DNA from: SAR86 cluster bacterium
Lineage (GTDB): Bacteria; Pseudomonadota; Gammaproteobacteria; Magnimaribacterales; AG-339-G14
NCBI GenBank assembly: GCA_023703675.1
Contig: CP097974.1
Location: forward strand, 333,288-397,287
Length of the DNA stretch: 64,000 nucleotides
Direction: 5' to 3'
Shown: piece by piece, positions 1 through 64,000 of the stretch
How positions within the stretch are numbered: the first letter of the stretch is position 1
Layout of the letters: the number at the start of each line of letters is the position of its first letter
The notes under the pieces: generated by a model
What the model saw: the letters and a program-made list of their open reading frames with translations, nothing else
Databases searched by the model: none
What the model was told of the DNA's origin: nothing
Made by a program: the position numbers and the translations under genes

Positions 1-2
1 AT

Positions 3-47
3 TCAACAGAAGTTGGGGTATCAGCTTACCCAGAATTCTCGGATTAA
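3..47 (+). CDS. Possible 3' end of an upstream gene (partial)
   Basis: An open frame enters from the left edge and stops with TAA at 45-47; its last residues read AYPEFSD. The stop lies 13 nt before a strong terminator, so some transcript ends here. Only 14 codons are visible and another frame stays open to base 58, so frame and product cannot be established. Confidence 0.3.
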   Translation, partial: STEVGVSAYPEFSD

Positions 48-60
48 TTTCTCCCTAATA

Positions 61-93
61 AAAAGCAGGCAAGCCTCCCTTGCCTGCTTTTTT
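61..93 (+). terminator. Rho-independent terminator
   Basis: GCAGGCAAG (65-73) pairs perfectly with CTTGCCTGC (79-87) around a 5-nt loop. Four A precede the stem and six T follow it, so it could work in both directions. It closes whatever gene enters from the left and separates it from the receptor gene. Confidence 0.92.
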
Positions 94-121
94 CATTTAC
101 TTATACCCTTAAAACCAAGGA

Positions 122-127
122 TATAAT
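122..127 (+). promoter_or_regulatory. -10 box (TATAAT), leaderless-type promoter of the TonB receptor
   Basis: A perfect TATAAT ends 6 nt (ccttcc) before the ATG at 134. Transcription normally starts about 7 nt after the -10 box, which puts +1 on the A of the start codon. No Shine-Dalgarno lies at normal spacing. No clear -35 is visible 16-18 nt upstream, so the promoter rests on the -10 alone. Confidence 0.55.
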
Positions 128-133
128 CCTTCC

Positions 134-2137
134 ATGAGATGTGTTTTAGGATTTTTAATAATTCTTTCTTTATCTATATTTTCTCAAGAAGAAGAAATTA
201 TTGTCATTGCTGAGAGGGGTTGGGTATTTACTCCTTCCGTAGACAATCTTTCAGAAGAAGATATCAGTGAAATAAATTCTCACCATTTTAAAGAATTACT
301 AAATTTATCTTCTGGAACTTGGATCAGCAGAGGGTCTGGTCAGGAAAGTTTAATCTCAATTAGATCGCCAGTCTTAACTGGTTCAGGTGCCTGTGGATCT
401 TTTTTGATAATTGAAGACGAAATACCTATTCGACCTTTAGGTTTTTGCAATGTAAATAATCTGTTTGAGGTTTCAGGAAATCTTTCTTCCGAAATACAGG
501 TCATCAAGGGAGCATCTAGTGCAGTATTTGGAGGCAACGCATTACATGGATTAATTAATTTAAAATCTATTACATTTGAAGGTCAAAATTCAATTGGTTT
601 TGAAATAGATAAAAATAATTCCTTAAGATCAAAATTTATCAATAGAAAAAATAATATTTTGGCCTTTGGCTTGGAGTTAGATAGCGATAAAGGATTTAGA
701 AAAGGTTCTGGTTATGACCAACAAAAGTTTGTGCTTAAAACGGAAAATCGTTACAACGATTGGTCGATGGAAAGTCTAATAAGTATCACAAACTTAAATC
801 AAGAAACTGCAGGTTATATTGATTCTTACGAGCACCCTAGGAGACTTGAAAATCAAAATCTTGAAGCTTACAGAGATGCAAATTCTATAAGATTGAATAC
901 AAAATTTTCAAAACAATTTGACGAAGTAACGCTCACACTTAATCCTTATGTTAGAAAAAGTTCTATGGAATTTATTCAACATTATCTTCCTGGAAAACCA
1001 ATCGAAAAAAATGGTCAACAAAGTTTAGGCTTATTTTTTAAAACTTTAGGATATGAAATCAAAAAAAATACCTTCAATTTTGGAGCACAATTTGAAGTTG
1101 CTGATATAAACCTTGATGAATTCCAGCCCAATAAACTTACCACTAGCTCTGCTTTCAATAACGCTGTTCGTCCAAAAGGATTTCATTACAATTTTGAAGT
1201 ACTAACTAGTTTGGTTGCTGTCTTCTTGAATCATAACTACAAATTAAATGACGAAATATCTTTTTTTTCTGACTTGAGAATTGAATTACTAAATTACAAT
1301 TACGATAACTTAATGAATGATGGCCGTCTGAGAGACGATGGCACTTCTTGTGGATTTGGCGGTTGTTTCTACTCCAGACCTTCGGATACAGATTTAAATT
1401 TTCTTGACAATTCTTATAGGTTTGGAGTTGAGCGAAAATTAATCAATGGAAGTCTTTTTTTTCAATTTAGCACTGGACATAGACCTCCACAAATCAATGA
1501 ATTATTCAGATTGCAAAAAGGCCAAACCTTGGCTGATTTAGACTCTGAAGAAATGGATTCATTAGAAATTGCTTTTATTAATGAAGGTGAGACTTCTAGA
1601 AATCAAATAGTTTTTTACTATTCAAAAAAGAATAATTACATTTTTAAGGATGCATCTTCCAATATGATTTTAGGGGGTCGTTCTCGACATAGGGGATTGG
1701 AATTAAAGGGATCAAAATTTTTGAACTCTAAATTTTCTTTGAAATATGCTTTTAACTTGACAGAGCATCTTTACGATTTTACTAATTCCAGCATAGGAAT
1801 TTATTCAGGAAACGATATAGATACGTCTCCAAATTTTTTTGGAAGCGTTTTTTTTAATTACGAATTAAATGAGCAAATTAATTTTCAAATTGAGCAAGAA
1901 TTTATGGACGAATATTATATGGAACCTTCAAATCTCTATATTTATAAGGGGCATAATTTGACAAACGTAAGATCTTCTTACGAAGTAAATAAAAATCTAA
2001 GCCTTAATTTTAGTGTTATTAATCTTTTTGATAAAGCTTATGCTGAGCGCGCGGACTACTCGTCTTTTTCAGGAGAAAGATTTTTTCCAGGAATTCCTTT
2101 AAAGTGGCGCTTTGCCATAAATTATAAATACAATTAA
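134..2137 (+). CDS. TonB-dependent outer-membrane receptor
   Basis: Outer-membrane beta-barrel for TonB-driven uptake of a scarce ligand (iron complex, vitamin or glycan; not predictable here). Residues 1-17 are a signal peptide ending in SIFS. A TonB-box-like EEEIIVIAE follows at about 19-27, then a plug domain to about residue 150 with the typical VIKGASSAVFGGNALHGLI segment. The rest is a 22-strand-type barrel rich in aromatic residues. The last residue is N, not the common aromatic. Two Cys lie in the plug (GACGSF, GFCN) and two in a presumed loop (SCGFGGC), so disulfides are possible. Length 667 aa is normal for the family. The GTG-started MATE gene follows 8 nt downstream and is probably co-transcribed. 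ExbB/ExbD-like energisers occur at 43.9-44.9 kb. Confidence 0.93.
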   Translation: MRCVLGFLIILSLSIFSQEEEIIVIAERGWVFTPSVDNLSEEDISEINSHHFKELLNLSSGTWISRGSGQESLISIRSPVLTGSGACGSFLIIEDEIPIRPLGFCNVNNLFEVSGNLSSEIQVIKGASSAVFGGNALHGLINLKSITFEGQNSIGFEIDKNNSLRSKFINRKNNILAFGLELDSDKGFRKGSGYDQQKFVLKTENRYNDWSMESLISITNLNQETAGYIDSYEHPRRLENQNLEAYRDANSIRLNTKFSKQFDEVTLTLNPYVRKSSMEFIQHYLPGKPIEKNGQQSLGLFFKTLGYEIKKNTFNFGAQFEVADINLDEFQPNKLTTSSAFNNAVRPKGFHYNFEVLTSLVAVFLNHNYKLNDEISFFSDLRIELLNYNYDNLMNDGRLRDDGTSCGFGGCFYSRPSDTDLNFLDNSYRFGVERKLINGSLFFQFSTGHRPPQINELFRLQKGQTLADLDSEEMDSLEIAFINEGETSRNQIVFYYSKKNNYIFKDASSNMILGGRSRHRGLELKGSKFLNSKFSLKYAFNLTEHLYDFTNSSIGIYSGNDIDTSPNFFGSVFFNYELNEQINFQIEQEFMDEYYMEPSNLYIYKGHNLTNVRSSYEVNKNLSLNFSVINLFDKAYAERADYSSFSGERFFPGIPLKWRFAINYKYN

Positions 2138-2145
2138 AAACACCC

Positions 2146-3516
2146 GTGAATTATCAAACAGACTCCGAAGAGTTATCGGAAAATATTGAAACAGTATCTA
2201 GTCCTGAGACTTTGTCTATCTGGGGACTGGCTTGGCCTTCGATACTGGCTAATATTTTATTTGCCGCTGCAGGAGTAGTTTCTATAAAAGCAGTCGGCAT
2301 CTTAGGCACAGAAGCAGTGGCGGCTGTAGGAACTGGGCAAAGAATCCTCTTTGTAATTCAATCAATTATTATGGCTGTCTCTACTGGAACAGCTGCTTTA
2401 GTAGCTAGAGCTTTTGGTTCTGCTAACTACAAAGAAGCAGCACAAGTACTTCTAGATTCTCTATGGATTGGAGTAATTTTGAGTATTTTAGCTGCTGCCT
2501 CTATGTGGCTATATGGGGAATCAATAATCTCTTTCTTTGGATTAGACCCTGAATCTAAAAAATTAGCCGTTATATATATCAAGTACACGATGTTATTTTC
2601 TGCAGCTTTTTCAAGTTCCTTTATATTTAGTTCGGCGCTAAGAGCGGCTGGAGATGCAAAAACACCTTTAGCAATAATGATTTTTCAAAATCTTTTGAAT
2701 ATTTATCTTTTGATAGGTCTCGTTAACGGACAATTCGGATTTCCCGAAATGGGCGTTGTAGGCGCTTCCTACGCTTGGGGGATATCTTTTACTGTAGGTA
2801 CCGGAGTATATGTAATTATGTGGCTTTCAAAAATGACCTTAATTCCCTTGCCATCTTTAAAAAATATTATTTACGATAGATTAAGGAAAATTTTTAAAAT
2901 TTCTTTGCCCGCAACTCTTGAGTCAGGAGTTTTTCAGTCAGGACTTTTATTTTATTTTTGGATAATTTCCTTATATGGAACTGAGCCCAGTGCTGCTTAC
3001 AATATTGGGATAAACATCCTGATGCTTTCCTTTATGATAGGCCAGGGATTTTCAGTAGCTGGCGCGACATTAACTGGACAATTTTTAGGAGCTAATAATC
3101 CAAGAGAAGCAAAGCGAAGTGGTTGGAGATCTGCAGGATTATCGATCATTTCTATGGGCTTTGTAGGACTTTTAATTGCTATATTTTCTAATGAAATATC
3201 AAGATTTCTTGTCGATGACGATGAAGTTGTAAGATTGACAGTAATATTTGTATGGTTTTTAGGCTCTATGCAACCTTTGATGGCAATCGAGTTTGCAATA
3301 GGTGGAGCTTTGAGAGGAGCTGGGGATACAAAATCACCATTAGTCATAACTTTAATAGGATTAGTATTCTTTAGGTTATCTATCGCTTTGTTATTTTTGT
3401 TGTTTAATTTACCCGTTGAATATATCTTTGCTAGTTTAATGATTGATTATCTTGTTAAAGCAATTTTATTTGCCTACAGGTTTAATTCTGGTAAATGGAT
3501 AAAAATTAATATATAG
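2146..3516 (+). CDS. MATE-family efflux transporter
   Basis: Multidrug and toxin extrusion transporter, a 12-helix inner-membrane antiporter driven by Na+ or H+. The two MatE repeats are visible: the first half begins at WGLAWPSILANILF, and both halves carry the family LRAAGDAK / LRGAGDTK signature (about residues 165 and 390). Length 456 aa is typical. The start is GTG at 2146, eight bases after the receptor stop; it gives a short polar N-terminus before helix 1. Substrate unknown. The pairing with a TonB receptor suggests co-transcription rather than a known shared pathway. Confidence 0.92.
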   Translation: MNYQTDSEELSENIETVSSPETLSIWGLAWPSILANILFAAAGVVSIKAVGILGTEAVAAVGTGQRILFVIQSIIMAVSTGTAALVARAFGSANYKEAAQVLLDSLWIGVILSILAAASMWLYGESIISFFGLDPESKKLAVIYIKYTMLFSAAFSSSFIFSSALRAAGDAKTPLAIMIFQNLLNIYLLIGLVNGQFGFPEMGVVGASYAWGISFTVGTGVYVIMWLSKMTLIPLPSLKNIIYDRLRKIFKISLPATLESGVFQSGLLFYFWIISLYGTEPSAAYNIGINILMLSFMIGQGFSVAGATLTGQFLGANNPREAKRSGWRSAGLSIISMGFVGLLIAIFSNEISRFLVDDDEVVRLTVIFVWFLGSMQPLMAIEFAIGGALRGAGDTKSPLVITLIGLVFFRLSIALLFLLFNLPVEYIFASLMIDYLVKAILFAYRFNSGKWIKINI

Positions 3517-3589
3517 CTAATTATTTATATTTTTTGCTTTTTTAATGTATTATCTATGTAATTATTAATAATTATCTGGGAGAGATATT

Positions 3590-4300
3590 ATGGAATATGT
3601 TCTAGCTACTAACGATTATGTTGGTATATCTTTTTGGCTAGCCACAGCTATTATGCTTGCATCAACTGTATTTTTCTTTGTTGAAAGAGCAGACGTTAAA
3701 GGTAAGTGGAAAACTTCTTTAACTGTTGCAGGTCTAGTTACTGGTATAGCTTTCTGGCACTACTTATACATGAGAGATATTTGGGTAATGGTAGGTGACA
3801 CTCCTACTGTCTACAGATACATTGATTGGTTAATTACAGTGCCTTTACAAATAATTGAATTCTATTTGATTGTTGCTGCGGTAACGACAATTAGTGCAAT
3901 TATTTTCTGGAAGCTTTTAACTGCTTCTATATTAATGTTAGTTTTCGGTTACCTAGGAGAAACTGGTCTTATGGACGTCACGATCGGTTGGATTTTAGGA
4001 ATGATTGCTTGGCTTTACATTATTTATGAAATATTCTTCGGCGAAACTGCTGCTGCAAATGCGGGAAGTGGTAATGCTGCAAGTCAACAAGCTTTTACAA
4101 CCATTAAATGGATTGTGACTGTTGGTTGGGCTATTTACCCACTGGGATATGCAATTGGATATTTCGGCGGTGGTGTAGATGCGAATTCATTGAATATCAT
4201 CTACAACTTAGCAGATTTAATTAATAAGACCTTGTTTGGTTTAGCTATCTGGGCTGCTGCTAAAGCAGACTCGGAAAGTTCTTCAGAGAGTTCTTACTAA
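3590..4300 (+). CDS. Proteorhodopsin, blue-tuned proton pump
   Basis: Seven-helix retinal protein that pumps protons out of the cell in light. Key residues all sit at a constant offset of 18 from the reference green proteorhodopsin: H57 (H75), acceptor D79 (D97), donor E90 (E108) and Schiff-base K213 in ADLINKTLFG (K231). The spectral switch residue 105 is Q87 (TVPLQIIE), the blue-absorbing type. D and E at the acceptor and donor sites mark a proton pump, not a Na+ (NDQ) or Cl- pump. The 18-residue shift means the usual cleavable N-terminal signal is absent; the start is fixed by GGGAGAG at 3578-3584. The gene sits alone between the MATE gene and its own terminator. No retinal-synthesis genes (crtEBIY, blh) occur in the window. 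Confidence 0.97.
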   Translation: MEYVLATNDYVGISFWLATAIMLASTVFFFVERADVKGKWKTSLTVAGLVTGIAFWHYLYMRDIWVMVGDTPTVYRYIDWLITVPLQIIEFYLIVAAVTTISAIIFWKLLTASILMLVFGYLGETGLMDVTIGWILGMIAWLYIIYEIFFGETAAANAGSGNAASQQAFTTIKWIVTVGWAIYPLGYAIGYFGGGVDANSLNIIYNLADLINKTLFGLAIWAAAKADSESSSESSY

Positions 4301-4310
4301 TTTCATAAAA

Positions 4311-4345
4311 AAAAACTCCAGCTTTTTTAGCTGGAGTTTTTTTTT
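4311..4345 (+). terminator. Rho-independent terminator of proteorhodopsin
   Basis: ACTCCAGCT (4315-4323) and AGCTGGAGT (4329-4337) form a perfect 9-bp stem with a T5 loop, flanked by an A-run before and a T9 run after. It begins about 10 nt after the proteorhodopsin stop and is one of the strongest terminators in the window, fitting a highly expressed gene. Confidence 0.94.
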
Positions 4346-4499
4346 GGAGCTTCTTGTGAATCTCCCCCTTACACAAGAAGCAATATAAGATATAAAAAAA
4401 AACCTTATAGGTCAAAACTTTTTATTTATTTCAATTTCATATTTTTTTTTAGATGTAAAGGTTGATTCAAATTTTTATAGTATGTAAATTAGATATTCT

Positions 4500-4575
4500 G
4501 CGATTGTAGCTCAGTTGGTAGAGCGCGACCTTGCCAAGGTCGAGGCCACGGGTTCGAACCCCGTCAATCGCTCCA
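4500..4575 (+). tRNA. tRNA-Gly (anticodon GCC)
   Basis: Full cloverleaf: acceptor GCGATTG / CAATCGC, D-stem GCTC / GAGC, anticodon stem CGACC / GGTCG with loop TTGCCAA, T-arm ACGGG-TTCGAAC-CCCGT, discriminator T and an encoded CCA at 4573-4575. The anticodon GCC reads GGC and GGT. It lies between the proteorhodopsin terminator and the convergent end of the oxidase gene. The 155 nt between terminator and tRNA are AT-rich with nothing else recognised. Confidence 0.97.
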
Positions 4576-4636
4576 TTTTTCAAAATAGATTTTTAAGTTT
4601 ATGAAAAGATTAAAAAATTGATTGAAAGATAGGGAT

Positions 4637-5284
4637 TTACGAATTTTGTCCGTCAATCTCATCCGCAATGTAATGGTTTTTGTCTCTGTGACCAGCTTCA
4701 TCGTTTCTAACTGCTATTACAACATCTCTTAATCTTGCGTCTATGTTTAAGTTCCAATAATTAATTGCTATTTTAGGAGCAGGAGAATTAGCGATTTCGC
4801 CTTTATCTATTTCCTCAAGATATTCTGTATACGAGGTAACGGCTTCTTCTTCGAAATATCCTATCATTCTATGAGCAGTTCTATTGAAAAAAATGTATAG
4901 AAAAGTATAAAAAGTTCCAAAACCTATCTGAGCTAAGAAAATTAAGAATCTTTCAAAAGTAGAAGGTTGTGCAATTTCTATGAAAGTCATCAAATGCATT
5001 CTCTCATTTTCTGCTTCTTCTAACATTTCACGGATTAAACCGTTGTCATCTTTCATTCTTCTTAAAGAGCGTAAATGATGCACTACTCCTGCAACCATAC
5101 CAGGAACAGCAGCAACAGTTTCTAAAACGACAGCTCTGTGACCGTATCTTTTCTTAAAAAGAAAATCAGCTGAATTTCTGAGAAATTTTGTAATACTTAG
5201 AGCAACGGAATCACTCAGTGTGTTAGGAAGTTTGTGACCTGCTACTTCATTTTGCATATTTGGAGGTAGATCTTGATTTAACAT
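4637..5284 (-). CDS. aox: Alternative oxidase (non-pumping ubiquinol oxidase)
   Basis: Membrane-bound di-iron oxidase that passes electrons from ubiquinol straight to oxygen without pumping protons. All four motifs are present: LETVAAVPG (E55), EEAENERMH (E94, H97), FEEEAVTSY (145-147, contains the third Glu ligand) and RNDEAGHRD (E196, H199). The usual DEAHHRD motif has Gly for the first, non-ligand His. The hydrophobic stretch at 112-134 fits monotopic membrane insertion. At 215 aa it lacks the long N-terminus of plant enzymes, as bacterial ones do. It has no Shine-Dalgarno; a TATAAT box ends 8 nt before the ATG, and a palindrome overlaps the expected -35 position. It lies next to proteorhodopsin but on the other strand. 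Confidence 0.94.
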   Translation of the reverse strand: MLNQDLPPNMQNEVAGHKLPNTLSDSVALSITKFLRNSADFLFKKRYGHRAVVLETVAAVPGMVAGVVHHLRSLRRMKDDNGLIREMLEEAENERMHLMTFIEIAQPSTFERFLIFLAQIGFGTFYTFLYIFFNRTAHRMIGYFEEEAVTSYTEYLEEIDKGEIANSPAPKIAINYWNLNIDARLRDVVIAVRNDEAGHRDKNHYIADEIDGQNS

Positions 5285-5292
5285 GTATCGAT

Positions 5293-5298
5293 ATTATA
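5293..5298 (-). promoter_or_regulatory. -10 box of the alternative oxidase gene
   Basis: On the minus strand TATAAT ends 8 nt before the oxidase ATG, which predicts a leader of only 0-2 nt. No Shine-Dalgarno is present. The -35 position (about 5316-5321) falls inside the palindrome at 5315-5334. Confidence 0.55.
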
Positions 5299-5314
5299 GA
5301 AATAAGAATTGAAT

Positions 5315-5334
5315 TAAATGATTTCAATCATTTA
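5315..5334. promoter_or_regulatory. 20-bp perfect palindrome, FNR/Anr-like operator
   Basis: Two 9-bp arms, TAAATGATT and AATCATTTA, are perfect inverted repeats around a central TC. The core TGAT-N4-ATCA (TGATTTCAATCA) matches the inner half-sites of the FNR/Anr/Dnr box TTGAT-N4-ATCAA; only the outermost base of each half-site differs. It covers the -35 position of the oxidase promoter. Binding there would more simply repress than activate. The regulator is not in this window. Confidence 0.5.
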
Positions 5335-5439
5335 TGTAGGTTCATATATCTTTAAGCTATATATAAAATATTTGTCCTGTTAAAAAGATATATAAAAAAA
5401 ATCGTTCCTTCAGATAATATTAACAGAGGAGATATAAAT

Positions 5440-6246
5440 ATGAATGATGAAGTTAAAAAAGAAATAGATGATTCTGGCGTTATGACGATAATACTTAATA
5501 GACCCAAGAGTCTAAATAGCCTCAATTACGGGTTGGTTACTGGAGTTATTGAAGCCTTTGATGAGGCCGCTTCAAATAAAAAAGTAAGGTCTGTAATCTT
5601 GACTGGTGAAGGAAGAGGTTTTTGTTCCGGTGCTGACCTAAGTGGAGGAGGGTGGCCAACCAAACCCGAATGGACTAGTGGCGAAATTTCAGCAAATAAT
5701 ATGGAATTTTTTTTAAATCCGATGATAAAGAAAATAGTTGCTTGTCCTAAACCCGTCATTAACGCAATAAATGGAATTGCAGCTGGAGGCGGAGTTGGCC
5801 TAGCATTAAGCGGTGATATTTTAATAGCTGCCAAGTCAGCTAAATTTAAATTAGTTTTTGGAAAACAACTTGGAATTATTTCAGATGTAGGCGCATCTTG
5901 GTTTGTTCCTAAATTAATCTCTAGAGCTAGAGCTAATGCTCTTGCCTTATTAGGAGAAGACCTCTCGGCCGATCAAGCAGAAGATTGGGGGCTGATCTGG
6001 AAGACTTTTGATGATGAATCACTTTTAGACGAAGCGATGAAAATTGCTCTACAAATTTCAGACAGCGCAATAGAAGGACTTAAGGCTTGTGTGCATGCAC
6101 ATGATCATGCCGTCAATGTTTCTTTAGACGAACAATTAGATTACGAGACAAAAACTCAAAGAGTTCTTTGCGACGGACCAGCTTTTAAAGAAGGAGTAGT
6201 AGCATTTTTAGAAAAAAGAAAACCAAATTTTAGGAATTTGAAGTAG
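5440..6246 (+). CDS. Enoyl-CoA hydratase/isomerase family protein (PaaG-like)
   Basis: Crotonase-fold enzyme acting on an acyl-CoA, probably hydration or isomerisation of a 2,3-enoyl-CoA. It has the oxyanion-hole segments GRGFCSGADL (about 62-71) and NGIAAGGGVGLALSGD (about 109-124). The second-acid position reads ISDVGASWFVPKL, resembling the Asp of the PaaG subgroup (PDSGGTW) rather than the two Glu of classical FadB-type hydratases. Length 268 aa is typical. A strong AGAGGAGA at 5425-5432 fixes the start. Its 3' end overlaps the convergent dapE by 17 bp. It may serve the same acyl-CoA pathway as the dehydrogenases downstream. Confidence 0.88.
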   Translation: MNDEVKKEIDDSGVMTIILNRPKSLNSLNYGLVTGVIEAFDEAASNKKVRSVILTGEGRGFCSGADLSGGGWPTKPEWTSGEISANNMEFFLNPMIKKIVACPKPVINAINGIAAGGGVGLALSGDILIAAKSAKFKLVFGKQLGIISDVGASWFVPKLISRARANALALLGEDLSADQAEDWGLIWKTFDDESLLDEAMKIALQISDSAIEGLKACVHAHDHAVNVSLDEQLDYETKTQRVLCDGPAFKEGVVAFLEKRKPNFRNLK

Positions 6247-7366
6247 CGATCTTTTTTAATATCTCTAAATAAATTTTACTTAGATCATTCAAATCTTTTA
6301 AAGACACATTTTCATCAATTTTATGGATTGTTTCATTTAAAGGGCCAAGTTCTACTATTTCAGCATCCATAACGGGCATAAATCTGCCATCAGAAGTACC
6401 GCCTCCATTATTAATTACCGGCTCTCTACCTAATACATTTTTTATCGAATCAATAACTAAATCAACAAAATAGGTTTTTGTTGTTAAGAAAGGAAGCCCG
6501 CTAAGATTCCATTCAACTTTGTAATCAACATTATGAGAATTTAAAATTTTTTCAAATTCTTCAATTAAACCTTCACTCGTAGATTCTGAGCAAAATCTAA
6601 AATTGAAATCCATTTCCAATTCTCCTGGAACAATGTTTCCAGCACCAGTACCAGAATTAATATTAGAAACTTGAAAAGAGGTTGGTTGAAAATGATCATT
6701 GCCAACGTCCCATTTTTTTTCTTTCAATTCAGTAATAATGTTTGAAGCAAGAAATATTGGATTGATAATTTTTTCTGGATAGGCGATGTGACCCTGCTTG
6801 CCTAAAATCTTAAGTTTTCCGTTAAGTGATCCTCTTCTTCCAATTCTAATAGTATCCCCAATAATTTCTGAAGATGATGGCTCGCCTACCAAACAATAGT
6901 CAATTTTTTCTCCTCTCTCTAATAATTTATCTAATAAAATATCTATAAATCCATCATCTGATTCTCCTTCTTCATTACTAGTCAAAAGGACAGCTATTTT
7001 GAAGTTTAGATTTTTTTCACAATTAACAAATTCAGAAAGAGCTTTCAAAAAAGCACAGATGTTTCCTTTCATGTCTGCAGCTCCTCTTCCATAAATTTTA
7101 TCGTCTACTTTTTTTGCTGAAAAAGGAGGATGTGTCCATAAATTTTCAGGACCTGTCGGCACAACGTCTGTGTGGCCTAGAAAGCAAAAAGTTGGTCCGC
7201 TATTTCCATAAACTGAATAAAGATTTTCAACGTTTTTGTAGTTTATCCTCTCGGATACAAATCCAAGTTCATTAAGGATTGGTTCAATAAGATCAAAACA
7301 ACCTTTATCTTTTGGAGATATAGATTCGATTTTAATTAAATCAGTAACAAGGTTTTCTAGGTTCAT
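6230..7366 (-). CDS. dapE: Succinyl-diaminopimelate desuccinylase
   Basis: Two-zinc M20 hydrolase of lysine and peptidoglycan synthesis that cleaves N-succinyl-LL-2,6-diaminopimelate to LL-diaminopimelate. Visible motifs are LGHTDVVPTG (His ligand and the following Asp), GRGAADMKG (bridging Asp), TSNEEGESDDG (catalytic and ligand Glu), LVGEPSS (Glu ligand), the lid-domain GRRGSLNGKL, and ETIHKIDE (last His ligand). Length 378 aa matches the family. It is convergent with the enoyl-CoA hydratase. No Shine-Dalgarno is seen; a weak TAGACT ends 8 nt before the ATG. Confidence 0.96.
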   Translation of the reverse strand: MNLENLVTDLIKIESISPKDKGCFDLIEPILNELGFVSERINYKNVENLYSVYGNSGPTFCFLGHTDVVPTGPENLWTHPPFSAKKVDDKIYGRGAADMKGNICAFLKALSEFVNCEKNLNFKIAVLLTSNEEGESDDGFIDILLDKLLERGEKIDYCLVGEPSSSEIIGDTIRIGRRGSLNGKLKILGKQGHIAYPEKIINPIFLASNIITELKEKKWDVGNDHFQPTSFQVSNINSGTGAGNIVPGELEMDFNFRFCSESTSEGLIEEFEKILNSHNVDYKVEWNLSGLPFLTTKTYFVDLVIDSIKNVLGREPVINNGGGTSDGRFMPVMDAEIVELGPLNETIHKIDENVSLKDLNDLSKIYLEILKKIATSNS

Positions 7367-7458
7367 TTTCGTTAAGTCTAAAACATTTTAACTATTTATT
7401 ATAAAAATTTTTTTTCACTGGTAGAATAAATTTCTGCATTTAAAAAATAAGGATTTTT

Positions 7459-9624
7459 ATGAGTACATACATTGATAAAGGTAATTTAAAAGTTTCAAAG
7501 AGTTTAGACGTATTAATAAATGAAAAGGTTTGCGACTCTATTAAAGTCACTCCGCAAATTTTTTGGGATAAGTTTGAAGAAATATTAAATGAATTTACCC
7601 CTAGGAATAAAGCCTTGCTTGAGAAAAGGGAGAGTCTTCAAAAGCAAATCGATGAATGGCACATTTCTAAAAAAGGAACAGATTTTGATAAAGAAGCTTA
7701 TAAAGGTTTTTTAAAAGAAATTGGGTATTTATTAGAAGAAGGTGACGACTTTTCAATAGAAACTGAGAATGTAGATCCTGAAATATCAGAGATTGCTGGA
7801 CCTCAATTAGTAGTGCCAGTGATGAATGCAAGGTTCGCTTTAAATGCTGCAAATGCAAGATGGGGAAGTCTTTATGATGCCCTTTATGGAACAGATGTTA
7901 TCTCAGAAGAAAATGGAGCTGAAAAAGGCGGATCTTACAATCCAGTAAGGGGAGATAAAGTAATTGAATTTTCAAAAAAATTTCTAGATGAAACCTTTCC
8001 TTTAGTTTCAGGAAGTTTTACAGATGTAACCGCTTTTCAAATAAAAGCAGGAAAGTTACAAATTACTCTTGCCGATCAAAGTCAAGTTTCTTTATCTGAT
8101 GAATCAAAATTTGAGGGGTACTCTGGGTCAGAAGATAATCCTAAAGGAATTTTGTTAAAAAATAATAATTTGCATATGGAAATCCAAATAGACCGTTCTG
8201 ATTCAATCGGCTCACAAGACCCTGCTGGAATAAAGGATGTTTTAGTAGAAAGCGCAATAACTACAATTCAAGATTGCGAAGATTCAGTCGCTGCAGTTGA
8301 CGGAGATGATAAAGCTCAAGTTTATGAAAATTGGTTAGGATTGATGAAAGGCGACTTGGCTGAGACTTTTCTAAAAAATGATCAACAGATGACAAGAGTG
8401 CTTAATGAAGACAGAGATTATATTAAGCCTAAAGGAGAATCTTTCTCTTTACCCGGAAGAAGTACTCTTCTTGTCAGGAATGTGGGCCATCTCATGACCA
8501 ATCCAGCAATTTTAGATAAAGACGATAATGAAGTATTTGAAGGAATTATGGACGCGATGTTTACCATTGCAATTGCAAAGCATGATATTTTGAATACTGG
8601 ATCAAAAGTTAATAGTAAAACTAAAAGTATTTATATTGTTAAACCAAAAATGCATGGTCCTGAAGAAGTAAAATTTACCTGTGATCTTTTTGCAGCAGTT
8701 GAATCAGCGTTAGGTTTAGAACCTCTTACAGCAAAAATTGGAATCATGGATGAAGAAAGGAGAACTACGGTTAATCTTAAAGAATGTATAAGAATTGCAA
8801 AAGATAGAGTTATTTTTATCAATACAGGTTTTTTGGATAGAACTGGTGATGAAATTCATACTAGTATCGAAGCAGGTCCAATGATAAAAAAATCTGAGAT
8901 GAAACAACAAACTTGGATTAACGCATATGAAAATTGGAACGTTGATACTGGCCTTGGAACCGGATTCAAGGGTAAAGCTCAGATAGGCAAAGGAATGTGG
9001 GCTATGCCAGATGAAATGTTGGGAATGTATGAAGGAAAAACCAATCATCCAGAGGCTGGAGCAAATTGCGCTTGGGTTCCTTCACCGACTGCTGCTACAA
9101 TCCATGCTCTGCATTATCATCAAATAAACGTTTCAAAAGTACAAGAAAATTTGCTGACTCAAGAAAAAGCAGATTTAGATGACATACTAGAGATTCCACT
9201 TCTTAAAAATCCTAGTTCACTTTCCACTGAGGAAATTCAAAGTGAATTAGATAATAATGCTCAAGGTATTTTAGGTTATGTAGTCAGATGGGTAGATCAA
9301 GGAGTTGGTTGTTCAAAAGTACCTGACATAAATAATGTTGGTCTTATGGAAGACCGAGCTACATGTCGAATCTCCAGTCAACATATTGCAAATTGGTTAC
9401 ACCATGGATTATGTGATGAAACTCAGGTTATTGATACGATGAAAAAAATGGCGGTTGTAGTGGACGAACAAAATTCAGGAGACCCCAATTATATTCCAAT
9501 GGCTCCAAGTTACAACGGTCATGCTTTCAAAGCCGCCTGTGCACTTGTACTTGAGGGCAGAAATCAGCCAAGTGGTTATACTGAGCCAATTTTGCATTCA
9601 AAACGATTAGATTTTAAAGCTTAG
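7459..9624 (+). CDS. glcB: Malate synthase G
   Basis: Condenses glyoxylate with acetyl-CoA to malate. The 721-aa length matches the monomeric G isoform (723 in E. coli), not the shorter A form. Typical stretches include [33 protein letters not shown] split around residues 114-146, [17 protein letters not shown] (about 328-344), [15 protein letters not shown] and the catalytic-region [14 protein letters not shown] precedes the ATG by 5 nt. The downstream amidohydrolase starts inside its stop codon, so the two are translationally coupled. No isocitrate lyase is in this window, so glyoxylate may come from glycolate, purine or other breakdown. Confidence 0.97.
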
Positions 9625-10628
9625 TGAGCTTATTAGAAGATCACCTAAATTGGCTTAATCTTTACCAAGAAGCAACCCTAGAGCCGGAAAGACCTATAGT
9701 TGATCCCCATCATCATTTTTGGCCCGGTGAACAACATTACCTGCTTGAAGATCTATGGTTAGATACTCATAGCGGTCACAATATTAAAAAAACAGTTTTT
9801 ATTGAATGTTCTCAGGAGTTTTTAAAAACTGGAGATAAAGATTTTGCTCCAGTTGGCGAGACAATCTTCGTAAAAAAAATCAGCGACGAAGCTAAAAAAG
9901 AAAAGCATAAAACTCAAATTGAAGGAATAGTTGGACACGTAAATTTACTGATAGGACCAGAGAAAACTCATGAGGTTCTAATAAGTCATTTGAAAGAGGG
10001 CGGAAATTTATTTAAAGGCATAAGGCATGCGGGAGGATGGGATCACCATTCTGAATTATCTAATTCTCATCACAGTCCTCCTAAAAATATGTATTCAAAC
10101 GAAATATTTATAGAAAGCCTTAATGAACTAATTAACTTGAACTTATCTTTCGAAGCTTGGCAATATCATCACCAAATAAATCAGGTTGCAAAAATGGCTG
10201 AAACTTTGCCTGATTTAAAAATTGTTTTAAATCATTTTAGCGGCCCTATTGGCATCGGTCCCTACGCAAACAAAAAAGATGAAATTTTCGAGATATGGAA
10301 AAAAGATATTACCCAATTGGCAAAGCATACAAATGTATACGCTAAATTAGGTGGCTTAGCGATGCCAATAAACGGATATGAGTTTCATAAACAAAAATTG
10401 CCCCCAACCTCCGACCAAATTGTAAATTCTCAAAGACGTTATTACGATTATTTAATATCTTGTTTTGGGCCAGAGAGATGTATGTTCGAAAGTAATTTTC
10501 CTGTAGACAAACAATCAGTTTCATACAACATCATTTGGAACGCATTTAAAAAAATGTCTTCAGGCCATACAAATTCAGACAAGGATTTGATGTTTTTTAA
10601 TACTGCAAAGTCTTTTTACAAGCTTTGA
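9624..10628 (+). CDS. Amidohydrolase-family (TIM-barrel) hydrolase
   Basis: Metal-dependent hydrolase of the amidohydrolase-2 group, which contains lactonases and decarboxylases for sugar and aromatic acids. The N-terminal metal motif reads IVDPHHHFW (residues 25-33). Further conserved pieces are GIRHAGGWD (about 135), LNHFSGP (about 197) and RCMFESNFPVD (about 289-299), the last carrying the Asp-equivalent region. The GTG start shares its G with the malate synthase TAG, giving a 1-bp overlap. Coupling to glcB hints that its product might enter glyoxylate or acetyl-CoA metabolism, but the substrate is unknown. Confidence 0.82.
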   Translation: MSLLEDHLNWLNLYQEATLEPERPIVDPHHHFWPGEQHYLLEDLWLDTHSGHNIKKTVFIECSQEFLKTGDKDFAPVGETIFVKKISDEAKKEKHKTQIEGIVGHVNLLIGPEKTHEVLISHLKEGGNLFKGIRHAGGWDHHSELSNSHHSPPKNMYSNEIFIESLNELINLNLSFEAWQYHHQINQVAKMAETLPDLKIVLNHFSGPIGIGPYANKKDEIFEIWKKDITQLAKHTNVYAKLGGLAMPINGYEFHKQKLPPTSDQIVNSQRRYYDYLISCFGPERCMFESNFPVDKQSVSYNIIWNAFKKMSSGHTNSDKDLMFFNTAKSFYKL

Positions 10629-11726
10629 TTATTGGTTAAAACCTTGGAGTTCTGCTGCTTCTTCTCTTACGATTTCAGGCGCGCCTAAGATTTGACGATT
10701 CAATCCTATCCTTTTGAACCAATAATGAAGGCCTAGAAGATCGGTAAAACCCATCCCACCATGAACCTCTGTTGCTTTTTTTGAAATCATCTTCGCTACT
10801 TCAGAAATGTGCGATTTAGACTGACAAGCTAAAAGTCTTGATGATGAAATCTCTTCTGTGTCATATGAATGAGCAGCTTGCCACACAAGGGAGTAACAAG
10901 GCTCTAAATCCGCAGCCATTTCAGCACACATATGTTTTACTGCTTGAAATGAGCCGATAGTTCGATTGAATTGCTTTCTCTCTTTTGAATAAGTTACGGC
11001 TTTTTCTACCATGGCTTCTGACGCTCCCAAGGTATCTGCAGATAAAATTATTCTTCCAGCATCAATAACTTTTTTAGCAATTTCATTATTGTCTAAAGTT
11101 TTTTCTAAAATTTCAGCCTCAACATTTTTTAATAAAATTTCATGAAATGTGCGAGTTTTATCGACTGTAGTTAATTTATTCATAACGACCCCCTTTGCAT
11201 TTGAGTCAATTACAAATAGTCCTCCCGATTTGTCAGAGAGTATCAAGAAATCAGATTTTTCTGCATCTAGTACGAATAGCGAACGTCCATTAAGTTTATT
11301 TTTAGAGAATTCTATTCCTGCATCTTCTCTTGCCCCCACAAATTCACTCATCCCAACTCCAAATCTAATTTCATTCTCAGCAATTTTAGGTAGGTAATTT
11401 TTTTTCTGATCTTCACTCCCTCCTAAATTAATCGCTATTGGTGCCATTACATAAGATCCAACAAATGGAATGGGACCAATTCCTGAACCAAGAGACTGTG
11501 CAACTGCTACGGCATGCAACAATCCAGCTCCAAGGCCACTGTGTTCTTCAGGAACTAAAAGTGTATTTATTCCAAGGTTTAAAATGCCCTCAAAAATATT
11601 ATTTTCAATTTCTTCCCCTTCACCATTGGCAATTTTTCTAATTTCGTCCACCGTGGCGTTGTCATCAAGAAATTTCTTTACAAAATCTTGAATCGATTCT
11701 TGCTCTTCTGATAATCCAAAATACAT
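10629..11726 (-). CDS. Acyl-CoA dehydrogenase, small-type partner (365 aa)
   Basis: FAD enzyme of the acyl-CoA dehydrogenase fold: N-terminal helical domain (GLSEEQESIQDFVKKFLDD), central beta domain (about 120-220) and C-terminal helical domain with the ETF-linked SKERKQFNRTIGSFQAVKHMCAEMA and VHGGMGFT motifs. It lies 2 nt after a 414-aa dehydrogenase on the same strand. Adjacent long and short pairs like this encode alpha2beta2 heterotetramers in actinobacterial steroid catabolism, so these two may form one enzyme. AGAGGT precedes the ATG. Its substrate is unknown. It is convergent with the amidohydrolase, the ends touching. Confidence 0.9.
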   Translation of the reverse strand: MYFGLSEEQESIQDFVKKFLDDNATVDEIRKIANGEGEEIENNIFEGILNLGINTLLVPEEHSGLGAGLLHAVAVAQSLGSGIGPIPFVGSYVMAPIAINLGGSEDQKKNYLPKIAENEIRFGVGMSEFVGAREDAGIEFSKNKLNGRSLFVLDAEKSDFLILSDKSGGLFVIDSNAKGVVMNKLTTVDKTRTFHEILLKNVEAEILEKTLDNNEIAKKVIDAGRIILSADTLGASEAMVEKAVTYSKERKQFNRTIGSFQAVKHMCAEMAADLEPCYSLVWQAAHSYDTEEISSSRLLACQSKSHISEVAKMISKKATEVHGGMGFTDLLGLHYWFKRIGLNRQILGAPEIVREEAAELQGFNQ

Positions 11727-11728
11727 TT

Positions 11729-12973
11729 TTATACCTCTACTTGCACTTTTGGTTCGCGAGGCATTCCAAGACCCCTCTCGGAAATAATATTTTTTTGAAT
11801 TTGGTTAGTTCCACCCCCAATAATTAATCCAAGAAAATACATGTAAGTAAATTGCCATGATCCTCCGCCTCTTACATTAGGGTCATCTTCATATAATGTT
11901 CCAAGCTCTCCCATGATGTCTATAGCAAGACCTTCCAATTCATGTCGCAGTTCAGTTCCAACCAATTTTTGGATCATACCACCAAGTTTTACATTTTGGC
12001 CCGGATTAATTTTTGCAGAAAGCAATCTTAACGAGTTTGCTTGCACAGCTAAAACTTTTCCCTGGATTTGGAGCAATCTATCACGATAAGAGGCAACATC
12101 GATTAATCTTCTTCCGTCAATAGTTTCTTCTTTCATCAGATTTATTAAGGTGTTGAGTCTATTCAAGGTTGCGTTTGGGTTCGCTAGAGAGCCTCTTTCA
12201 TGACCTAGAACCGAATTAGCTACTGACCAACCTTCGCCTCTTTTCCCAACTATATTTTCTTCTGGAACCGTTACGTTATCAAAAAAGACTTCGTTGAAGC
12301 CGGCTTTTAAAGTCATGTCAACAAGCGGCCTAATTTCTATTCCAGGTGTATCCATGGGGATTAAAATAAAACTTATCCCAGCATGCTTTGAAGCCTGAGG
12401 TTCAGTCCTCACCAAACAAAACATCATTTGTGAATATTGAGCAGTACTGGTCCATATCTTTTGACCATTAATAACCCAATTTCCATCAATCAACTCTCCT
12501 TTGGTTTGTAAGCTTGCTAAATCACTTCCCGCATTTGGCTCAGAATAACCCTGACACCAAATTGTTTCACCTAGTAATGTAGATTCTATGTGTTGTTGTT
12601 TTTGATCTTCTGTTCCCCATTCAAGTAAGGTTGGAACTAGCATGTCAATACCTTGGCCACCCATTGCATTTGGAACTTTATACTTTGCGAAAGCGCCTGC
12701 AATGATTCTACTTTTTATAATGTCAGGTTCGCCACCATATCCGCCATATTCTTTTGGTATTGATCTTGCAAAATAACCTTTTTCTATTAAAATTTTTTGC
12801 CATTCAGATCTGCCAACAGATTTTCCTTTTGAGCTTGAGACATTTCCAGACAAGGCGTCATGCATTTCAAATTTTTTATCATTTGTTGTGATTGTCGCTC
12901 CACTGTATTCTTTGCAAAAAGCTTCAACTTCATTGGTGAATTCATCATATTCGCTTCCAAATTCTAGATTCAT
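11729..12973 (-). CDS. Acyl-CoA dehydrogenase, large-type partner (414 aa)
   Basis: FAD-dependent acyl-CoA dehydrogenase that would pass electrons to ETF (etfBA at 51.9-53.6 kb). Motifs: IWCQGYSEPNAGSDLASLQTKGE (split around residues 145-167), the acyl-CoA and FAD binding segment; WVINGQKIWTSTAQYSQMMF; and the C-terminal GGTNQIQKNIISERGLG. GGAGG precedes the ATG by 5 nt. First gene of a two-gene unit with the 365-aa partner downstream. It is the same subtype as the protein at 59.4 kb, which also has a smaller partner behind it. Confidence 0.93.
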   Translation of the reverse strand: MNLEFGSEYDEFTNEVEAFCKEYSGATITTNDKKFEMHDALSGNVSSSKGKSVGRSEWQKILIEKGYFARSIPKEYGGYGGEPDIIKSRIIAGAFAKYKVPNAMGGQGIDMLVPTLLEWGTEDQKQQHIESTLLGETIWCQGYSEPNAGSDLASLQTKGELIDGNWVINGQKIWTSTAQYSQMMFCLVRTEPQASKHAGISFILIPMDTPGIEIRPLVDMTLKAGFNEVFFDNVTVPEENIVGKRGEGWSVANSVLGHERGSLANPNATLNRLNTLINLMKEETIDGRRLIDVASYRDRLLQIQGKVLAVQANSLRLLSAKINPGQNVKLGGMIQKLVGTELRHELEGLAIDIMGELGTLYEDDPNVRGGGSWQFTYMYFLGLIIGGGTNQIQKNIISERGLGMPREPKVQVEV

Positions 12974-13107
12974 ATTTCCTCCAAGCAGTAAATTTATACA
13001 ATTATTTTAAATTAAATTAACTCAGATATATTAAAACTTTAATATTAATTAGTTAAAAAAATTTTGAAATTTATTTAGCTTTAACTAGAATTAGTCTGAT
13101 TTTAGTT

Positions 13108-13506
13108 ATGGATACATTAGTAAAGGTTGTAATGGTATTTTTGTTATTGTTCACAGTGCCATTCAGTTTAATAAATTTGTTTTGGACCGATCTAAATTCT
13201 GTTTTCCCTCTTTCTGGATTTAATCAAGAGCAAATGTCTCTTTGGAGATTAAAAGTTATAAATCCTTCGGTTTTTTTAACTGTTTCTTATTTTATATATA
13301 GATATTTTGCCGGTCTAAATCCAACATCTACTATTTGGCCAGTTTATGTTGTTTGTTTATTCTTTTGCTTATCTCAATTTATTGGTTTCTTTACCGGTAT
13401 TCCTGTTTCTGGATTTAGTATTGGTTGTTTCGTGATTTCGCTTTTGTTTCTATTCGTTTTGAGACATGCCCACGAAAAGAGAAAAAGAGAAATATCAACT
13501 TTTTAG
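13108..13506 (+). CDS. Small four-helix membrane protein of unknown function
   Basis: A 132-aa protein with four predicted membrane helices (about residues 4-25, 50-66, 74-94 and 100-121) and a basic C-terminal tail (HEKRKREIS). The short helix-rich layout resembles many small integral inner-membrane proteins, but no family is recognised. It stands alone between the divergent dehydrogenase pair and a tRNA gene. No Shine-Dalgarno is seen. The 134 nt upstream are AT-rich and must hold promoters for both directions. Confidence 0.7.
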   Translation: MDTLVKVVMVFLLLFTVPFSLINLFWTDLNSVFPLSGFNQEQMSLWRLKVINPSVFLTVSYFIYRYFAGLNPTSTIWPVYVVCLFFCLSQFIGFFTGIPVSGFSIGCFVISLLFLFVLRHAHEKRKREISTF

Positions 13507-13534
13507 GATATACTTCTTCTTCAAATTATGATTT

Positions 13535-13609
<75 letters not shown>

Positions 13610-13629
13610 TAAAAATAATTTAAATATCT

Positions 13630-14796
13630 ATGAAAAATATAATTACAGTAGTTGAAGAAGCTCTTCGAAAAGAAAACATTCCTTTTGCCTCTTACGCACT
13701 AACTGATAAAAATGAAACAACTCTTTATGAGCACTTCGGCACGCAAGATTTAACTAAAGAATTACCTCCTACTAACGAAACACGTTATCGCATAGCCTCC
13801 ATGTCTAAAGCGGTGACTACTTTAGCTGCTTTAAAATTATTAGATGAAGGAAAACTTAAGTTAAATACCAATGCTAAAGAATATTTTCCGGAACTCGGTG
13901 AGGTAAAGGTAGCTAAATTGCATGAAAATAATATTACTTATGATGAAATTGAATCAGACATTACGATCCATCAACTTTTGTCGCATACGTCAGGATTTGG
14001 ATATGATTTTCATGATCCCGCTTTAAGTCATTTAGTTGTAAATCAAGAGCTTGCGCCTTTGACGAGTAAAGATGGATCTCAGCTCAAAGCTCCTTTAGTT
14101 TATCAACCTGGTACGAGATGGGAATATGGTATAAGTCTTGGATGGATTGGAAAAATAATTGAAAAGATATCAGGTCAGAATCTTAACGATTTCATCACTG
14201 AAGAAGTTTTTTTACCTTTAGGAATGAATGATTCAACTTTTGATGCTTCAACTTTTGATAAAAAAAATATTGCGGTTCTTCACGCAATGGAAGCAGAAAA
14301 TTTTATTAACGTAGATGATTTTGTTGACGATTCAACCGATGGGTTTTATTATGGCGGCGGTGGAATTTATTCTACACCTGACGATTATTGCAAGTTTATG
14401 AGACTTTTCCTTAATGAAGGAAAAATTAACGGAAATCCATTCATCACTACCAATACTTTAAATCTTATGATGAAAAACCAAATTGGTGACTTAAATTATC
14501 TTCATCAACCTACTTTCAACCCAAGTTTAATTCACCCCCATGAATGGTATCCCGAAATTAAGAAGAAATTTACTTATGGTTTTTTGACTAATCTAGAAGA
14601 TATGCCAGGAAGAAGAAAATCTGGCTCTCTAGCATGGTCGGGAATTTGTAATACTTATTTTTGGATCGATCCTGCTTCAGGCTTAGGTGGGACTTTAATG
14701 ATGCAATTGTCTCCGCATTATGACAAAAAATGTATCAACGTTTTAGAAGCCTTAGAAAAAGCTGCTTACTCAGAGTTAGAAGTTTTGAATAACTGA
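13630..14796 (+). CDS. Serine hydrolase of the class C beta-lactamase fold (EstB-like)
   Basis: Penicillin-binding-protein-fold hydrolase, probably a cytoplasmic family VIII-type esterase because no signal peptide is visible. The nucleophile motif SxxK is S57-M-S-K60. The second motif is the Tyr in RWEYGISLGW (about 167). The third, usually KTG or HSG, reads AWSGICNTYFWIDP, close to the WGG form of EstB-type esterases. Length 388 aa fits. Its 3' end overlaps the convergent metallo-hydrolase by 31 bp. The substrate is unknown; a true beta-lactamase is less likely. Confidence 0.87.
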   Translation: MKNIITVVEEALRKENIPFASYALTDKNETTLYEHFGTQDLTKELPPTNETRYRIASMSKAVTTLAALKLLDEGKLKLNTNAKEYFPELGEVKVAKLHENNITYDEIESDITIHQLLSHTSGFGYDFHDPALSHLVVNQELAPLTSKDGSQLKAPLVYQPGTRWEYGISLGWIGKIIEKISGQNLNDFITEEVFLPLGMNDSTFDASTFDKKNIAVLHAMEAENFINVDDFVDDSTDGFYYGGGGIYSTPDDYCKFMRLFLNEGKINGNPFITTNTLNLMMKNQIGDLNYLHQPTFNPSLIHPHEWYPEIKKKFTYGFLTNLEDMPGRRKSGSLAWSGICNTYFWIDPASGLGGTLMMQLSPHYDKKCINVLEALEKAAYSELEVLNN

Positions 14797-15434
14797 TCCG
14801 CAACGTAAGGATTTGTTTGCCTTTCTTGCCCAAAAGTTGAAACAGGTCCATGACCGGGAACAAAAGTTACGTCATCTCCCAAAGGCCATAGCTTAGTTCT
14901 TATTGCATTAATTAGATCCTCATGGTTACCTCTGGGGAAATCTGTTCTACCGATGGAGCCTTGAAACAATACATCTCCGACAATAGCAAATTTGGCTTCT
15001 TTGTTATGAAAAATTACATGTCCAGGGGTGTGACCAGGACAATGATATACATCAAAATTTATCCCATCCAATTCAAGTTGATCTCCGTCTTCGAGCCATC
15101 TATCTGGCAAAAAGTTTTTAGAATCCGAGAGTCCATACATTTTTCCGTGTTCTTCAAGAGCAGAAATTAGAAATTCATCCTCTTTATGTGGACCTTCAAT
15201 AGAAATTTTATATTTTTGAGAAAGATTAAATGCTCCGCCTGCGTGATCCAAGTGTCCATGTGTTATAAAAATTTTTTTTAGCTTTAAGCCATTTGTTTCA
15301 AGATAACTTTCAATCTTATCTAAATCTCCCCCGGGATCAGTTACTGCAGCATTTTTTGTCTCTTCGTTCCAAATCACGCAAGAATTCTGCATCAAGGGTG
15401 TAACTGGTATTATTTTTGCCTTAAGATTACTCAC
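14766..15434 (-). CDS. Metallo-beta-lactamase-fold hydrolase (glyoxalase II-like, YcbL type)
   Basis: Zinc hydrolase with the HxHxDH motif THGHLDHAGG (about residues 58-67), a second His in HCPGHTPGH, the bridging Asp in IVGDVLF and the last His in VPGHGPVSTFG. The compact 222-aa size without the glyoxalase II C-terminal domain fits the YcbL subgroup, which splits thioesters such as S-lactoylglutathione. The start is GTG at 15434 without a Shine-Dalgarno. A TAAAAT box ends 6 nt before it, and only 21 bp separate it from the divergent epoxide hydrolase, so its mRNA should have essentially no leader. Confidence 0.9.
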   Translation of the reverse strand: MSNLKAKIIPVTPLMQNSCVIWNEETKNAAVTDPGGDLDKIESYLETNGLKLKKIFITHGHLDHAGGAFNLSQKYKISIEGPHKEDEFLISALEEHGKMYGLSDSKNFLPDRWLEDGDQLELDGINFDVYHCPGHTPGHVIFHNKEAKFAIVGDVLFQGSIGRTDFPRGNHEDLINAIRTKLWPLGDDVTFVPGHGPVSTFGQERQTNPYVADQLFKTSNSE

Positions 15435-15455
15435 TAGTGTATTTTACTATAAATA
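15435..15455. promoter_or_regulatory. 21-bp divergent promoter region
   Basis: Only 21 bp lie between the GTG of the minus-strand metallo-hydrolase and the ATG of the plus-strand epoxide hydrolase. A minus-strand -10 (TAAAAT, 15441-15446) overlaps a weaker plus-strand one (TACTAT, 15445-15450), at 6 nt and 5 nt from the two starts. Neither gene has a Shine-Dalgarno. The -35 elements would lie inside the opposite coding regions. Confidence 0.5.
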
Positions 15456-16439
15456 ATGGAATTTAAGTTTATTGAAACTAATGGAATTACTCTTCGTGCC
15501 GCAGTAGAAGGTGAAGGGCCTTTGGTGATTATGGTGCATGGATGTCCAGAGAGCTGGTTTAGTTGGAGACATCAAATTCCGGTAATCGCTGAGGCAGGAT
15601 ACAAAGTTGTTGCAATTGACGTTAGAGGTTATGGCGGTTCTGATAAACCCCACGCAATTGAAGAATACACTCTTAAGAAGTTAAGCGATGATGTTGTCGG
15701 CGTTATAGATTTTTTTGGCGAAGATAAAGCCATATTATTTGGTCATGATTGGGGTGCGCCAATAGTCTGGTACACAAGTCTTTTGAATGAGAAAAGAGTT
15801 TCGGCAGTTGCAGGGCTTTCAGTGCCTTATTTTCCTCAAGGCGATGTTTCTCCCATGGATGCTTTCGAAGCAATTTTTGAAGATAAATTTTTTTATATGA
15901 TCTATTTTCAAGAAGAGGGAGTAGCTGAATCTGAATTTGAACCAAATTTAAGAAAATATTTGGAATCAACTTACTTTTCAGCAGATGGAAGAGGTATGAA
16001 GAAACAATTTGAAAGCCCCTTTAATGTCAGTGATAAAGGGCCAGAGGCTAAGTATCTAGATAATGTTATTCAATTTGACGATTATCCAAAATGGATTAAC
16101 CATGATGAAATGAATTATCTAATTAACGAGTTCGAAAACAGTGGTATGAGAGGCCCTCTAAATAGGTATAGAGCGCAGAGAAAAGATTTTGATGATTTAA
16201 AAGCTTACAAAGATAAAAAATTAAAACAGCCTGCAGCTTTAATGGTTGGATCTTTAGATCCAGTCAATTTTTTTGTTGGCGAAGGTTACAAAGATACAGC
16301 TGATTTAAAAGCAAATTTTGATCCTGTCTATGAAAATTTAGTTTCAGTTGAATTAATTGATGATGTAGGCCATTGGACTCAACAAGAAGCTCCAAAACAA
16401 GTAAATGAATTTTTATTAAATTTTCTCAAACAGATCTAG
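15456..16439 (+). CDS. Alpha/beta hydrolase, epoxide hydrolase type
   Basis: Soluble epoxide-hydrolase-like enzyme. The oxyanion motif HGCPESWFSWR starts at residue 29, the nucleophile elbow GHDWGAP gives D98 as nucleophile (Asp, as in epoxide hydrolases and dehalogenases, not Ser), and the catalytic His is in DDVGHWTQQEAP near residue 312. A helical lid lies at about 130-240. Length 327 aa matches the family. It overlaps the convergent SbmA-like gene by 14 bp at the 3' end. Epoxide hydrolase fits better than haloalkane dehalogenase because of the HGxP form and lid length, but the substrate is unknown. Confidence 0.87.
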   Translation: MEFKFIETNGITLRAAVEGEGPLVIMVHGCPESWFSWRHQIPVIAEAGYKVVAIDVRGYGGSDKPHAIEEYTLKKLSDDVVGVIDFFGEDKAILFGHDWGAPIVWYTSLLNEKRVSAVAGLSVPYFPQGDVSPMDAFEAIFEDKFFYMIYFQEEGVAESEFEPNLRKYLESTYFSADGRGMKKQFESPFNVSDKGPEAKYLDNVIQFDDYPKWINHDEMNYLINEFENSGMRGPLNRYRAQRKDFDDLKAYKDKKLKQPAALMVGSLDPVNFFVGEGYKDTADLKANFDPVYENLVSVELIDDVGHWTQQEAPKQVNEFLLNFLKQI

Positions 16440-17481
16440 ACTCAATACTGCTTGGATTCGAAAATCTTTCCAGATTCGCCTCAAACTCATGAAGTCTTTT
16501 CCAAATACTTCTAAGTTCGGTTATTGTGGTCCAATTGAATAAAAATAATGCGAAACCACTATGAACTCTATCAAAGGCGTTAGAAATTTGTATAACCACA
16601 CCTAAAAGCGCTGCCCCAGTAAAAAGGCTAGGTCCAATAATTAGAAATGGAACAATCACCATAAATTGACCATAACTTTCAATCCATATATCGAAATATC
16701 CGTAATGTAGATAAAGTCTTTGATAATTAAATCTTATGCCAGTGAAAAGATACCAAAGGGTATCGCTTTGCGCATAATTTACTTTGTCGTCTTCTCCTAA
16801 AACAAGATCCTTTCTGAAAGCTGCCTCAACTTTCTGGTTATTGTATTCCAACCCAGGCAACTTGTATCCAACAAACCAAGAAATTACTAAGCCGCCAATA
16901 GAAACTGTAAGAGCAGTCCAAACTAGCGAACCTTCTATATTACTAAAAAATGGAATTGTAACCGATTCACTCAAACCCCAAAGCACTGGGACAAACGCAA
17001 CTAACGTCATAATAGCCCTTACAACTTGAAGTCCAAGACTCTCTACTATTCTTGCAAACCTATTGCAGTCCTCTTGAATTCTTTGGCTTGCCCCTTCAAT
17101 TTCTTCTTCAACACTTTGCCATCTAGGAATGTAATTAAAGGTAATAGCTTGTCTCCATCTTAACCCATAGATTCTGGTAAACCATGCTGTAAACGTTGCA
17201 AGCACAACATAAGGCATCGCAATAACTAAAAAACTAGGAGAGCCTTGAAATCCATTAAAGAGATAATCCGTCGAGATTAAAAAATCATAAAAAATGTCAA
17301 TTCCTTCTTGAGGATTATCAGAAAAATCTGCTGCTATTTGTAAATGATCATAGAAACCACCATACCAAGTATTTATGGCTACAGTCATTTGAACCTGCAT
17401 CCACAAAGAAGTTATGAGGAGCGCAAGACCTCCATAAGCCCAGTACGCCCATTCTCTAGTTCCATAAAATGCTCTCAACAT
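16426..17481 (-). CDS. sbmA: SbmA/BacA-like peptide transporter
   Basis: Inner-membrane transporter related to SbmA/BacA, proton-driven importers of peptides and modified antibiotics that have an ABC-type membrane domain but no ATPase domain. Membrane segments are visible at about 15-35, 85-110, 155-175, 185-205 and 270-300. The WYGGFYDHLQ stretch near the N-terminus and FTRIYGLRWRQAITFNYIPRW (split over 102-122) are characteristic. At 351 aa it is about 50 residues shorter than E. coli SbmA, mostly at the termini. No ATPase domain follows. No Shine-Dalgarno is seen. It is divergent from the COMT-like gene. Confidence 0.85.
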   Translation of the reverse strand: MLRAFYGTREWAYWAYGGLALLITSLWMQVQMTVAINTWYGGFYDHLQIAADFSDNPQEGIDIFYDFLISTDYLFNGFQGSPSFLVIAMPYVVLATFTAWFTRIYGLRWRQAITFNYIPRWQSVEEEIEGASQRIQEDCNRFARIVESLGLQVVRAIMTLVAFVPVLWGLSESVTIPFFSNIEGSLVWTALTVSIGGLVISWFVGYKLPGLEYNNQKVEAAFRKDLVLGEDDKVNYAQSDTLWYLFTGIRFNYQRLYLHYGYFDIWIESYGQFMVIVPFLIIGPSLFTGAALLGVVIQISNAFDRVHSGFALFLFNWTTITELRSIWKRLHEFEANLERFSNPSSIESRSV

Positions 17482-17516
17482 AAAAAAATAAATATAAAAC
17501 AGAAAGAAGTTTAAAC

Positions 17517-17522
17517 TATTAT
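17517..17522 (+). promoter_or_regulatory. -10 box (TATTAT) of the COMT-like operon
   Basis: TATTAT ends 6 nt (atcttc) before the ATG at 17529, and no Shine-Dalgarno is present, so the operon mRNA is probably leaderless. The shared spacer with the divergent SbmA-like gene is 47 bp. Confidence 0.45.
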
Positions 17523-17528
17523 ATCTTC

Positions 17529-18290
17529 ATGACTAGAACTAAAGAAAAAATCAAGAAAAAGTCGAAATCTCCATTTCTGATAAATCGAAAAAGCATTTAT
17601 GGAGTTCTAGAGATAATTTTTAGCGAATTGAAAAATAGTATTTATAAGTCTATAGATAAGGAAAGTTCTAAAGAAAAAAAAGTATTGAATTATGTCAAGG
17701 AAAAAGCGATTAAAAATGATCCAGAAAGCGTTCTAAAAATTATTGATGACTGCGGTTACAATAAATTTTTTTTGATGAATATTGGAGACCATAAAGGAAA
17801 AATTCTGGACGATTACGTTTTAGAGAGCAAAGCACAAAAGATTTTAGAGTTGGGGGTTTATTTAGGTTACTCGACAATTCGAATAGCTCGAAACTTGTCT
17901 AAAAATTCTCATCTTTATTCCATAGATGCGAACAAAGATTTTCTAAAAATAGCAAAAGAACATCTAGAATTTTCTGGACTGCATGACAAAGTGACTTTTT
18001 ATAACGGTAAAGCATCAGAAGTAATACCTAGACTAAATGAAAAATTTGATTTTGTTTTTATCGACCACTGGAAAGAAGCATATCTATCCGATTTGAAACT
18101 ATTAATTGAAAATAATTGTTTGAATGATGGCGCTATAATTTTTGCTGACAACATTGTTCTTTTTCACCTTGAAGATTACTTAGAGTTTGTTCGAACAAAT
18201 CCAAATTTCGAAAGCAAATTTATTCCTACCCTAAGAGAGTATTCGAGCTCACATCCCGACGGTATTGAAGTCTCTTATTTTAGAAAATGA
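17529..18290 (+). CDS. Catechol O-methyltransferase-like SAM-dependent methyltransferase
   Basis: Class I methyltransferase of the O-methyltransferase-3 family, with unusual closeness to animal COMT. The SAM motif is LELGVYLGYS (106-115) and the acidic ribose-binding residue is D133. The metal and catalytic set D179, K182 (IDHWK), D207, N208 (ADN) and E237 lines up with rat soluble COMT D141, K144, D169, N170 and E199 at a constant offset of 38. The substrate-wall Trp38 is replaced by Phe81. The first 45 residues are a lysine-rich extension that COMT lacks. It probably methylates a catechol or similar vicinal diol. It is first in an operon; the Smr gene starts within its stop codon. The COMT comparison is from memory. 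Confidence 0.86.
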   Translation: MTRTKEKIKKKSKSPFLINRKSIYGVLEIIFSELKNSIYKSIDKESSKEKKVLNYVKEKAIKNDPESVLKIIDDCGYNKFFLMNIGDHKGKILDDYVLESKAQKILELGVYLGYSTIRIARNLSKNSHLYSIDANKDFLKIAKEHLEFSGLHDKVTFYNGKASEVIPRLNEKFDFVFIDHWKEAYLSDLKLLIENNCLNDGAIIFADNIVLFHLEDYLEFVRTNPNFESKFIPTLREYSSSHPDGIEVSYFRK

Positions 18291-18511
18291 AATTAAATTC
18301 TCTTGATCTACATGGAATAAGACATCATGAAGTTGATTTACTAGTTGAAAATTTTGTTTACCTTAATCAAGAAGATGTGCCCTTAAAAATAATTTGTGGA
18401 AATAGTCATAAAATGATTTCACTAGCAAAAGTAGTTTTGGATAGGATAGATTGTGAATATGAAGAAGGCATGGGAAATAATTATGGTTTAATCATAGTTA
18501 GGAAAATTTAA
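18287..18511 (+). CDS. Small Smr-domain protein
   Basis: A 74-aa protein that is almost only an Smr domain (MutS2/SmrA type, nucleic-acid binding or nicking). The N-terminal LDLHGIRHHEV matches the conserved LDLHG-x-x-x-x-E/Q-A motif. The usual HGKG-like motif is ICGNSHKM, a weakened version. It overlaps the methyltransferase stop by 4 bp and the next start by 1 bp. A stand-alone Smr this short may act as an RNA-binding accessory, but its role in this operon is unknown. Confidence 0.75.
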   Translation: MKLNSLDLHGIRHHEVDLLVENFVYLNQEDVPLKIICGNSHKMISLAKVVLDRIDCEYEEGMGNNYGLIIVRKI

Positions 18512-18855
18512 TGATATTGAAAGAGGTAATAGTTTTGAGCGAGAAAGGAGACTTTCTTGAAGATTTTAAAGAGGGAGAATCTTTTTCTCTAATTATAGAT
18601 TTAGTTTCCTTAAAAGCTTTAACAAAGGAAATCTTCTCATTTCAATATAAAAAATTATGGTTTTTAGTTACTTTTCTTCTCACAGCAACTTATATAAGAA
18701 ATGAATCTGGACTTTCTAAAATATATTCAAAATCAATCTTCGAAATCTATGATACTTTCGAATCCATGTCCTCTAGAGTAGAATTTGAAATAGACAATAA
18801 ACTAATCAAGAAGAAAATCTTATTGCTGTCCAACCCATTAATAAATGAAAGCTAG
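18511..18855 (+). CDS. Hypothetical protein in the COMT-dihydroorotase operon
   Basis: A 114-aa protein not matched to a family. It has one moderately hydrophobic segment (about 49-62, LWFLVTFLLTATYI) and mixed charged flanks, so it may be a soluble alpha/beta protein rather than a membrane protein. It overlaps the Smr gene by 1 bp and the dihydroorotase gene by 11 bp. Tight coupling on both sides supports it being real. Confidence 0.65.
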   Translation: MILKEVIVLSEKGDFLEDFKEGESFSLIIDLVSLKALTKEIFSFQYKKLWFLVTFLLTATYIRNESGLSKIYSKSIFEIYDTFESMSSRVEFEIDNKLIKKKILLLSNPLINES

Positions 18856-20179
18856 TCTAGTTTTAAAAAATTGTAATCTTATTAACGAAGGGGAAGTAAA
18901 AATTGTTGATATTGCTATCAAAGACGATCGAATTGAAAAAATTGCTTCTTCAATAGATTGTGAAGCATCACAAGAAGTAGATTGTTTGGGAAAATATGTT
19001 GCTCCTGGAATAATAGATGACCAAGTACATTTCAGAGATCCTGGATTAACAGAAAAAGGGGACATACGTTCTGAATCTCTTGCAGCGGTGCATGCAGGTG
19101 TTACTTCAACATTCGATATGCCTAATGTTGATCCAAATATGACAACACTAGAGTTGATGAACGAAAGAAATCAACTAGGCGCAGAAAAATCTTGGACTAA
19201 TTATTCTTACTATTTTGGTGCCACTGAAACAAATCTTGAAGAGATTAAAAAATTAGATCCCAAAGAGACTTGTGGTTTAAAAGTTTTTATGGGGACTTCA
19301 ACAGGAACATTATTAGTTGAGGATGATTTTGCGCTTGAGCAAATTTTTAAGCATTGCCCTGTAACTATTGTGACTCATTGTGAAGACAATGAAACAATGA
19401 AAAATAATTTAGAGAGAGTAAAACTTGAAAATGAAAAAATCGATGCACGTTTTCATCCTATAATTAAGGATGATATTTGTTGTTATCGTTCCTCATCGAA
19501 AGTAATTGAGCTAGCTAAAAAATATTCTTCTGACCTTCATGTATTGCACCTCACAACTGAAAAAGAAATAGCATTATTTGAAAATATTGATCTTAAAAAA
19601 AAGAAAATAACTTGCGAAGTTTGTGTACATCATCTGTGGTTCGATGAGAGGGACTATGATTCTTTAGGAAATCTTATTGTTTGTAATCCTGCTATAAAAA
19701 AAGAATCCGATAGGAATGCACTTCGACAGGCATTAAAAGATGGTTATATAGACTATGTTGCTACAGATCATGCTCCACATGTTTATGAAGATAAAAAGCT
19801 TCCATATTTGCAGGCACCTGCAGGAATTCCTCTCATAGAACATTCATTTCAAATAATGATAGAGCTGCATAAACAAGGTCATTATACTTTAGATGAAGTA
19901 ATTTCTTACATGAGTCATAGAGTAGCAGATCGATTTTCAATCATAGATAGAGGATATGTAAGAGAAGGTTATAAGGCAGACTTGATGATGTTTGATTTAG
20001 AAAAAGAGGTATCAGTATCTAACGAGACTGAATTGACAAAGTGTGGGTGGACTCCATTTGATGGAAAAACTTTTAGTTCTTCTGTAACAGGGACCATAGT
20101 CAATGGAAAAATTATTGTTCTGGACAATCAACTTGTTGCAGGTTCAACTTCAGTAGAAAAAATAACTTTCGATAGATAA
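18845..20179 (+). CDS. pyrC: Dihydroorotase (class I, amidohydrolase)
   Basis: Closes carbamoyl-aspartate to dihydroorotate in pyrimidine synthesis. It has the N-terminal metal site in GIIDDQVHFRDPGLTEKGD (about 58-76), TFDMPNV with the substrate Asn (about 95), VTHCEDNE (His ligand) and ATDHAPH (catalytic Asp, about 306). The first ligand of the usual HxH is Gln (DQVH), a form I recall from a bacterial subclass of this enzyme, so it need not be inactive. Length 444 aa is typical of class I. It starts inside the previous gene and the amidase ATG follows 1 nt after its stop. Dihydropyrimidinase or allantoinase are alternatives. Confidence 0.88.
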   Translation: MKASLVLKNCNLINEGEVKIVDIAIKDDRIEKIASSIDCEASQEVDCLGKYVAPGIIDDQVHFRDPGLTEKGDIRSESLAAVHAGVTSTFDMPNVDPNMTTLELMNERNQLGAEKSWTNYSYYFGATETNLEEIKKLDPKETCGLKVFMGTSTGTLLVEDDFALEQIFKHCPVTIVTHCEDNETMKNNLERVKLENEKIDARFHPIIKDDICCYRSSSKVIELAKKYSSDLHVLHLTTEKEIALFENIDLKKKKITCEVCVHHLWFDERDYDSLGNLIVCNPAIKKESDRNALRQALKDGYIDYVATDHAPHVYEDKKLPYLQAPAGIPLIEHSFQIMIELHKQGHYTLDEVISYMSHRVADRFSIIDRGYVREGYKADLMMFDLEKEVSVSNETELTKCGWTPFDGKTFSSSVTGTIVNGKIIVLDNQLVAGSTSVEKITFDR

Positions 20180-20180
20180 G

Positions 20181-21608
20181 ATGTTTAAAGAATACAAAGA
20201 GTATGATGCATTAGGCCTCTCTGAGTTGCTTCAGAAAAAAGAAGTCTCTGCTAAAGAATTATTAGAAGAGGCAATTTTTTTAACCGAGACATTAGACCCT
20301 CTAATAAACGCAGTACCCCAGAAACACTTTGAGCTTGCCATGGTTCAAGCAGAAACAAATCTTAAAGGGCCTTTCTTTGGTGTTCCTTTTTTATTAAAAG
20401 ATTTACATTCTTCTTTAGAGGGCACAATTACTTCTGACGGCTCAAGGTCAAGTGCAAAGAATGTGGCTGATTTCACTGATACTCTAACTCAAAGATGTCT
20501 TGACTCTGGTTTGGTAATTTTCGGAAAAACCAATTCTCCTGAATTTGGTTTAACAGTCACAACCGAACCGGTACTGTTTGGCCCAACAAGAAATCCTTGG
20601 AATTTAAATCATTCGGCTGGCGGCTCAAGTGGCGGTGCAGCTGCTGCAGTTGCAGCGGGCATTATACCAATGGCTCAAGCAACTGATGGGGGAGGTTCGA
20701 TTAGAATACCAGCTTCTTGCTGCGGTTTAGTTGGTTTGAAACCGACTAGAGCAAGAACTCCAAAAGGACCAAAAGTTTTTGAAGGATGGGCCGGTCAATC
20801 TATCGCTCATTGCGTATCAATATCAGTCAGAGATAGTGCACTCCTATTGGATGCAACCTCAGGTCCTGAAATTGGCAGTCCATACTATGCGCCTTATCAA
20901 AGAGATTCTTTTCTTTCATCTCTAGAAAAGGAACCAATAAATTTAAAGATTGCATATATTGTTCCTGAAAGTATTTCAATTGATGCTGAAGTCCAAGACG
21001 TAATGACCAAAACCATTTCCTTATTAGAAAGTCTTGGCCATTCTGTTGAGAGTAAATCAATTGATCTGCCAACCGATGAAATAATGACAACTATAGCGGC
21101 AGTTATTTCTTCAAGTCTGGCAAATAAGATTGACGAGATGGAAAAACAAATTGGAGAAAACTTAGACAATACGATGCTAGAAAACGTTACGCTCCAAATG
21201 CAAAAAAACGGTAAAGAGGTATTGGCTAAAGATTACATACAAGCTGTCAAGACCAATCACAAAATAGGTTATGAAGTTGAAAAGATGTTCTTAGATTATG
21301 ACATCTTGCTCAGCCCGGTTTTGGCTAAGCCTCCGGTTGAAATTGGTAATATAGATTTAAATACCACTGATTTTGCTGACTACGCAGAAAAACTTTCTAC
21401 TTATACTCCATTTACGGGTATTTTTAACCAATCTGGACATCCATCAATTTCTATTCCTTTATACCGTACGCCTAAGAATCTTCCAGTAGGAACAATGCTC
21501 ACGGCTTCGTTTGGAAATGAATCGTTGTTGTTCGGTCTAGCTAGACAACTTGAAGTCGCAGAACCATGGGAAGCAGCTATAAAAGAGATGAGAACTCAAA
21601 TCGGATAA
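20181..21608 (+). CDS. Amidase (amidase-signature family)
   Basis: Hydrolyses a C-N amide bond with the Ser-cisSer-Lys triad. The Lys is in FLLKDLHS (about residue 73), the Gly/Ser-rich signature is HSAGGSSGGAAAAVAAG (about 145-161), and the nucleophile Ser is in TDGGGSIRIPAS (about 172). Length 475 aa fits fatty-amide, nitrile-pathway or GatA-like amidases. gatB and gatC are not adjacent, so a catabolic amidase is more likely than GatA. It is last in the COMT-like operon. Its stop abuts the stop of a small minus-strand gene. Confidence 0.88.
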   Translation: MFKEYKEYDALGLSELLQKKEVSAKELLEEAIFLTETLDPLINAVPQKHFELAMVQAETNLKGPFFGVPFLLKDLHSSLEGTITSDGSRSSAKNVADFTDTLTQRCLDSGLVIFGKTNSPEFGLTVTTEPVLFGPTRNPWNLNHSAGGSSGGAAAAVAAGIIPMAQATDGGGSIRIPASCCGLVGLKPTRARTPKGPKVFEGWAGQSIAHCVSISVRDSALLLDATSGPEIGSPYYAPYQRDSFLSSLEKEPINLKIAYIVPESISIDAEVQDVMTKTISLLESLGHSVESKSIDLPTDEIMTTIAAVISSSLANKIDEMEKQIGENLDNTMLENVTLQMQKNGKEVLAKDYIQAVKTNHKIGYEVEKMFLDYDILLSPVLAKPPVEIGNIDLNTTDFADYAEKLSTYTPFTGIFNQSGHPSISIPLYRTPKNLPVGTMLTASFGNESLLFGLARQLEVAEPWEAAIKEMRTQIG

Positions 21609-21773
21609 TTATTCTTTTAAGGATTCGCGTGTTTCTTCTTCGAGGTTAGCTCTAAAGTCAGACCCTTGAATATACATTCCCAGCCCAGCCAGTAATGCAG
21701 TAATCAATGCGATGACAACAAAAAAAATGAATAGATTTTTTGTTATTTGAGAATCATTAAGATCGTTCGACAT
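21609..21773 (-). CDS. Small single-helix membrane protein (54 aa)
   Basis: Fifty-four codons from ATG at 21773 to TAA at 21609. The N-terminus is polar (SNDLNDSQITKN), residues 14-35 form one hydrophobic helix, and the tail is acidic (NLEEETRESLKE), suggesting a single-pass membrane protein. A perfect TATAAT on the minus strand ends exactly 6 nt before the ATG and there is no Shine-Dalgarno, the same leaderless layout as other genes here. The function is unknown. It exactly fills the space between the amidase stop and the divergent MFS gene. Confidence 0.7.
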   Translation of the reverse strand: MSNDLNDSQITKNLFIFFVVIALITALLAGLGMYIQGSDFRANLEEETRESLKE

Positions 21774-21779
21774 GTATGC

Positions 21780-21787
21780 ATTATACT
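21780..21787. promoter_or_regulatory. Overlapping divergent -10 boxes
   Basis: The 8-bp stretch ATTATACT reads as TATAAT on the minus strand (21780-21785, 6 nt from the small-protein ATG) and as TATACT on the plus strand (21782-21787, ahead of the MFS gene). RNA polymerase could therefore bind in only one direction at a time. Confidence 0.5.
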
Positions 21788-21803
21788 AATTTTGTTGATA
21801 GAA

Positions 21804-23066
21804 ATGAAAAGAGAAAAAAAAATACTAAGTAAAGAAGTTATCTCCTGGGCGTTTTATGACTGGGCAAATTCAACATTTGCCACAACTGTTATGGCTGGGT
21901 TTTTTCCTTTATTTTTTAAAAGTTTTTGGGCAAGTAATTTAACTGACGCGGAAAGTACAGGCATGCTTGGGATAGCAAATTCTTTGTCAGGATTCCTAAT
22001 TGTTTTAATTGCTCCTTTCTTAGGAGCACTTGCCGATATCACTTTTAAAAAAAAATACCTGTTAGTTTTTTTTATGATCATTGGAACCGGATCAACGGCT
22101 TCATTTTTTTTAGTTCAACAAGGAAGCTGGATCCTAGCAATGAGTGCATATATTTTTGCTTGCATAGGTTTTTCAGGAGGAAATATTTTTTACGATTCTT
22201 TGATCATCAATGTTTCTAGTGAGCGATCAAGAAATAAAGTATCAGCTTTTGGATACGCAATGGGTTACCTTGGTGGAGGATTATTATTCGTTTTAAATGT
22301 CTTTATGTATTTGCAACCAACAGTCTTTGGATTAACTTCTCAAGAAGATGCGATTTTATTTTCTTTTTTAAGTGTAGCTGTTTGGTGGTCTTTTTTTACT
22401 TTGCCATTGATAAGATATGTGAAAGAGAAACCAGGCTTATTTGAAAAAACTTCTTTAATAAATTTAATAAAAAAGTCCTTTTTTAGAGTCCTCCAAACTT
22501 TTAAAGAAATAAAAGAATATAGAAATCTTTTTTACTTTTTAATAGCTTACTGGCTTTATATGGATGGGATTGACACTGTCGTTAGAATGGCCCTGGCATT
22601 TGGTGCTGACATTGGCTTAGCTACTTCCGAATTGATAGTTGCCTTGATAATTACTCAGTTTGTTGGATTTCCAGCAACTATCGGATTTGGGTTTTTGGCA
22701 GATAAATATGGGCTTAAGTTATTGCTATATGTTGGTATAGGGATGTACATATGCATATGTTTCGGAGGTCTAGTTATATCCACTATTTATGGATTTTATA
22801 TAATGGCAGCAATAATAGGCCTGGTTCAAGGAGGAGTTCAGTCAGTCAGCAGAGCTGTTTTTTCAACAATGATTCCAGAAGGGAAAGATTCTGAGTTTTT
22901 TGGATTTTATAATTTAGTTGGAAAATCCGCTGTCATTTTTGGTCCCGCAATGGTAGGAATCGTAAATTATTTATTCAATGATCCTAGAGCGGGAATCATA
23001 AGTTTGTTGATTTTATTTATACCAGGATTACTCATGCTAAGAATGGTACAAATCAGAGAGCAATAG
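21804..23066 (+). CDS. MFS transporter, UMF1/Atg22-like family
   Basis: Inner-membrane major-facilitator permease of about 420 aa with 12 hydrophobic segments. The N-terminal EVISWAFYDWANSTFATTVMAGFFPLF (split over about 9-36) is the hallmark of the UMF1 group. GLVQGGVQSVSRAVFSTMIPEGK lies in the second half. I chose ATG 21804 because the family starts a few residues before this signature; an ATG at 21747 would add 19 residues and run across the presumed promoter. The substrate is unknown; some relatives export amino acids. It overlaps the convergent glycerophosphodiesterase by 14 bp. Confidence 0.88.
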   Translation: MKREKKILSKEVISWAFYDWANSTFATTVMAGFFPLFFKSFWASNLTDAESTGMLGIANSLSGFLIVLIAPFLGALADITFKKKYLLVFFMIIGTGSTASFFLVQQGSWILAMSAYIFACIGFSGGNIFYDSLIINVSSERSRNKVSAFGYAMGYLGGGLLFVLNVFMYLQPTVFGLTSQEDAILFSFLSVAVWWSFFTLPLIRYVKEKPGLFEKTSLINLIKKSFFRVLQTFKEIKEYRNLFYFLIAYWLYMDGIDTVVRMALAFGADIGLATSELIVALIITQFVGFPATIGFGFLADKYGLKLLLYVGIGMYICICFGGLVISTIYGFYIMAAIIGLVQGGVQSVSRAVFSTMIPEGKDSEFFGFYNLVGKSAVIFGPAMVGIVNYLFNDPRAGIISLLILFIPGLLMLRMVQIREQ

Positions 23067-23784
23067 AGTTTTCTAAAAGCACTTCTTTAAGAAGTTCGGG
23101 TTCGTCTGTCATTAATCCATCCACTCCTAGATCGATAAATTTTTGTATTTCCTCTCTATTATTTACCGTCCAGACATGAACTTTGAAACCTAAAGAGTGA
23201 CTTCTTTGCAAAAGTTTCTTTGTAAAAACTTTTATGCCGTTCCAATTTTCTGGTATTTGTAAAATTTTCGACCTTTTATTTGGGATGTTTAAAAATTTTA
23301 TTTTTATAATATCTCTGATTCCCATTGAAGTTAAAACTCTTGAATTAGCTCGTTGAATTTCATCTAGACGATTTGAATGAAAAGAACCAATGCAAATTCT
23401 ATCCTCTGCTTTCATATCTTTTATAATTTTTAAGACTTTTAAACCAATTTTTGAAACCTTAAGATCGATATTAAAAAAATTCATTGGAAATTCTTCAAGT
23501 AATTCGTTAAAAGTAGGAGTATGTCCAGGTTGGTAAAAACTCAATCTATTTAAGTCCTTATAGTTTATGTCGGTTAATTGAATATTCTTTCCAGATGTTC
23601 TTAAAAGACTAGGATCATGAAAGGTTATTATTTTATCGTCTTTTGTTATCCTTAAATCTGTTTCTAAATAATTGAAACCAATTTCTTTTGCAGATTGAAA
23701 AGCCTCAATTGTGTTCTCTCTGAAAAACTTTGCATTTCCCCTGTGAACAAAGGCTTGAAAATTGCTTGCTAGAAACTCCCCCAT
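23053..23784 (-). CDS. Glycerophosphodiester phosphodiesterase
   Basis: Hydrolyses glycerophosphodiesters from lipid headgroups to glycerol-3-phosphate and an alcohol. The GDPD TIM-barrel signature is clear: FVHRGNAKFFRENTIEAF (catalytic His and metal Glu, about 12-29), ETDLRITKDDKIITFHDP (metal Glu and Asp and second catalytic His, about 39-56), and the C-terminal VHVWTVNNREEIQKFIDLGVDGLMTDEP (split over about 207-234). No signal peptide is seen, so the cytoplasmic (UgpQ-like) type. The 243-aa length fits. It is convergent with the UMF1 transporter. Confidence 0.93.
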   Translation of the reverse strand: MGEFLASNFQAFVHRGNAKFFRENTIEAFQSAKEIGFNYLETDLRITKDDKIITFHDPSLLRTSGKNIQLTDINYKDLNRLSFYQPGHTPTFNELLEEFPMNFFNIDLKVSKIGLKVLKIIKDMKAEDRICIGSFHSNRLDEIQRANSRVLTSMGIRDIIKIKFLNIPNKRSKILQIPENWNGIKVFTKKLLQRSHSLGFKVHVWTVNNREEIQKFIDLGVDGLMTDEPELLKEVLLENSIAL

Positions 23785-23841
23785 CGTGTGTGTTATTTCA
23801 CCAATTTTTAGTTTGGAAATAAGGTAATATTTTAATTATAA

Positions 23842-25212
23842 ATGATCAATCCAGTTTCCAGTAAATTAGGTATCACAGAAGTCGTCCTTAGGGATGGAAA
23901 CCAATCCCTTCTTGCAACGCGGATAAAAACTGAAGATTTACTTCCAATAGCAAGCGCCCTAGATGAAATAGGTTATTGGTCGATTGAATCATGGGGCGGA
24001 GCTACTTTTGACAGCTGTTTGAGGTATCTCAATGAAAATCCATGGGAAAGGCTTCGCCTTTTTAAAACCGCAATGCCAAAAACAAAGCAACAAATGTTGT
24101 TGAGAGGTCAAAATCTTTTAGGTTACAAGCATTATCCTGATTCTGTGGTTTCAAAATTTATTAATAAGTCATCTGAAAATGGCATTGATGTATTCAGAAT
24201 ATTTGATGCTCTTAACGATATTGAAAATTTAAAATTTTCTATCAAACAAGTGAAGGAAAATTCTAAACACGCCCAAGCTGCAATGGCTTATACGGTAAGT
24301 CCAATCCATGATACTGATTATTGGATCGATTTGGCAAAACGCATGGAAGATTTAGGAGTTGATTCTATAGCTATTAAGGACATGGCTGGCATTTTGAAGC
24401 CTTATGTCGCTTTTGAATTGGTTTCTAAATTAAAAGGAATTCTTTCCATACCCCTGCATATGCAAACACATGCTACTGCGGGTCTATCTACGGCAACAAA
24501 TTTGAAAGCAGTAGAAGCTGGCATAGACAACATTGATACATCTATTTCTTCCATGAGTATGACTTATGGACATTCTCCCACTGAAAGTATCGTCGCAAGC
24601 TTGGAAGATCTTCCACGAACAACGAACTTAGATCTAAAGAAATTTAAAAAGATTTCAAACTATTTTAAACAAATTAGAAAGAAGTATTCTCAATACGAGG
24701 GCAGCTTGAAAGGTGCAGATACTCAAATGCTTATTAGTCAGGTTCCGGGGGGCATGCTTTCTAACCTAGAGTCTCAATTAAAGGATTTAAATAAATCAGA
24801 TCTCTTAGAAGAAGTAATTAAGGAGATTCCAAAAGTCAGAGAAGATTTTGGCTTTCCTCCTCTGGTGACACCAGTTTCTCAAATTGTTGGCGCGCAAGCC
24901 TTAATGAATGTATCTGAAAATAAACCTTATGAAACTTTATCTAAAGAAACCATAAATTTATTGACAGGGCACTATGGCAGAGTTCCAGGTAATGTTAACA
25001 AAGAGATTTTAAAAAAGGCTGAAACTGAACAAGATTCAAATAGCCAAAGACCCGCAGATTTTATTCATGATGATTATGAGGAAAGAAAAAAAGATTTAAA
25101 GAATTTTTGTAAGCAAAATAAATTAAACGATTTCAGTTTGAACGAGGAAATGTTGCTGTGTTTTATTCAATTTCCTTATAGCACAACTGACTATTTAAAG
25201 AGTATTAAATAA
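23842..25212 (+). CDS. Carboxyltransferase-like protein (OadA/PycB homologue) lacking the biotinyl domain
   Basis: Homologue of the carboxyltransferase subunit of oxaloacetate decarboxylase or pyruvate carboxylase. The TIM-barrel carries LRDGNQSLLATR (metal Asp D18), ESWGGATFDSCLR, IKDMAGILKP (carbamylated-Lys position K179) and DTSISSMSM. The conserved post-barrel PYC/OADA domain is present to about 440. Two things are odd. The chain ends at 456 aa, without the roughly 130 residues that include the biotin-attachment domain. Also, the metal motif HxH reads Q208-T-H210 (LHMQTHAT), with one ligand replaced. No biotin carboxylase or OadB/OadG gene is nearby. It may use a separate biotin carrier or have taken a new function. 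Confidence 0.8.
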   Translation: MINPVSSKLGITEVVLRDGNQSLLATRIKTEDLLPIASALDEIGYWSIESWGGATFDSCLRYLNENPWERLRLFKTAMPKTKQQMLLRGQNLLGYKHYPDSVVSKFINKSSENGIDVFRIFDALNDIENLKFSIKQVKENSKHAQAAMAYTVSPIHDTDYWIDLAKRMEDLGVDSIAIKDMAGILKPYVAFELVSKLKGILSIPLHMQTHATAGLSTATNLKAVEAGIDNIDTSISSMSMTYGHSPTESIVASLEDLPRTTNLDLKKFKKISNYFKQIRKKYSQYEGSLKGADTQMLISQVPGGMLSNLESQLKDLNKSDLLEEVIKEIPKVREDFGFPPLVTPVSQIVGAQALMNVSENKPYETLSKETINLLTGHYGRVPGNVNKEILKKAETEQDSNSQRPADFIHDDYEERKKDLKNFCKQNKLNDFSLNEEMLLCFIQFPYSTTDYLKSIK

Positions 25213-25245
25213 AAAAAAGCCTCTCAAGAGAGAGGCTTTTTTTTT
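25211..25245. terminator. Bidirectional rho-independent terminator
   Basis: GCCTCTC (25219-25225) pairs with GAGAGGC (25230-25236) around AAGA, with eight A before and nine T after. It lies between two convergent genes, the OadA-like gene and the porin gene, so it can stop transcription from both sides. Confidence 0.93.
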
Positions 25246-25255
25246 GGAAGGTTTT

Positions 25256-25864
25256 TTACATTCCAATGGAAACTACAAATGCATCTTGATCAGTTCCGGC
25301 TGTGTCGCCTTCATAATCTGTGTATGCAAGTGATAATTCAAAGTCCCCGACTGGTATTGCGTATCCAATTACGTAGTTAGTTCCAGAATCTTCATAGTCT
25401 CCGTAAGAGAGGCCAATTGATCCAGGTCCTGCATCTATGCCGTAAGAGATTTCAGCGTAATCACCGAATTCGTCTCCAGCTGAGTAAAAGAGACCAACAC
25501 CCATAACATCAAGTCCTAGGTAAGTTTCTGAGAAGTCGCCTGAAGAACCAGGATAAGTAACTTCAATAAAACCAACGTCGTAACCAATGTCACCGATAGA
25601 TCCAGCATAACCACCGTAGTAGTCAAGTTCTAGAGCTCCAGTATCACCGAAGTTAGCTGATCCAGCCCAAGTTCCAAGATAGAAACCAGAGTCAGTCTCT
25701 AAATCAAGACCACCGGATACAGATACTTCACCATTGTTTTGAGTCATTCCACGCCAGATATAATCTGAAGTAAGACCCATGTTTCCAGACACTGAAACCG
25801 CACTAGCAATTCCAGAAGAAACGATGAGCACTAAACTAATGACTAGTGTTTTAAGTTTATTCAT
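25256..25864 (-). CDS. TorF-family putative outer-membrane porin
   Basis: A 202-aa secreted protein with a clear signal peptide (MNKLKTLVISLVLIVSSGIASA, cleavage near 22) followed by GNMGLTSDYIWRGMTQNNGE, the N-terminal signature of the TorF / conserved-hypothetical TIGR02001 group (both split here from longer runs). The mature part alternates aromatic and glycine residues as in small beta-barrels and is very acidic. Its base composition looks richer in G+C than neighbours, suggesting biased codons of a highly expressed gene. GGAGA lies 5-9 nt before the ATG, and a terminator follows immediately. Proposed role: small-solute diffusion channel; specificity unknown. Confidence 0.85.
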   Translation of the reverse strand: MNKLKTLVISLVLIVSSGIASAVSVSGNMGLTSDYIWRGMTQNNGEVSVSGGLDLETDSGFYLGTWAGSANFGDTGALELDYYGGYAGSIGDIGYDVGFIEVTYPGSSGDFSETYLGLDVMGVGLFYSAGDEFGDYAEISYGIDAGPGSIGLSYGDYEDSGTNYVIGYAIPVGDFELSLAYTDYEGDTAGTDQDAFVVSIGM

Positions 25865-25898
25865 ATCATCTCCATTTATAAATTTATAAACTGTGGCA

Positions 25899-25904
25899 AT
25901 TATA
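25899..25904 (-). promoter_or_regulatory. -10 box of the TorF-type porin
   Basis: TATAAT on the minus strand lies 34 nt upstream of the porin ATG, leaving a true leader with a GGAGA ribosome site, unlike the leaderless genes. A TTGCTT 17-19 nt further up could be the -35. The remaining 174 nt to acuI hold homopolymer tracts, an AACCCTA / TAGGGTT inverted pair and the palindrome AGTGCACT (about 26020-26027), with no gene. Confidence 0.5.
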
Positions 25905-26078
25905 TACTTTTACAAGCGGTTCTAAGCAATATTTAAAAAACCCTATATATGTATTTTTTGCTCTTTTCAAGCACAAAATGTAGGTTTTTTTTCGTTTTAG
26001 GGTTCATTTTGGTGCAAAAAAGTGCACTAAAAAATAAAAAAATTGTATTTTTTTAGGTTTAAAGTTTTAATTAGCTCC

Positions 26079-27062
26079 ATGAAATTTAATGCATTAGTTT
26101 CTTCTGAGTTTGATAAAGAGTTTTCTCTTGAAATAAAAGAAAGAGATCTAGAAGAACTTCCAGAAGGGGAAATACTCATTAGAGTAAATTTTTCTTCGCT
26201 AAATTATAAGGACGCGCTTTCAGCTACAGGTAATAAGGGCGTATCGAGAAACTATCCCCATACCCCAGGAATTGATGTTGCTGGAATTGTAAAATCATCT
26301 TCTGTTGCAGAATTTTCAGAGGGAGAGGAAGTTATAGTTACTGGATATGATTTGGGAATGAACACCTCGGGTGGGTTTTCAGAATTTGTAAGAGTCCCAA
26401 AAGATTGGGTAATAAAAAAACCAGAGAGCCTAACATTGTCAGAATCTATGGCTTTAGGAACAGCAGGACTTACAGCTGGATTATGTGTAAGAAGACTCAT
26501 TAATCATGGCATTACTCCAGAGATGGGAAAATTATTTGTAACAGGTGCAACAGGAGGGGTTGGCATTATTTCTCTAATGCTTCTATCAAAATTAGGTTAT
26601 GAAGTTTCTGCAATTACCGGAAAAAAAGAATCCGAACAAATGCTGAAAAATTATGGAGCCAAAGAAATAATGATGAGAGATCAATTTGATGAGCCTTTAA
26701 AATCCCCTTTGCAAAAGTCAATTTTTATCGGAGGTGTTGACGCAGTTGGAGGAAAAGTACTTTCAAATCTTCTTACCTTCACTGGGCAAAGAGCTGCTAT
26801 AGCTTGTTGTGGCATGGTCAATGGAGCAGAACTTAATACTAGTATTTTCCCCTTCATTTTGAGAGGAGTAACTTTGTTTGGAGTAGATTCAGCAGAGACA
26901 GAAATTGAAGTTAAAGAAGAAATTTGGAACAATTTTGCAGATACATGGAAACTTAAAAATTTAGAAGACGAAATAAAAGAAATAAGCTTATCGGAATTAC
27001 CTTCAGAAATTGATACCATACTTAAAGGAAAACAAATTGGTAGGGTCAGAGTAAAAATCTAA
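26079..27062 (+). CDS. acuI: Acryloyl-CoA reductase (AcuI / YhdH family)
   Basis: Zinc-free medium-chain dehydrogenase that reduces acryloyl-CoA to propionyl-CoA with NADPH; in marine bacteria it detoxifies the acrylate product of DMSP cleavage. Recognisable parts are FSSLNYKDALSATG (about 38-51), NYPHTPGIDVAGIV (about 58-71), the Rossmann motif VTGATGGVGIISLMLL (about 148-163) and VDAVGGKVLSNLL. Length 327 aa matches. I chose ATG 26079, where the family begins (MKFNALV); the upstream in-frame ATG at 26043 adds 12 atypical residues. No DMSP lyase gene is nearby. A 42-aa gene follows after 2 nt. Confidence 0.86.
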   Translation: MKFNALVSSEFDKEFSLEIKERDLEELPEGEILIRVNFSSLNYKDALSATGNKGVSRNYPHTPGIDVAGIVKSSSVAEFSEGEEVIVTGYDLGMNTSGGFSEFVRVPKDWVIKKPESLTLSESMALGTAGLTAGLCVRRLINHGITPEMGKLFVTGATGGVGIISLMLLSKLGYEVSAITGKKESEQMLKNYGAKEIMMRDQFDEPLKSPLQKSIFIGGVDAVGGKVLSNLLTFTGQRAAIACCGMVNGAELNTSIFPFILRGVTLFGVDSAETEIEVKEEIWNNFADTWKLKNLEDEIKEISLSELPSEIDTILKGKQIGRVRVKI

Positions 27063-27064
27063 CT

Positions 27065-27193
27065 ATGGAACAAAAAGAAAATAAGTTTAATGAAAAAATA
27101 GCTAATTCGGATAGTAAAGCAGATGCAGTAGTTGCTGTCGCTGCAATAATTATTGTCACTGCTATAATTGTTTTCTGGGTCTCAACTCAGTAA
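27065..27193 (+). CDS. Small single-helix membrane protein (42 aa)
   Basis: Forty-two codons from ATG 27065 to TAA 27193, two bases after acuI and six before the nitronate monooxygenase. The N-terminal half is charged (EQKENKFNEKIANSDSK) and residues 20-38 form one very hydrophobic helix (VVAVAAIIIVTAIIVFWV), so a single-pass membrane peptide is likely. No family is recognised. Spacing consistent with a transcribed operon supports it. Confidence 0.65.
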   Translation: MEQKENKFNEKIANSDSKADAVVAVAAIIIVTAIIVFWVSTQ

Positions 27194-27199
27194 TTAATT

Positions 27200-28159
27200 A
27201 TGACTAAAGCTTCTGATTTAAAAAAACAACTTAGACTACCAGTAATAGGAGCGCCTCTTTTTACTGTTTCTTATCCAGAACTAGTCACTGCTCAATGCAA
27301 AGCTGGAGTAGTTGGATCTTTTCCAGCCTTAAATGCCAGGCCTCAAGAAGAACTCGAAGTCTGGATTAATAAAATTTCTGAAGAACTTAAAAAATATCAA
27401 GATGAGAATCCTGATAAGAAAGTAGCTCCTTTCGCTGTTAACCAAATTTGTCATCATTCTAATGATCGGCTTCAACACGATGTAGATATTTGCGTGAAGC
27501 ATGAAGTTCCACTTATCATTACGAGCCTTAGAGCTCCAAAGTTTGTTACCGAAGCTGTTCATAGTTATGGCGGGATAGTAATGCATGACGTAATTAACAT
27601 TAGGCATGCGAAGAAAGCGATTGAGGAGGGCGCTGATGGATTAATTTTAGTTTGTGCAGGAGCCGGAGGGCATGCCGGTACCTTGAGTCCTTTTGCTTTG
27701 GTTAGAGAAGTTAGAGAATTTTTTGACGGCCCAATTGCTCTTTCTGGAAGTATTTCTGAAGGTTCTTCGATTTTATCTGCTTTAGCCTTAGGTGCTGACT
27801 TCGCATACGTGGGAACAAAATTTATTGCGACTTCTGAAGCCAATGCATCGCCTGGTTATAAACAGATGATTGTAGATAGTAAAGCTGATGACATTATGTA
27901 CAGTGCAACTTTTACAGGGGTTCACGGAAATTATCTTCGACCTAGTGTTGAAGCTGCTGGCTTAAATCCTGAAGATCATATGACGGGAAGCAAAGATTCA
28001 ATGAATTTTGGATCTTCTGCAACGAAAGCTTGGAAAGATATTTGGGGTTCTGGCCAGGGAATTGGAAACATCAATCAAGTTAAATCGGTTAGTGATGTAG
28101 TGGATGATTTAGAGCAAGAATACAACGCTGCTAAAACTAGATTATCTAAAGTTGGTTAA
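27200..28159 (+). CDS. Nitronate monooxygenase (2-nitropropane dioxygenase family)
   Basis: FMN TIM-barrel oxygenase that oxidises alkyl nitronates. The N-terminal PVIGAPLFTVSYPELV (about 14-29), the catalytic-loop CAGAGGHAGTLSPFALV (about 151-167, with the conserved His) and the phosphate-binding ALSGSISEGSS plus ALGADFAYVGTKFIAT (about 183-213) are clear. Length 319 aa is typical. It follows acuI and the small membrane protein on the same strand and converges on trxB. Physiological role: probably removal of propionate-3-nitronate or similar toxins. Confidence 0.9.
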   Translation: MTKASDLKKQLRLPVIGAPLFTVSYPELVTAQCKAGVVGSFPALNARPQEELEVWINKISEELKKYQDENPDKKVAPFAVNQICHHSNDRLQHDVDICVKHEVPLIITSLRAPKFVTEAVHSYGGIVMHDVINIRHAKKAIEEGADGLILVCAGAGGHAGTLSPFALVREVREFFDGPIALSGSISEGSSILSALALGADFAYVGTKFIATSEANASPGYKQMIVDSKADDIMYSATFTGVHGNYLRPSVEAAGLNPEDHMTGSKDSMNFGSSATKAWKDIWGSGQGIGNINQVKSVSDVVDDLEQEYNAAKTRLSKVG

Positions 28160-28169
28160 CTAAATCTTC

Positions 28170-29164
<995 letters not shown>

Positions 29165-29183
29165 ATTAACTCAGAAGGGAAGA

Positions 29184-29189
29184 TATAAT
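29184..29189 (+). promoter_or_regulatory. -10 box ahead of ftsK
   Basis: Perfect TATAAT, 10 nt before the presumed TTG start at 29200, which leaves a leader of only about 3-4 nt and no Shine-Dalgarno. The -35 window overlaps the inverted repeat at 29139-29164. Confidence 0.45.
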
Positions 29190-29199
29190 AGTATTTTAT

Positions 29200-31557
29200 T
29201 TGAAAAAATTGACTAAAAATAAATCAAATCTATTTTCAAAAATTTTCAATCCAGCTTTCTCGCTGAGCACTGCTACCAAAACTCTCACTTTAGACTTATT
29301 TAATCTTTTTTTAGTGATTTTAGGGATTATTCTTTTAATCTCTCTTTGGACGTTTGAAATTTCTGATCCCAACTGGAAAGAGATTTCTTCATCAGAGACT
29401 AATTTAACAAACAGCATTGGGATTGTCGGTGCTTGGTTGAGTAGTTTTCTTTACGAGTCTTTGGGAATTACTGCATGGGCAATGATTATTCTATTTTTTT
29501 ATCCTGCCTTTATGTCTTATTTAAGGAACACGGAAGAAAAACCTGCCCAAAATAATTATTTTTTTTCTATCTTTGGATTTTTTATTTTTTGTTCTTCTTT
29601 ATGTTTATTAATCGATCTTCACATTAATGCATTTGAATCTTATTTTCCTGAAACTAGTTCAGGGATTTTGGGCACTATTATTTCAGTAAATTTGTATCCT
29701 TACTTAAGCTTAGTAGGTTCAACTCTTTTCGGAATTTTCTTTTTGATGGTCAGTTTTAGTCTGATGGTCAATTTAAGTTGGAAAAACACTTTTATTGGAT
29801 TGCAAGATAATTTTAAAAATCTTGTTTATGTTTTCGATAAATACTCTAAAAATGGATTTGAATATTTAAAAAAATTAAGACAAAAGAAACAAGATCAGAA
29901 AAATAGACAGGCATTTTTAGATTCCCATAAAGAAAAAATTAGGTCAATGCCTAAACCGGAAATAAAGAAGGTTGATAAACCGATAGTTGAGGGGAAAAAA
30001 GTTCACCAAGAAAAACAAGTTGAACTATTTGAGGAAAAAATTCCAGGAGAAATGCCAAAAATTTCACTTCTTGATGAGAAAAAAAATGATCCTCAAGTTA
30101 TGAATTCACAGCAACTTTATGAGCTAGACATACTAAAAGAAGCATTAATTACAAAACTTGCCGAATTCAAGATTACTGGTCCAGAGGGAGAATACGCGAT
30201 TGTAAGAGAGACGATGCGTGGACCAGTAGTAACGCGTTTCGAAGTTGAATTGCCAAAAGGAATCAAAGTCTCTCAAGTATCTAACTTAAACAAAGACCTT
30301 GCTAGGTCCTTAGGTGTTGGAAGTATAAGAATTGTAGAAGTCATTGAAGGAAGAGAAACTATAGGAATAGAGGTACCTAATGCTGACCGGGAGGATGTAT
30401 TTTTAGGAGAAGTGATAGCTTCTAAATTATTTGAGGAATCAAAAAGTCCACTTACTTTAGCTTATGGTAAAGACATAGAAGGAAAGCCCGTTTTAGAAGA
30501 TCTTGCTTCTTTACCACACCTACTAATTGCTGGAACAACTGGCTCAGGAAAATCTGTTGCATTGAACGCTATGTTGATGAGTATTTTATACAAAGCAACA
30601 CCTCAACAAGTCAGATTGGTTTTAATTGACCCAAAAATGTTGGAACTTTCAGTTTATGAAGATTTACCACATTTATTGTGTCCCGTTATTACAGATATGG
30701 CTCAAGCTGCTTTTGGTTTGAGATGGTGTGTTAATGAAATGGAGAGGAGATATAAACTAATGGCGGCTATGTCTGTGAGGAATTTGAACGGTTTTAATGC
30801 AAAAGTTAAAAAAGCCAACGAATCTGGAAATCCTATTAAAGATCCAACTTTTAAAATAGATGAAGAAAAAGGCATTAGTGAAGCAGACATACCTAACCTC
30901 CAGGAGCTTCCTCAAATTGTTATCGCTGTTGATGAATTAGCTGACCTCATGATGGTGGTGGGAAAAAAAGTTGAGCAATTGATAGCAAGATTAGCTCAAA
31001 AAGCTAGAGCGGCAGGTATTCACATGCTTTTGGCTACACAAAGGCCTTCGGTTGACGTCATTACAGGACTAATAAAGGCTAACATCTCAGCAAGGATGGC
31101 ATTTAACGTAGCATCATCGATGGACTCAAGAGTTGTGTTGGATCAAGTTGGGGCTGAGCAGTTATTAGGAAGAGGTGATATGTTGTACGTTGGTTCTGGT
31201 ACTTCTGTTCCTTTGAGAGTTCATGGAGCTTTTGTTGGCGAAGAAGAAATAATAAGAGTAGTTAAAGATTGGAAAGATAAAGAAACTGTTAGCTATCTTG
31301 ATGCTGTTACTAAAGCTCCAGAAACTGGTGAAGATTCAGAAGGCTCTGAAGATTCAGAAAAAGATGAATTTTATGATCAGGCAGTGGCGTTTGTCGTTGA
31401 ATCAAGAAGAGCCTCTATTTCAGCTGTTCAAAGAAAATTTAGGATTGGATACAATAGAGCAGCTCGTTTAATTGAGGCTATGGAATCGGCAGGTTTAGTG
31501 AGCGAGATGAATTCTAACGGAAATCGAGAAGTGCTTGCTCCAAGCAATGCAGAATAG
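29200..31557 (+). CDS. ftsK: DNA translocase FtsK
   Basis: Septal DNA pump that clears the chromosome terminus and activates XerCD recombination. The N-terminal part has four membrane helices (about 30-50, 75-105, 115-140, 160-190), then a short charged linker (about 215-310). The motor has Walker A GTTGSGKS (about 448), Walker B IVIAVDELADLMM (about 570) and the conserved QRPSVDVITGLIKANI. The C-terminal winged-helix gamma domain is RRASISAVQRKFRIGYNRAARL (split near 735-757). Length 785 aa: far shorter than E. coli FtsK (1329) because the linker is short. The start is TTG. lolA begins inside its 3' end. Confidence 0.95.
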   Translation: MKKLTKNKSNLFSKIFNPAFSLSTATKTLTLDLFNLFLVILGIILLISLWTFEISDPNWKEISSSETNLTNSIGIVGAWLSSFLYESLGITAWAMIILFFYPAFMSYLRNTEEKPAQNNYFFSIFGFFIFCSSLCLLIDLHINAFESYFPETSSGILGTIISVNLYPYLSLVGSTLFGIFFLMVSFSLMVNLSWKNTFIGLQDNFKNLVYVFDKYSKNGFEYLKKLRQKKQDQKNRQAFLDSHKEKIRSMPKPEIKKVDKPIVEGKKVHQEKQVELFEEKIPGEMPKISLLDEKKNDPQVMNSQQLYELDILKEALITKLAEFKITGPEGEYAIVRETMRGPVVTRFEVELPKGIKVSQVSNLNKDLARSLGVGSIRIVEVIEGRETIGIEVPNADREDVFLGEVIASKLFEESKSPLTLAYGKDIEGKPVLEDLASLPHLLIAGTTGSGKSVALNAMLMSILYKATPQQVRLVLIDPKMLELSVYEDLPHLLCPVITDMAQAAFGLRWCVNEMERRYKLMAAMSVRNLNGFNAKVKKANESGNPIKDPTFKIDEEKGISEADIPNLQELPQIVIAVDELADLMMVVGKKVEQLIARLAQKARAAGIHMLLATQRPSVDVITGLIKANISARMAFNVASSMDSRVVLDQVGAEQLLGRGDMLYVGSGTSVPLRVHGAFVGEEEIIRVVKDWKDKETVSYLDAVTKAPETGEDSEGSEDSEKDEFYDQAVAFVVESRRASISAVQRKFRIGYNRAARLIEAMESAGLVSEMNSNGNREVLAPSNAE

Positions 31558-32143
31558 ATTTCTAATTCTTGTTGTATTTTTTTCCAATTTATTTTTTGGA
31601 GAATGCAATTTAAATTCAAATTTGTTAAGTAATTTTTTTGAATCAAACTCTTCTTTTCAGTCCGAATTTATTCAAGTTTTTGAAGAAAAGGAAAAACCAA
31701 ACGTTTCTGGTGAGATTTTAATTAAAAGGCCAAATCATCTAAAAATTTTTTTAAAACCACCTTTAAATTCAGAATTGATAATAAATCAAGATTATATTTT
31801 TCAAACAGATTTTGACCTTGATCAAACTATAAGATACGAGAAGGATGCAATGATTGATTTTATTCCAGCAGGATTTTTATTACTTTCAAAAGAAGAGTTC
31901 TGCGAGGGGTTTATAATGGATATTTGTGACAATAAAGAATGTGTAATTCGTCAAAAAAATAATGACAATAAAATTGAAATATTTTTTAAAGATTTAAAAA
32001 TTGAACAATTAAATTTTAGCGGTCCTAAGTATGATGAAACTAAAATTTTGTTTGGAAACATGACCTTGATGAATGATATCAATGAGTCTGCATTTAGCTA
32101 TAATCAAGAAGTTAATGATTTGCTAATAATAGATAAAAAATGA
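31547..32143 (+). CDS. lolA: Outer-membrane lipoprotein carrier protein LolA
   Basis: Periplasmic chaperone that takes lipoproteins from the Lol ABC transporter to the outer membrane. It has a signal peptide (residues 1-17, NRFLILVVFFSNLFFG), then the LolA half-barrel: FQSEFIQVFEEKEKPNVSGEI and ILIKRPNHLKIFLKPP are the usual first strands (RPNLFRW in E. coli). Two close Cys (C123-Cys region, DICDNKEC) are unusual and may form a disulfide. I chose ATG 31547, overlapping ftsK by 11 bp; a TTG at 31535 is possible. Order ftsK-lolA-serS is conserved in gammaproteobacteria (rarA is missing here). Confidence 0.85.
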   Translation: MQNRFLILVVFFSNLFFGECNLNSNLLSNFFESNSSFQSEFIQVFEEKEKPNVSGEILIKRPNHLKIFLKPPLNSELIINQDYIFQTDFDLDQTIRYEKDAMIDFIPAGFLLLSKEEFCEGFIMDICDNKECVIRQKNNDNKIEIFFKDLKIEQLNFSGPKYDETKILFGNMTLMNDINESAFSYNQEVNDLLIIDKK

Positions 32144-33408
32144 TCGATTTAGATAATCTAAGAAATAATTTAAAAGAGGTAAGCTCTAACTTGATGAAAA
32201 GGGGTTTTAAGCTGGACGAAGTTTTATGGACCTCTTTGGAAGAAAATAGAAAGCACTATCAGGTAAAGATGGAATCTTTGCAGGCGGATCAAAACAAGAT
32301 TGCTAAAGAAATTGCTCAACTTCAACAAGATGGCAAGGAAAGCAATGAGCTAAAATCAAAAGCCACTGAAATATCCAAAGAATTAAAGAAGGTTAAGGAA
32401 AAGTTTCAAGAAAATAAAGTTGAGTATGATAATTTCTTGCTTTCATTACCAAATATTTTATCTGATTCAGTTCCATCAGGAATTGACGAAAATGACAATG
32501 AAATAATTTTTGAAAGGGGAAAAATTCCGTCTTTTGATTTTTCTCCTAAAGATCATCAAGAGTTGGGTATTTTAAATGGAGGAATGGATTTCGAAGCCGC
32601 TGCAAAAATAGCTAAATCGAGATTTATTGTTTTTAAAAATTCCGTAGCTGAACTCAACAGGTCTTTGATTCAATTTATGATCGATACTCATACAAATGAA
32701 CACGGATATTCAGAAATCTATGTTCCATTTATAGTAAATAAGGAATCTTTGATAGGGACTGGACAGCTACCAAAGTTTAAAGATGAGCAATTCCAAATTA
32801 AAGATGAAGAAAATGAAATGTATTTAATACCGACCGCAGAAGTTCCAGTAACCAATTATCATAGAGATGAAATTTTAGATGTTTCTGACTTAACTTTGTC
32901 TTACGTTTCACATACTCCTTGTTTCAGGTCTGAAGCTGGAAGTTATGGGCTAGATACCAAAGGCATTATAAGACAACATCAGTTTGAAAAAGTTGAATTA
33001 GTTAAGATTTCACATCCTGACGATTCTGACGAAGAGCTTGAAAAATTAACCTCTGATGCGGAAAAAATTTTAGATTTACTTGAACTTCCTTTTCGAAGGA
33101 TAAAATTATGCGCTGGTGATATTGGATTTGGTGCAGCGTTAACCTACGATTTAGAGGTATGGATGCCGAGTCAGAGTTCTTATAGAGAGATTTCATCCTG
33201 CAGTAATTATCGTGATTTCCAATCACGAAGGTTAAAAATAAGAACAAAAGAAAATGAAAAAACAACTCTTTGTCATACTCTTAATGGCTCGGGCCTGGCT
33301 ATTGGAAGAACAATCGCAGCAATTTTCGAAAACTTCCAAAATAAAGACGGAACAATTTCGATTCCTAATATCCTAAGACCATACATGGGAAATAAAGAAA
33401 TTCTATGA
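32140..33408 (+). CDS. serS: Seryl-tRNA synthetase
   Basis: Class II synthetase charging tRNA-Ser (one such tRNA lies at 36.4 kb). The N-terminal coiled-coil arm that grips the tRNA long variable arm spans about residues 27-100 and is rich in K/E/Q. Motif 2 is HTPCFRSEAGSYG (about 259-271) and motif 3 is the NGSGLAIGRTIAAIFEN stretch near 380-396. Class II motif 1 precedes at about 180. Length 422 aa is typical. It overlaps lolA by 4 bp. Confidence 0.97.
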   Translation: MIDLDNLRNNLKEVSSNLMKRGFKLDEVLWTSLEENRKHYQVKMESLQADQNKIAKEIAQLQQDGKESNELKSKATEISKELKKVKEKFQENKVEYDNFLLSLPNILSDSVPSGIDENDNEIIFERGKIPSFDFSPKDHQELGILNGGMDFEAAAKIAKSRFIVFKNSVAELNRSLIQFMIDTHTNEHGYSEIYVPFIVNKESLIGTGQLPKFKDEQFQIKDEENEMYLIPTAEVPVTNYHRDEILDVSDLTLSYVSHTPCFRSEAGSYGLDTKGIIRQHQFEKVELVKISHPDDSDEELEKLTSDAEKILDLLELPFRRIKLCAGDIGFGAALTYDLEVWMPSQSSYREISSCSNYRDFQSRRLKIRTKENEKTTLCHTLNGSGLAIGRTIAAIFENFQNKDGTISIPNILRPYMGNKEIL

Positions 33409-33458
33409 GCTTTAGTCTCATTGCTGATAGAATCCACTTTCACAAATAATACAAGCCT

Positions 33459-34484
33459 ATGGAAATGATAATAGAATTTGCTTTCTTTTTGCTAAAAGCA
33501 CTAACAATAACTTTACTAATTTTTATTCCAATTTTTCTTATAGCTTCGTCACTTAAAGGTAAATCCGAAGCAACCGATACCTTGAGAATAAAAAATCTCT
33601 CTAAAAAATACATGTCCATGGCCGATTCCTTAAAAGTCTTAAGCTTGAATAAAGAAGAAACTAAAAAATTTGTTAAGGCCTCTAAAAAAGAATCAAAAAT
33701 TTCCTCAAAGCAAGCATCTAAGACTAAAAAAAAGCCAGTTTATGTAATTGATTTTTACGGTGATATTGAAGCTTCGAATGTGGAGAGTTTAAAAGAAGAA
33801 ATAAATGCAATTTTAAATAGTGAAACCAAATGTGAAGAAATTATCTTGAGACTTGAAAGTAGGGGCGGTACGGTCATTGGCTATGGATTATGTGCTGCAC
33901 AACTGCAAAGACTAAGAGAAGCTAAAATTAAAGTAACAGCCTGTGTAGACAAAGTTGCTGCTTCTGGCGGTTATATGATGGCATGCGTCGCCGATAAAAT
34001 TATTTCTGCACCTTTTGCTGTAATTGGTTCTATTGGAGTGGTCGCCGCAATTCCTAATTTTCATAAAATCTTGAAAAAAAATGATATTGATTATGAGCTT
34101 CATACCGCGGGCGAATTTAAGAGAACTATTACAACTTTTGGAGAAACTACTGAGGAAGGAAGAAAAAAATTTAAAAAAGACTTAGAAGATATCCATAGAC
34201 TGTTCAAGGATCATGTGAGTAAATTCAGGCCAAATCTAGATATAAGTAAAATTGCCACTGGTGAAGTCTGGGAAGGTATTGAAGCTCTCGAAGTAGGCTT
34301 AGTAGATGAAATAAAAACAAGCGATGAATATATTTTAGAATTTATAAAAAAACACGACGTCTATAGTATAAAATTCGAACCGAAGAAAAATCTTCAAGAT
34401 AAATTTAGTAAATTTTTTAAAGCACTTTTATTTGATTCTTTAGGATCGGTTGAGGACTTTTTTGATAGAAGAAAATACAAATAA
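33459..34484 (+). CDS. sohB: Inner-membrane peptidase SohB (S49 family)
   Basis: Signal-peptide-peptidase-A-like serine protease anchored in the inner membrane. Residues 5-30 form the anchor helix; a Lys-rich stretch (about 45-95) precedes the protease domain, which begins at VYVIDFYGDIEASNV. The catalytic Ser is in KVAASGGYMMACVAD (about 167) and the Lys in AGEFKRTITTFGE (about 220). The 341-aa length and N-terminal anchor match SohB rather than full-length SppA. AATAAT ends 8 nt before the ATG, without a Shine-Dalgarno. Confidence 0.92.
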   Translation: MEMIIEFAFFLLKALTITLLIFIPIFLIASSLKGKSEATDTLRIKNLSKKYMSMADSLKVLSLNKEETKKFVKASKKESKISSKQASKTKKKPVYVIDFYGDIEASNVESLKEEINAILNSETKCEEIILRLESRGGTVIGYGLCAAQLQRLREAKIKVTACVDKVAASGGYMMACVADKIISAPFAVIGSIGVVAAIPNFHKILKKNDIDYELHTAGEFKRTITTFGETTEEGRKKFKKDLEDIHRLFKDHVSKFRPNLDISKIATGEVWEGIEALEVGLVDEIKTSDEYILEFIKKHDVYSIKFEPKKNLQDKFSKFFKALLFDSLGSVEDFFDRRKYK

Positions 34485-34497
34485 TTAACTTAAATTT

Positions 34498-34887
34498 ATG
34501 AAACTTTTATCTTACGCGCCTTTACTTCCGGCCATCTTTTTAGCCCTAATTGCTCTCAATTGGATCTTTAACCCAGAGGCCGCTGCATCTTCTTTAGGAT
34601 TGATAATTAGTGATCCTGTTGAGAAAAACACTTTAATCAGAGACTTTACAGCCTTTTTTCTAGGAACTAGTATTTTTTGTTTTCTTGGGTTTATTACAAA
34701 GAGACCTGAATGGTATTTTGCTTCAGCGATAATTTTTTTAATAGCTTTGCTATTTAATTTGTTGGCTTATATTTTTCATGAAGCTTCCTTTGTCTTGGAA
34801 ACTTTCATAGTTGAACTAATTTTAGCTTTGGCGTGCTTCCTTTCTGGAAAATATACAAATAGAGTTTCGGGGAAACATAATGTTTAG
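34498..34887 (+). CDS. Four-helix membrane protein of unknown function
   Basis: A 129-aa protein with four hydrophobic segments (about 5-22, 48-66, 75-93, 99-117) and NPEAAASSLGL after the first, a layout seen in small DUF4345-like membrane proteins. That assignment is only a resemblance. It overlaps the next gene (a VOC protein) by 8 bp and follows sohB after 13 nt, so it is part of a run of co-oriented genes. Confidence 0.65.
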   Translation: MKLLSYAPLLPAIFLALIALNWIFNPEAAASSLGLIISDPVEKNTLIRDFTAFFLGTSIFCFLGFITKRPEWYFASAIIFLIALLFNLLAYIFHEASFVLETFIVELILALACFLSGKYTNRVSGKHNV

Positions 34888-35272
34888 TCATATTATGATC
34901 GGTGCAAATGACATAGAAAAATCAAAAATATTTTATGATAATTTATTAGGTGTTTTAGGCGCTAAAGAAGGGGTATTCGTTCCTAACTTAACTGGGCAAA
35001 CTAGATATTTTTACTTTTTAAATAAGAATACTTTTTGCATAACTGAACCAATCGATGGTAATTCCGCTGTTCCAGGGAACGGCAATACAGTCGCTTTTAA
35101 TGTTCCGGACGAGGAAACTGGAAATAAATGGCATCAAACTGGATTAGATCATGGTGGTGTTTCTACTGAAGATCCGCCGGGAATTAGAGAATATGAAAAT
35201 ATGAAAATGTATCTTGCTTATTTAAAAGATCCTTCTGGAAATAAAATTTGTGCTATTAAAGTTTTCTCTTAG
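34880..35272 (+). CDS. VOC-family protein (glyoxalase/dioxygenase fold)
   Basis: A 130-aa vicinal-oxygen-chelate protein. It begins with the typical FSHIMIGANDIEKSKIFYDNLLGVLG (split over residues 2-27, metal-ligand His4), and ends with the usual LAYLKDPSGNKICAI (about 111-125). It could be a lyase, an isomerase or a resistance-type binder; the usual C-terminal Glu ligand is replaced by Lys or lies elsewhere, so activity is uncertain. It overlaps the preceding membrane protein by 8 bp. Confidence 0.82.
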   Translation: MFSHIMIGANDIEKSKIFYDNLLGVLGAKEGVFVPNLTGQTRYFYFLNKNTFCITEPIDGNSAVPGNGNTVAFNVPDEETGNKWHQTGLDHGGVSTEDPPGIREYENMKMYLAYLKDPSGNKICAIKVFS

Positions 35273-35289
35273 TCATACGAAATTTATTT

Positions 35290-36078
35290 ATGAAAGAAGA
35301 CATTAGAATTTTTTCTTATCTCCCCAATCCTAGAGTGTGGAAGTCTTTGATCACCGCAAAATTGATTAGCGTAAACGTTAATGTAATTGGTGATAAACCC
35401 AGAAATTTACCAGAATGGCTTTGGGATTTTGATGCAAGAAAATTAAATGATATCGATTCCAAAGATTTAACTAAATTTAAACGTCAAAGCAAAAGAGGCT
35501 TCAAAGTAGACCTTTATAAAACCGACGACTTTTTGGTAAAGCATCCTTTTGGAACTGTTCCCGCAGGGTTTAACTTTGATGGTTCTGTTGGCATTTTTGA
35601 ATCGAACAGCATTATGCGCGCGGTTGCTCGTTTATCAGATGATCATAATCTTTACGGCGGCAGTAATAGAATGCAACAATCAAGAATTGATAGTTTTTTA
35701 GATGCTAATCTTGGGTTTGCAAGAGAATTTCAAGTTTATGTCCTAGAGCTTGATGAGCTTAATGATTATTTATATAAAAGAATGACTTCTGCTTATCAGT
35801 TTTATTTAGACGGTGTTGAAAAAGCTCTTCTCTCGAGCGCTTATATAGTTGGTGATGAGATAACAATTGCTGATATTTCTTTCGTATGTGATTTAGCTCA
35901 ATTTCTTAGAGAAAGAGACCACAAAAATCATTTAAGAAAACAAGGATTTGAGTTAATTTCAAAAAATTTCGAAAAAGAGTATCCTCTTTCGTTTAATCAT
36001 TTAAAAAAACTTTATCAAACAAAAGAATTCAAAGATGTTATGCAAGATTATCTCGAAAAAGTATTAACATTAAAATAA
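35290..36078 (+). CDS. Glutathione S-transferase-family protein
   Basis: A two-domain GST-like protein of 262 aa. The N-terminal thioredoxin-like part contains HPFGTVPAGFNFDGSVGIFESNSIMR (split over about 84-109), with the cis-Pro (TVP) and the glutathione-binding ESNSI. The C-terminal helical domain has YIVGDEITIADISFVCDL (about 188-205), the usual N-cap region. An insertion of about 40 residues (30-75) separates the first beta strand from the cis-Pro. Substrate unknown; elongation-factor-1-gamma-like GSTs look similar. Confidence 0.82.
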   Translation: MKEDIRIFSYLPNPRVWKSLITAKLISVNVNVIGDKPRNLPEWLWDFDARKLNDIDSKDLTKFKRQSKRGFKVDLYKTDDFLVKHPFGTVPAGFNFDGSVGIFESNSIMRAVARLSDDHNLYGGSNRMQQSRIDSFLDANLGFAREFQVYVLELDELNDYLYKRMTSAYQFYLDGVEKALLSSAYIVGDEITIADISFVCDLAQFLRERDHKNHLRKQGFELISKNFEKEYPLSFNHLKKLYQTKEFKDVMQDYLEKVLTLK

Positions 36079-36159
36079 ATTGTAAAAAGATTAAAAAAGT
36101 ATTTCTTTTTTCTTAAATTAGTATTCAATACACTCTTTGAAAATAATTAGGAAAAATTT

Positions 36160-36393
36160 ATGAAATTATATGTAGGCAACCTTCCTTGGAGCATAGGCGA
36201 TCAGGAATTAGAAGATCTGTTCTCTGACTATTCTGTCGTTTCAGCAAAAGTAATTAAGGATAGAAATACAGATAGATCCAGGGGTTTTGGTTTTGTTGAG
36301 CTAGAGTCAGGTGGCGAAGAAGCTATTGAAGCTCTCAATGAATCAGAAGTCGAGGGAAGACAGCTTAAAGTCAACGAAGCTAGGCCCAAATAA
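36160..36393 (+). CDS. RRM-domain RNA-binding protein
   Basis: A 77-aa protein made of one RNA recognition motif. RNP2 is KLYVGNLPW (residues 2-10) and RNP1 is RSRGFGFVEL (about 39-48), both with the aromatic residues that stack on RNA. Such single-RRM proteins are common in marine bacteria and cyanobacteria and probably act as RNA chaperones, often cold-induced. A GGA lies 9 nt before the ATG. It stands directly upstream of tRNA-Ser. Confidence 0.93.
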   Translation: MKLYVGNLPWSIGDQELEDLFSDYSVVSAKVIKDRNTDRSRGFGFVELESGGEEAIEALNESEVEGRQLKVNEARPK

Positions 36394-36432
36394 ACTTTTT
36401 TTTTGAACAAATCCTTTTAAAATAGTATTTTT

Positions 36433-36524
36433 GGAGGGGTGGCAGAGCTTGGTTGAATGCACCGGTCTTGAAAACCGGCAAGTCAGAAATGGCTTCGTGG
36501 GTTCGAATCCCACCCCCTCCGCCA
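36433..36524 (+). tRNA. tRNA-Ser (anticodon TGA)
   Basis: A 92-nt tRNA with long variable arm: acceptor GGAGGGG / CCCCTCC, anticodon stem ACCGG / CCGGC-type around loop TCTTGAAAA (anticodon TGA, reads TCA/TCG/TCT by wobble), a variable arm around GTCAGAAATGGC, T-arm GTGGG-TTCGAAT-CCCAC, discriminator G and encoded CCA. Confidence 0.96.
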
Positions 36525-36605
36525 AAAAAAAACTTTTTAATTCTTTTTATAAATCAAAAAATTTTTTTTTATAAAAACTTAGTCTAAAAAAGCGCAATTT
36601 TGCTA

Positions 36606-36633
36606 TTGATCGATTTCATATTTAGGTTAATAT
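36606..36633 (+). promoter_or_regulatory. Predicted promoter of the candidate ncRNA
   Basis: TTGATC (36606-36611) and TAATAT (36628-36633) are separated by 16 nt and point to a transcript start near 36640. This is one of the few places in the window with a recognisable -35. The stretch from the tRNA (36525) to here is AT-rich with no open frame. Confidence 0.45.
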
Positions 36634-36640
36634 AAATTCA

Positions 36641-36829
36641 TCTACTAGAGGACGTTTTAGCAACTCGAGACGATAAAAAAGAGAATAGTAGAAAGAAGGA
36701 GAAGGGTGAAAAGCTGAAAGAAATTTCACCACATGATGGACACGGGGTAAAGTCCAACACTAGGAAGCCCGCTAGGCCCCTTCAACTTCGCTAAAAAAGA
36801 AACACCACTCAGTGGTGTTTTTTTTTATA
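36641..36829 (+). ncRNA. Candidate structured non-coding RNA ending in a terminator
   Basis: About 190 nt with a promoter-like start and a strong terminator and no open frame. Perfect stems include TCTACTA (36641-36647) with TAGTAGA (36686-36692), GGTGAAA (36705-36711) with TTTCACC (36724-36730), and TGGAC (36737-36741) with GTCCA (36752-36756). Its base composition is clearly richer in G than the flanks. Several GGA triplets occur (AGAGGAC, AAGGAGA, ATGGACA, TAGGAAG), as in CsrB-type RNAs, but the class is not recognised. It is not tmRNA, RNase P or SRP RNA by the core motifs I know. A trpS leader with attenuation is the main alternative. Confidence 0.5.
36799..36829 (+). terminator. Rho-independent terminator of the candidate ncRNA
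   Basis: AACACCA (36801-36807) and TGGTGTT (36813-36819) pair around CTCAG, followed by a run of nine T. It ends 9 nt before the trpS ATG. Confidence 0.88.
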
Positions 36830-36831
36830 CT
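36826..36831 (+). promoter_or_regulatory. -10 box (TATACT) of trpS inside the terminator tail
   Basis: TATACT overlaps the last T of the terminator and ends exactly 6 nt (taccat) before the trpS ATG; there is no Shine-Dalgarno. This repeats the leaderless layout seen at 122, 17517 and 21780. It makes an independent trpS transcript possible despite the terminator. Confidence 0.45.
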
Positions 36832-36837
36832 TACCAT

Positions 36838-37833
36838 ATGTCTATACTACTTACAGGTATTACTACCAGCGGGACTCCGCATTTGGGAAATTATGTTGGG
36901 GCAATAAAGCCATCTATCAAAGAATCTAAAAAATTTAAAGATACCTTTCTTTTTCTTGCTGACTATCATTCATTGATTAAAAATCAAGATCCAAAACTGA
37001 CTTTTCAATCTTCTTTACAAATTGCCTCCGCTTGGATTGCATGTGGTATAGATCTTGATAAAGTAAATTTCTACCGACAATCAAGTATTCCTCAGATTCT
37101 CGAGTTGAATTGGATCTTGTCTTCCGTGACACCTAAAGGCATTTTAAATAGAGCACATGCTTACAAAGCAGCTGTTGATACCAACGAAAGTAACGATCCA
37201 GATAAAGGCATTAACGCGGGTTTGTTCAATTATCCGATATTAATGGCTGCGGATATATTATTATTTGATGCAAAATACGTTCCTGTAGGAAGCGATCAAA
37301 AACAACATATCGAAATGACTCGAGATATTGCTGGAAGGTTTAATAATACTTATGGAAAAACTTTTGATCTGCCAGAGCCAATTATTTCTGAAGATATTTC
37401 TCTTCTTCCAGGGTTGGATGGAAGAAAGATGAGTAAATCTTATAATAATTTTATTGAACTCTTTTCTTCTGAAAAAAAATTACAAAAATCTTTAAACCAA
37501 ATTATTACAGATTCATTACTGCCTGGTGAGCCAAAGGAGACAAAAGACTCAATTCTATTTGAATACTTCAACGCTTTTCTCAGTAAACATAAAATTTATG
37601 ACATAGAAAAATCATTTAAGGAAGGTGCTGGATGGGGAGACTTGAAGAAAATGCTTTTCAACATCATTAACGAAGAAATTAAACCTCTTAGAGAAAAGTT
37701 TGATGAGCTCGTCAGCAAACCAGAACTTGTCGAAGAGATATTAATTGAGGGTGAAAATAAAGCTAGAAAAAAAGCTGAAATAAAAATAACAGAAATAAGA
37801 GAAAAAATAGGAATAAAAGCTTTAAATGGATAA
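36838..37833 (+). CDS. trpS: Tryptophanyl-tRNA synthetase
   Basis: Class I synthetase charging tRNA-Trp. The HIGH-type motif is TTSGTPHLGNYVGA (residues 9-22) and the KMSKS loop is GRKMSKSYNN (about 199-208). The GSDQKQHIEMTRDIAGRF segment (about 155-172) is characteristic. Length 331 aa is normal. Its start lies 9 nt after a terminator, with a candidate -10 in between. The next gene overlaps its 3' end by 8 bp. Confidence 0.97.
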   Translation: MSILLTGITTSGTPHLGNYVGAIKPSIKESKKFKDTFLFLADYHSLIKNQDPKLTFQSSLQIASAWIACGIDLDKVNFYRQSSIPQILELNWILSSVTPKGILNRAHAYKAAVDTNESNDPDKGINAGLFNYPILMAADILLFDAKYVPVGSDQKQHIEMTRDIAGRFNNTYGKTFDLPEPIISEDISLLPGLDGRKMSKSYNNFIELFSSEKKLQKSLNQIITDSLLPGEPKETKDSILFEYFNAFLSKHKIYDIEKSFKEGAGWGDLKKMLFNIINEEIKPLREKFDELVSKPELVEEILIEGENKARKKAEIKITEIREKIGIKALNG

Positions 37834-38389
37834 AAAAAAAGAGCTCTTAAAATACCCAATCAAAAATAAGTACACCTTGCTTGGTATGGAGTTTTTGAGA
37901 CTCCACAATCACGGCCAATCTTTAATTATAAGAACAAAATTTTCTGATTCGTTTAAGAAACATAACTATGATTTTTTAATAGACAGTCTTTTGAAAGAGG
38001 AATTCGTAAACTTTCAGTTGACGGATTTTATGTTTGCTAGGGCTAAAGGATTCCATGGTCCTTTTTCAACGAAGAAATTAAGTAGTAAATCCTATATTAA
38101 AATTCAATCAAACGATTTTTTGTCTTTTGTGACAGAAATCGTAACTTCTGAGAGACAACAAACCCCAAATATTTCAAAAGACATATATGAAAAATTAGAA
38201 TCTTTTTTATCAATAATTTTACAAGAAAATTCAATCACCTTTTTTTTAAAACAGAACAAAATTAGAAAATCTAAAGACAAAAATGAATTTGATCATGAAT
38301 GGTCTCATGCATTAAACGAATACTATGAATTTTTGATATTTAATCCTTCTTCTGATGAGTTATTTGTTTTAGTTTTAGCCTATGACTAA
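37826..38389 (+). CDS. Hypothetical protein between trpS and an MFS transporter
   Basis: A 187-aa, Lys/Phe-rich soluble-looking protein with no family recognised. It has no signal peptide or membrane helix. Notable pieces are GMEFLRLHNHGQS (about 20-32), FARAKGFHGPFS (about 70-81) and FDHEWSHALNEYYEFL (about 155-170). It overlaps trpS by 8 bp and the MFS gene by 8 bp, so it is almost certainly translated. Confidence 0.7.
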   Translation: MDKKKELLKYPIKNKYTLLGMEFLRLHNHGQSLIIRTKFSDSFKKHNYDFLIDSLLKEEFVNFQLTDFMFARAKGFHGPFSTKKLSSKSYIKIQSNDFLSFVTEIVTSERQQTPNISKDIYEKLESFLSIILQENSITFFLKQNKIRKSKDKNEFDHEWSHALNEYYEFLIFNPSSDELFVLVLAYD

Positions 38390-39617
38390 TTTCTTACAAA
38401 AACCAGATAAATCTATTTGGTATTTAGCAGCTGCAGTTGCGTGTATTGGAGCTGGGCAATCAACAATCTTTATTTTGATTCCAGCAGAGGTAAGAGCAAT
38501 GGGCTTTAACGAATTTCAAGTGGGTATAATTTTTTCGATCTCTGCAATCGCTTGGATGATTTTTAGTCCTTTTTGGGGGAGTTTGAGTGACAAGTTTGGC
38601 AGAAAGTGGATTTTTTTAATCGGAATTTTTGGTTTTTCTTTATCTATGATTTCTTTTGCTGCGATTATTTCATCCGCGAATAATAACTTGATACCCTTTG
38701 TGCTAATTTTACCACTTTTGATTGCTACTAGATTAATAAATGGATTATTCGGCAGTGCAGTGAGGCCGGCTGCTGGAGGAAGAATAGCAGACATAACTTC
38801 TCCTGAAACTAGAGCGGCAGGATTCGCAAGATTTGACGCTGGCTGGCAGCTTGGCGTTGTCACCGGACCCATTCTTATTGGCATTCTCTTATCAATTTTT
38901 AATAACAACCTTTTTATTCCGTTTCTTTTTGTAGCTTTGCTTGGAATTTTTATAGGTTTTTACAATTTCGCTCAAATGAGTGAAGCTGAAGAAGTTTTGA
39001 ATGAAGAGAAAATCGAGTCACAAAAAAAAATAAATATGTTTGATCCAAGAGTCTGGCCTTCTCTTGTAGTTGCGTCTTTCATGGGATTATCAAACGCAGG
39101 ATTGGTATTGACCAGTTCAATATTTGTTAAAGATGTAATTTTAACTAATCAATTAGAAATTTATTCTACTGTAGCCATTGGATTTTCAATCGTAGCTCTA
39201 TCTTCTATGTTTTCGCAGTTAGTGATTGTGCAAAATTATCGAATATCTCCATTAAGTCTAATTAAGTGGGGGCTTTTTATAGTTTTTTTAGGATTTTTGA
39301 CTCTTTCTCAAGCTTCTTCCATTCCCGGATTATACTTAGGATTAATGCTCAAGGGCCTTGGCATGGGGTTAGCTAGAGCCGGAAATGTAACGATGCTTTC
39401 CTTGTCTGTTTCAAAAGATGAACAAGGAACAGCAAATGGACTGTTAAATATGGTTTTTCCTATTGGGCATATTTTGGTTCCAATTGTAATCATGCCTTTA
39501 TATATAATTTCTCCTGAATTTCCTTATCTTTTACTTTCTTCTCTGGCAATCCTTTTAATTATATTTATACTTTCTAATCAAAAAAAATATTACAGCGTGG
39601 AGAAAATTAATGTTTGA
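38382..39617 (+). CDS. MFS transporter (TetA/multidrug-like)
   Basis: A 411-aa 12-helix permease. The loop 2-3 signature GSLSDKFGRKWIFLIG (about 66-81) and the second-half repeat are visible, and RPAAGGRIADIT with the DxxxGP-type motif VVTGPILIGILL (motif C of drug:H+ antiporters, about 154-165) points to efflux. Substrate unknown. The start overlaps the unknown upstream gene, and the SDR gene starts within its last codons. Confidence 0.88.
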   Translation: MTNFLQKPDKSIWYLAAAVACIGAGQSTIFILIPAEVRAMGFNEFQVGIIFSISAIAWMIFSPFWGSLSDKFGRKWIFLIGIFGFSLSMISFAAIISSANNNLIPFVLILPLLIATRLINGLFGSAVRPAAGGRIADITSPETRAAGFARFDAGWQLGVVTGPILIGILLSIFNNNLFIPFLFVALLGIFIGFYNFAQMSEAEEVLNEEKIESQKKINMFDPRVWPSLVVASFMGLSNAGLVLTSSIFVKDVILTNQLEIYSTVAIGFSIVALSSMFSQLVIVQNYRISPLSLIKWGLFIVFLGFLTLSQASSIPGLYLGLMLKGLGMGLARAGNVTMLSLSVSKDEQGTANGLLNMVFPIGHILVPIVIMPLYIISPEFPYLLLSSLAILLIIFILSNQKKYYSVEKINV

Positions 39618-40497
39618 TAAAAATTTATTTAGTGGAAAAAGAATCCTGGTAACAGGTGGCGGAAGCGGTTTAGGAAAGGAAATGTCAAAGCATTTTCTTA
39701 ATCATGGTGCAGAGGTCATTATCTGTGGAAGAAGGGATGAGGTCCTACAAAATACTGTCAAAGAATTAACAGGTGAAACTAAAGGAAAAATTTCCTCTCA
39801 CAGTTTAGACATAAGAGATTCTATGGCGATAGAAGACACAGTTAGTAATATTTTTGATGAAGCCCCAATTGATGGATTGGTTAATAACGCCGCTGGAAAC
39901 TTTATTAGCAGAACTCAAGATCTTTCACCAAATGGATTTAATGCCATCGCTTCAATTGTATTTCATGGAACATTCAATATGACTAACACCGTTGGAAAAA
40001 AATGGATCGAATTGAAAAGACCTGGAACTATTCTATCAATTACTACAACTTGGGTTTGGACAGGCTCACCTTTTGTTGTGCCTTCAGCAATGTCCAAGTC
40101 TGGAATAAATGCAATGACCAAATCACTTGCAGTAGAGTGGGGTCCGCATAATATTAGGTTGAATTGCATAGCGCCTGGACCTTTTCCGACAGAAGGCGCC
40201 TGGTCAAGACTAAGTCCTGAAACAAAAAGTACAGAAGGTGCTATGGATCAAAGCTCAATGTCATCCAACCCAATGGGTAGAGTTGGGGAAATGAATGAAT
40301 TAGGAAATTTAGCTACTTTTTTAATGGCAGATGGATGTGACTATTTGACCGGTCAAACCATTGCTATCGATGGAGGAGCTTACCTTTCCGCAGGAGGGAC
40401 TTTCTCTAGTTTAGGGAAACTTGGCGATGAGGACTGGACAAATATAAGAGAAACCATTAAAAAAACTAATGAAAAAGACAAAAAAATGAGGTCTTAG
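39610..40497 (+). CDS. SDR-family 2,4-dienoyl-CoA reductase-like enzyme
   Basis: NADPH-binding short-chain dehydrogenase with Gly motif VTGGGSGLGKEM (about 14-25) and NNAAGNF (about 93-99). The active site lacks the standard YxxxK: at that position it reads SAMSKSGINAMTKSLAVEWG (split near 155-175), keeping Lys but not Tyr. This is the pattern of mitochondrial/peroxisomal-type 2,4-dienoyl-CoA and trans-2-enoyl-CoA reductases, needed to degrade unsaturated fatty acids. Length 295 aa fits. It overlaps the MFS gene by 8 bp. Confidence 0.83.
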   Translation: MFDKNLFSGKRILVTGGGSGLGKEMSKHFLNHGAEVIICGRRDEVLQNTVKELTGETKGKISSHSLDIRDSMAIEDTVSNIFDEAPIDGLVNNAAGNFISRTQDLSPNGFNAIASIVFHGTFNMTNTVGKKWIELKRPGTILSITTTWVWTGSPFVVPSAMSKSGINAMTKSLAVEWGPHNIRLNCIAPGPFPTEGAWSRLSPETKSTEGAMDQSSMSSNPMGRVGEMNELGNLATFLMADGCDYLTGQTIAIDGGAYLSAGGTFSSLGKLGDEDWTNIRETIKKTNEKDKKMRS

Positions 40498-40516
40498 AAA
40501 AAATAGGAGAAAAATC

Positions 40517-41968
40517 ATGTCAAATGAAACAATTCAGGAAATGGAAAATATTCTCAAACTTCAAAAAAAACTTTATGTTGAAGAAGGAATTCCAAGCGCA
40601 GAACTAAGAAAAGATAGATTAGCTAGGTCTATAGACATGCTTAAAAAATACCATGAGGAAATACTCTCAGCAATTACAGCAGATTTTGGTAGCAGAGATC
40701 CCAGAGCGGGCTTCATGTCAGAAATTATGAGCACGATCGGTTCATTAAACTATGCTAGAGAAAATGTAAAAAATTGGATGAAAGACGAAAAAAGAAAAAG
40801 TAATCCCTCCCAACCGTTTGTTGTGAGAACTTTAATGGGATTGCTAGGAGCTAAATCAAAAATTAAGTATCAACCATTAGGTACTGTCGGTGTTATCAGC
40901 CCTTGGAACTTCCCTATAAATTTAGTACTAGCACCTCTTGGTACAATTTTTGCGGCGGGTAATAGAGTAATGATCAAGCCTTCTGAATTTACCCCAGAAA
41001 CTTCTGAACTAACAAAAAAAATGTTTCAGGAGTATTTTGATCCTGCTGAAGCTGCAGTTTTTACAGGTGGAACAGACGTCGGGGCGGCATTTAGTTCTCT
41101 TCCTTTTGACCACCTTTTGTTTACTGGAAGTACTAATACAGGGAAACTGGTTATGAAATCTGCTGCCGAAAATTTAGTTCCCGTAACTCTAGAATTGGGT
41201 GGAAAATCACCTGTGATAGTTGACGATGATGCAGATATGAAATCAGCAACTACTAGAATAATGAGAGGAAAGACAATGAATGCTGGTCAGATTTGTTTAG
41301 CTCCAGATTACGTAATGGTGCCCAAAGGTAAATCAGAAGAATTTTACGAAAAATCGAAAGAAGCAATAGAAAAATCTTTTGAGACTTTAAAATATAATCC
41401 TGACTATACTTCTGTCATCAACGAAAAACATTATGAAAGGCTAAATGATTTAATTGAGGATGCAAAAGCGAAGGGTGCGGACGTAAAAGTAATTAATCCC
41501 GCCGATGAGGATTTTTCTCAACAAGAAGTTCACAAAATTCCTCCCACTCTCATCATGAACCCAACAGACGATATGCAAATCATGAAAGAAGAAATTTTCG
41601 GGCCAGTGTTGCCTGTAAAAGAGTACGAAAATTTTCAGGAAACAATTAATTACGTCAATTCCAAAGACAGACCGTTAGGGCTTTACTACTTTGGAAAGAA
41701 TAAAGAAAGAGAAGAAAAGGTACTAAACAATACTATCTCTGGAGGAGTTACTATTAATGATGTAATTTGGCACATCGGTCAAGAGGACTTGCCCTTTGGA
41801 GGCGTAGGACCAAGTGGAATAGGTAACTATCATGGATTTGATGGTTTTAAAACTTTTAGTCACGCCAAAGCAATTTATCGACAGTTTTCAGCAGACCTCT
41901 TGGCTCCAATGATGCCGCCTTACTCTGGTAAGCAGTTTGAATCCACTAAAGAACAAACTCTGAAATAG
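40517..41968 (+). CDS. Aldehyde dehydrogenase, coniferyl-aldehyde dehydrogenase type
   Basis: NAD(P)-dependent oxidation of an aldehyde to its acid. The Rossmann region has ISPWNFPINLVLAPL (about 131-145) and FTGSTNTGKLVM (about 204-215); the Glu is in LELGGKSPV (about 228) and the nucleophile Cys in NAGQICLAPDYV (about 262). The C-LAPDY form and the 483-aa length match the coniferyl-aldehyde/long-chain ALDH subgroup. GGAGA precedes the ATG by 6 nt. It follows the dienoyl-CoA-reductase-like gene by 19 nt. Confidence 0.88.
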   Translation: MSNETIQEMENILKLQKKLYVEEGIPSAELRKDRLARSIDMLKKYHEEILSAITADFGSRDPRAGFMSEIMSTIGSLNYARENVKNWMKDEKRKSNPSQPFVVRTLMGLLGAKSKIKYQPLGTVGVISPWNFPINLVLAPLGTIFAAGNRVMIKPSEFTPETSELTKKMFQEYFDPAEAAVFTGGTDVGAAFSSLPFDHLLFTGSTNTGKLVMKSAAENLVPVTLELGGKSPVIVDDDADMKSATTRIMRGKTMNAGQICLAPDYVMVPKGKSEEFYEKSKEAIEKSFETLKYNPDYTSVINEKHYERLNDLIEDAKAKGADVKVINPADEDFSQQEVHKIPPTLIMNPTDDMQIMKEEIFGPVLPVKEYENFQETINYVNSKDRPLGLYYFGKNKEREEKVLNNTISGGVTINDVIWHIGQEDLPFGGVGPSGIGNYHGFDGFKTFSHAKAIYRQFSADLLAPMMPPYSGKQFESTKEQTLK

Positions 41969-41986
41969 TAGATTTAAAAAAATCTA

Positions 41987-43231
41987 ATGATGTCGAAAGA
42001 TTTATCTTTTTTCATAGCCATTAGATTTCTAAGATCTCGAAAGCAAGGATTTCTTTCTTTTGTTACAGCATTAGCATTTTCATGTGTTGCACTTGGAGTT
42101 GCAGTCTTGATTATTGTGACCTCTGTAATGAATGGATTTGAAACAGAATTAAGAGAAAGAATCTTAAAAACTATTCCACATGCTTCAATTGAGGGTATTC
42201 AGCCAATAAAAGACTGGCAATCTATATATTCAGAATTAAAAAAAAATGAAGATATTATTGGCTTGGCTCCCTATATTGAAAGCCAATCTTTGCTATCGAA
42301 TAAAGGAGAAGTTTTTGGAACAAAAATCTTTGGGATTCTTCCAGAATACGAAACGTCGGTTTCAGTGGTCGAAGATTTCATGTTGCAGGGTTCTTTTGAT
42401 TCATTAAAAGAAAATTCTTTTAATATTGTTTTAGGTCTTTCTCAAAGTAGAAAACTAAATGTAGGCATTGGCGACGAAATAGCTTTAATGATTCCAGACG
42501 CTAACGCAACATTTGCGGGGTATTTCCCTAAGATTAAAACTTTTACCGTTTCAGGAATTTTCAGAGTTGGTTCTCCAGAGTTGGATCAAACTAATTCATT
42601 TATAAATCTAAGTGATGCAGCAAAATTAATGTCATTGGACCAGAAGGTCCATGGAATAAGATTAAAGTTTAATGATTTATTTAAAGCAACTTCACTATCT
42701 TGGATCGCATTAGGAGAGGCCGAAACGCAAACGAACGAATTATTAATTTCTAAAGATTGGACTAATACTTATGGATCACTTTTTGAAGCAATTATGCAGG
42801 AAAGAGTTCTAGTGGGACTTCTTCTTTTTTTAATAATAGTTGTTGCTGCCTTCAACATCATTTCTATGTTGGTAATGATGATAAATGATAAAAGATCACA
42901 ACTCGCTATTCTTAAAACAATTGGAATGTCGAATTATGAAATTCAAAAAATATTTGTTTATTTAGGTTCTATAATTTCTTTTATTGGTACATTCATTGGG
43001 TTGATTTTAGGGCTATTGCTTACCTATTTTCTTTCAACTGATTATATGGAAGCTTTAATGAGCTTTCTCATGAGAGATTCTTATTTTATAGATTATTTTC
43101 CTACAGATGTAAGGTGGTTCTGGGTATTTATGATTTTGTTAGCATCTTTGATAACCACAATTTCTGTTTGTTTGTATCCAGCTAGACTTGCATCAAAAAT
43201 TTATCCATCTCAGGTATTGAGAAATGAATAA
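41987..43231 (+). CDS. lolC: Lipoprotein-releasing ABC transporter permease (LolC/LolE type)
   Basis: Inner-membrane permease that extracts outer-membrane lipoproteins and hands them to LolA. It has an N-terminal helix (about 24-50) with VMNGFETELRERIL, a large periplasmic domain (about 50-270) and three C-terminal helices with the FtsX-like coupling loop NDKRSQLAILKTIGMS (about 302-317). Length 414 aa matches LolC/E. Only one permease gene is adjacent to lolD, so a homodimer (LolF-like) or a second permease elsewhere is implied. An ATG-ATG pair leaves the start at 41987 or 41990. Overlaps lolD by 8 bp. Confidence 0.92.
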   Translation: MMSKDLSFFIAIRFLRSRKQGFLSFVTALAFSCVALGVAVLIIVTSVMNGFETELRERILKTIPHASIEGIQPIKDWQSIYSELKKNEDIIGLAPYIESQSLLSNKGEVFGTKIFGILPEYETSVSVVEDFMLQGSFDSLKENSFNIVLGLSQSRKLNVGIGDEIALMIPDANATFAGYFPKIKTFTVSGIFRVGSPELDQTNSFINLSDAAKLMSLDQKVHGIRLKFNDLFKATSLSWIALGEAETQTNELLISKDWTNTYGSLFEAIMQERVLVGLLLFLIIVVAAFNIISMLVMMINDKRSQLAILKTIGMSNYEIQKIFVYLGSIISFIGTFIGLILGLLLTYFLSTDYMEALMSFLMRDSYFIDYFPTDVRWFWVFMILLASLITTISVCLYPARLASKIYPSQVLRNE

Positions 43232-43895
43232 AGTATTTGCTGTGGAGCAATTAAGTAAAACCTTTGATCCAGATACATCTCCAATACATGCAGTAAAAGA
43301 CGTAAGTCTTGAAATTTGTGAAAACGAAATAATCGTTTTAACCGGCAGATCTGGCTCAGGTAAATCAACATTGCTTCATCTTTTGGCTGGTTTGGAAAAA
43401 AAAACTTCTGGTTCTATATTCTTTAAAGAAAATGATTATGACAAACTAAAACCTTCTGAATTAACTGGTTTGAGGAGAACTGAAATGGGGTTTGTTTATC
43501 AATTTCATTATTTATTAAACGAACTTTCAGCTCAAGAAAATGTTTCTTTGCCTTTAAAATTAAATAACGTAAATCAAGACAAAGCAAACGCGGCCTCTAT
43601 TGAGATTTTGGATTCACTTGGTTTGGGGCATCGAATAGATCATAAACCTAGTGAATTATCGGGCGGAGAAAAACAAAGAGTTGCAATAGCAAGATCACTA
43701 GTTCATTCGCCAAGTTTAGTAATTTTAGATGAACCTACCGGAGATTTAGACACGCAAACATCACTAGAAGTCATAAACTCCCTTAAAAAATTTGTTAGTG
43801 ATAAAAAATCTTCTCTATTAATTGCAACTCATGATGACAATTTTCAAAAAATAGCCGACCGAAAATTAATGATGGATTCGGGCATAATAGAATAA
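43224..43895 (+). CDS. lolD: Lipoprotein-releasing ABC transporter ATPase LolD
   Basis: Cytoplasmic ATPase partner of the upstream permease. Walker A GRSGSGKSTLLH (about 40-51), Q-loop VYQFHYLLNELSAQENV (about 91-107), signature LSGGEKQRVAIARSL (about 143-157) and Walker B LVILDEPTGDLD (about 163-174) are all intact. 223 aa is normal. The next gene's ATG follows its stop with no gap. Confidence 0.95.
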   Translation: MNKVFAVEQLSKTFDPDTSPIHAVKDVSLEICENEIIVLTGRSGSGKSTLLHLLAGLEKKTSGSIFFKENDYDKLKPSELTGLRRTEMGFVYQFHYLLNELSAQENVSLPLKLNNVNQDKANAASIEILDSLGLGHRIDHKPSELSGGEKQRVAIARSLVHSPSLVILDEPTGDLDTQTSLEVINSLKKFVSDKKSSLLIATHDDNFQKIADRKLMMDSGIIE

Positions 43896-44498
43896 ATGAG
43901 CTATATAATTTTATCAGGTGGCGTAATAATTTGGCCTATTATTTTATTGTCAATAATTTCTTTAGCCATTGTTTTTGAAAAAACTTGGAATTTAGCTAGA
44001 GACATTATTTTGCCAAAGAATCTCAGAGAAAATTTAATATTTCAAATTTCTGAGAATGCTATTTCAGAAATAAAAATAAAAAAAATGTCAAACGACTCGG
44101 TCCTTGGAAATATTTTTGCAAGCTTACTGAATGAAAAGGTTAGAGATAAATCAAATTTGAGAATGAGAGCTGAGGAAGCTGGGAGGTTCGAGATAAACCG
44201 ACTAGAGCAATATTTATCTCTTCTTGGAACTATTGCTACTGTCTCACCTATTTTGGGTTTATTGGGAACAGTTGTTGGCATGATAAATATTTTTAGTAAT
44301 CTTTTGGAATCAAATATGGGATCTACTAGTCCATTGGCTGGAGGTATTGCTGAGGCACTTGTAACTACCGCAGCAGGTTTGATTGTTGCTATTCCCTCCT
44401 TGATCTTTTATAGACATTTCACTCGAATTATTGAAAATTATTCACTTGAGTTGGAAGAAGAGGCTAATAAATTTATTGATTACCTGATTAAAGAATGA
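43896..44498 (+). CDS. exbB: MotA/TolQ/ExbB-family proton channel
   Basis: Inner-membrane channel that couples the proton gradient to TonB or TolA. Three helices (about 6-25, 108-130, 148-170); the conserved loop and helix LGTIATVSPILGLLGTVVGMI (about 107-127) and the last helix GGIAEALVTTAAGLIVAIPSLIFY (split near 148-171) are clear. At 200 aa it is a short form without a signal peptide. The exbD-like gene overlaps by 4 bp. It could energise TonB receptors such as the one at 134-2137. Confidence 0.92.
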   Translation: MSYIILSGGVIIWPIILLSIISLAIVFEKTWNLARDIILPKNLRENLIFQISENAISEIKIKKMSNDSVLGNIFASLLNEKVRDKSNLRMRAEEAGRFEINRLEQYLSLLGTIATVSPILGLLGTVVGMINIFSNLLESNMGSTSPLAGGIAEALVTTAAGLIVAIPSLIFYRHFTRIIENYSLELEEEANKFIDYLIKE

Positions 44499-44905
44499 AA
44501 TTTTTAAGAAAGAAAAATTCAGAGATTTCTTTAGAAGTTACTCCATTGATAGATATAGTATTTTTGTTACTTATTTTTTTTATTTTAAATAGTCAATTTG
44601 AAAAGTTAACATCCTTGGAATTAAATCTTCCTAAGGTAAACAGTGAGCAACTTGATGAAATAAATGGTAAAAATCTTGTAATTGAAATCACTGCAATTGA
44701 GGAAATCATCCTCAACGGACAAAAACTTTCAGAAATAACTTTCAATTCTCTGAATAATTATATTAAAGAAAATTTTTCTCAATTTAGCTCGGCTGTGATT
44801 TCTGCAGATTCAAATACAAAATATAAATATTTGGTTACTATTATGGATGTTCTTAACAGAAACAACTTTGAAACAGTTGAAATAAACGCAACAGAACTCA
44901 GATAG
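44495..44905 (+). CDS. exbD: ExbD/TolR-family protein
   Basis: Single-helix partner of ExbB. The N-terminus has LEVTPLIDIVFLLLIFFILN (about 13-32), whose Asp (D20) is the proton-conducting residue. The periplasmic domain follows to 136 aa. It overlaps exbB by 4 bp and is 5 nt before the MsbA-LpxK gene. The order exbB-exbD-msbA/lpxK-kdsB is common in gammaproteobacteria. Confidence 0.92.
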   Translation: MKFLRKKNSEISLEVTPLIDIVFLLLIFFILNSQFEKLTSLELNLPKVNSEQLDEINGKNLVIEITAIEEIILNGQKLSEITFNSLNNYIKENFSQFSSAVISADSNTKYKYLVTIMDVLNRNNFETVEINATELR

Positions 44906-44910
44906 TATTA

Positions 44911-47685
44911 ATGGCTAAAAAAAAATCTAATTATTCCAGATTAATTGGTTATGTTTTACCTAGTTATGGTTTTTTTCTAATCAGTTTTATTGGATTTTTT
45001 ATTTTTGCTGGCTCCCAAGTAGCAATTGCCGAATGGTTTAGACAAATAGTTGATTTCGTTTCAAACCCAAAATCGGATCAATATTTATTTTTGCCTATTG
45101 CCTTGGTGGCGCTGGCACTTATTAGAGGAATTGGATTTTATTTAGGCTCTTATTTTATGGCATTTGTAGCCACAAAACTTGTTCATGATTTAAGATCAGA
45201 CTTATTTGTAACTTTAGTCAATTTGCCATCAAAATTTTTTGACTCAAATACTAGCGGTCATCTTTTATCTAGAATCACATTTAATGTCTCTCAAGTTAGT
45301 GAGGCAGGCACAGAAGCTATAAAAATTATTTTACGTGAAGGATTAATTGTAATCGGCTTACTCAGTTATTTAATTTATTTAAATTGGCAACTAACTTTGG
45401 TTTTAATTTTTACGAGTCCATTTATCGCAGGAATAGTATATTTGGCTGGAAGAAGACTAAGGAGAGTGAGCACTAGAATTCAAAACGCAATGGGCGATGT
45501 TACTCATTTAAGTTCAGAGTCTATTAGCGCCAATAAAGAAGTAAAGTTATTTGGGCGACAAGAATCAGAATTTAAAAAATTAGTCTCGGCCAGCGAACAT
45601 AATAGGATTCAGACTTTGAAACTTGAATCGACGAATGCGATTTCTTCTCCTTTGATTCAAGTTATTTTATCAATTGCTTTAGCAACTATTACTTGGTTCG
45701 CCATTGACGCTTCTGTTATAACCAATATGTCTTCCGGAACGTTTATTGCATTTTTTGGAGCTGCTGCAATGCTAGCAAAACCCATAAGACAATTGTCTAC
45801 AACTAACTCCATGATTCAAAGAGGTTTAGCAGCTGCCGAAGCAATATTCAGTCAAATAGATGAAAAAGACGAATTGGACGAGGGTAAGAATGAATTAAAA
45901 GACATAGATGGAGAAATTGAATTTAAAAATGTAAATTTTCAATACGATCAAGCGGACAAAAGTTCTCTTGAAGAAATAAATTTTTCTGTTTCAAAAGGAT
46001 CTACTTTAGCAATTGTAGGATCATCCGGAGCGGGCAAATCAACACTTGTTAACTTGATACCAAGATTTTACGAAGTGACCAACGGAGAAGTCCGAATTGA
46101 TGGAAAGAATGTAAAAGATTTTAGTCTTAAATCTTTGCGTTCTGAAATTTCTTTTGTCAGTCAAAATACAGTTTTATTTAATGATTCCATTTATAACAAT
46201 ATAAGTTTTGCTGATCCTGAAGCCAATAGAGATAAAGTTATAGAGGCCGCTAAAAAAGCACATGCAAATGAATTTATTGAGCGTTTACCACAAGGTTACG
46301 ATACAAAAATAGGAGATGATGGAACCTTATTATCGGGTGGGCAAAAACAAAGAATAGCTATAGCCAGAGCTTTGCTAAAAAATTGTTCTATTTTAATTCT
46401 AGATGAAGCTACTTCAGCTCTTGATTCTGAATCAGAGAAATTAGTTCAGGCGGCAGTAGATAACTTAAAACAAGGAAAAACGACAATTGTTATTGCTCAT
46501 AGATTGTCCACTGTGGAAAGTGCAGATGAAATTTTGGTGCTTGGACAAGGGAAAATACTTGAGAGAGGTTCACACGAATACTTAATTGAAAAAAAAGGCG
46601 AATACTTTGAACTATATAAAAATCAATTTGTTGATAAAGAGCCCTTAAAGGAAATTCAAAAACCTTTATTCATTCCTAAGTTAAAGATAGATGAATCTTC
46701 ACATGCCAATTTTATTGAAACAGCTTGGTATAAAAATAAATTGTGGATTAAATTATTTTATCCTTTGTCAGTCATTTTTAATTTAATAAGTGGTTATAGA
46801 AGAAAGCAGTTATCAAAATCCTCTTGGAAACCAAAAATTAAGACTATTGTTGTCGGCAACATTACGGTTGGCGGTAATGGTAAAACACCTTTTGTAATCT
46901 GGCTAGCAAACTTGTTAAAAAAGAATGGTTATAAACCAGGAATTGTTTCAAGAGGGTATAAAAGTGCCTCAAAAAACTTCCCTTTAGAAATAGATTCTGA
47001 AACAGATGTTTATAGCTCGGGAGATGAGCCAAAAATTATTTTTAATTCAACTAAATGTCCTGTCGTAATAGGACCTAATAGAGTCAAATCTTCAAAATAT
47101 TTATTAAATAAACATGAATGTGACGTATTAATAACTGACGACGGCCTTCAGCACTATTCTTTAGGAAGGGATGTAGAGATTGCTATGGTCGATGGAATAA
47201 AAAAGTTTGGGAATAAATTGACTCTTCCCTCAGGACCATTGAGAGAGCCAATCAATAGACTTGAAGAAGTTGATTTTGTTGTAAACACGAATTCTTTTTT
47301 AAAAAAAGAAGATGAAAGAAAAAATAATGAATTTTTAATGACTTATAAACCTATTTCGTGGATAAACATTAATTCAAAAAAACAAATTGAGATTCATGAA
47401 TGGCCTTATCAAAAGATAGTTCATGCGGTGGCTGGTATATCGAACCCAGGCAATTTTTTTTCATCGTTAAGAAGCTTAGGGTTTGAGGTAGTCGAACATA
47501 TTTTTCCTGATCATTACAATTTTTCAAAAAATGATTTTGAAAATCTTTTAGACTTGCCGGTCATAATGACAGAAAAAGACGCAGTAAAATGTGAGTTCTT
47601 GGATGACAACTTTTGGTATTTAAAAATCGAAGCTCAAATTTCTGAGGGTATGGAACAAAAAATTATTGAGCAAATAAAATCTTGA
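44911..47685 (+). CDS. msbA-lpxK: MsbA-LpxK fusion: lipid A flippase joined to lipid A 4'-kinase
   Basis: One 924-aa chain carries two complete enzymes. Residues 1 to about 585 are MsbA, the ABC exporter that flips lipid A: six helices to about 300, Walker A GSSGAGKST (about 370), signature LSGGQKQRIAIARAL (about 475), Walker B ILILDEATSALD (about 495) and an H-loop IAHRLST. After a linker of about 30 residues, about 610-924 is LpxK, which phosphorylates the 4' position of the disaccharide: membrane-anchor start AWYKNKLWIKLFYPLS, Walker A GNITVGGNGKTPF (about 648-660), VSRGY, TDDGLQHYSLGRDVEI and VMTEKDAVKC. No stop, frameshift or ribosome site splits the two. kdsB overlaps the stop. Confidence 0.95.
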   Translation: MAKKKSNYSRLIGYVLPSYGFFLISFIGFFIFAGSQVAIAEWFRQIVDFVSNPKSDQYLFLPIALVALALIRGIGFYLGSYFMAFVATKLVHDLRSDLFVTLVNLPSKFFDSNTSGHLLSRITFNVSQVSEAGTEAIKIILREGLIVIGLLSYLIYLNWQLTLVLIFTSPFIAGIVYLAGRRLRRVSTRIQNAMGDVTHLSSESISANKEVKLFGRQESEFKKLVSASEHNRIQTLKLESTNAISSPLIQVILSIALATITWFAIDASVITNMSSGTFIAFFGAAAMLAKPIRQLSTTNSMIQRGLAAAEAIFSQIDEKDELDEGKNELKDIDGEIEFKNVNFQYDQADKSSLEEINFSVSKGSTLAIVGSSGAGKSTLVNLIPRFYEVTNGEVRIDGKNVKDFSLKSLRSEISFVSQNTVLFNDSIYNNISFADPEANRDKVIEAAKKAHANEFIERLPQGYDTKIGDDGTLLSGGQKQRIAIARALLKNCSILILDEATSALDSESEKLVQAAVDNLKQGKTTIVIAHRLSTVESADEILVLGQGKILERGSHEYLIEKKGEYFELYKNQFVDKEPLKEIQKPLFIPKLKIDESSHANFIETAWYKNKLWIKLFYPLSVIFNLISGYRRKQLSKSSWKPKIKTIVVGNITVGGNGKTPFVIWLANLLKKNGYKPGIVSRGYKSASKNFPLEIDSETDVYSSGDEPKIIFNSTKCPVVIGPNRVKSSKYLLNKHECDVLITDDGLQHYSLGRDVEIAMVDGIKKFGNKLTLPSGPLREPINRLEEVDFVVNTNSFLKKEDERKNNEFLMTYKPISWININSKKQIEIHEWPYQKIVHAVAGISNPGNFFSSLRSLGFEVVEHIFPDHYNFSKNDFENLLDLPVIMTEKDAVKCEFLDDNFWYLKIEAQISEGMEQKIIEQIKS

Positions 47686-48401
47686 AGAAGGTTATTTTAA
47701 TTCCCTCTAGACTTCAATCTGAGAGACTACCTGAGAAACCTCTTAAATTGATTGGAGACAAAACCATGATTAGACTGGTTTATGAAGCTGCTAAAAAGTC
47801 CAAAGCTGACAATGTTGTCGTTGCGACAGATGCTGAGAAAATATACGAAGAAGTAAAAAATTTTGGTGGCACAGCTTTGATGACAAAGTCAGACCATAGC
47901 AACGGAACTGAAAGAATTTTTGAGGCTTCCGAAATCCTTGGTTTGAAAGATGAAGATTTCGTGGTGAACCTGCAAGGTGACGAACCTTTCACTGATCCAA
48001 TCGACTTAAATAAGATATTTTCCGCATTGGAGAACAGTGAGTGTGAAATAGTTTCGTTATTTACAGATTTTAAAAAAGAATCTGATCTTGACGATTTGAG
48101 TAAAGTGAAGGTTGAATTAAATGGCTATAGGGCAAAACTATTTTATAGAGCTTTTGATGATAGATCGGTTAATCCTTATCTTCATCTTGGAGTCTATGGA
48201 TTTAGATATGAAGCGTTGAAAAAGTTTGTAGCTTTGCCCAAGACCGAAAATGAAGTGAATTTAAAATTAGAACAGTTGAGGGCTTTAGACAACAATATAC
48301 AGATACACATGGTTAAATCAGAAGCTAAAATCCATCTAGGTATAGATACTGCTAAAGATTTAGAACAAGCAAACAAACTAATAGTAAATGATTTCGAATA
48401 A
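47682..48401 (+). CDS. kdsB: 3-deoxy-manno-octulosonate cytidylyltransferase
   Basis: Activates Kdo with CTP for lipopolysaccharide core synthesis. The N-terminal nucleotide motif IPSRLQSERLPEKPL (about 6-20), VVATD (about 47), GTALMTKSDHSNGTERIFEA and VNLQGDEPF (about 95-103, Mg-binding Asp) are clear. 239 aa matches. The start is TTG in a TTGA overlap with the MsbA-LpxK stop, indicating translational coupling. The murB ATG lies 14 bp inside its end. Confidence 0.95.
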   Translation: MKKVILIPSRLQSERLPEKPLKLIGDKTMIRLVYEAAKKSKADNVVVATDAEKIYEEVKNFGGTALMTKSDHSNGTERIFEASEILGLKDEDFVVNLQGDEPFTDPIDLNKIFSALENSECEIVSLFTDFKKESDLDDLSKVKVELNGYRAKLFYRAFDDRSVNPYLHLGVYGFRYEALKKFVALPKTENEVNLKLEQLRALDNNIQIHMVKSEAKIHLGIDTAKDLEQANKLIVNDFE

Positions 48402-49362
48402 AAATTTAAAAGATCTAAATTCTTTGAAACTTGAATATTCATGTGAGAATTATTTTGAGTTAAACAACCATCAAGATTTATTTGAATTATCAAGAGAGAT
48501 TAGAAACTCAAGCACCAGATTTTGGATACTAGGCGAGGGAACAAATGTGATTATTTTAAAAAACTTAGAAGGTTTAGTGATAAAAAATAATCTATTGGGA
48601 ATTTCTTACCAAGATAATTTTGTTAATTGTGCCTCTGGAGAAAATTGGGATAATTTAGTAAAGAGATGTTTAGATCAAAAGTTGTATGGATTTGAAAATC
48701 TTTCTGGCATTCCTGGTAGCGTTGGAGCTGGGCCCATTCAAAATATTGGAGCCTACGGGGTAGAGATTTCAAGTTTTATAGAGTATGTGGAAGCGTTCAA
48801 CTTGATGACGGGAAACTTTGAAGTATTTGATGTGAATGATTGTAAATTTTCTTATAGAAACAGTATTTTTAAAGATTTGCCTAATCATTTAATTACAAAC
48901 ATTAGATTTTCGCTTAGTAAAAATTTTCAACCAAATTTATCTTATGAATCAATTCCTAAAAACTTAGAGATAAGTTCTGCTGAGGAGTTAAGAGATGTAA
49001 TTCTAAGTATTCGAAACGAACGACTAGTTAATCCTAATCAAGATCCAAATGTGGGTAGTTTTTTCAAAAATCCAGTAGTTTCTGAGTCTAAACTAAAAAA
49101 ATTAAAGAATAGTTTTCCAGAAATTAAATTTTACGATGTCGAGCAAGATCTTTATAAGATTTCAGCTGCTTGGTTAATTGAAAATATAGGTATGAAAGGA
49201 AAACAAAATAAAAGTTGTGGGGTATCTAAAAAGCATTCCTTGGTGCTAGTAAATTTTTCTAATAAATCAGAAAGTATTGTCAATTTATCTAATAAAATAA
49301 AATCTATGATCAAAAGTAGATTTGACTTAGAACTTGAAATTGAACCAACCTTTATTCATTAA
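48388..49362 (+). CDS. murB: UDP-N-acetylenolpyruvoylglucosamine reductase
   Basis: FAD enzyme making UDP-MurNAc for peptidoglycan. FAD-binding pieces LGEGTNVIIL (about 48-57) and GIPGSVGAGPIQNIGAYGVE (about 108-127) are clear, SYRNSIFK (about 152) has the catalytic Arg region, and GSFFKNPVVS (about 217) holds the proton-donor Ser. The last Glu is in ELEIEPTFIH at the C-terminus. 324 aa, type I. It ends 2 nt before the DUF1285 gene. Confidence 0.95.
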   Translation: MISNKNLKDLNSLKLEYSCENYFELNNHQDLFELSREIRNSSTRFWILGEGTNVIILKNLEGLVIKNNLLGISYQDNFVNCASGENWDNLVKRCLDQKLYGFENLSGIPGSVGAGPIQNIGAYGVEISSFIEYVEAFNLMTGNFEVFDVNDCKFSYRNSIFKDLPNHLITNIRFSLSKNFQPNLSYESIPKNLEISSAEELRDVILSIRNERLVNPNQDPNVGSFFKNPVVSESKLKKLKNSFPEIKFYDVEQDLYKISAAWLIENIGMKGKQNKSCGVSKKHSLVLVNFSNKSESIVNLSNKIKSMIKSRFDLELEIEPTFIH

Positions 49363-49364
49363 TT

Positions 49365-49922
49365 ATGGTGTCAACAGTTAGTCTTTTTCAAAGTATTTTA
49401 GAAGCCCAAGAGAAAAACGGAGGGCTTCCGCCAGTAGAAAAGTGGAACCCTCCACTTTGTGAAAATGTAAACATGCGGATATCTCGTGACGGCAAATGGT
49501 ATTTCATGAACTCGATAATTTCTAGAGAGAAAATGGTTAATCTATTCAGTACGGTCATAAGATTTGATGATGATGGGTTTTATTATTTAGTAACACCTCA
49601 TGAAAAGATTAAATTAGTTGTAGAAGATAAACCCTTTGTAGTAACAACTTACAATAAAGAAATTGTAGACGGTCAAGAGACTTTTCTTTTCAAAACGAAT
49701 GTTGGTGACATAGTTCCGTTGAATTCAAGCCACCCTTTAAGAATAGAAATTTCTGAATCCGATGAGCCCTCTCCTTATTTATTGGTCAGAAAGAACTTAG
49801 AAGCACTATTGACTAGAAACGTTTTTTATCAGTTAGTAGAGGAAGCAAATTCAGACGAAATAAATAGAGAACTTTTCATTACAAGTTCAAAAGAGAGATT
49901 TAGTCTTGGAAGTTTCGAATAA
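49365..49922 (+). CDS. DUF1285-family protein
   Basis: A 185-aa cytoplasmic protein of the DUF1285 family, recognised by PPVEKWNPPLCENVNMRISRDGKWYFMNSIISRE (split over residues 22-55). The function is unknown. It is the last gene of the envelope operon, 2 nt after murB. Its 3' 70 codons lie in a 228-bp unit that is repeated perfectly straight after it. The C-terminus seems complete because the protein has the full family length. Confidence 0.85.
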   Translation: MVSTVSLFQSILEAQEKNGGLPPVEKWNPPLCENVNMRISRDGKWYFMNSIISREKMVNLFSTVIRFDDDGFYYLVTPHEKIKLVVEDKPFVVTTYNKEIVDGQETFLFKTNVGDIVPLNSSHPLRIEISESDEPSPYLLVRKNLEALLTRNVFYQLVEEANSDEINRELFITSSKERFSLGSFE

Positions 49923-50166
49923 AGAAACTAAATTTATTTAGTTCCGTTGAATTCAAGCCACCCTTTAAGAATAGAAATTTCTGAATCCGATGAGCCCTCT
50001 CCTTATTTATTGGTCAGAAAGAACTTAGAAGCACTATTGACTAGAAACGTTTTTTATCAGTTAGTAGAGGAAGCAAATTCAGACGAAATAAATAGAGAAC
50101 TTTTCATTACAAGTTCAAAAGAGAGATTTAGTCTTGGAAGTTTCGAATAAAGAAACTAAATTTATT
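49711..50166. repeat. Perfect 228-bp tandem duplication
   Basis: Copy 1 (49711-49938) and copy 2 (49939-50166) are identical base for base as far as I can read them. The unit covers the last 70 codons of the DUF1285 gene, its stop and 16 nt after it. The only shared bases at the joints are TA. The unit length is 76 codons exactly. It could be a very recent duplication or an unmerged contig overlap. Confidence 0.95.
49947..50150 (+). pseudogene. Duplicated 3' fragment of the DUF1285 gene
   Basis: Copy 2 of the repeat keeps an open frame identical to the C-terminal 67 residues of the DUF1285 protein (from [11 protein letters not shown] to SLGSFE). It lacks the N-terminal two thirds, a credible start and a ribosome site. 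It is a by-product of the duplication, not a separate gene. Confidence 0.85.
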
Positions 50167-51818
50167 TACATATTAGGGTAGTTGGGACCACCCATGCCTT
50201 CTGGTGTTACCCAAACAATGTTTTGGCTTGGATCTTTAATGTCACAAGTTTTGCAGTGAACGCAATTCTGAGCATTAATTTGAAATTTGTTTTCACCATC
50301 TTTTTCTACGACTTCATAAACTCCTGCGGGGCAGTATCGTTGAGCAGGTTCGTCATATTCAGGCAGGTTCACCGAAATAGGTATAGAAGAGTCTTTAAGC
50401 GTTAAATGACAAGGCTGATCTTCTTCGTGATTAGTATTTGAGAGAAAAACAGAAGATAACTTGTCGAAACTAATTTTGCCATCAGGCTTAGGATATTCTA
50501 TTTTCTCGCACTCAGAAGCTTTCTTCATGCAAGCGTAATCTGGAGTTTTGTGTCTCCAAGTGTAAGGAAATTTACCTCTAAAAAAGAACTGCTCTAAAGC
50601 CATAATTATTCCACCGACTAAGGCCCCATATTTGTGAAGTAAGGCAGTCATATTTCTTGATTTGTAAAGGTCAGTTTCAATCCAAGAAGATTTAAGTTTT
50701 TCCTCGAAATCTATTAGATCTTCACCAATCTTATTCTGACTAATCGCCTCGAATGCACTCTCAGCTGCGAGCATTCCCGATTTCATAGCTGTATGAGAAC
50801 CTTTGATTTTAGTGAATACCATCAATCCTGCATCACAACCAACTAAAATTCCGCCAGGGAAAGTCATTTTTGGTCTTGAATGGTAACCGCCTTTAGTTAA
50901 GGCTCTTGCTCCGTAAGCAACCCTTGTACCGTTTTCTAAAAGTTTCTTAATGTCTTTGTGATGTTTCCACTGTTGAAATTCATCGAAAGGACTTAGGTGC
51001 GGATTAGAGTAGTCCAATGGCACTACAATACCTAAATAAACCTGATTATTTTCTCCATGATAGCAATAAGATCCAGAGTTCGATTTACTCGGCCAACCGA
51101 AAGAATGCATAACGGTGCCTTCTGAATGAACTTCTTTTGGTACATCCCAAACCTCTTTAAAACCAATGCCATAGTGTTGAGGGTCGCTATTAGCATCTAA
51201 CGCATATTTAGAAATCAATTTTTTTCCTAAATGACCTCTGCATCCCTCTGCAAAGATAGTATATTTTGCTCTTAGCTCCATTGGCGGTTGGTAAGAAGGC
51301 TTTCTTTCACCTTCTTTGGTTACACCCATTTCTCCAGTTAAAATTCCTTTTACGGTATCGTTTTCGTAAATAACTTCTGATGCTGTGAAGCCAGGAAAGA
51401 TTTCTACTCCTAGATTTTCTGCCTGAGTCGCAAGCCAACGACAAAAGTTGGCCAAGCTCATGACATAGTTTCCATGGTTATTGAAATTGGGGGCAAAGAA
51501 AGAGGCAAAAGGGATACCAAAAGAAAGTTTTTCGGTTAGAAAAAATTTAACAATATCCTTTTTGGCCGGAGTATTTAAAGGGGCTCCTTTCTCTTTCCAA
51601 TCTGGTATCAGTTCGTCGAGCGCTGTCGGCTCAAAACAATTACCTGATAAAATATGAGCGCCAATCTCAGACCCTTTTTCAATCAAACATACGCTTAATT
51701 CTGAATTGTTCTCAGCCGCTAATTGCTTTAATTTTATTGCAGTAGATAATCCAGAAGGGCCTCCTCCAACGACTACAACGTCATATTCCATTGAATCTAC
51801 AGCTACATCCTCACTCAT
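50166..51818 (-). CDS. Electron-transfer flavoprotein:ubiquinone oxidoreductase
   Basis: Moves electrons from reduced ETF into the quinone pool. FAD motif VVVVGGGPSGLSTAIKL (about 15-31), a membrane-associated quinone region in the middle (GGIMMALEQFF), and the [4Fe-4S] ligands YCPAGVYEV and NCVHCKTCDIKDP near the C-terminus. The 550-aa length and the ending GGPNYPNM match the family, so the C-terminus is intact although its stop codon touches the tandem repeat. GAGGG precedes the ATG. It is divergent from etfBA, its electron donor. Confidence 0.96.
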   Translation of the reverse strand: MSEDVAVDSMEYDVVVVGGGPSGLSTAIKLKQLAAENNSELSVCLIEKGSEIGAHILSGNCFEPTALDELIPDWKEKGAPLNTPAKKDIVKFFLTEKLSFGIPFASFFAPNFNNHGNYVMSLANFCRWLATQAENLGVEIFPGFTASEVIYENDTVKGILTGEMGVTKEGERKPSYQPPMELRAKYTIFAEGCRGHLGKKLISKYALDANSDPQHYGIGFKEVWDVPKEVHSEGTVMHSFGWPSKSNSGSYCYHGENNQVYLGIVVPLDYSNPHLSPFDEFQQWKHHKDIKKLLENGTRVAYGARALTKGGYHSRPKMTFPGGILVGCDAGLMVFTKIKGSHTAMKSGMLAAESAFEAISQNKIGEDLIDFEEKLKSSWIETDLYKSRNMTALLHKYGALVGGIIMALEQFFFRGKFPYTWRHKTPDYACMKKASECEKIEYPKPDGKISFDKLSSVFLSNTNHEEDQPCHLTLKDSSIPISVNLPEYDEPAQRYCPAGVYEVVEKDGENKFQINAQNCVHCKTCDIKDPSQNIVWVTPEGMGGPNYPNM

Positions 51819-51915
51819 TTTTTACCCTCAGGCTATATAATTATATATTCTAATGTTTTGATGTTACGCAGTATATCTTTTAGAATGCGGTTTTTTTGAA
51901 TTAATTCAAATATAA

Positions 51916-51921
51916 TATACT
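51916..51921 (+). promoter_or_regulatory. -10 box (TATACT) of etfBA
   Basis: TATACT ends 7 nt before the etfB ATG and no Shine-Dalgarno is present. A second TATAAT at 51911-51916 would give a leader of about 5 nt. Both predict a very short or absent leader. Confidence 0.45.
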
Positions 51922-51928
51922 TATAAAT

Positions 51929-52681
51929 ATGAAGATTCTTATTCCAATTAAGAGAGTTGTCGATTACAACGTTAAAGTCAGGCCCACTTCCGATGAGTCA
52001 GGTGTTGATTTAAATAACGTTAAAATGGCAATTAACCCATTTTGTGAGATTGCTGTTGAAGAAGCAGTAAGACTTAAAGAATCAGGTGTAGCTGAGGAAA
52101 TTGTTGCTGTAACTATAGGGTCTTCAGCCGCTCAAGAACAACTTAGAACCTCATTGGCTTTAGGAGCAGACAGAGCAATTTTGGTTGAATCTGAAACAGA
52201 ACTAGAACCCTTAGGAATAGCAAAATTGCTAAAAGCAGTAGTTGAAAAAGAAAGTCCAGATCTAGTTATCCTTGGCAAACAAGCCATCGATGGCGATAAC
52301 AACCAAACTGGCCAAAAATTAGCCGCACTATTAGGCTATCCTCAGGCAACTTTTGCTTCGGAACTTTCTATTTCTGACGGTAAAGCCACAGTTACAAGAG
52401 AAGTTGATGGAGGTTTGCAAACCGTGTCAGTTAATCTTCCAGCAATCGTCACCACAGATTTAAGACTTAATGAACCGAGATACGCGTCTTTGCCGAACAT
52501 TATGAAGGCAAAATCTAAACCTCTTGATGTTATGCCTGTCGCTGATTTCGGAATTGATATTACTCCTAGAATTTCAACTTTAAAGGTTTCTTTACCTCCG
52601 GAAAGAGAAGCTGGAGTAATAGTTGAAACCGTTGACGAATTAGTCGACAAATTAAAAAACGAAGCAAAGGTGATCACATGA
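51929..52681 (+). CDS. etfB: Electron-transfer flavoprotein beta subunit
   Basis: Binds AMP and accepts electrons from acyl-CoA dehydrogenases together with EtfA. It has the N-terminal [18 protein letters not shown], the ETF-beta signature [24 protein letters not shown] (both split over residues 2-52) and [14 protein letters not shown] (about 116-129). 250 aa is standard. It overlaps etfA by 4 bp. The four acyl-CoA dehydrogenases in this window are likely donors. Confidence 0.97.
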
Positions 52682-53607
52682 CAGCGTTAGTAATTTCTGA
52701 ACACAACAACGAAGAGCTAAAATCAGTAACTTTAAATACTATTTCGGCAGCAAAAGAACTCGACAGCGACATTCACGTTTTAGTGGCTGGAAAGGAATGT
52801 GCGGGAGTAGCTGAAACATCCAGTAAAATTGATGGAGTTACAAAGGTTCTTTTGGTAGATTCAGCAGAATATGAGCATTTTTTGGCTGAAAATATCTCTA
52901 CTTTGATTTCAAAAATTGCCGATGATTATGATTTTATATTGGCTCCAACTACTACAAGTGGAAAAAATTTCATGCCAAGAGTTGCAGCTTTATTGGATGT
53001 AAGTCAAATTTCAGATATTTCTGCAGTTGAAAGTACCGACACTTTTCAAAGACCAATATATGCTGGAAATTGTATTGCTACTGTTAAGACTACTGACAAA
53101 AAGAAAGTAATTACGGTAAGAACAACTGCATTTGACGCTGCTCCATCCGAAGGTGGTTCAGCTGATATAGTTTCTTTAGAAGAGGTTCACAATTCAGGAA
53201 TTTCCGAATTTATAAAAGAAGAGCTCGCCCAATCAGACAGACCTGAACTTACTGCTGCTGATGTTATTATTTCTGGCGGAAGAGGGATGCAAAACGGGGA
53301 TAATTTTTCTCTCTTAGAAGGTATAGCAGACAAGTTAGGTGCTGCAATAGGCGCCTCAAGAGCAGCTGTAGATTCTGGTTTCGTCCCGAATGATTATCAA
53401 GTTGGTCAAACAGGAAAAATAGTAGCTCCAAATTTATACATTGCAGTAGGAATTTCAGGTGCAATTCAACATCTTGCAGGCATGAAAGATAGCAAAGTTA
53501 TAGTTGCCATCAATAAAGACGAAGATGCACCTATTTTTCAAGTCGCCGATTACGGTTTAGTTGGAGACTTATTTGACGTTGTTCCAGAGCTAGAAAGTAA
53601 AATCTAA
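52678..53607 (+). CDS. etfA: Electron-transfer flavoprotein alpha subunit
   Basis: FAD-carrying subunit of ETF. The C-terminal FAD domain has [12 protein letters not shown] (about 200), [22 protein letters not shown] (split near 223-244), the signature [17 protein letters not shown] (about 257-273) and [12 protein letters not shown]. 309 aa matches. It overlaps etfB by 4 bp and is followed by nfuA after 7 nt, suggesting Fe-S supply for the ETF-QO and NQR is co-expressed. Confidence 0.97.
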
Positions 53608-53614
53608 ATAAGTC

Positions 53615-54199
53615 ATGGATAAAATAGATATCACTGATTCTGCTCAGGAATATTTATCAGAACTTCTTTCAAAACAAGAAGATCCTACAAATATCAAGAT
53701 CTTTGTCTCCGAACCCGGCACTCCTAAAGCTGAAACTTGTATTGTTTATTGCAAAGAAGGAGAACAAGAGTCAGACGACTTGTTCTTAGAATTGGAAAAA
53801 ATTAATGTTTTTTTAGAGAAAGCTAGTTTACCTTTCCTTGAGGAAACCGTAGTTGATTATCATCCGGATAAATTTGGTGGACAGCTCACGATACGAGCGC
53901 CAAATGCCAAAATGCCGAACTTAGATGAAGACAGTTCAATTGAAGATAAAATAAATTATTTCTTATACAGCGAGATTAATCCTTCTTTAGCATCTCACGG
54001 TGGCGAAGTACACTTAGTTGAAGTTCTTGAGCAAACTAAGGCAGTGCTAAGGTTTGGCGGAGGATGTCAGGGTTGTGGAATGGTAGATTTAACTCTTAAG
54101 GATGGTGTTGAGAAAACTCTTAGGAACAATATTCCAGAATTGACTGAAATTATAGATTCTACTGATCACAGTCAAACAGAAAACGCTTATTACAAATAA
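53615..54199 (+). CDS. nfuA: Fe-S biogenesis protein NfuA
   Basis: Carries [4Fe-4S] clusters to target proteins. An N-terminal A-type-like domain without its cysteine ligands (about 1-95) is joined to a C-terminal NifU domain with C151-Q-G-C154 in [15 protein letters not shown], matching E. coli C149 and C152. 194 aa is normal. It follows etfBA closely. Confidence 0.95.
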
Positions 54200-54232
54200 A
54201 ACCCTACGACAATCAACTATCTTTGATTCGAG

Positions 54233-54238
54233 TATAAT
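54233..54238 (+). promoter_or_regulatory. -10 box (TATAAT) of sbcB
   Basis: Perfect TATAAT, 7 nt (ttactga) before the ATG at 54246, with no Shine-Dalgarno and no clear -35. Another leaderless-type start. Confidence 0.5.
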
Positions 54239-54245
54239 TTACTGA

Positions 54246-55661
54246 ATGAAAGATAAAGCTTTCGTATTTAACGACACTGAGACCACAGGCTTAAATACCT
54301 GGTTTTCTCAAATAATCCAAATAGGCTCAGTTCTGACCGATAGCGAATTTAATGTCGATGAAGAACTAAATATCAGTTCAAAAGTTTTACCTTGGGTTGT
54401 TCCCACTAAAGGCGCTTATGAAACTCATAAACAAGTTGAAAATTTATCGGATGGAATGTCTCATTACGAAATGATGCATTTTCTAAAAGACAAATGGTTA
54501 AATTGGGGAAAATCAAAAGAACTAGTGCACGTTACTTACAATGGCATGAGTTTTGATGAAGAATTATTCAGACGACAATTTTATTGGAATCTCATTGATC
54601 CTTATTTAACAACCAATAGAAACGGGTCCTCTAGAATTGATCTCATGGTGATACTTTTCATTATTGCCAATTTTTATCAAGAAAAAATCAATATGCCTAA
54701 AGATGAAGACGGAAACATTAGATACAAATTAGGAATGGTGGCCGAGGCAAATGGGATTTCATCTTTAAATGCTCACGACGCGGTAGTAGATTGTTATTTG
54801 ATGATTAATCTAGTGAGATTAATCAATAAGGTAGCTCCAGAAGTTTGGCAGTCTGCTATACAGGCGTCTTCAAAAAAAGGTTTGATTTCAATGTTAAATG
54901 AAGGCCCGTTTTCGATGTTTGCAGAGATTGTTAAGGGGAAATGTTTTAATTATCCAGTTTATCCTTGTGCACAAAATCAAAAAAAACCAAACGAATTACT
55001 TTTAGTTGATCTTTATTTTGATCCAAACGAATTATTTGAGATGTCATACTCAGAATTGAAAGGACAATTTGGAAAATCTGGAGCCTTTAGAAAAATTGCT
55101 ATTAATAAAACTCAGCCATTAATAAACGCAAGCGCAATTTCAAATGCAGACTCTTTTTTAGATTTATCAATTGAAGAATTAACTAAAAGAGCTGAGCAAA
55201 TTAAGGGCAATGAAGATTTTAAAAACAATTTATCTCAAATTTTGGAAGATGATGATAAAACCTGGCCGGAAAAAACAATTGTTGAGCAAAAAATATACGA
55301 TGGTTTTAGTTCTGATGCAGACAAATTATGGATGGAAAGATTTGAAATAAGTACTTGGGACGAGAAAGTTAAATTAGTAAATGGTTTTGAAGACGAGAGA
55401 TATAGAGAACTTGCTGAAAGAATCATTTGCTATCAAAAGCCTGAATTCGCAAATGAAGAAATGTTAGAAAATTTTAATAATCTTGTTAGGTCTAGGCTCT
55501 ATTCAAAGGGTCCCTGGAATAATCCTGGAGAGACTCTAGACCAAGCCATACACAACGTGGAAATTGCTCTAAAAGAATCTGAAGACGATGAGAAAAAAGA
55601 AATTTATAAAAAGTTATTAGAGCACTACAAATCTAAGACGGTTCAATTTTCTCAGTCTTGA
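54246..55661 (+). CDS. sbcB: Exodeoxyribonuclease I
   Basis: 3'-5' single-strand DNA exonuclease of recombination and mismatch repair. The DEDDh domain starts with FVFNDTETTGLN (D10, E12), continues with TYNGMSFDEELFRRQFYWNL (about 96-116) and ends with NAHDAVVDCYLM (His and Asp, about 177-188). The SH3-like and helical C-terminal parts follow, including WPEKTIVEQKIYDGF. 471 aa against 475 in E. coli. Its 3' end overlaps the convergent csiV gene by 29 bp. Confidence 0.95.
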   Translation: MKDKAFVFNDTETTGLNTWFSQIIQIGSVLTDSEFNVDEELNISSKVLPWVVPTKGAYETHKQVENLSDGMSHYEMMHFLKDKWLNWGKSKELVHVTYNGMSFDEELFRRQFYWNLIDPYLTTNRNGSSRIDLMVILFIIANFYQEKINMPKDEDGNIRYKLGMVAEANGISSLNAHDAVVDCYLMINLVRLINKVAPEVWQSAIQASSKKGLISMLNEGPFSMFAEIVKGKCFNYPVYPCAQNQKKPNELLLVDLYFDPNELFEMSYSELKGQFGKSGAFRKIAINKTQPLINASAISNADSFLDLSIEELTKRAEQIKGNEDFKNNLSQILEDDDKTWPEKTIVEQKIYDGFSSDADKLWMERFEISTWDEKVKLVNGFEDERYRELAERIICYQKPEFANEEMLENFNNLVRSRLYSKGPWNNPGETLDQAIHNVEIALKESEDDEKKEIYKKLLEHYKSKTVQFSQS

Positions 55662-56424
55662 CTATTCGATAAATGATGCCAAATTTTGGATGGTCAATGT
55701 AATGCAATTCTCCTGATTTTAATTTTCTTGATTGATTAATCTGAAAAGTTACTTTCATTGAATCTTTTTCACTTAGTACCTCATAACCTTCATTAGTTTC
55801 TGCCTCAAGAGGGATCTTTAGAATTTGAAAATCTGAATCCATTGTTGTTTCCGCTAAGAAAAAATTAAAATCAGTGTGTAAAAATCTTTTTTTGTATATT
55901 TTGAGACTTCCGAATATTTTGTTGTCTTTGTAGACTTCGGAATCTATCAAAAGAGGCTTAGCTGATTCTTCAATTGAAACTGGTTGAAACCATGAATAAT
56001 GCCCAATGACTCGGTAATCTCTACTTCTCTTAAATAAATCTACTTCTTCGCTGAGAGAGAACTTCTCTCCCGCGTCAATTTGAAAGAAATCTCTGTTTTT
56101 AGGTTTCCTAATAAGCTCTGATTCAATTTCTTCTTCTACTTCAACTTGCGGTGAGTTCACGTTTATAAAAAAATCTTGAAAGGGGTATTGCAAATCCAAA
56201 GCTGGCGGCTCAAGAAATTCTGGATATTGCAAAGAGGATAAAAATGCTAAATCGTTTCCCAAGTCTAAAACGGGTTCTTCAAAAATTTCATTGGAATCTA
56301 AATCAGGTAAAAATTTAAAAAGAATAATATCGATTCTGTAGATTTCTTCGTCGGTTGACAAAGAAAAGTTACTGAAAAGTAACAAGCTAAAAGCAAACCA
56401 GTAACTAGTCTTTTTTTTAAACAC
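55633..56424 (-). CDS. csiV: CsiV-family periplasmic protein
   Basis: A 263-aa exported protein of the CsiV family (peptidoglycan-binding in Vibrio cholerae). Signal peptide at about 1-23 (KKKTSYWFAFSLLLFSNFSLS). The family core is visible: RSRDYRVIGHYSWFQPV (about 133-149), GSLKIYKKRFLHTDFNFFLAE and the C-terminal LKSGELHYIDHPKFGIIYRIV (split near 236-256). It starts within the 3' end of mfd (8-bp overlap), a pairing also known in pseudomonads. Function in this organism unknown. Confidence 0.83.
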   Translation of the reverse strand: MFKKKTSYWFAFSLLLFSNFSLSTDEEIYRIDIILFKFLPDLDSNEIFEEPVLDLGNDLAFLSSLQYPEFLEPPALDLQYPFQDFFINVNSPQVEVEEEIESELIRKPKNRDFFQIDAGEKFSLSEEVDLFKRSRDYRVIGHYSWFQPVSIEESAKPLLIDSEVYKDNKIFGSLKIYKKRFLHTDFNFFLAETTMDSDFQILKIPLEAETNEGYEVLSEKDSMKVTFQINQSRKLKSGELHYIDHPKFGIIYRIVKTEKIEPS

Positions 56425-59347
56425 TAAATGATTTTAACTTATTTAAAACAAATTCTGATTTTGAATTTATTTCTTGAGGATAATTAAAGGAAATTTCTTT
56501 GATTTTTGAATTTTTGGAAACTAAATTTGAATTTTCATTCAGTGCCAAAGTACATTTAATCCCGTCGCCTTTAATTTTGTTTATAAGAAGGTTATTGGCT
56601 TCAATTCTTATAGAAGTCTGATTGATAAGGATTTGGAGATCTTCTGGAAGAGAGCCAAACCTGTCTTCTAGTTCTTTTATATACGTTTTTAGATTTTTTA
56701 GATCTTTGATTGCAGAAAATCTTTTGTATATCTCAAGCCTTACTTCAGCCTGAGGAATAAAAGCTTCGGGAATGAAACCATTTTCACCAATTTTTATTTC
56801 AAATTCTTCATGAGTCTCATCAAAGCCTTCGAGTAATTTTATTGATCTATTTATCATGGATGAGAATAAACTTAGCCCGACATGATCAATCAAGCCGCTT
56901 TGCTTTTCTCCGAGGATCTCACCGGCACCTCTTATTTCTAAATCTCTCATTGCTAAATTAAAACCCGAGTTAAGAGAGTCACTAAATTTTAGTGCCTCAA
57001 GGCGTGCAAGGGCATTTTTATTTAAACTCTTATCAGGGGAAATAAAAAAATATGCATACGCTTGGCGACTCGATCTGCCAACTCGTCCTCTAATTTGATG
57101 CAACTGAGACAAACCAAAATTTTCAACGCCTTCAATTATTAATGTATTGGCGTTAGCGATATCAAGTCCGTTTTCAATAATCGTTGTGCAAAGAAGGATA
57201 TCAATTTTTTTGTTAGAAAAATTCACCATAATTTCCTTCAATGACTTTGGTGACATTTGACCATGAGCAATTTCAATTTTTGCGGCCGGAATAATTTGAC
57301 TTAATTCTTTCTTTTTTTCTTCCAATTGAGCAACATTGTTTACTAAATAAAAAACTTGTCCGGATCTGATGAACTCTCTTTCCATCGCTTCTTTTGCTAA
57401 GGTTTTTGAATAAGTTGCAACGAGGGTTTCTACTGCTTTCCTACCGGGCGGAGGAGAGCTAATTATAGAAATATCTCTTACTCTGGATAGAGCAAGGTTC
57501 AACGATCTCGGAATAGGAGTAGCCGACAAAGAAATTGAGTTTATACCTTTTGAATATTTTCTAAGTTTTTCTTTCTGTCTTACGCCAAATTTATGTTCTT
57601 CATCGATGACTAAAAGACCTAAATTTTTAAATTCGATTTCAGCACCTAAAAGAGAGTGAGTTCCTATAATTATGGAAATTTTTCCTTTCTTTAAGTTTTC
57701 AAAAATTGAAGCTTTTTCCTTTTGAGTTTTTTCTCTTGAAAGAAACTCTACCTCGTGATCGGTTTGCAAAAATCTGTCTTTAAATAGCTCATAGTGCTGC
57801 CTTGCCAAAATAGTCGTTGGAGCGAGTACAGCAACCTGTTGTTCATTTTTTGCACAAATAAAAGCAGCTCTCAATGCTATTTCAGTTTTGCCAAACCCCA
57901 CTTCGCCACAAATTAATCTGTCTTGAGGTTTTTCCGAAGCCAAATCGCTTATAACTTCATTGATCACACTGGCTTGATCATTAGTTTCTTGAAAACCAAA
58001 TCCATTGGAAAATTCTTCAAAATCGTTTGCATTTACAATTAATGGAATTGATTTGTCTATCTTTCTTGTTGCTTCTGCTTCCAAAAGCTCAGCAGCAATA
58101 TCAAAAGCTTTTTTTCTTGTTTTCTCCTTTTTTAACTTCCAATTGTTTTTGCTCAGAGAATCTAATTTAATTTCGCTATTACCTAAATATGGCGTAAGTA
58201 AATTCATTGAGCTAATTGGGACATAGAGGGTTTCGCCCTCGGCATACTCAATTGCAAAACATTCTGTATTACTTAGGTTTTTAAGACCTTTGAAGATGCC
58301 TATTCCAAAATTTGAATGTACAACTTTATTGTCTATCTTAAATTCATATTGATCTTCTTGAGAAAAGACTTTTTGAGAAGATTTTTCAAAAATATTCTTA
58401 GAAAGGTTTTGTTTTTTTTGTAGTTCTATATTTGACGATGCTTCTTTGTCTTCAACGATGATATGAATTTCTTTTTCTAGGAATTCTTTTGGCTCATTAA
58501 AAAGTTTCGAAGGAGGTAAGGGCGGTCTGTCTAAGTTGCTAATAAATTCTTCGTACCTTTCTTCGATTAATTTCCAATATGAATTAGATGAATCCTTTAT
58601 ATTTCCATATGAAAAAATATCAAAATCGTTAAAAAAAATATCAAAGTTTGGTTTTGATTCATAAAATAAAGGGAAATAGGATTCAATTCCCTCTGTAAAT
58701 TTCCCTTTTGAAACAGCGTCAAAAATTTTTCCGTCGTTAGGAAAAACTGATCGCCAATTTTTTTTAAAAATAGAAATAGATTTTTCGTCAAGCACAAAAC
58801 CTCTGGATGCTTTGCATTCATACTTATTTACTTTATGTTCACTTAGCTGAGTTTCTTCATTAAAAGTTCTAATTGATTCAACTATATCTCCGTCTAGATT
58901 AATCCTGATGGGCCTAGATGAATTAATTGGAAAAATATCTATAACAGAACCTCTAATTGTGAATTCACCTCTAGTTGAGACAAGTTCAACTGATTCGTAT
59001 CCAGAAATAGTTAACTTTTGAATTAAATCATTTCTATCAATTTGGTCTGATAATTCAAATGAGTAAGAGAAATTATTAATTGAAGTCTTATTAAAAAGCG
59101 GCTGAATAAGAGCATTTGTTGTTGTAACTATAGTTACTTCTGCGTTTGAGGATTTTGATAAAGTTTCAATACGGTTGGAAAGATTGTCCATATGTGGAGA
59201 GAAATGATCATATGGAAGTGTTTCAAACTCTTTAAAAATACAAAAACTCTCTTTAGAGTTTCTTTCTAAGAAATCCGATATTTCAACTAATTTATAGTTA
59301 TTTTCACAGATTATTAGGCTTTTTTTCTTATCTAAAATTCTATGCAT
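56417..59347 (-). CDS. mfd: Transcription-repair coupling factor
   Basis: DNA translocase that removes stalled RNA polymerase and recruits UvrA. The N-terminal UvrB-like part (about 1-240) has FETLPYDHFSPH and GEFTIRGSVIDIFPINS; the RNA-polymerase-interacting domain follows (KVVHSNFGIGIFKGL, about 345). The motor has Walker A CGEVGFGKTE (about 483), DEEH box VIDEEHKFG (about 583), GRVGR (about 756) and the C-terminal D7 domain. At 976 aa it is about 170 shorter than E. coli Mfd; the loss is at the extreme N-terminus and in the middle domains. TAGAAT ends 9 nt before the ATG, with no Shine-Dalgarno. Confidence 0.96.
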   Translation of the reverse strand: MHRILDKKKSLIICENNYKLVEISDFLERNSKESFCIFKEFETLPYDHFSPHMDNLSNRIETLSKSSNAEVTIVTTTNALIQPLFNKTSINNFSYSFELSDQIDRNDLIQKLTISGYESVELVSTRGEFTIRGSVIDIFPINSSRPIRINLDGDIVESIRTFNEETQLSEHKVNKYECKASRGFVLDEKSISIFKKNWRSVFPNDGKIFDAVSKGKFTEGIESYFPLFYESKPNFDIFFNDFDIFSYGNIKDSSNSYWKLIEERYEEFISNLDRPPLPPSKLFNEPKEFLEKEIHIIVEDKEASSNIELQKKQNLSKNIFEKSSQKVFSQEDQYEFKIDNKVVHSNFGIGIFKGLKNLSNTECFAIEYAEGETLYVPISSMNLLTPYLGNSEIKLDSLSKNNWKLKKEKTRKKAFDIAAELLEAEATRKIDKSIPLIVNANDFEEFSNGFGFQETNDQASVINEVISDLASEKPQDRLICGEVGFGKTEIALRAAFICAKNEQQVAVLAPTTILARQHYELFKDRFLQTDHEVEFLSREKTQKEKASIFENLKKGKISIIIGTHSLLGAEIEFKNLGLLVIDEEHKFGVRQKEKLRKYSKGINSISLSATPIPRSLNLALSRVRDISIISSPPPGRKAVETLVATYSKTLAKEAMEREFIRSGQVFYLVNNVAQLEEKKKELSQIIPAAKIEIAHGQMSPKSLKEIMVNFSNKKIDILLCTTIIENGLDIANANTLIIEGVENFGLSQLHQIRGRVGRSSRQAYAYFFISPDKSLNKNALARLEALKFSDSLNSGFNLAMRDLEIRGAGEILGEKQSGLIDHVGLSLFSSMINRSIKLLEGFDETHEEFEIKIGENGFIPEAFIPQAEVRLEIYKRFSAIKDLKNLKTYIKELEDRFGSLPEDLQILINQTSIRIEANNLLINKIKGDGIKCTLALNENSNLVSKNSKIKEISFNYPQEINSKSEFVLNKLKSFSV

Positions 59348-59385
59348 ATGAAAAAGATTCTACTTTTGATCGATTGAACTGAGTG

Positions 59386-59430
59386 TATAATACCTCTTTC
59401 ATAAATATTTCAAATTGATAAGTAAGAGGT
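59386..59430 (+). promoter_or_regulatory. -10 box and ribosome site of the 59.4-kb acyl-CoA dehydrogenase
   Basis: TATAAT at 59386-59391 is followed by a leader of about 40 nt that ends with AGAGGT (59425-59430), 7 nt before the ATG. The same AGAGGTATAAAA string precedes the dehydrogenase start at 11726. This leadered, Shine-Dalgarno type contrasts with the leaderless genes. Confidence 0.5.
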
Positions 59431-59437
59431 ATAAAAA

Positions 59438-60631
59438 ATGAATCTATCTTTTTCACCAGAAGATCTAAAATTTCAAGAGGAAGTGAGATCCTTCTTAAAA
59501 GAAAACTATCCAGCAGATACTAAAAGGAAAATGGACAACGGAATTCCGTTGCAGAAGGAAGACATCCAAGAATGGCAAAAAATCTTAAGTAAAAAGGGTT
59601 GGTTTGCTATCAATTGGCCGGAAGAGCATGGTGGGACTGGATGGTCTATCACTCAAAAACACATCTTCCAAAACGAATTAGCAGCATTTAATACGCCAAC
59701 TATAGTTCCTTTCGGAGTGAGTATGTGTGGACCAGTAATCTATACCTTTGGTAACGAAGAGCAGAAAGAGAGATTTCTTCCCGCCATAAGAGATAACGAC
59801 GTCTGGTGGTGTCAAGGCTATTCGGAGCCTGGTTCGGGTTCAGACTTAGCCTCGCTTAAAACTAAAGCAGAGAAAAAAGGTGACAAATATATCGTCAATG
59901 GAACCAAGACATGGACCACAATGGCTCAACACGCAGATTGGATTTTCTGTCTTGTTAGAACTGATTCTTCAGGAATTAAACAAGAAGGAATCAGCTTTTT
60001 GTTGATTGACATGAAAAGTCCAGGCGTTGAGGTAAAACCAATCATTACTATAGATGGATCTCATGAAGTGAATATGGTTTATCTAGACAACGTTGAAGTT
60101 CCAGCAGAAAATCTTATCGGAGAGGAAGGGGCTGGTTGGAGTATCGCTAAATTTCTTTTAGCGCATGAAAGAACTGGAATTGGTGGAATTCCGCACTTGA
60201 AAAGAGAGATCAAAAGACTAAGAGACATCGCCGGGGAGTTACCTCTTAACGACGGCTTCCTTAAGGACGATGATATGTTCATGGACAAGTTAAATAAACT
60301 TGAAATAGATCTTTTATCAGCTGAATTTACTGAGTTGAGAACTTTAGCTGCAATGTCAGCTGGAGGTCATCCTGGACCTGAGTCTTCCATTCTAAAAATA
60401 GGTGGTACTGATTTACAACAAGCTTTATCTGAACTATATGTTGAAGCATTGGGTTACTATGCACACCCTTTTATGAGCGAGTCAGACTTGGCTTCCAATG
60501 AAAAGAGAATCGGTCCTGATTTTGCTGCTAACGTAATGCCACATTATCTTAACTACAGAAAAGTTTCGATTTATGGTGGAAGTAATGAAGTTCAGAGAAA
60601 CGTCATTGCTAAAGCAGTATTAGGCTTATAG
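59438..60631 (+). CDS. Acyl-CoA dehydrogenase, large-type partner (397 aa)
   Basis: FAD acyl-CoA dehydrogenase of the same subtype as the 414-aa protein at 11.7-13.0 kb. It has WWCQGYSEPGSGSDLASLKTKA (split over about 126-147), YIVNGTKTWTTMAQHADWIFCL, the acyl-binding middle domain and the C-terminal IYGGSNEVQRNVIAKAVLGL (about 378-397). An AGAGGT ribosome site fixes the start. A 375-aa dehydrogenase follows after 10 nt, forming the second long-plus-short pair in this window. Substrate unknown; branched or ring-derived acyl-CoAs are plausible. Confidence 0.93.
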   Translation: MNLSFSPEDLKFQEEVRSFLKENYPADTKRKMDNGIPLQKEDIQEWQKILSKKGWFAINWPEEHGGTGWSITQKHIFQNELAAFNTPTIVPFGVSMCGPVIYTFGNEEQKERFLPAIRDNDVWWCQGYSEPGSGSDLASLKTKAEKKGDKYIVNGTKTWTTMAQHADWIFCLVRTDSSGIKQEGISFLLIDMKSPGVEVKPIITIDGSHEVNMVYLDNVEVPAENLIGEEGAGWSIAKFLLAHERTGIGGIPHLKREIKRLRDIAGELPLNDGFLKDDDMFMDKLNKLEIDLLSAEFTELRTLAAMSAGGHPGPESSILKIGGTDLQQALSELYVEALGYYAHPFMSESDLASNEKRIGPDFAANVMPHYLNYRKVSIYGGSNEVQRNVIAKAVLGL

Positions 60632-60641
60632 TTTTCTAGCC

Positions 60642-61769
60642 ATGGATTTCTCTTTATCCGAAGAACAAAAACAAGTTCAGGATTTGATCAATCAGTTCAT
60701 TGCGAAAGATTATCCTTTTGACGTAAGAGAAAAACTTGTTAAGTCTGAAGATGGTTTTAGTAAAGAATTCTGGAAAACCTTTGGAGAGTTTGGGTTACTA
60801 GCTATGCCATTTCCTGAAGACGATGGAGGTTTTAACGGCGGACCAGTCGATCTTATGGTAATTCTTGAAGCTTTTGGAACGGGTCTAGTAGTTGAACCTT
60901 ATATCCCAAACGTGGTTTTATCAGGAAATCTAATTAGTAAATTAGGAAATAAACAACAAAAAGACGAAATACTCCCAAAACTTTTCTCGGGCGAACTTCA
61001 AATGAGTTTTGCATTTACAGAACCTCAAAGTAGATTTGATTTAAACGACGTTACCACTTCGGCAAAATTAGAAGGAGATAATTACATAGTAGATGGCTAC
61101 AAAGCAGTAGTTATGAATGGACCATCTTCAGAAAAAATTATCGTCACTTGCAGAACGTCTGGTAGTCAACTCGATGAGGATGGAATTTCTTTATTAATTA
61201 TTGATAAAGATTCTGCCGGTTTAAGTTCCAGAGACTATTCAAATGTCGATGGATCCAAAGCATCTGAAATTACTCTTGAAAACGTTTCTGTACCCAAAGA
61301 AAATCTTTTAGGTGAAGAGGGAAAAGCTTTGAATACCGTCTCTGAGGTAATTGATTTGGCAACATTAGCAATTTCTGCTGAAGCAGTTGGCATTATGCAA
61401 AAAATGAATGAGTTAACTTTGGATTACACCAAAACAAGAGAACAATTCGGCCAGGCTTTAAGTAAGTTTCAGGCTTTGCAGCATAGAATGGTAGATACCT
61501 TCATGGTTCACGAGCAAACTAAGTCTTTATTGCTTATGGTCGCTGCAAAAATGAACGATAAGGCTGCAGATACGTCTAAATCTATATCCGCTTTGAAATA
61601 TCAAATCGGAAGTGCAGCTAAATTAATTGGCGAAGAATCAATCCAGTTACACGGCGGCATGGGTGTGACCGAAGAGATGAGCATCGGCCATTATTTTAAG
61701 AGATTGACAACTATTAGAACTATTTTTGGGAATTCTGATTACCATTTGAAAAGATATTCCTCTCTTTAA
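60642..61769 (+). CDS. Acyl-CoA dehydrogenase, small-type partner (375 aa)
   Basis: Second member of the pair. The N-terminal SLSEEQKQVQDLINQFI, the ETF-contact segment TKTREQFGQALSKFQALQHRMVD (split near 265-287) and LHGGMGVTEEMSIGHYFKRL (about 343-362) mark the family. It is closest in layout to the 365-aa protein at 10.6-11.7 kb. It lies 10 nt after the 397-aa gene and 3 nt before the GAPDH gene, so the three are one unit. Confidence 0.92.
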   Translation: MDFSLSEEQKQVQDLINQFIAKDYPFDVREKLVKSEDGFSKEFWKTFGEFGLLAMPFPEDDGGFNGGPVDLMVILEAFGTGLVVEPYIPNVVLSGNLISKLGNKQQKDEILPKLFSGELQMSFAFTEPQSRFDLNDVTTSAKLEGDNYIVDGYKAVVMNGPSSEKIIVTCRTSGSQLDEDGISLLIIDKDSAGLSSRDYSNVDGSKASEITLENVSVPKENLLGEEGKALNTVSEVIDLATLAISAEAVGIMQKMNELTLDYTKTREQFGQALSKFQALQHRMVDTFMVHEQTKSLLLMVAAKMNDKAADTSKSISALKYQIGSAAKLIGEESIQLHGGMGVTEEMSIGHYFKRLTTIRTIFGNSDYHLKRYSSL

Positions 61770-61772
61770 AAA

Positions 61773-63257
61773 ATGACAGAGATTAAGTCTGATTCTAATC
61801 CAGACAAAAGAATAAGATCTAAGCCAGACAATTATTTAGACAACTGGATTGAGCGCCAGTCTCTGATCGAGGCTGCCATTCCTATCATTGGGAAAATGCA
61901 TAGGAAAAATATAAGAATATTGTTGTACGGCTCTCCACTCATGACACTTTCGGTCATAGAAATTATGCAACTGCATAGAAAAGTGAGGGAAGCAGAGGAA
62001 AATGAGTTAAGTGAATTTGAAACTTCAAAAGTTTTAGAATGCTTGGATAAAATTGATCTTGGCCCTTGTCAGTTGGACATAGGAATACTGGCTGCTGGCT
62101 ACATGTTCGATTCTAAAGACTTGTCTTTAGAGGAATTTATCAAAGAACAGGTTAAAGAAGTTATTGGTTTACACAATCCAATCTTAAATAAATCTCAAGA
62201 CTTAGTTTTGTATGGCTTTGGAAGAATTGGGAGATTATTCACAAGATTATTATTAGAGGATACTGGAGCAGGTGAAACTTTGTGTTTAAAAGCAGTAGTA
62301 ACCAGAGCAAGCTCAAGTGAAGATCTCTTGAAAAGAGCCGAATTGATGAGAAAAGATTCTGTTCATGGAAGATTTAAGGGGACCATTAGAGTCGATGAGG
62401 AACAAAATGCTCTCATTATGAACGGTAACATAGTTAAATTTATTTCAGCTAAAAGCCCAGACGATGTTGATTACGCAAGTTGCGGAATATCTGATGCGAT
62501 ATTGATAGACAATACTGGAATGTCATCATCCAAGGAAGGTCTAGAAAAACATTTAAAGAATAAAGAAATAAAGAAGGTTTTATTTACCGCTCCTGTTGCT
62601 AAGGAATTGAAAAATATTGTCTACGGTGTAAATCATGATGACATCGACGATAAGGATCAGATAATTGGTGCGGCTTCTTGTACTACCAACGCAATTGTTC
62701 CGGTTTTAAAGGCGATCGATGATGAGTTTGAAATTGATAACGGTCACGTTGAGACGATCCACTCTTATACTAATGATCAGAATTTAATCGATAATTATCA
62801 TAGTAAATCCAGAAGGGGAAGAGCTGCTGCACTTAACATGGTCATTACTGAAACTGGAGCTGCAAAAGCTGTTTCACAAATACTGCCAAATTTAGAGGGC
62901 AAATTGAGTGCCAATGCTATTAGAGTTCCAACTCCTAATGTGTCTTTAGCAATTTTAAGTCTTTTTTTGAAAAAGTCTTCTGATCAAGAAAACTTTATTG
63001 AGTTCTTAAGAAATGCTGCTTTCCATAGTTTATTGAAGGATCAAATAGATTTTACTAAATCTGCCGAAGTTGTTTCTTCAGATATAGTCGGAGGAAGATA
63101 TGCTGGCGTAATTGACGGCCAAGCGACAAGGTGCAGTAATAGAAATGCTATTGTGTACTTATGGTACGACAATGAAATTGGTTACTGCGCTCAGTTGATA
63201 AAAGTTGTTAAAAAGATGGCTGGAATCAAATACAAAAAACTTCCAAATTTCTTATAA
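61773..63257 (+). CDS. Glyceraldehyde-3-phosphate dehydrogenase, long form with N-terminal extension
   Basis: A 494-aa GAPDH. The catalytic part starts near residue 143: NAD motif GFGRIGR (148-154), nucleophile C303 in ASCTTNAIVP, the His in HSYTNDQNL (about 327) and the C-terminal WYDNEIGYCAQL. The first 140 residues form an acidic helical extension absent from glycolytic GAPDH. The same long form is known in Pseudomonas, next to mfd and nqrA. There it is thought to serve gluconeogenesis. It follows the dehydrogenase pair by 3 nt and precedes nqrA by 21 nt. Confidence 0.9.
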   Translation: MTEIKSDSNPDKRIRSKPDNYLDNWIERQSLIEAAIPIIGKMHRKNIRILLYGSPLMTLSVIEIMQLHRKVREAEENELSEFETSKVLECLDKIDLGPCQLDIGILAAGYMFDSKDLSLEEFIKEQVKEVIGLHNPILNKSQDLVLYGFGRIGRLFTRLLLEDTGAGETLCLKAVVTRASSSEDLLKRAELMRKDSVHGRFKGTIRVDEEQNALIMNGNIVKFISAKSPDDVDYASCGISDAILIDNTGMSSSKEGLEKHLKNKEIKKVLFTAPVAKELKNIVYGVNHDDIDDKDQIIGAASCTTNAIVPVLKAIDDEFEIDNGHVETIHSYTNDQNLIDNYHSKSRRGRAAALNMVITETGAAKAVSQILPNLEGKLSANAIRVPTPNVSLAILSLFLKKSSDQENFIEFLRNAAFHSLLKDQIDFTKSAEVVSSDIVGGRYAGVIDGQATRCSNRNAIVYLWYDNEIGYCAQLIKVVKKMAGIKYKKLPNFL

Positions 63258-63278
63258 AAAAATTCTGCTCTGCATAAA

Positions 63279-64000
63279 ATGATTTTTAAAATAAAGAAAG
63301 GTCTAGAAATTCCTATCCAAGGGAAACCTGATCCCACTAAGGTGTATTCTGTAAATACAAGTACCGTTGGTATTTTAGGAAATGATTTTCATGGAATGAA
63401 ACCGACTATGTTGGTAAAAGAAGATGATTCCGTAGTAAAAGGTCAGCCATTATTTGAAGATAAAAAAAATCCTGGTGTTATTTTTACTGCTCCTGTGTCT
63501 GGAAAAGTTTCTTCAATTAACAGAGGAGATAGAAGAGCATTTTTGTCTCTGGTAATAGAAAAAAATTTTAATGATAACAATCAAATTGAATTTTCTACGT
63601 CGCAGCATTTATCAGATCTAAATGACGATAATATAGTTAACCTTTTGGTCAAATCAGGCACTTGGACAGCATTCAAGACTAGGCCATTTTCTAAAGTTCC
63701 TAAAATTGAAGATCGTCCAGATGAGATTTTTATTTCCCTAATAGATTCAAACCCTTTGAGTGTTGATCCCGAGCAAATAATTGAGTCCGAAATTGATATG
63801 TTTAATGAAGGATTAGCAGTATTGTCGCGCTTGCCAAGAAACTCTTTAAATATTTCAACTAAACCTGAATGCTCAATTAAGAAACTAGATAAAGATAATG
63901 TAACTTATTATGAATTTTCTGGGCCTCACCCAGTTGGCTTAGTCGGCACACAAATTCATAATATTTCTCCAGCATCACTGAGTAATCAAATTTGGACAAT
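63279..64000 (+). CDS. nqrA: Na+-translocating NADH:quinone reductase subunit A (partial)
   Basis: First 240 codons of NqrA; the gene runs off the right edge. The start MIFKIKKGLEIPIQGKP matches the family, followed by GMKPTMLVKEDDSVVKGQPLFEDKKNPGVIFTAPVSGKV (split over about 44-82) and SGTWTAFKTRPFSKVP (about 126-141), all very close to Vibrio NqrA. Subunit A binds quinone in the cytoplasmic arm of the sodium pump. nqrB-F should follow outside the window. No Shine-Dalgarno is evident. Confidence 0.95.
   Translation, partial: MIFKIKKGLEIPIQGKPDPTKVYSVNTSTVGILGNDFHGMKPTMLVKEDDSVVKGQPLFEDKKNPGVIFTAPVSGKVSSINRGDRRAFLSLVIEKNFNDNNQIEFSTSQHLSDLNDDNIVNLLVKSGTWTAFKTRPFSKVPKIEDRPDEIFISLIDSNPLSVDPEQIIESEIDMFNEGLAVLSRLPRNSLNISTKPECSIKKLDKDNVTYYEFSGPHPVGLVGTQIHNISPASLSNQIWT

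Follow-up and report, generated by a model that had tools for sequence, protein, structure and literature searches.

The locus

The window, by which we mean the whole 64,000-nucleotide stretch of DNA under analysis, belongs to a SAR86 cluster bacterium whose genome is a single contig of 1.19 Mb. The gene that concerns us encodes a protein of the catechol O-methyltransferase (COMT) lineage, an enzyme best known for the inactivation of catecholamines. The position of the reading frame, on the + strand, is as a sequence-only reading had given it, and the marine host it proposed is confirmed, the closest relatives being SAR86 cluster bacteria, 97% identical within AG-339-G14, the GTDB family that has been named RedeBAC7D11 (PMC11582366). 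The window's family is probably this one, given the 97% match and the count of four genera in each. The start codon is kept across these relatives. Ahead of the COMT domain sits an N-terminal extension of about 44 residues that soluble rat COMT lacks. Its hydrophobic moment is moderate, and we saw no clear transmembrane segment in it. A membrane anchor, as in membrane-bound COMT, was considered and set aside because the helix is of low confidence and only moderately amphipathic.

Table 1. Features at and around the COMT gene, in window coordinates
Feature	Position	Strand	Basis or remark
SbmA/BacA-like peptide transporter (PRK12369 type)	16426..17481	-	
COMT-lineage SAM/Mg-dependent catechol O-methyltransferase, 253 aa	17529..18290	+	ORF, search, tree, alignment, fold; activity predicted
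N-terminal extension, ~44 residues ahead of COMT domain; basic; one low-confidence helix (residues 23-42)	17529..17660	+	
FLMNIGDHKGK motif: F81 (rat W38), M83 (M40), N84, K89 (K46)	17769..17801	+	Alignment to rat COMT
SAM-binding motif LELGVYLGYS (rat LELGAYCGYS; E64, G66, Y68, S72 retained)	17844..17873	+	Alignment
IDHWK: D179 (Mg), H180, W181, K182 (general base)	18060..18074	+	Alignment
ADNIVLF: D207 and N208 (Mg), L211 (rat V173), F212 (rat P174, altered)	18144..18164	+	Alignment
REY: R236 (rat L198, altered), E237 (E199), Y238 (Y200)	18234..18242	+	Alignment
Smr-like protein, 74 aa; ATG overlaps COMT stop codon (ATGA)	18287..18511	+	Name from sequence reading
ORF, 114 aa	18511..18855	+	
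Dihydroorotase (pyrC; PRK09236 type), conserved downstream neighbor	18845..20179	+	

In relatives of the window's family the Smr-like gene immediately follows COMT, and the order COMT, Smr-like gene, pyrC is kept in all four genera while the remaining neighbors vary. The transporter gene and COMT are divergently arranged in some members of the family, not in all genera. The 114-residue ORF between the Smr-like gene and pyrC is fast-changing, recognizable in part of the family only, and has no match in Pfam or NCBIfam. None of the Smr, pyrC and SbmA-like neighbors points to catechols. We had looked to operon logic as a clue to a catechol role and abandoned it, since the Smr and pyrC neighbors are conserved yet uninformative on that score.

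Family identity

Among solved structures, the best matches of the protein are rat and human COMT (E values from 1.6e-44 to 1e-40). The phmmer match to rat COMT, at 1.6e-44, is far beyond chance and corresponds to 39% identity over 206 residues. Next comes Schizosaccharomyces pombe COMT (5e-26), and caffeoyl-CoA-type enzymes do not appear until 6.7e-14. In a maximum-likelihood tree of 35 proteins, SAR86, animal and actinobacterial (mycobacterial) COMT make up one clade with support of 100/98; caffeoyl-CoA-type enzymes lie outside it, as does a group of alpha- and gammaproteobacterial proteins that carry a DLWK motif. In approximately unbiased (AU) tests of the branching inside the COMT clade, neither a clade of SAR86 and animal COMT alone (p 0.136) nor one that also takes in a second SAR86 family (p 0.335) was rejected, so the SAR86 enzyme need not be specially "animal-like" among bacterial COMTs.

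The fold tells the same story. An AlphaFold2 model, made from an alignment of the window protein and its relatives' loci with the rat sequence left out, has a mean pLDDT of 85 (residues 1-22 and 38-44 fall below 50) and superposes on rat COMT with a Z score of 35.3, at 0.8 A over 208 residues. The corresponding Z is 26.6 for S. pombe COMT and 24.0 for the best non-COMT structure. The SAR86 gene product truly belongs to the COMT lineage: its closest sequence relatives and its clade are COMTs, the fold is shared across the whole catalytic domain, and the magnesium triad (rat D141/D169/N170), the base (K144) and E199 all have their counterparts in the alignment. The sequence-only reading had favored COMT and would have yielded to a closer kinship with caffeoyl-CoA-type enzymes; best solved matches, tree and fold agree on COMT. 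That the protein is instead a caffeoyl-CoA-type O-methyltransferase resembling COMT only at its metal site strikes us as barely credible: the two types do have Pfam family PF01596 and an overall fold class in common (Z about 23-24), but the sequence match is thirty orders of magnitude weaker than to COMT, the clade is separate and supported, and the SAR86 protein retains the DHWK motif and a COMT-type C terminus, so that searches and tree together rule it out.

The DLWK-motif proteins deserve a word in their own right. Alphaproteobacterial plasmid relatives with this motif (L082 2353-3525; L084 2000-3501) cluster by themselves close to COMT; in two cases a gene for a PadR-family regulator, a type of regulator responsive to phenolic acids, lies immediately alongside.

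Active site and acceptor wall

Rat Pro174 is the gatekeeper of the acceptor pocket and Leu198 part of its wall. In rat COMT, magnesium is held by D141, D169 and N170, K144 deprotonates the hydroxyl nearest SAM and E199 holds the other hydroxyl (PMC4770447; PMC5001633). The alignment bears out the correspondence that had been drawn from sequence: D179, K182, D207, N208 and E237 match rat D141, K144, D169, N170 and E199 at a constant offset of 38, the N-terminal half runs at an offset of 43 (F81/W38, M83/M40, G109/G66), and a 5-residue deletion lies between the two. The SAR86 protein thus retains the magnesium triad (D179, D207, N208), the base K182, E237 and most of the SAM-contacting residues.

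The claim that the active site is complete, and that Trp38 to Phe is the sole change near the substrate, fared less well. Three positions of the acceptor wall are changed, not one: W38 is F81, P174 is F212 and L198 is R236. Of the wall made up of W38, W143, P174 and L198 in the animal enzyme, W143 alone is kept. Further substitutions place D133 at rat E90, A134 at M91 and L211 at V173. The stretch from rat D141 to E199 aligns without a gap, which makes the assignments at P174 and L198 firm. The W38F, P174F and L198R changes occur together in every distinct protein we read from the window's SAR86 family, in all four genera. In a protein from a second SAR86 family (L074) these positions read F, L and L, and the actinobacterial COMTs we tabulated have I, F or M at W38, P at P174, and V or M at L198. 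Since positions 38 and 198 vary in mycobacterial COMTs too, the wall change bears on substrate, not on lineage. Docking has rat Leu198 contacting the substrate site (PMC8780549), and from this and the gap-free alignment we infer that R236 would point into the pocket.

Distribution and history of the gene

Of 40 genomes from the window's SAR86 family, 36 have COMT, one copy each; the four without it are 70-90% complete. Between close SAR86 copies dN/dS (NG86) is about 0.04-0.07, which means strong purifying selection. Beyond the family, the gene soon runs out. Across the order (199 genomes) there is just one further COMT, which belongs to family f183 and lies at another locus. Two genomes exceeded 100 bits in our sample of the class, both from the window's family, and no genome in our sample of the phylum passed 1e-27 other than the window's own. 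In the samples searched, then, COMT is almost absent from Gammaproteobacteria outside this family. Within the phylum of Mycobacteroides, 5 of 246 genomes passed 1e-30. Our genome samples were drawn from Pseudomonadota and Actinomycetota, with other phyla covered by one pattern-based scan and eukaryotes through solved structures; in these samples, bacterial members of the animal-type COMT clade look rare. Carriage by viruses was also considered and dropped, the patterns we used finding no COMT relative in viral contigs.

A genome of family f183 that lacks COMT (G408) gives a glimpse of the locus's history. There a TauD-like dioxygenase gene comes between the Smr gene and pyrC, and the expected COMT site is occupied by an amidohydrolase gene, beside a large metalloprotease-like gene similar to one that flanks COMT at another locus (L090). 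The names Smr, TauD, amidohydrolase and metalloprotease come from reading the sequences. This arrangement implies that COMT was either gained at this site or lost from it. The sole COMT in the SAR86 order outside the window's family (L097 3442-4182) lies elsewhere and is without the Phe212 and Arg236 changes; the different locus and the missing wall changes suggest a relocation or a separate gain.

Proposed chemistry and substrate

With the catalytic residues all kept, we would expect the enzyme to methylate a catechol. On the model of known COMT chemistry, magnesium would bind both catechol hydroxyls, K182 would take a proton and the methyl group of SAM would move to that oxygen, with E237 holding the second hydroxyl. 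Rat K144A retains some activity (PMC4770447), so the lysine is helpful rather than essential.

We think it likely, taking the explanation as a whole, that this is a Mg/SAM-dependent catechol O-methyltransferase sharing its lineage with animal COMT, that its substrate is a smaller or anionic catechol, and that methylation serves as capping. We are less sure of the substrate than of the chemistry. The wall (W38F, P174F, L198R in the whole family) speaks against a catecholamine, and the fixed arginine in place of Leu198, together with the change of Trp38 to Phe, suggests that anionic catechols are preferred, R236 perhaps holding a carboxylate. Protocatechuate, caffeate, dihydroxyphenylacetate or a siderophore fragment would be candidates. 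There is a precedent for a basic pocket residue reading an acidic substrate: rat W38R reverses regioselectivity on catechol acids to favor para-methylation, an effect ascribed to its salt bridge to the carboxylate, and mutants at W38 generally move acids toward para (PMC4770447). A bolder version, which we hold only tentatively and would not bet on, is a SAR86-specific COMT subfamily that recognizes catechol acids by their carboxylate, through the arginine at rat Leu198, and caps these acids, possibly para-selectively, which would make it a hitherto undescribed sink for catechols in the sea.

The same altered wall could mean something else. COMT-derived though it is, the enzyme might have shifted to another acceptor, such as a catechol-like steroid, some other ortho-dihydroxy metabolite or even a non-catechol; three fixed changes in the wall would allow it, and breakdown of steroids and polycyclic compounds is reported in SAR86 (PMC11582366). 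We judge this unlikely, because the residues for bidentate binding and deprotonation of a catechol are all kept and because W38 and L198 vary in mycobacterial COMTs also.

Metabolic role

What would a SAR86 bacterium gain from methylating catechols? Of all the parts of our favored explanation the answer to this is the weakest, and we offer it with low certainty. Methylation may cap imported catechols, halting redox cycling or iron binding, without feeding ring cleavage. SAR86 is reported to be rich in TonB receptors annotated for catecholates (PMC11582366), which counts in favor of our explanation as a whole; the case for capping rests on absences.

The opposite view, that the enzyme prepares or diverts catechols toward ring cleavage as a step in aromatic catabolism, draws on reports of salicylate hydroxylase and catechol 2,3-dioxygenase annotations in SAR86 (PMC11582366). 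Such a role in aromatic breakdown, one of those floated by the sequence-only reading, is unsupported: we found neither an intradiol dioxygenase nor a LigB-type dioxygenase in the window's genome, none of the 40 family genomes scored over the cut-off of the curated catechol 2,3-dioxygenase model TIGR03211 (best 36 bits against 320), and methylation would in any case shield a catechol from cleavage. We consider it improbable. With ring-cleaving dioxygenases absent or below cut-off, capping is favored over breakdown, though catechols could still be cleaved by dioxygenases of a different type, other vicinal-oxygen-chelate proteins being one example. As an observation in passing, catechol 2,3-dioxygenase annotations (catE/gloA) are reported as near-universal in SAR86 (PMC11582366), and TIGR03211 does not bear them out in the window's family.

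Nor is the enzyme at all likely to stand in for UbiG in ubiquinone synthesis: the intermediates in question are indeed catechols and one streamlined family has COMT as a near-core gene, but UbiG lies over its curated cut-off in the window's own genome (G000:C1:197511-198164) and, across the order, in 176 of 199 genomes, whether or not they carry COMT, so an absence of UbiG where COMT is present, which replacement would entail, is not what we see.

Comparison with known systems

The main SAR86 genome study makes no mention of methyltransferases (PMC11582366). Elsewhere, late gene transfer from bacteria has been proposed to have had a role in the origin of animal genes of this kind, in a study that covered COMT (Iyer et al. 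2004, as relayed in PMC10244343). A near-core COMT in a SAR86 family means that the enzyme is useful in the open ocean, where there is no nervous system. In these abundant, streamlined bacteria the machinery is as in animals and the pocket is consistently changed; the acceptor is probably some other, perhaps acidic, catechol of seawater. The fixed pocket changes also allow the determinants of COMT specificity to be tested directly.

SAM-dependent methylation of catechols is known in bacteria (PMC11143566). The catechol methyltransferases of Streptomyces avermitilis and Desulfuromonas acetoxidans, from the caffeoyl-CoA branch, have a related fold (Z about 23), a far weaker match than COMT, and the caffeoyl-CoA-type proteins we sampled form another clade, without the DHWK motif. 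S. pombe COMT (5ZY5/5ZY6) has the COMT fold (Z 26, E 5e-26) and is more distant than mammalian COMT. Closer to home, mycobacterial comparative genomics has used catechol O-methyltransferase activity as an annotation term (PMC3388012), so bacterial COMT-like proteins were already known and what SAR86 adds is a distinctive acceptor pocket. The COMT-like proteins of Mycobacteroides (L014, L019) and other Actinomycetota (L077-L080) belong to the COMT clade and share the magnesium triad and the counterparts of K144 and E199. Unlike the SAR86 enzyme, to which they are about 31% identical, they keep P174 and have I, F or M at W38 and V or M at L198, and some have DHDK or DHEK in place of DHWK. Mammalian COMT (rat and human; PDB 1VID and 3BWM) shares with the SAR86 enzyme, at about 39% identity, the fold, the magnesium triad, K144, E199, W143, H142, Y68, M40 and the SAM motif. 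Against this common ground, the SAR86 enzyme differs by W38F, P174F, L198R, E90D and M91A, by a 5-residue deletion before the IDHWK strand and by its 44-residue N-terminal extension.
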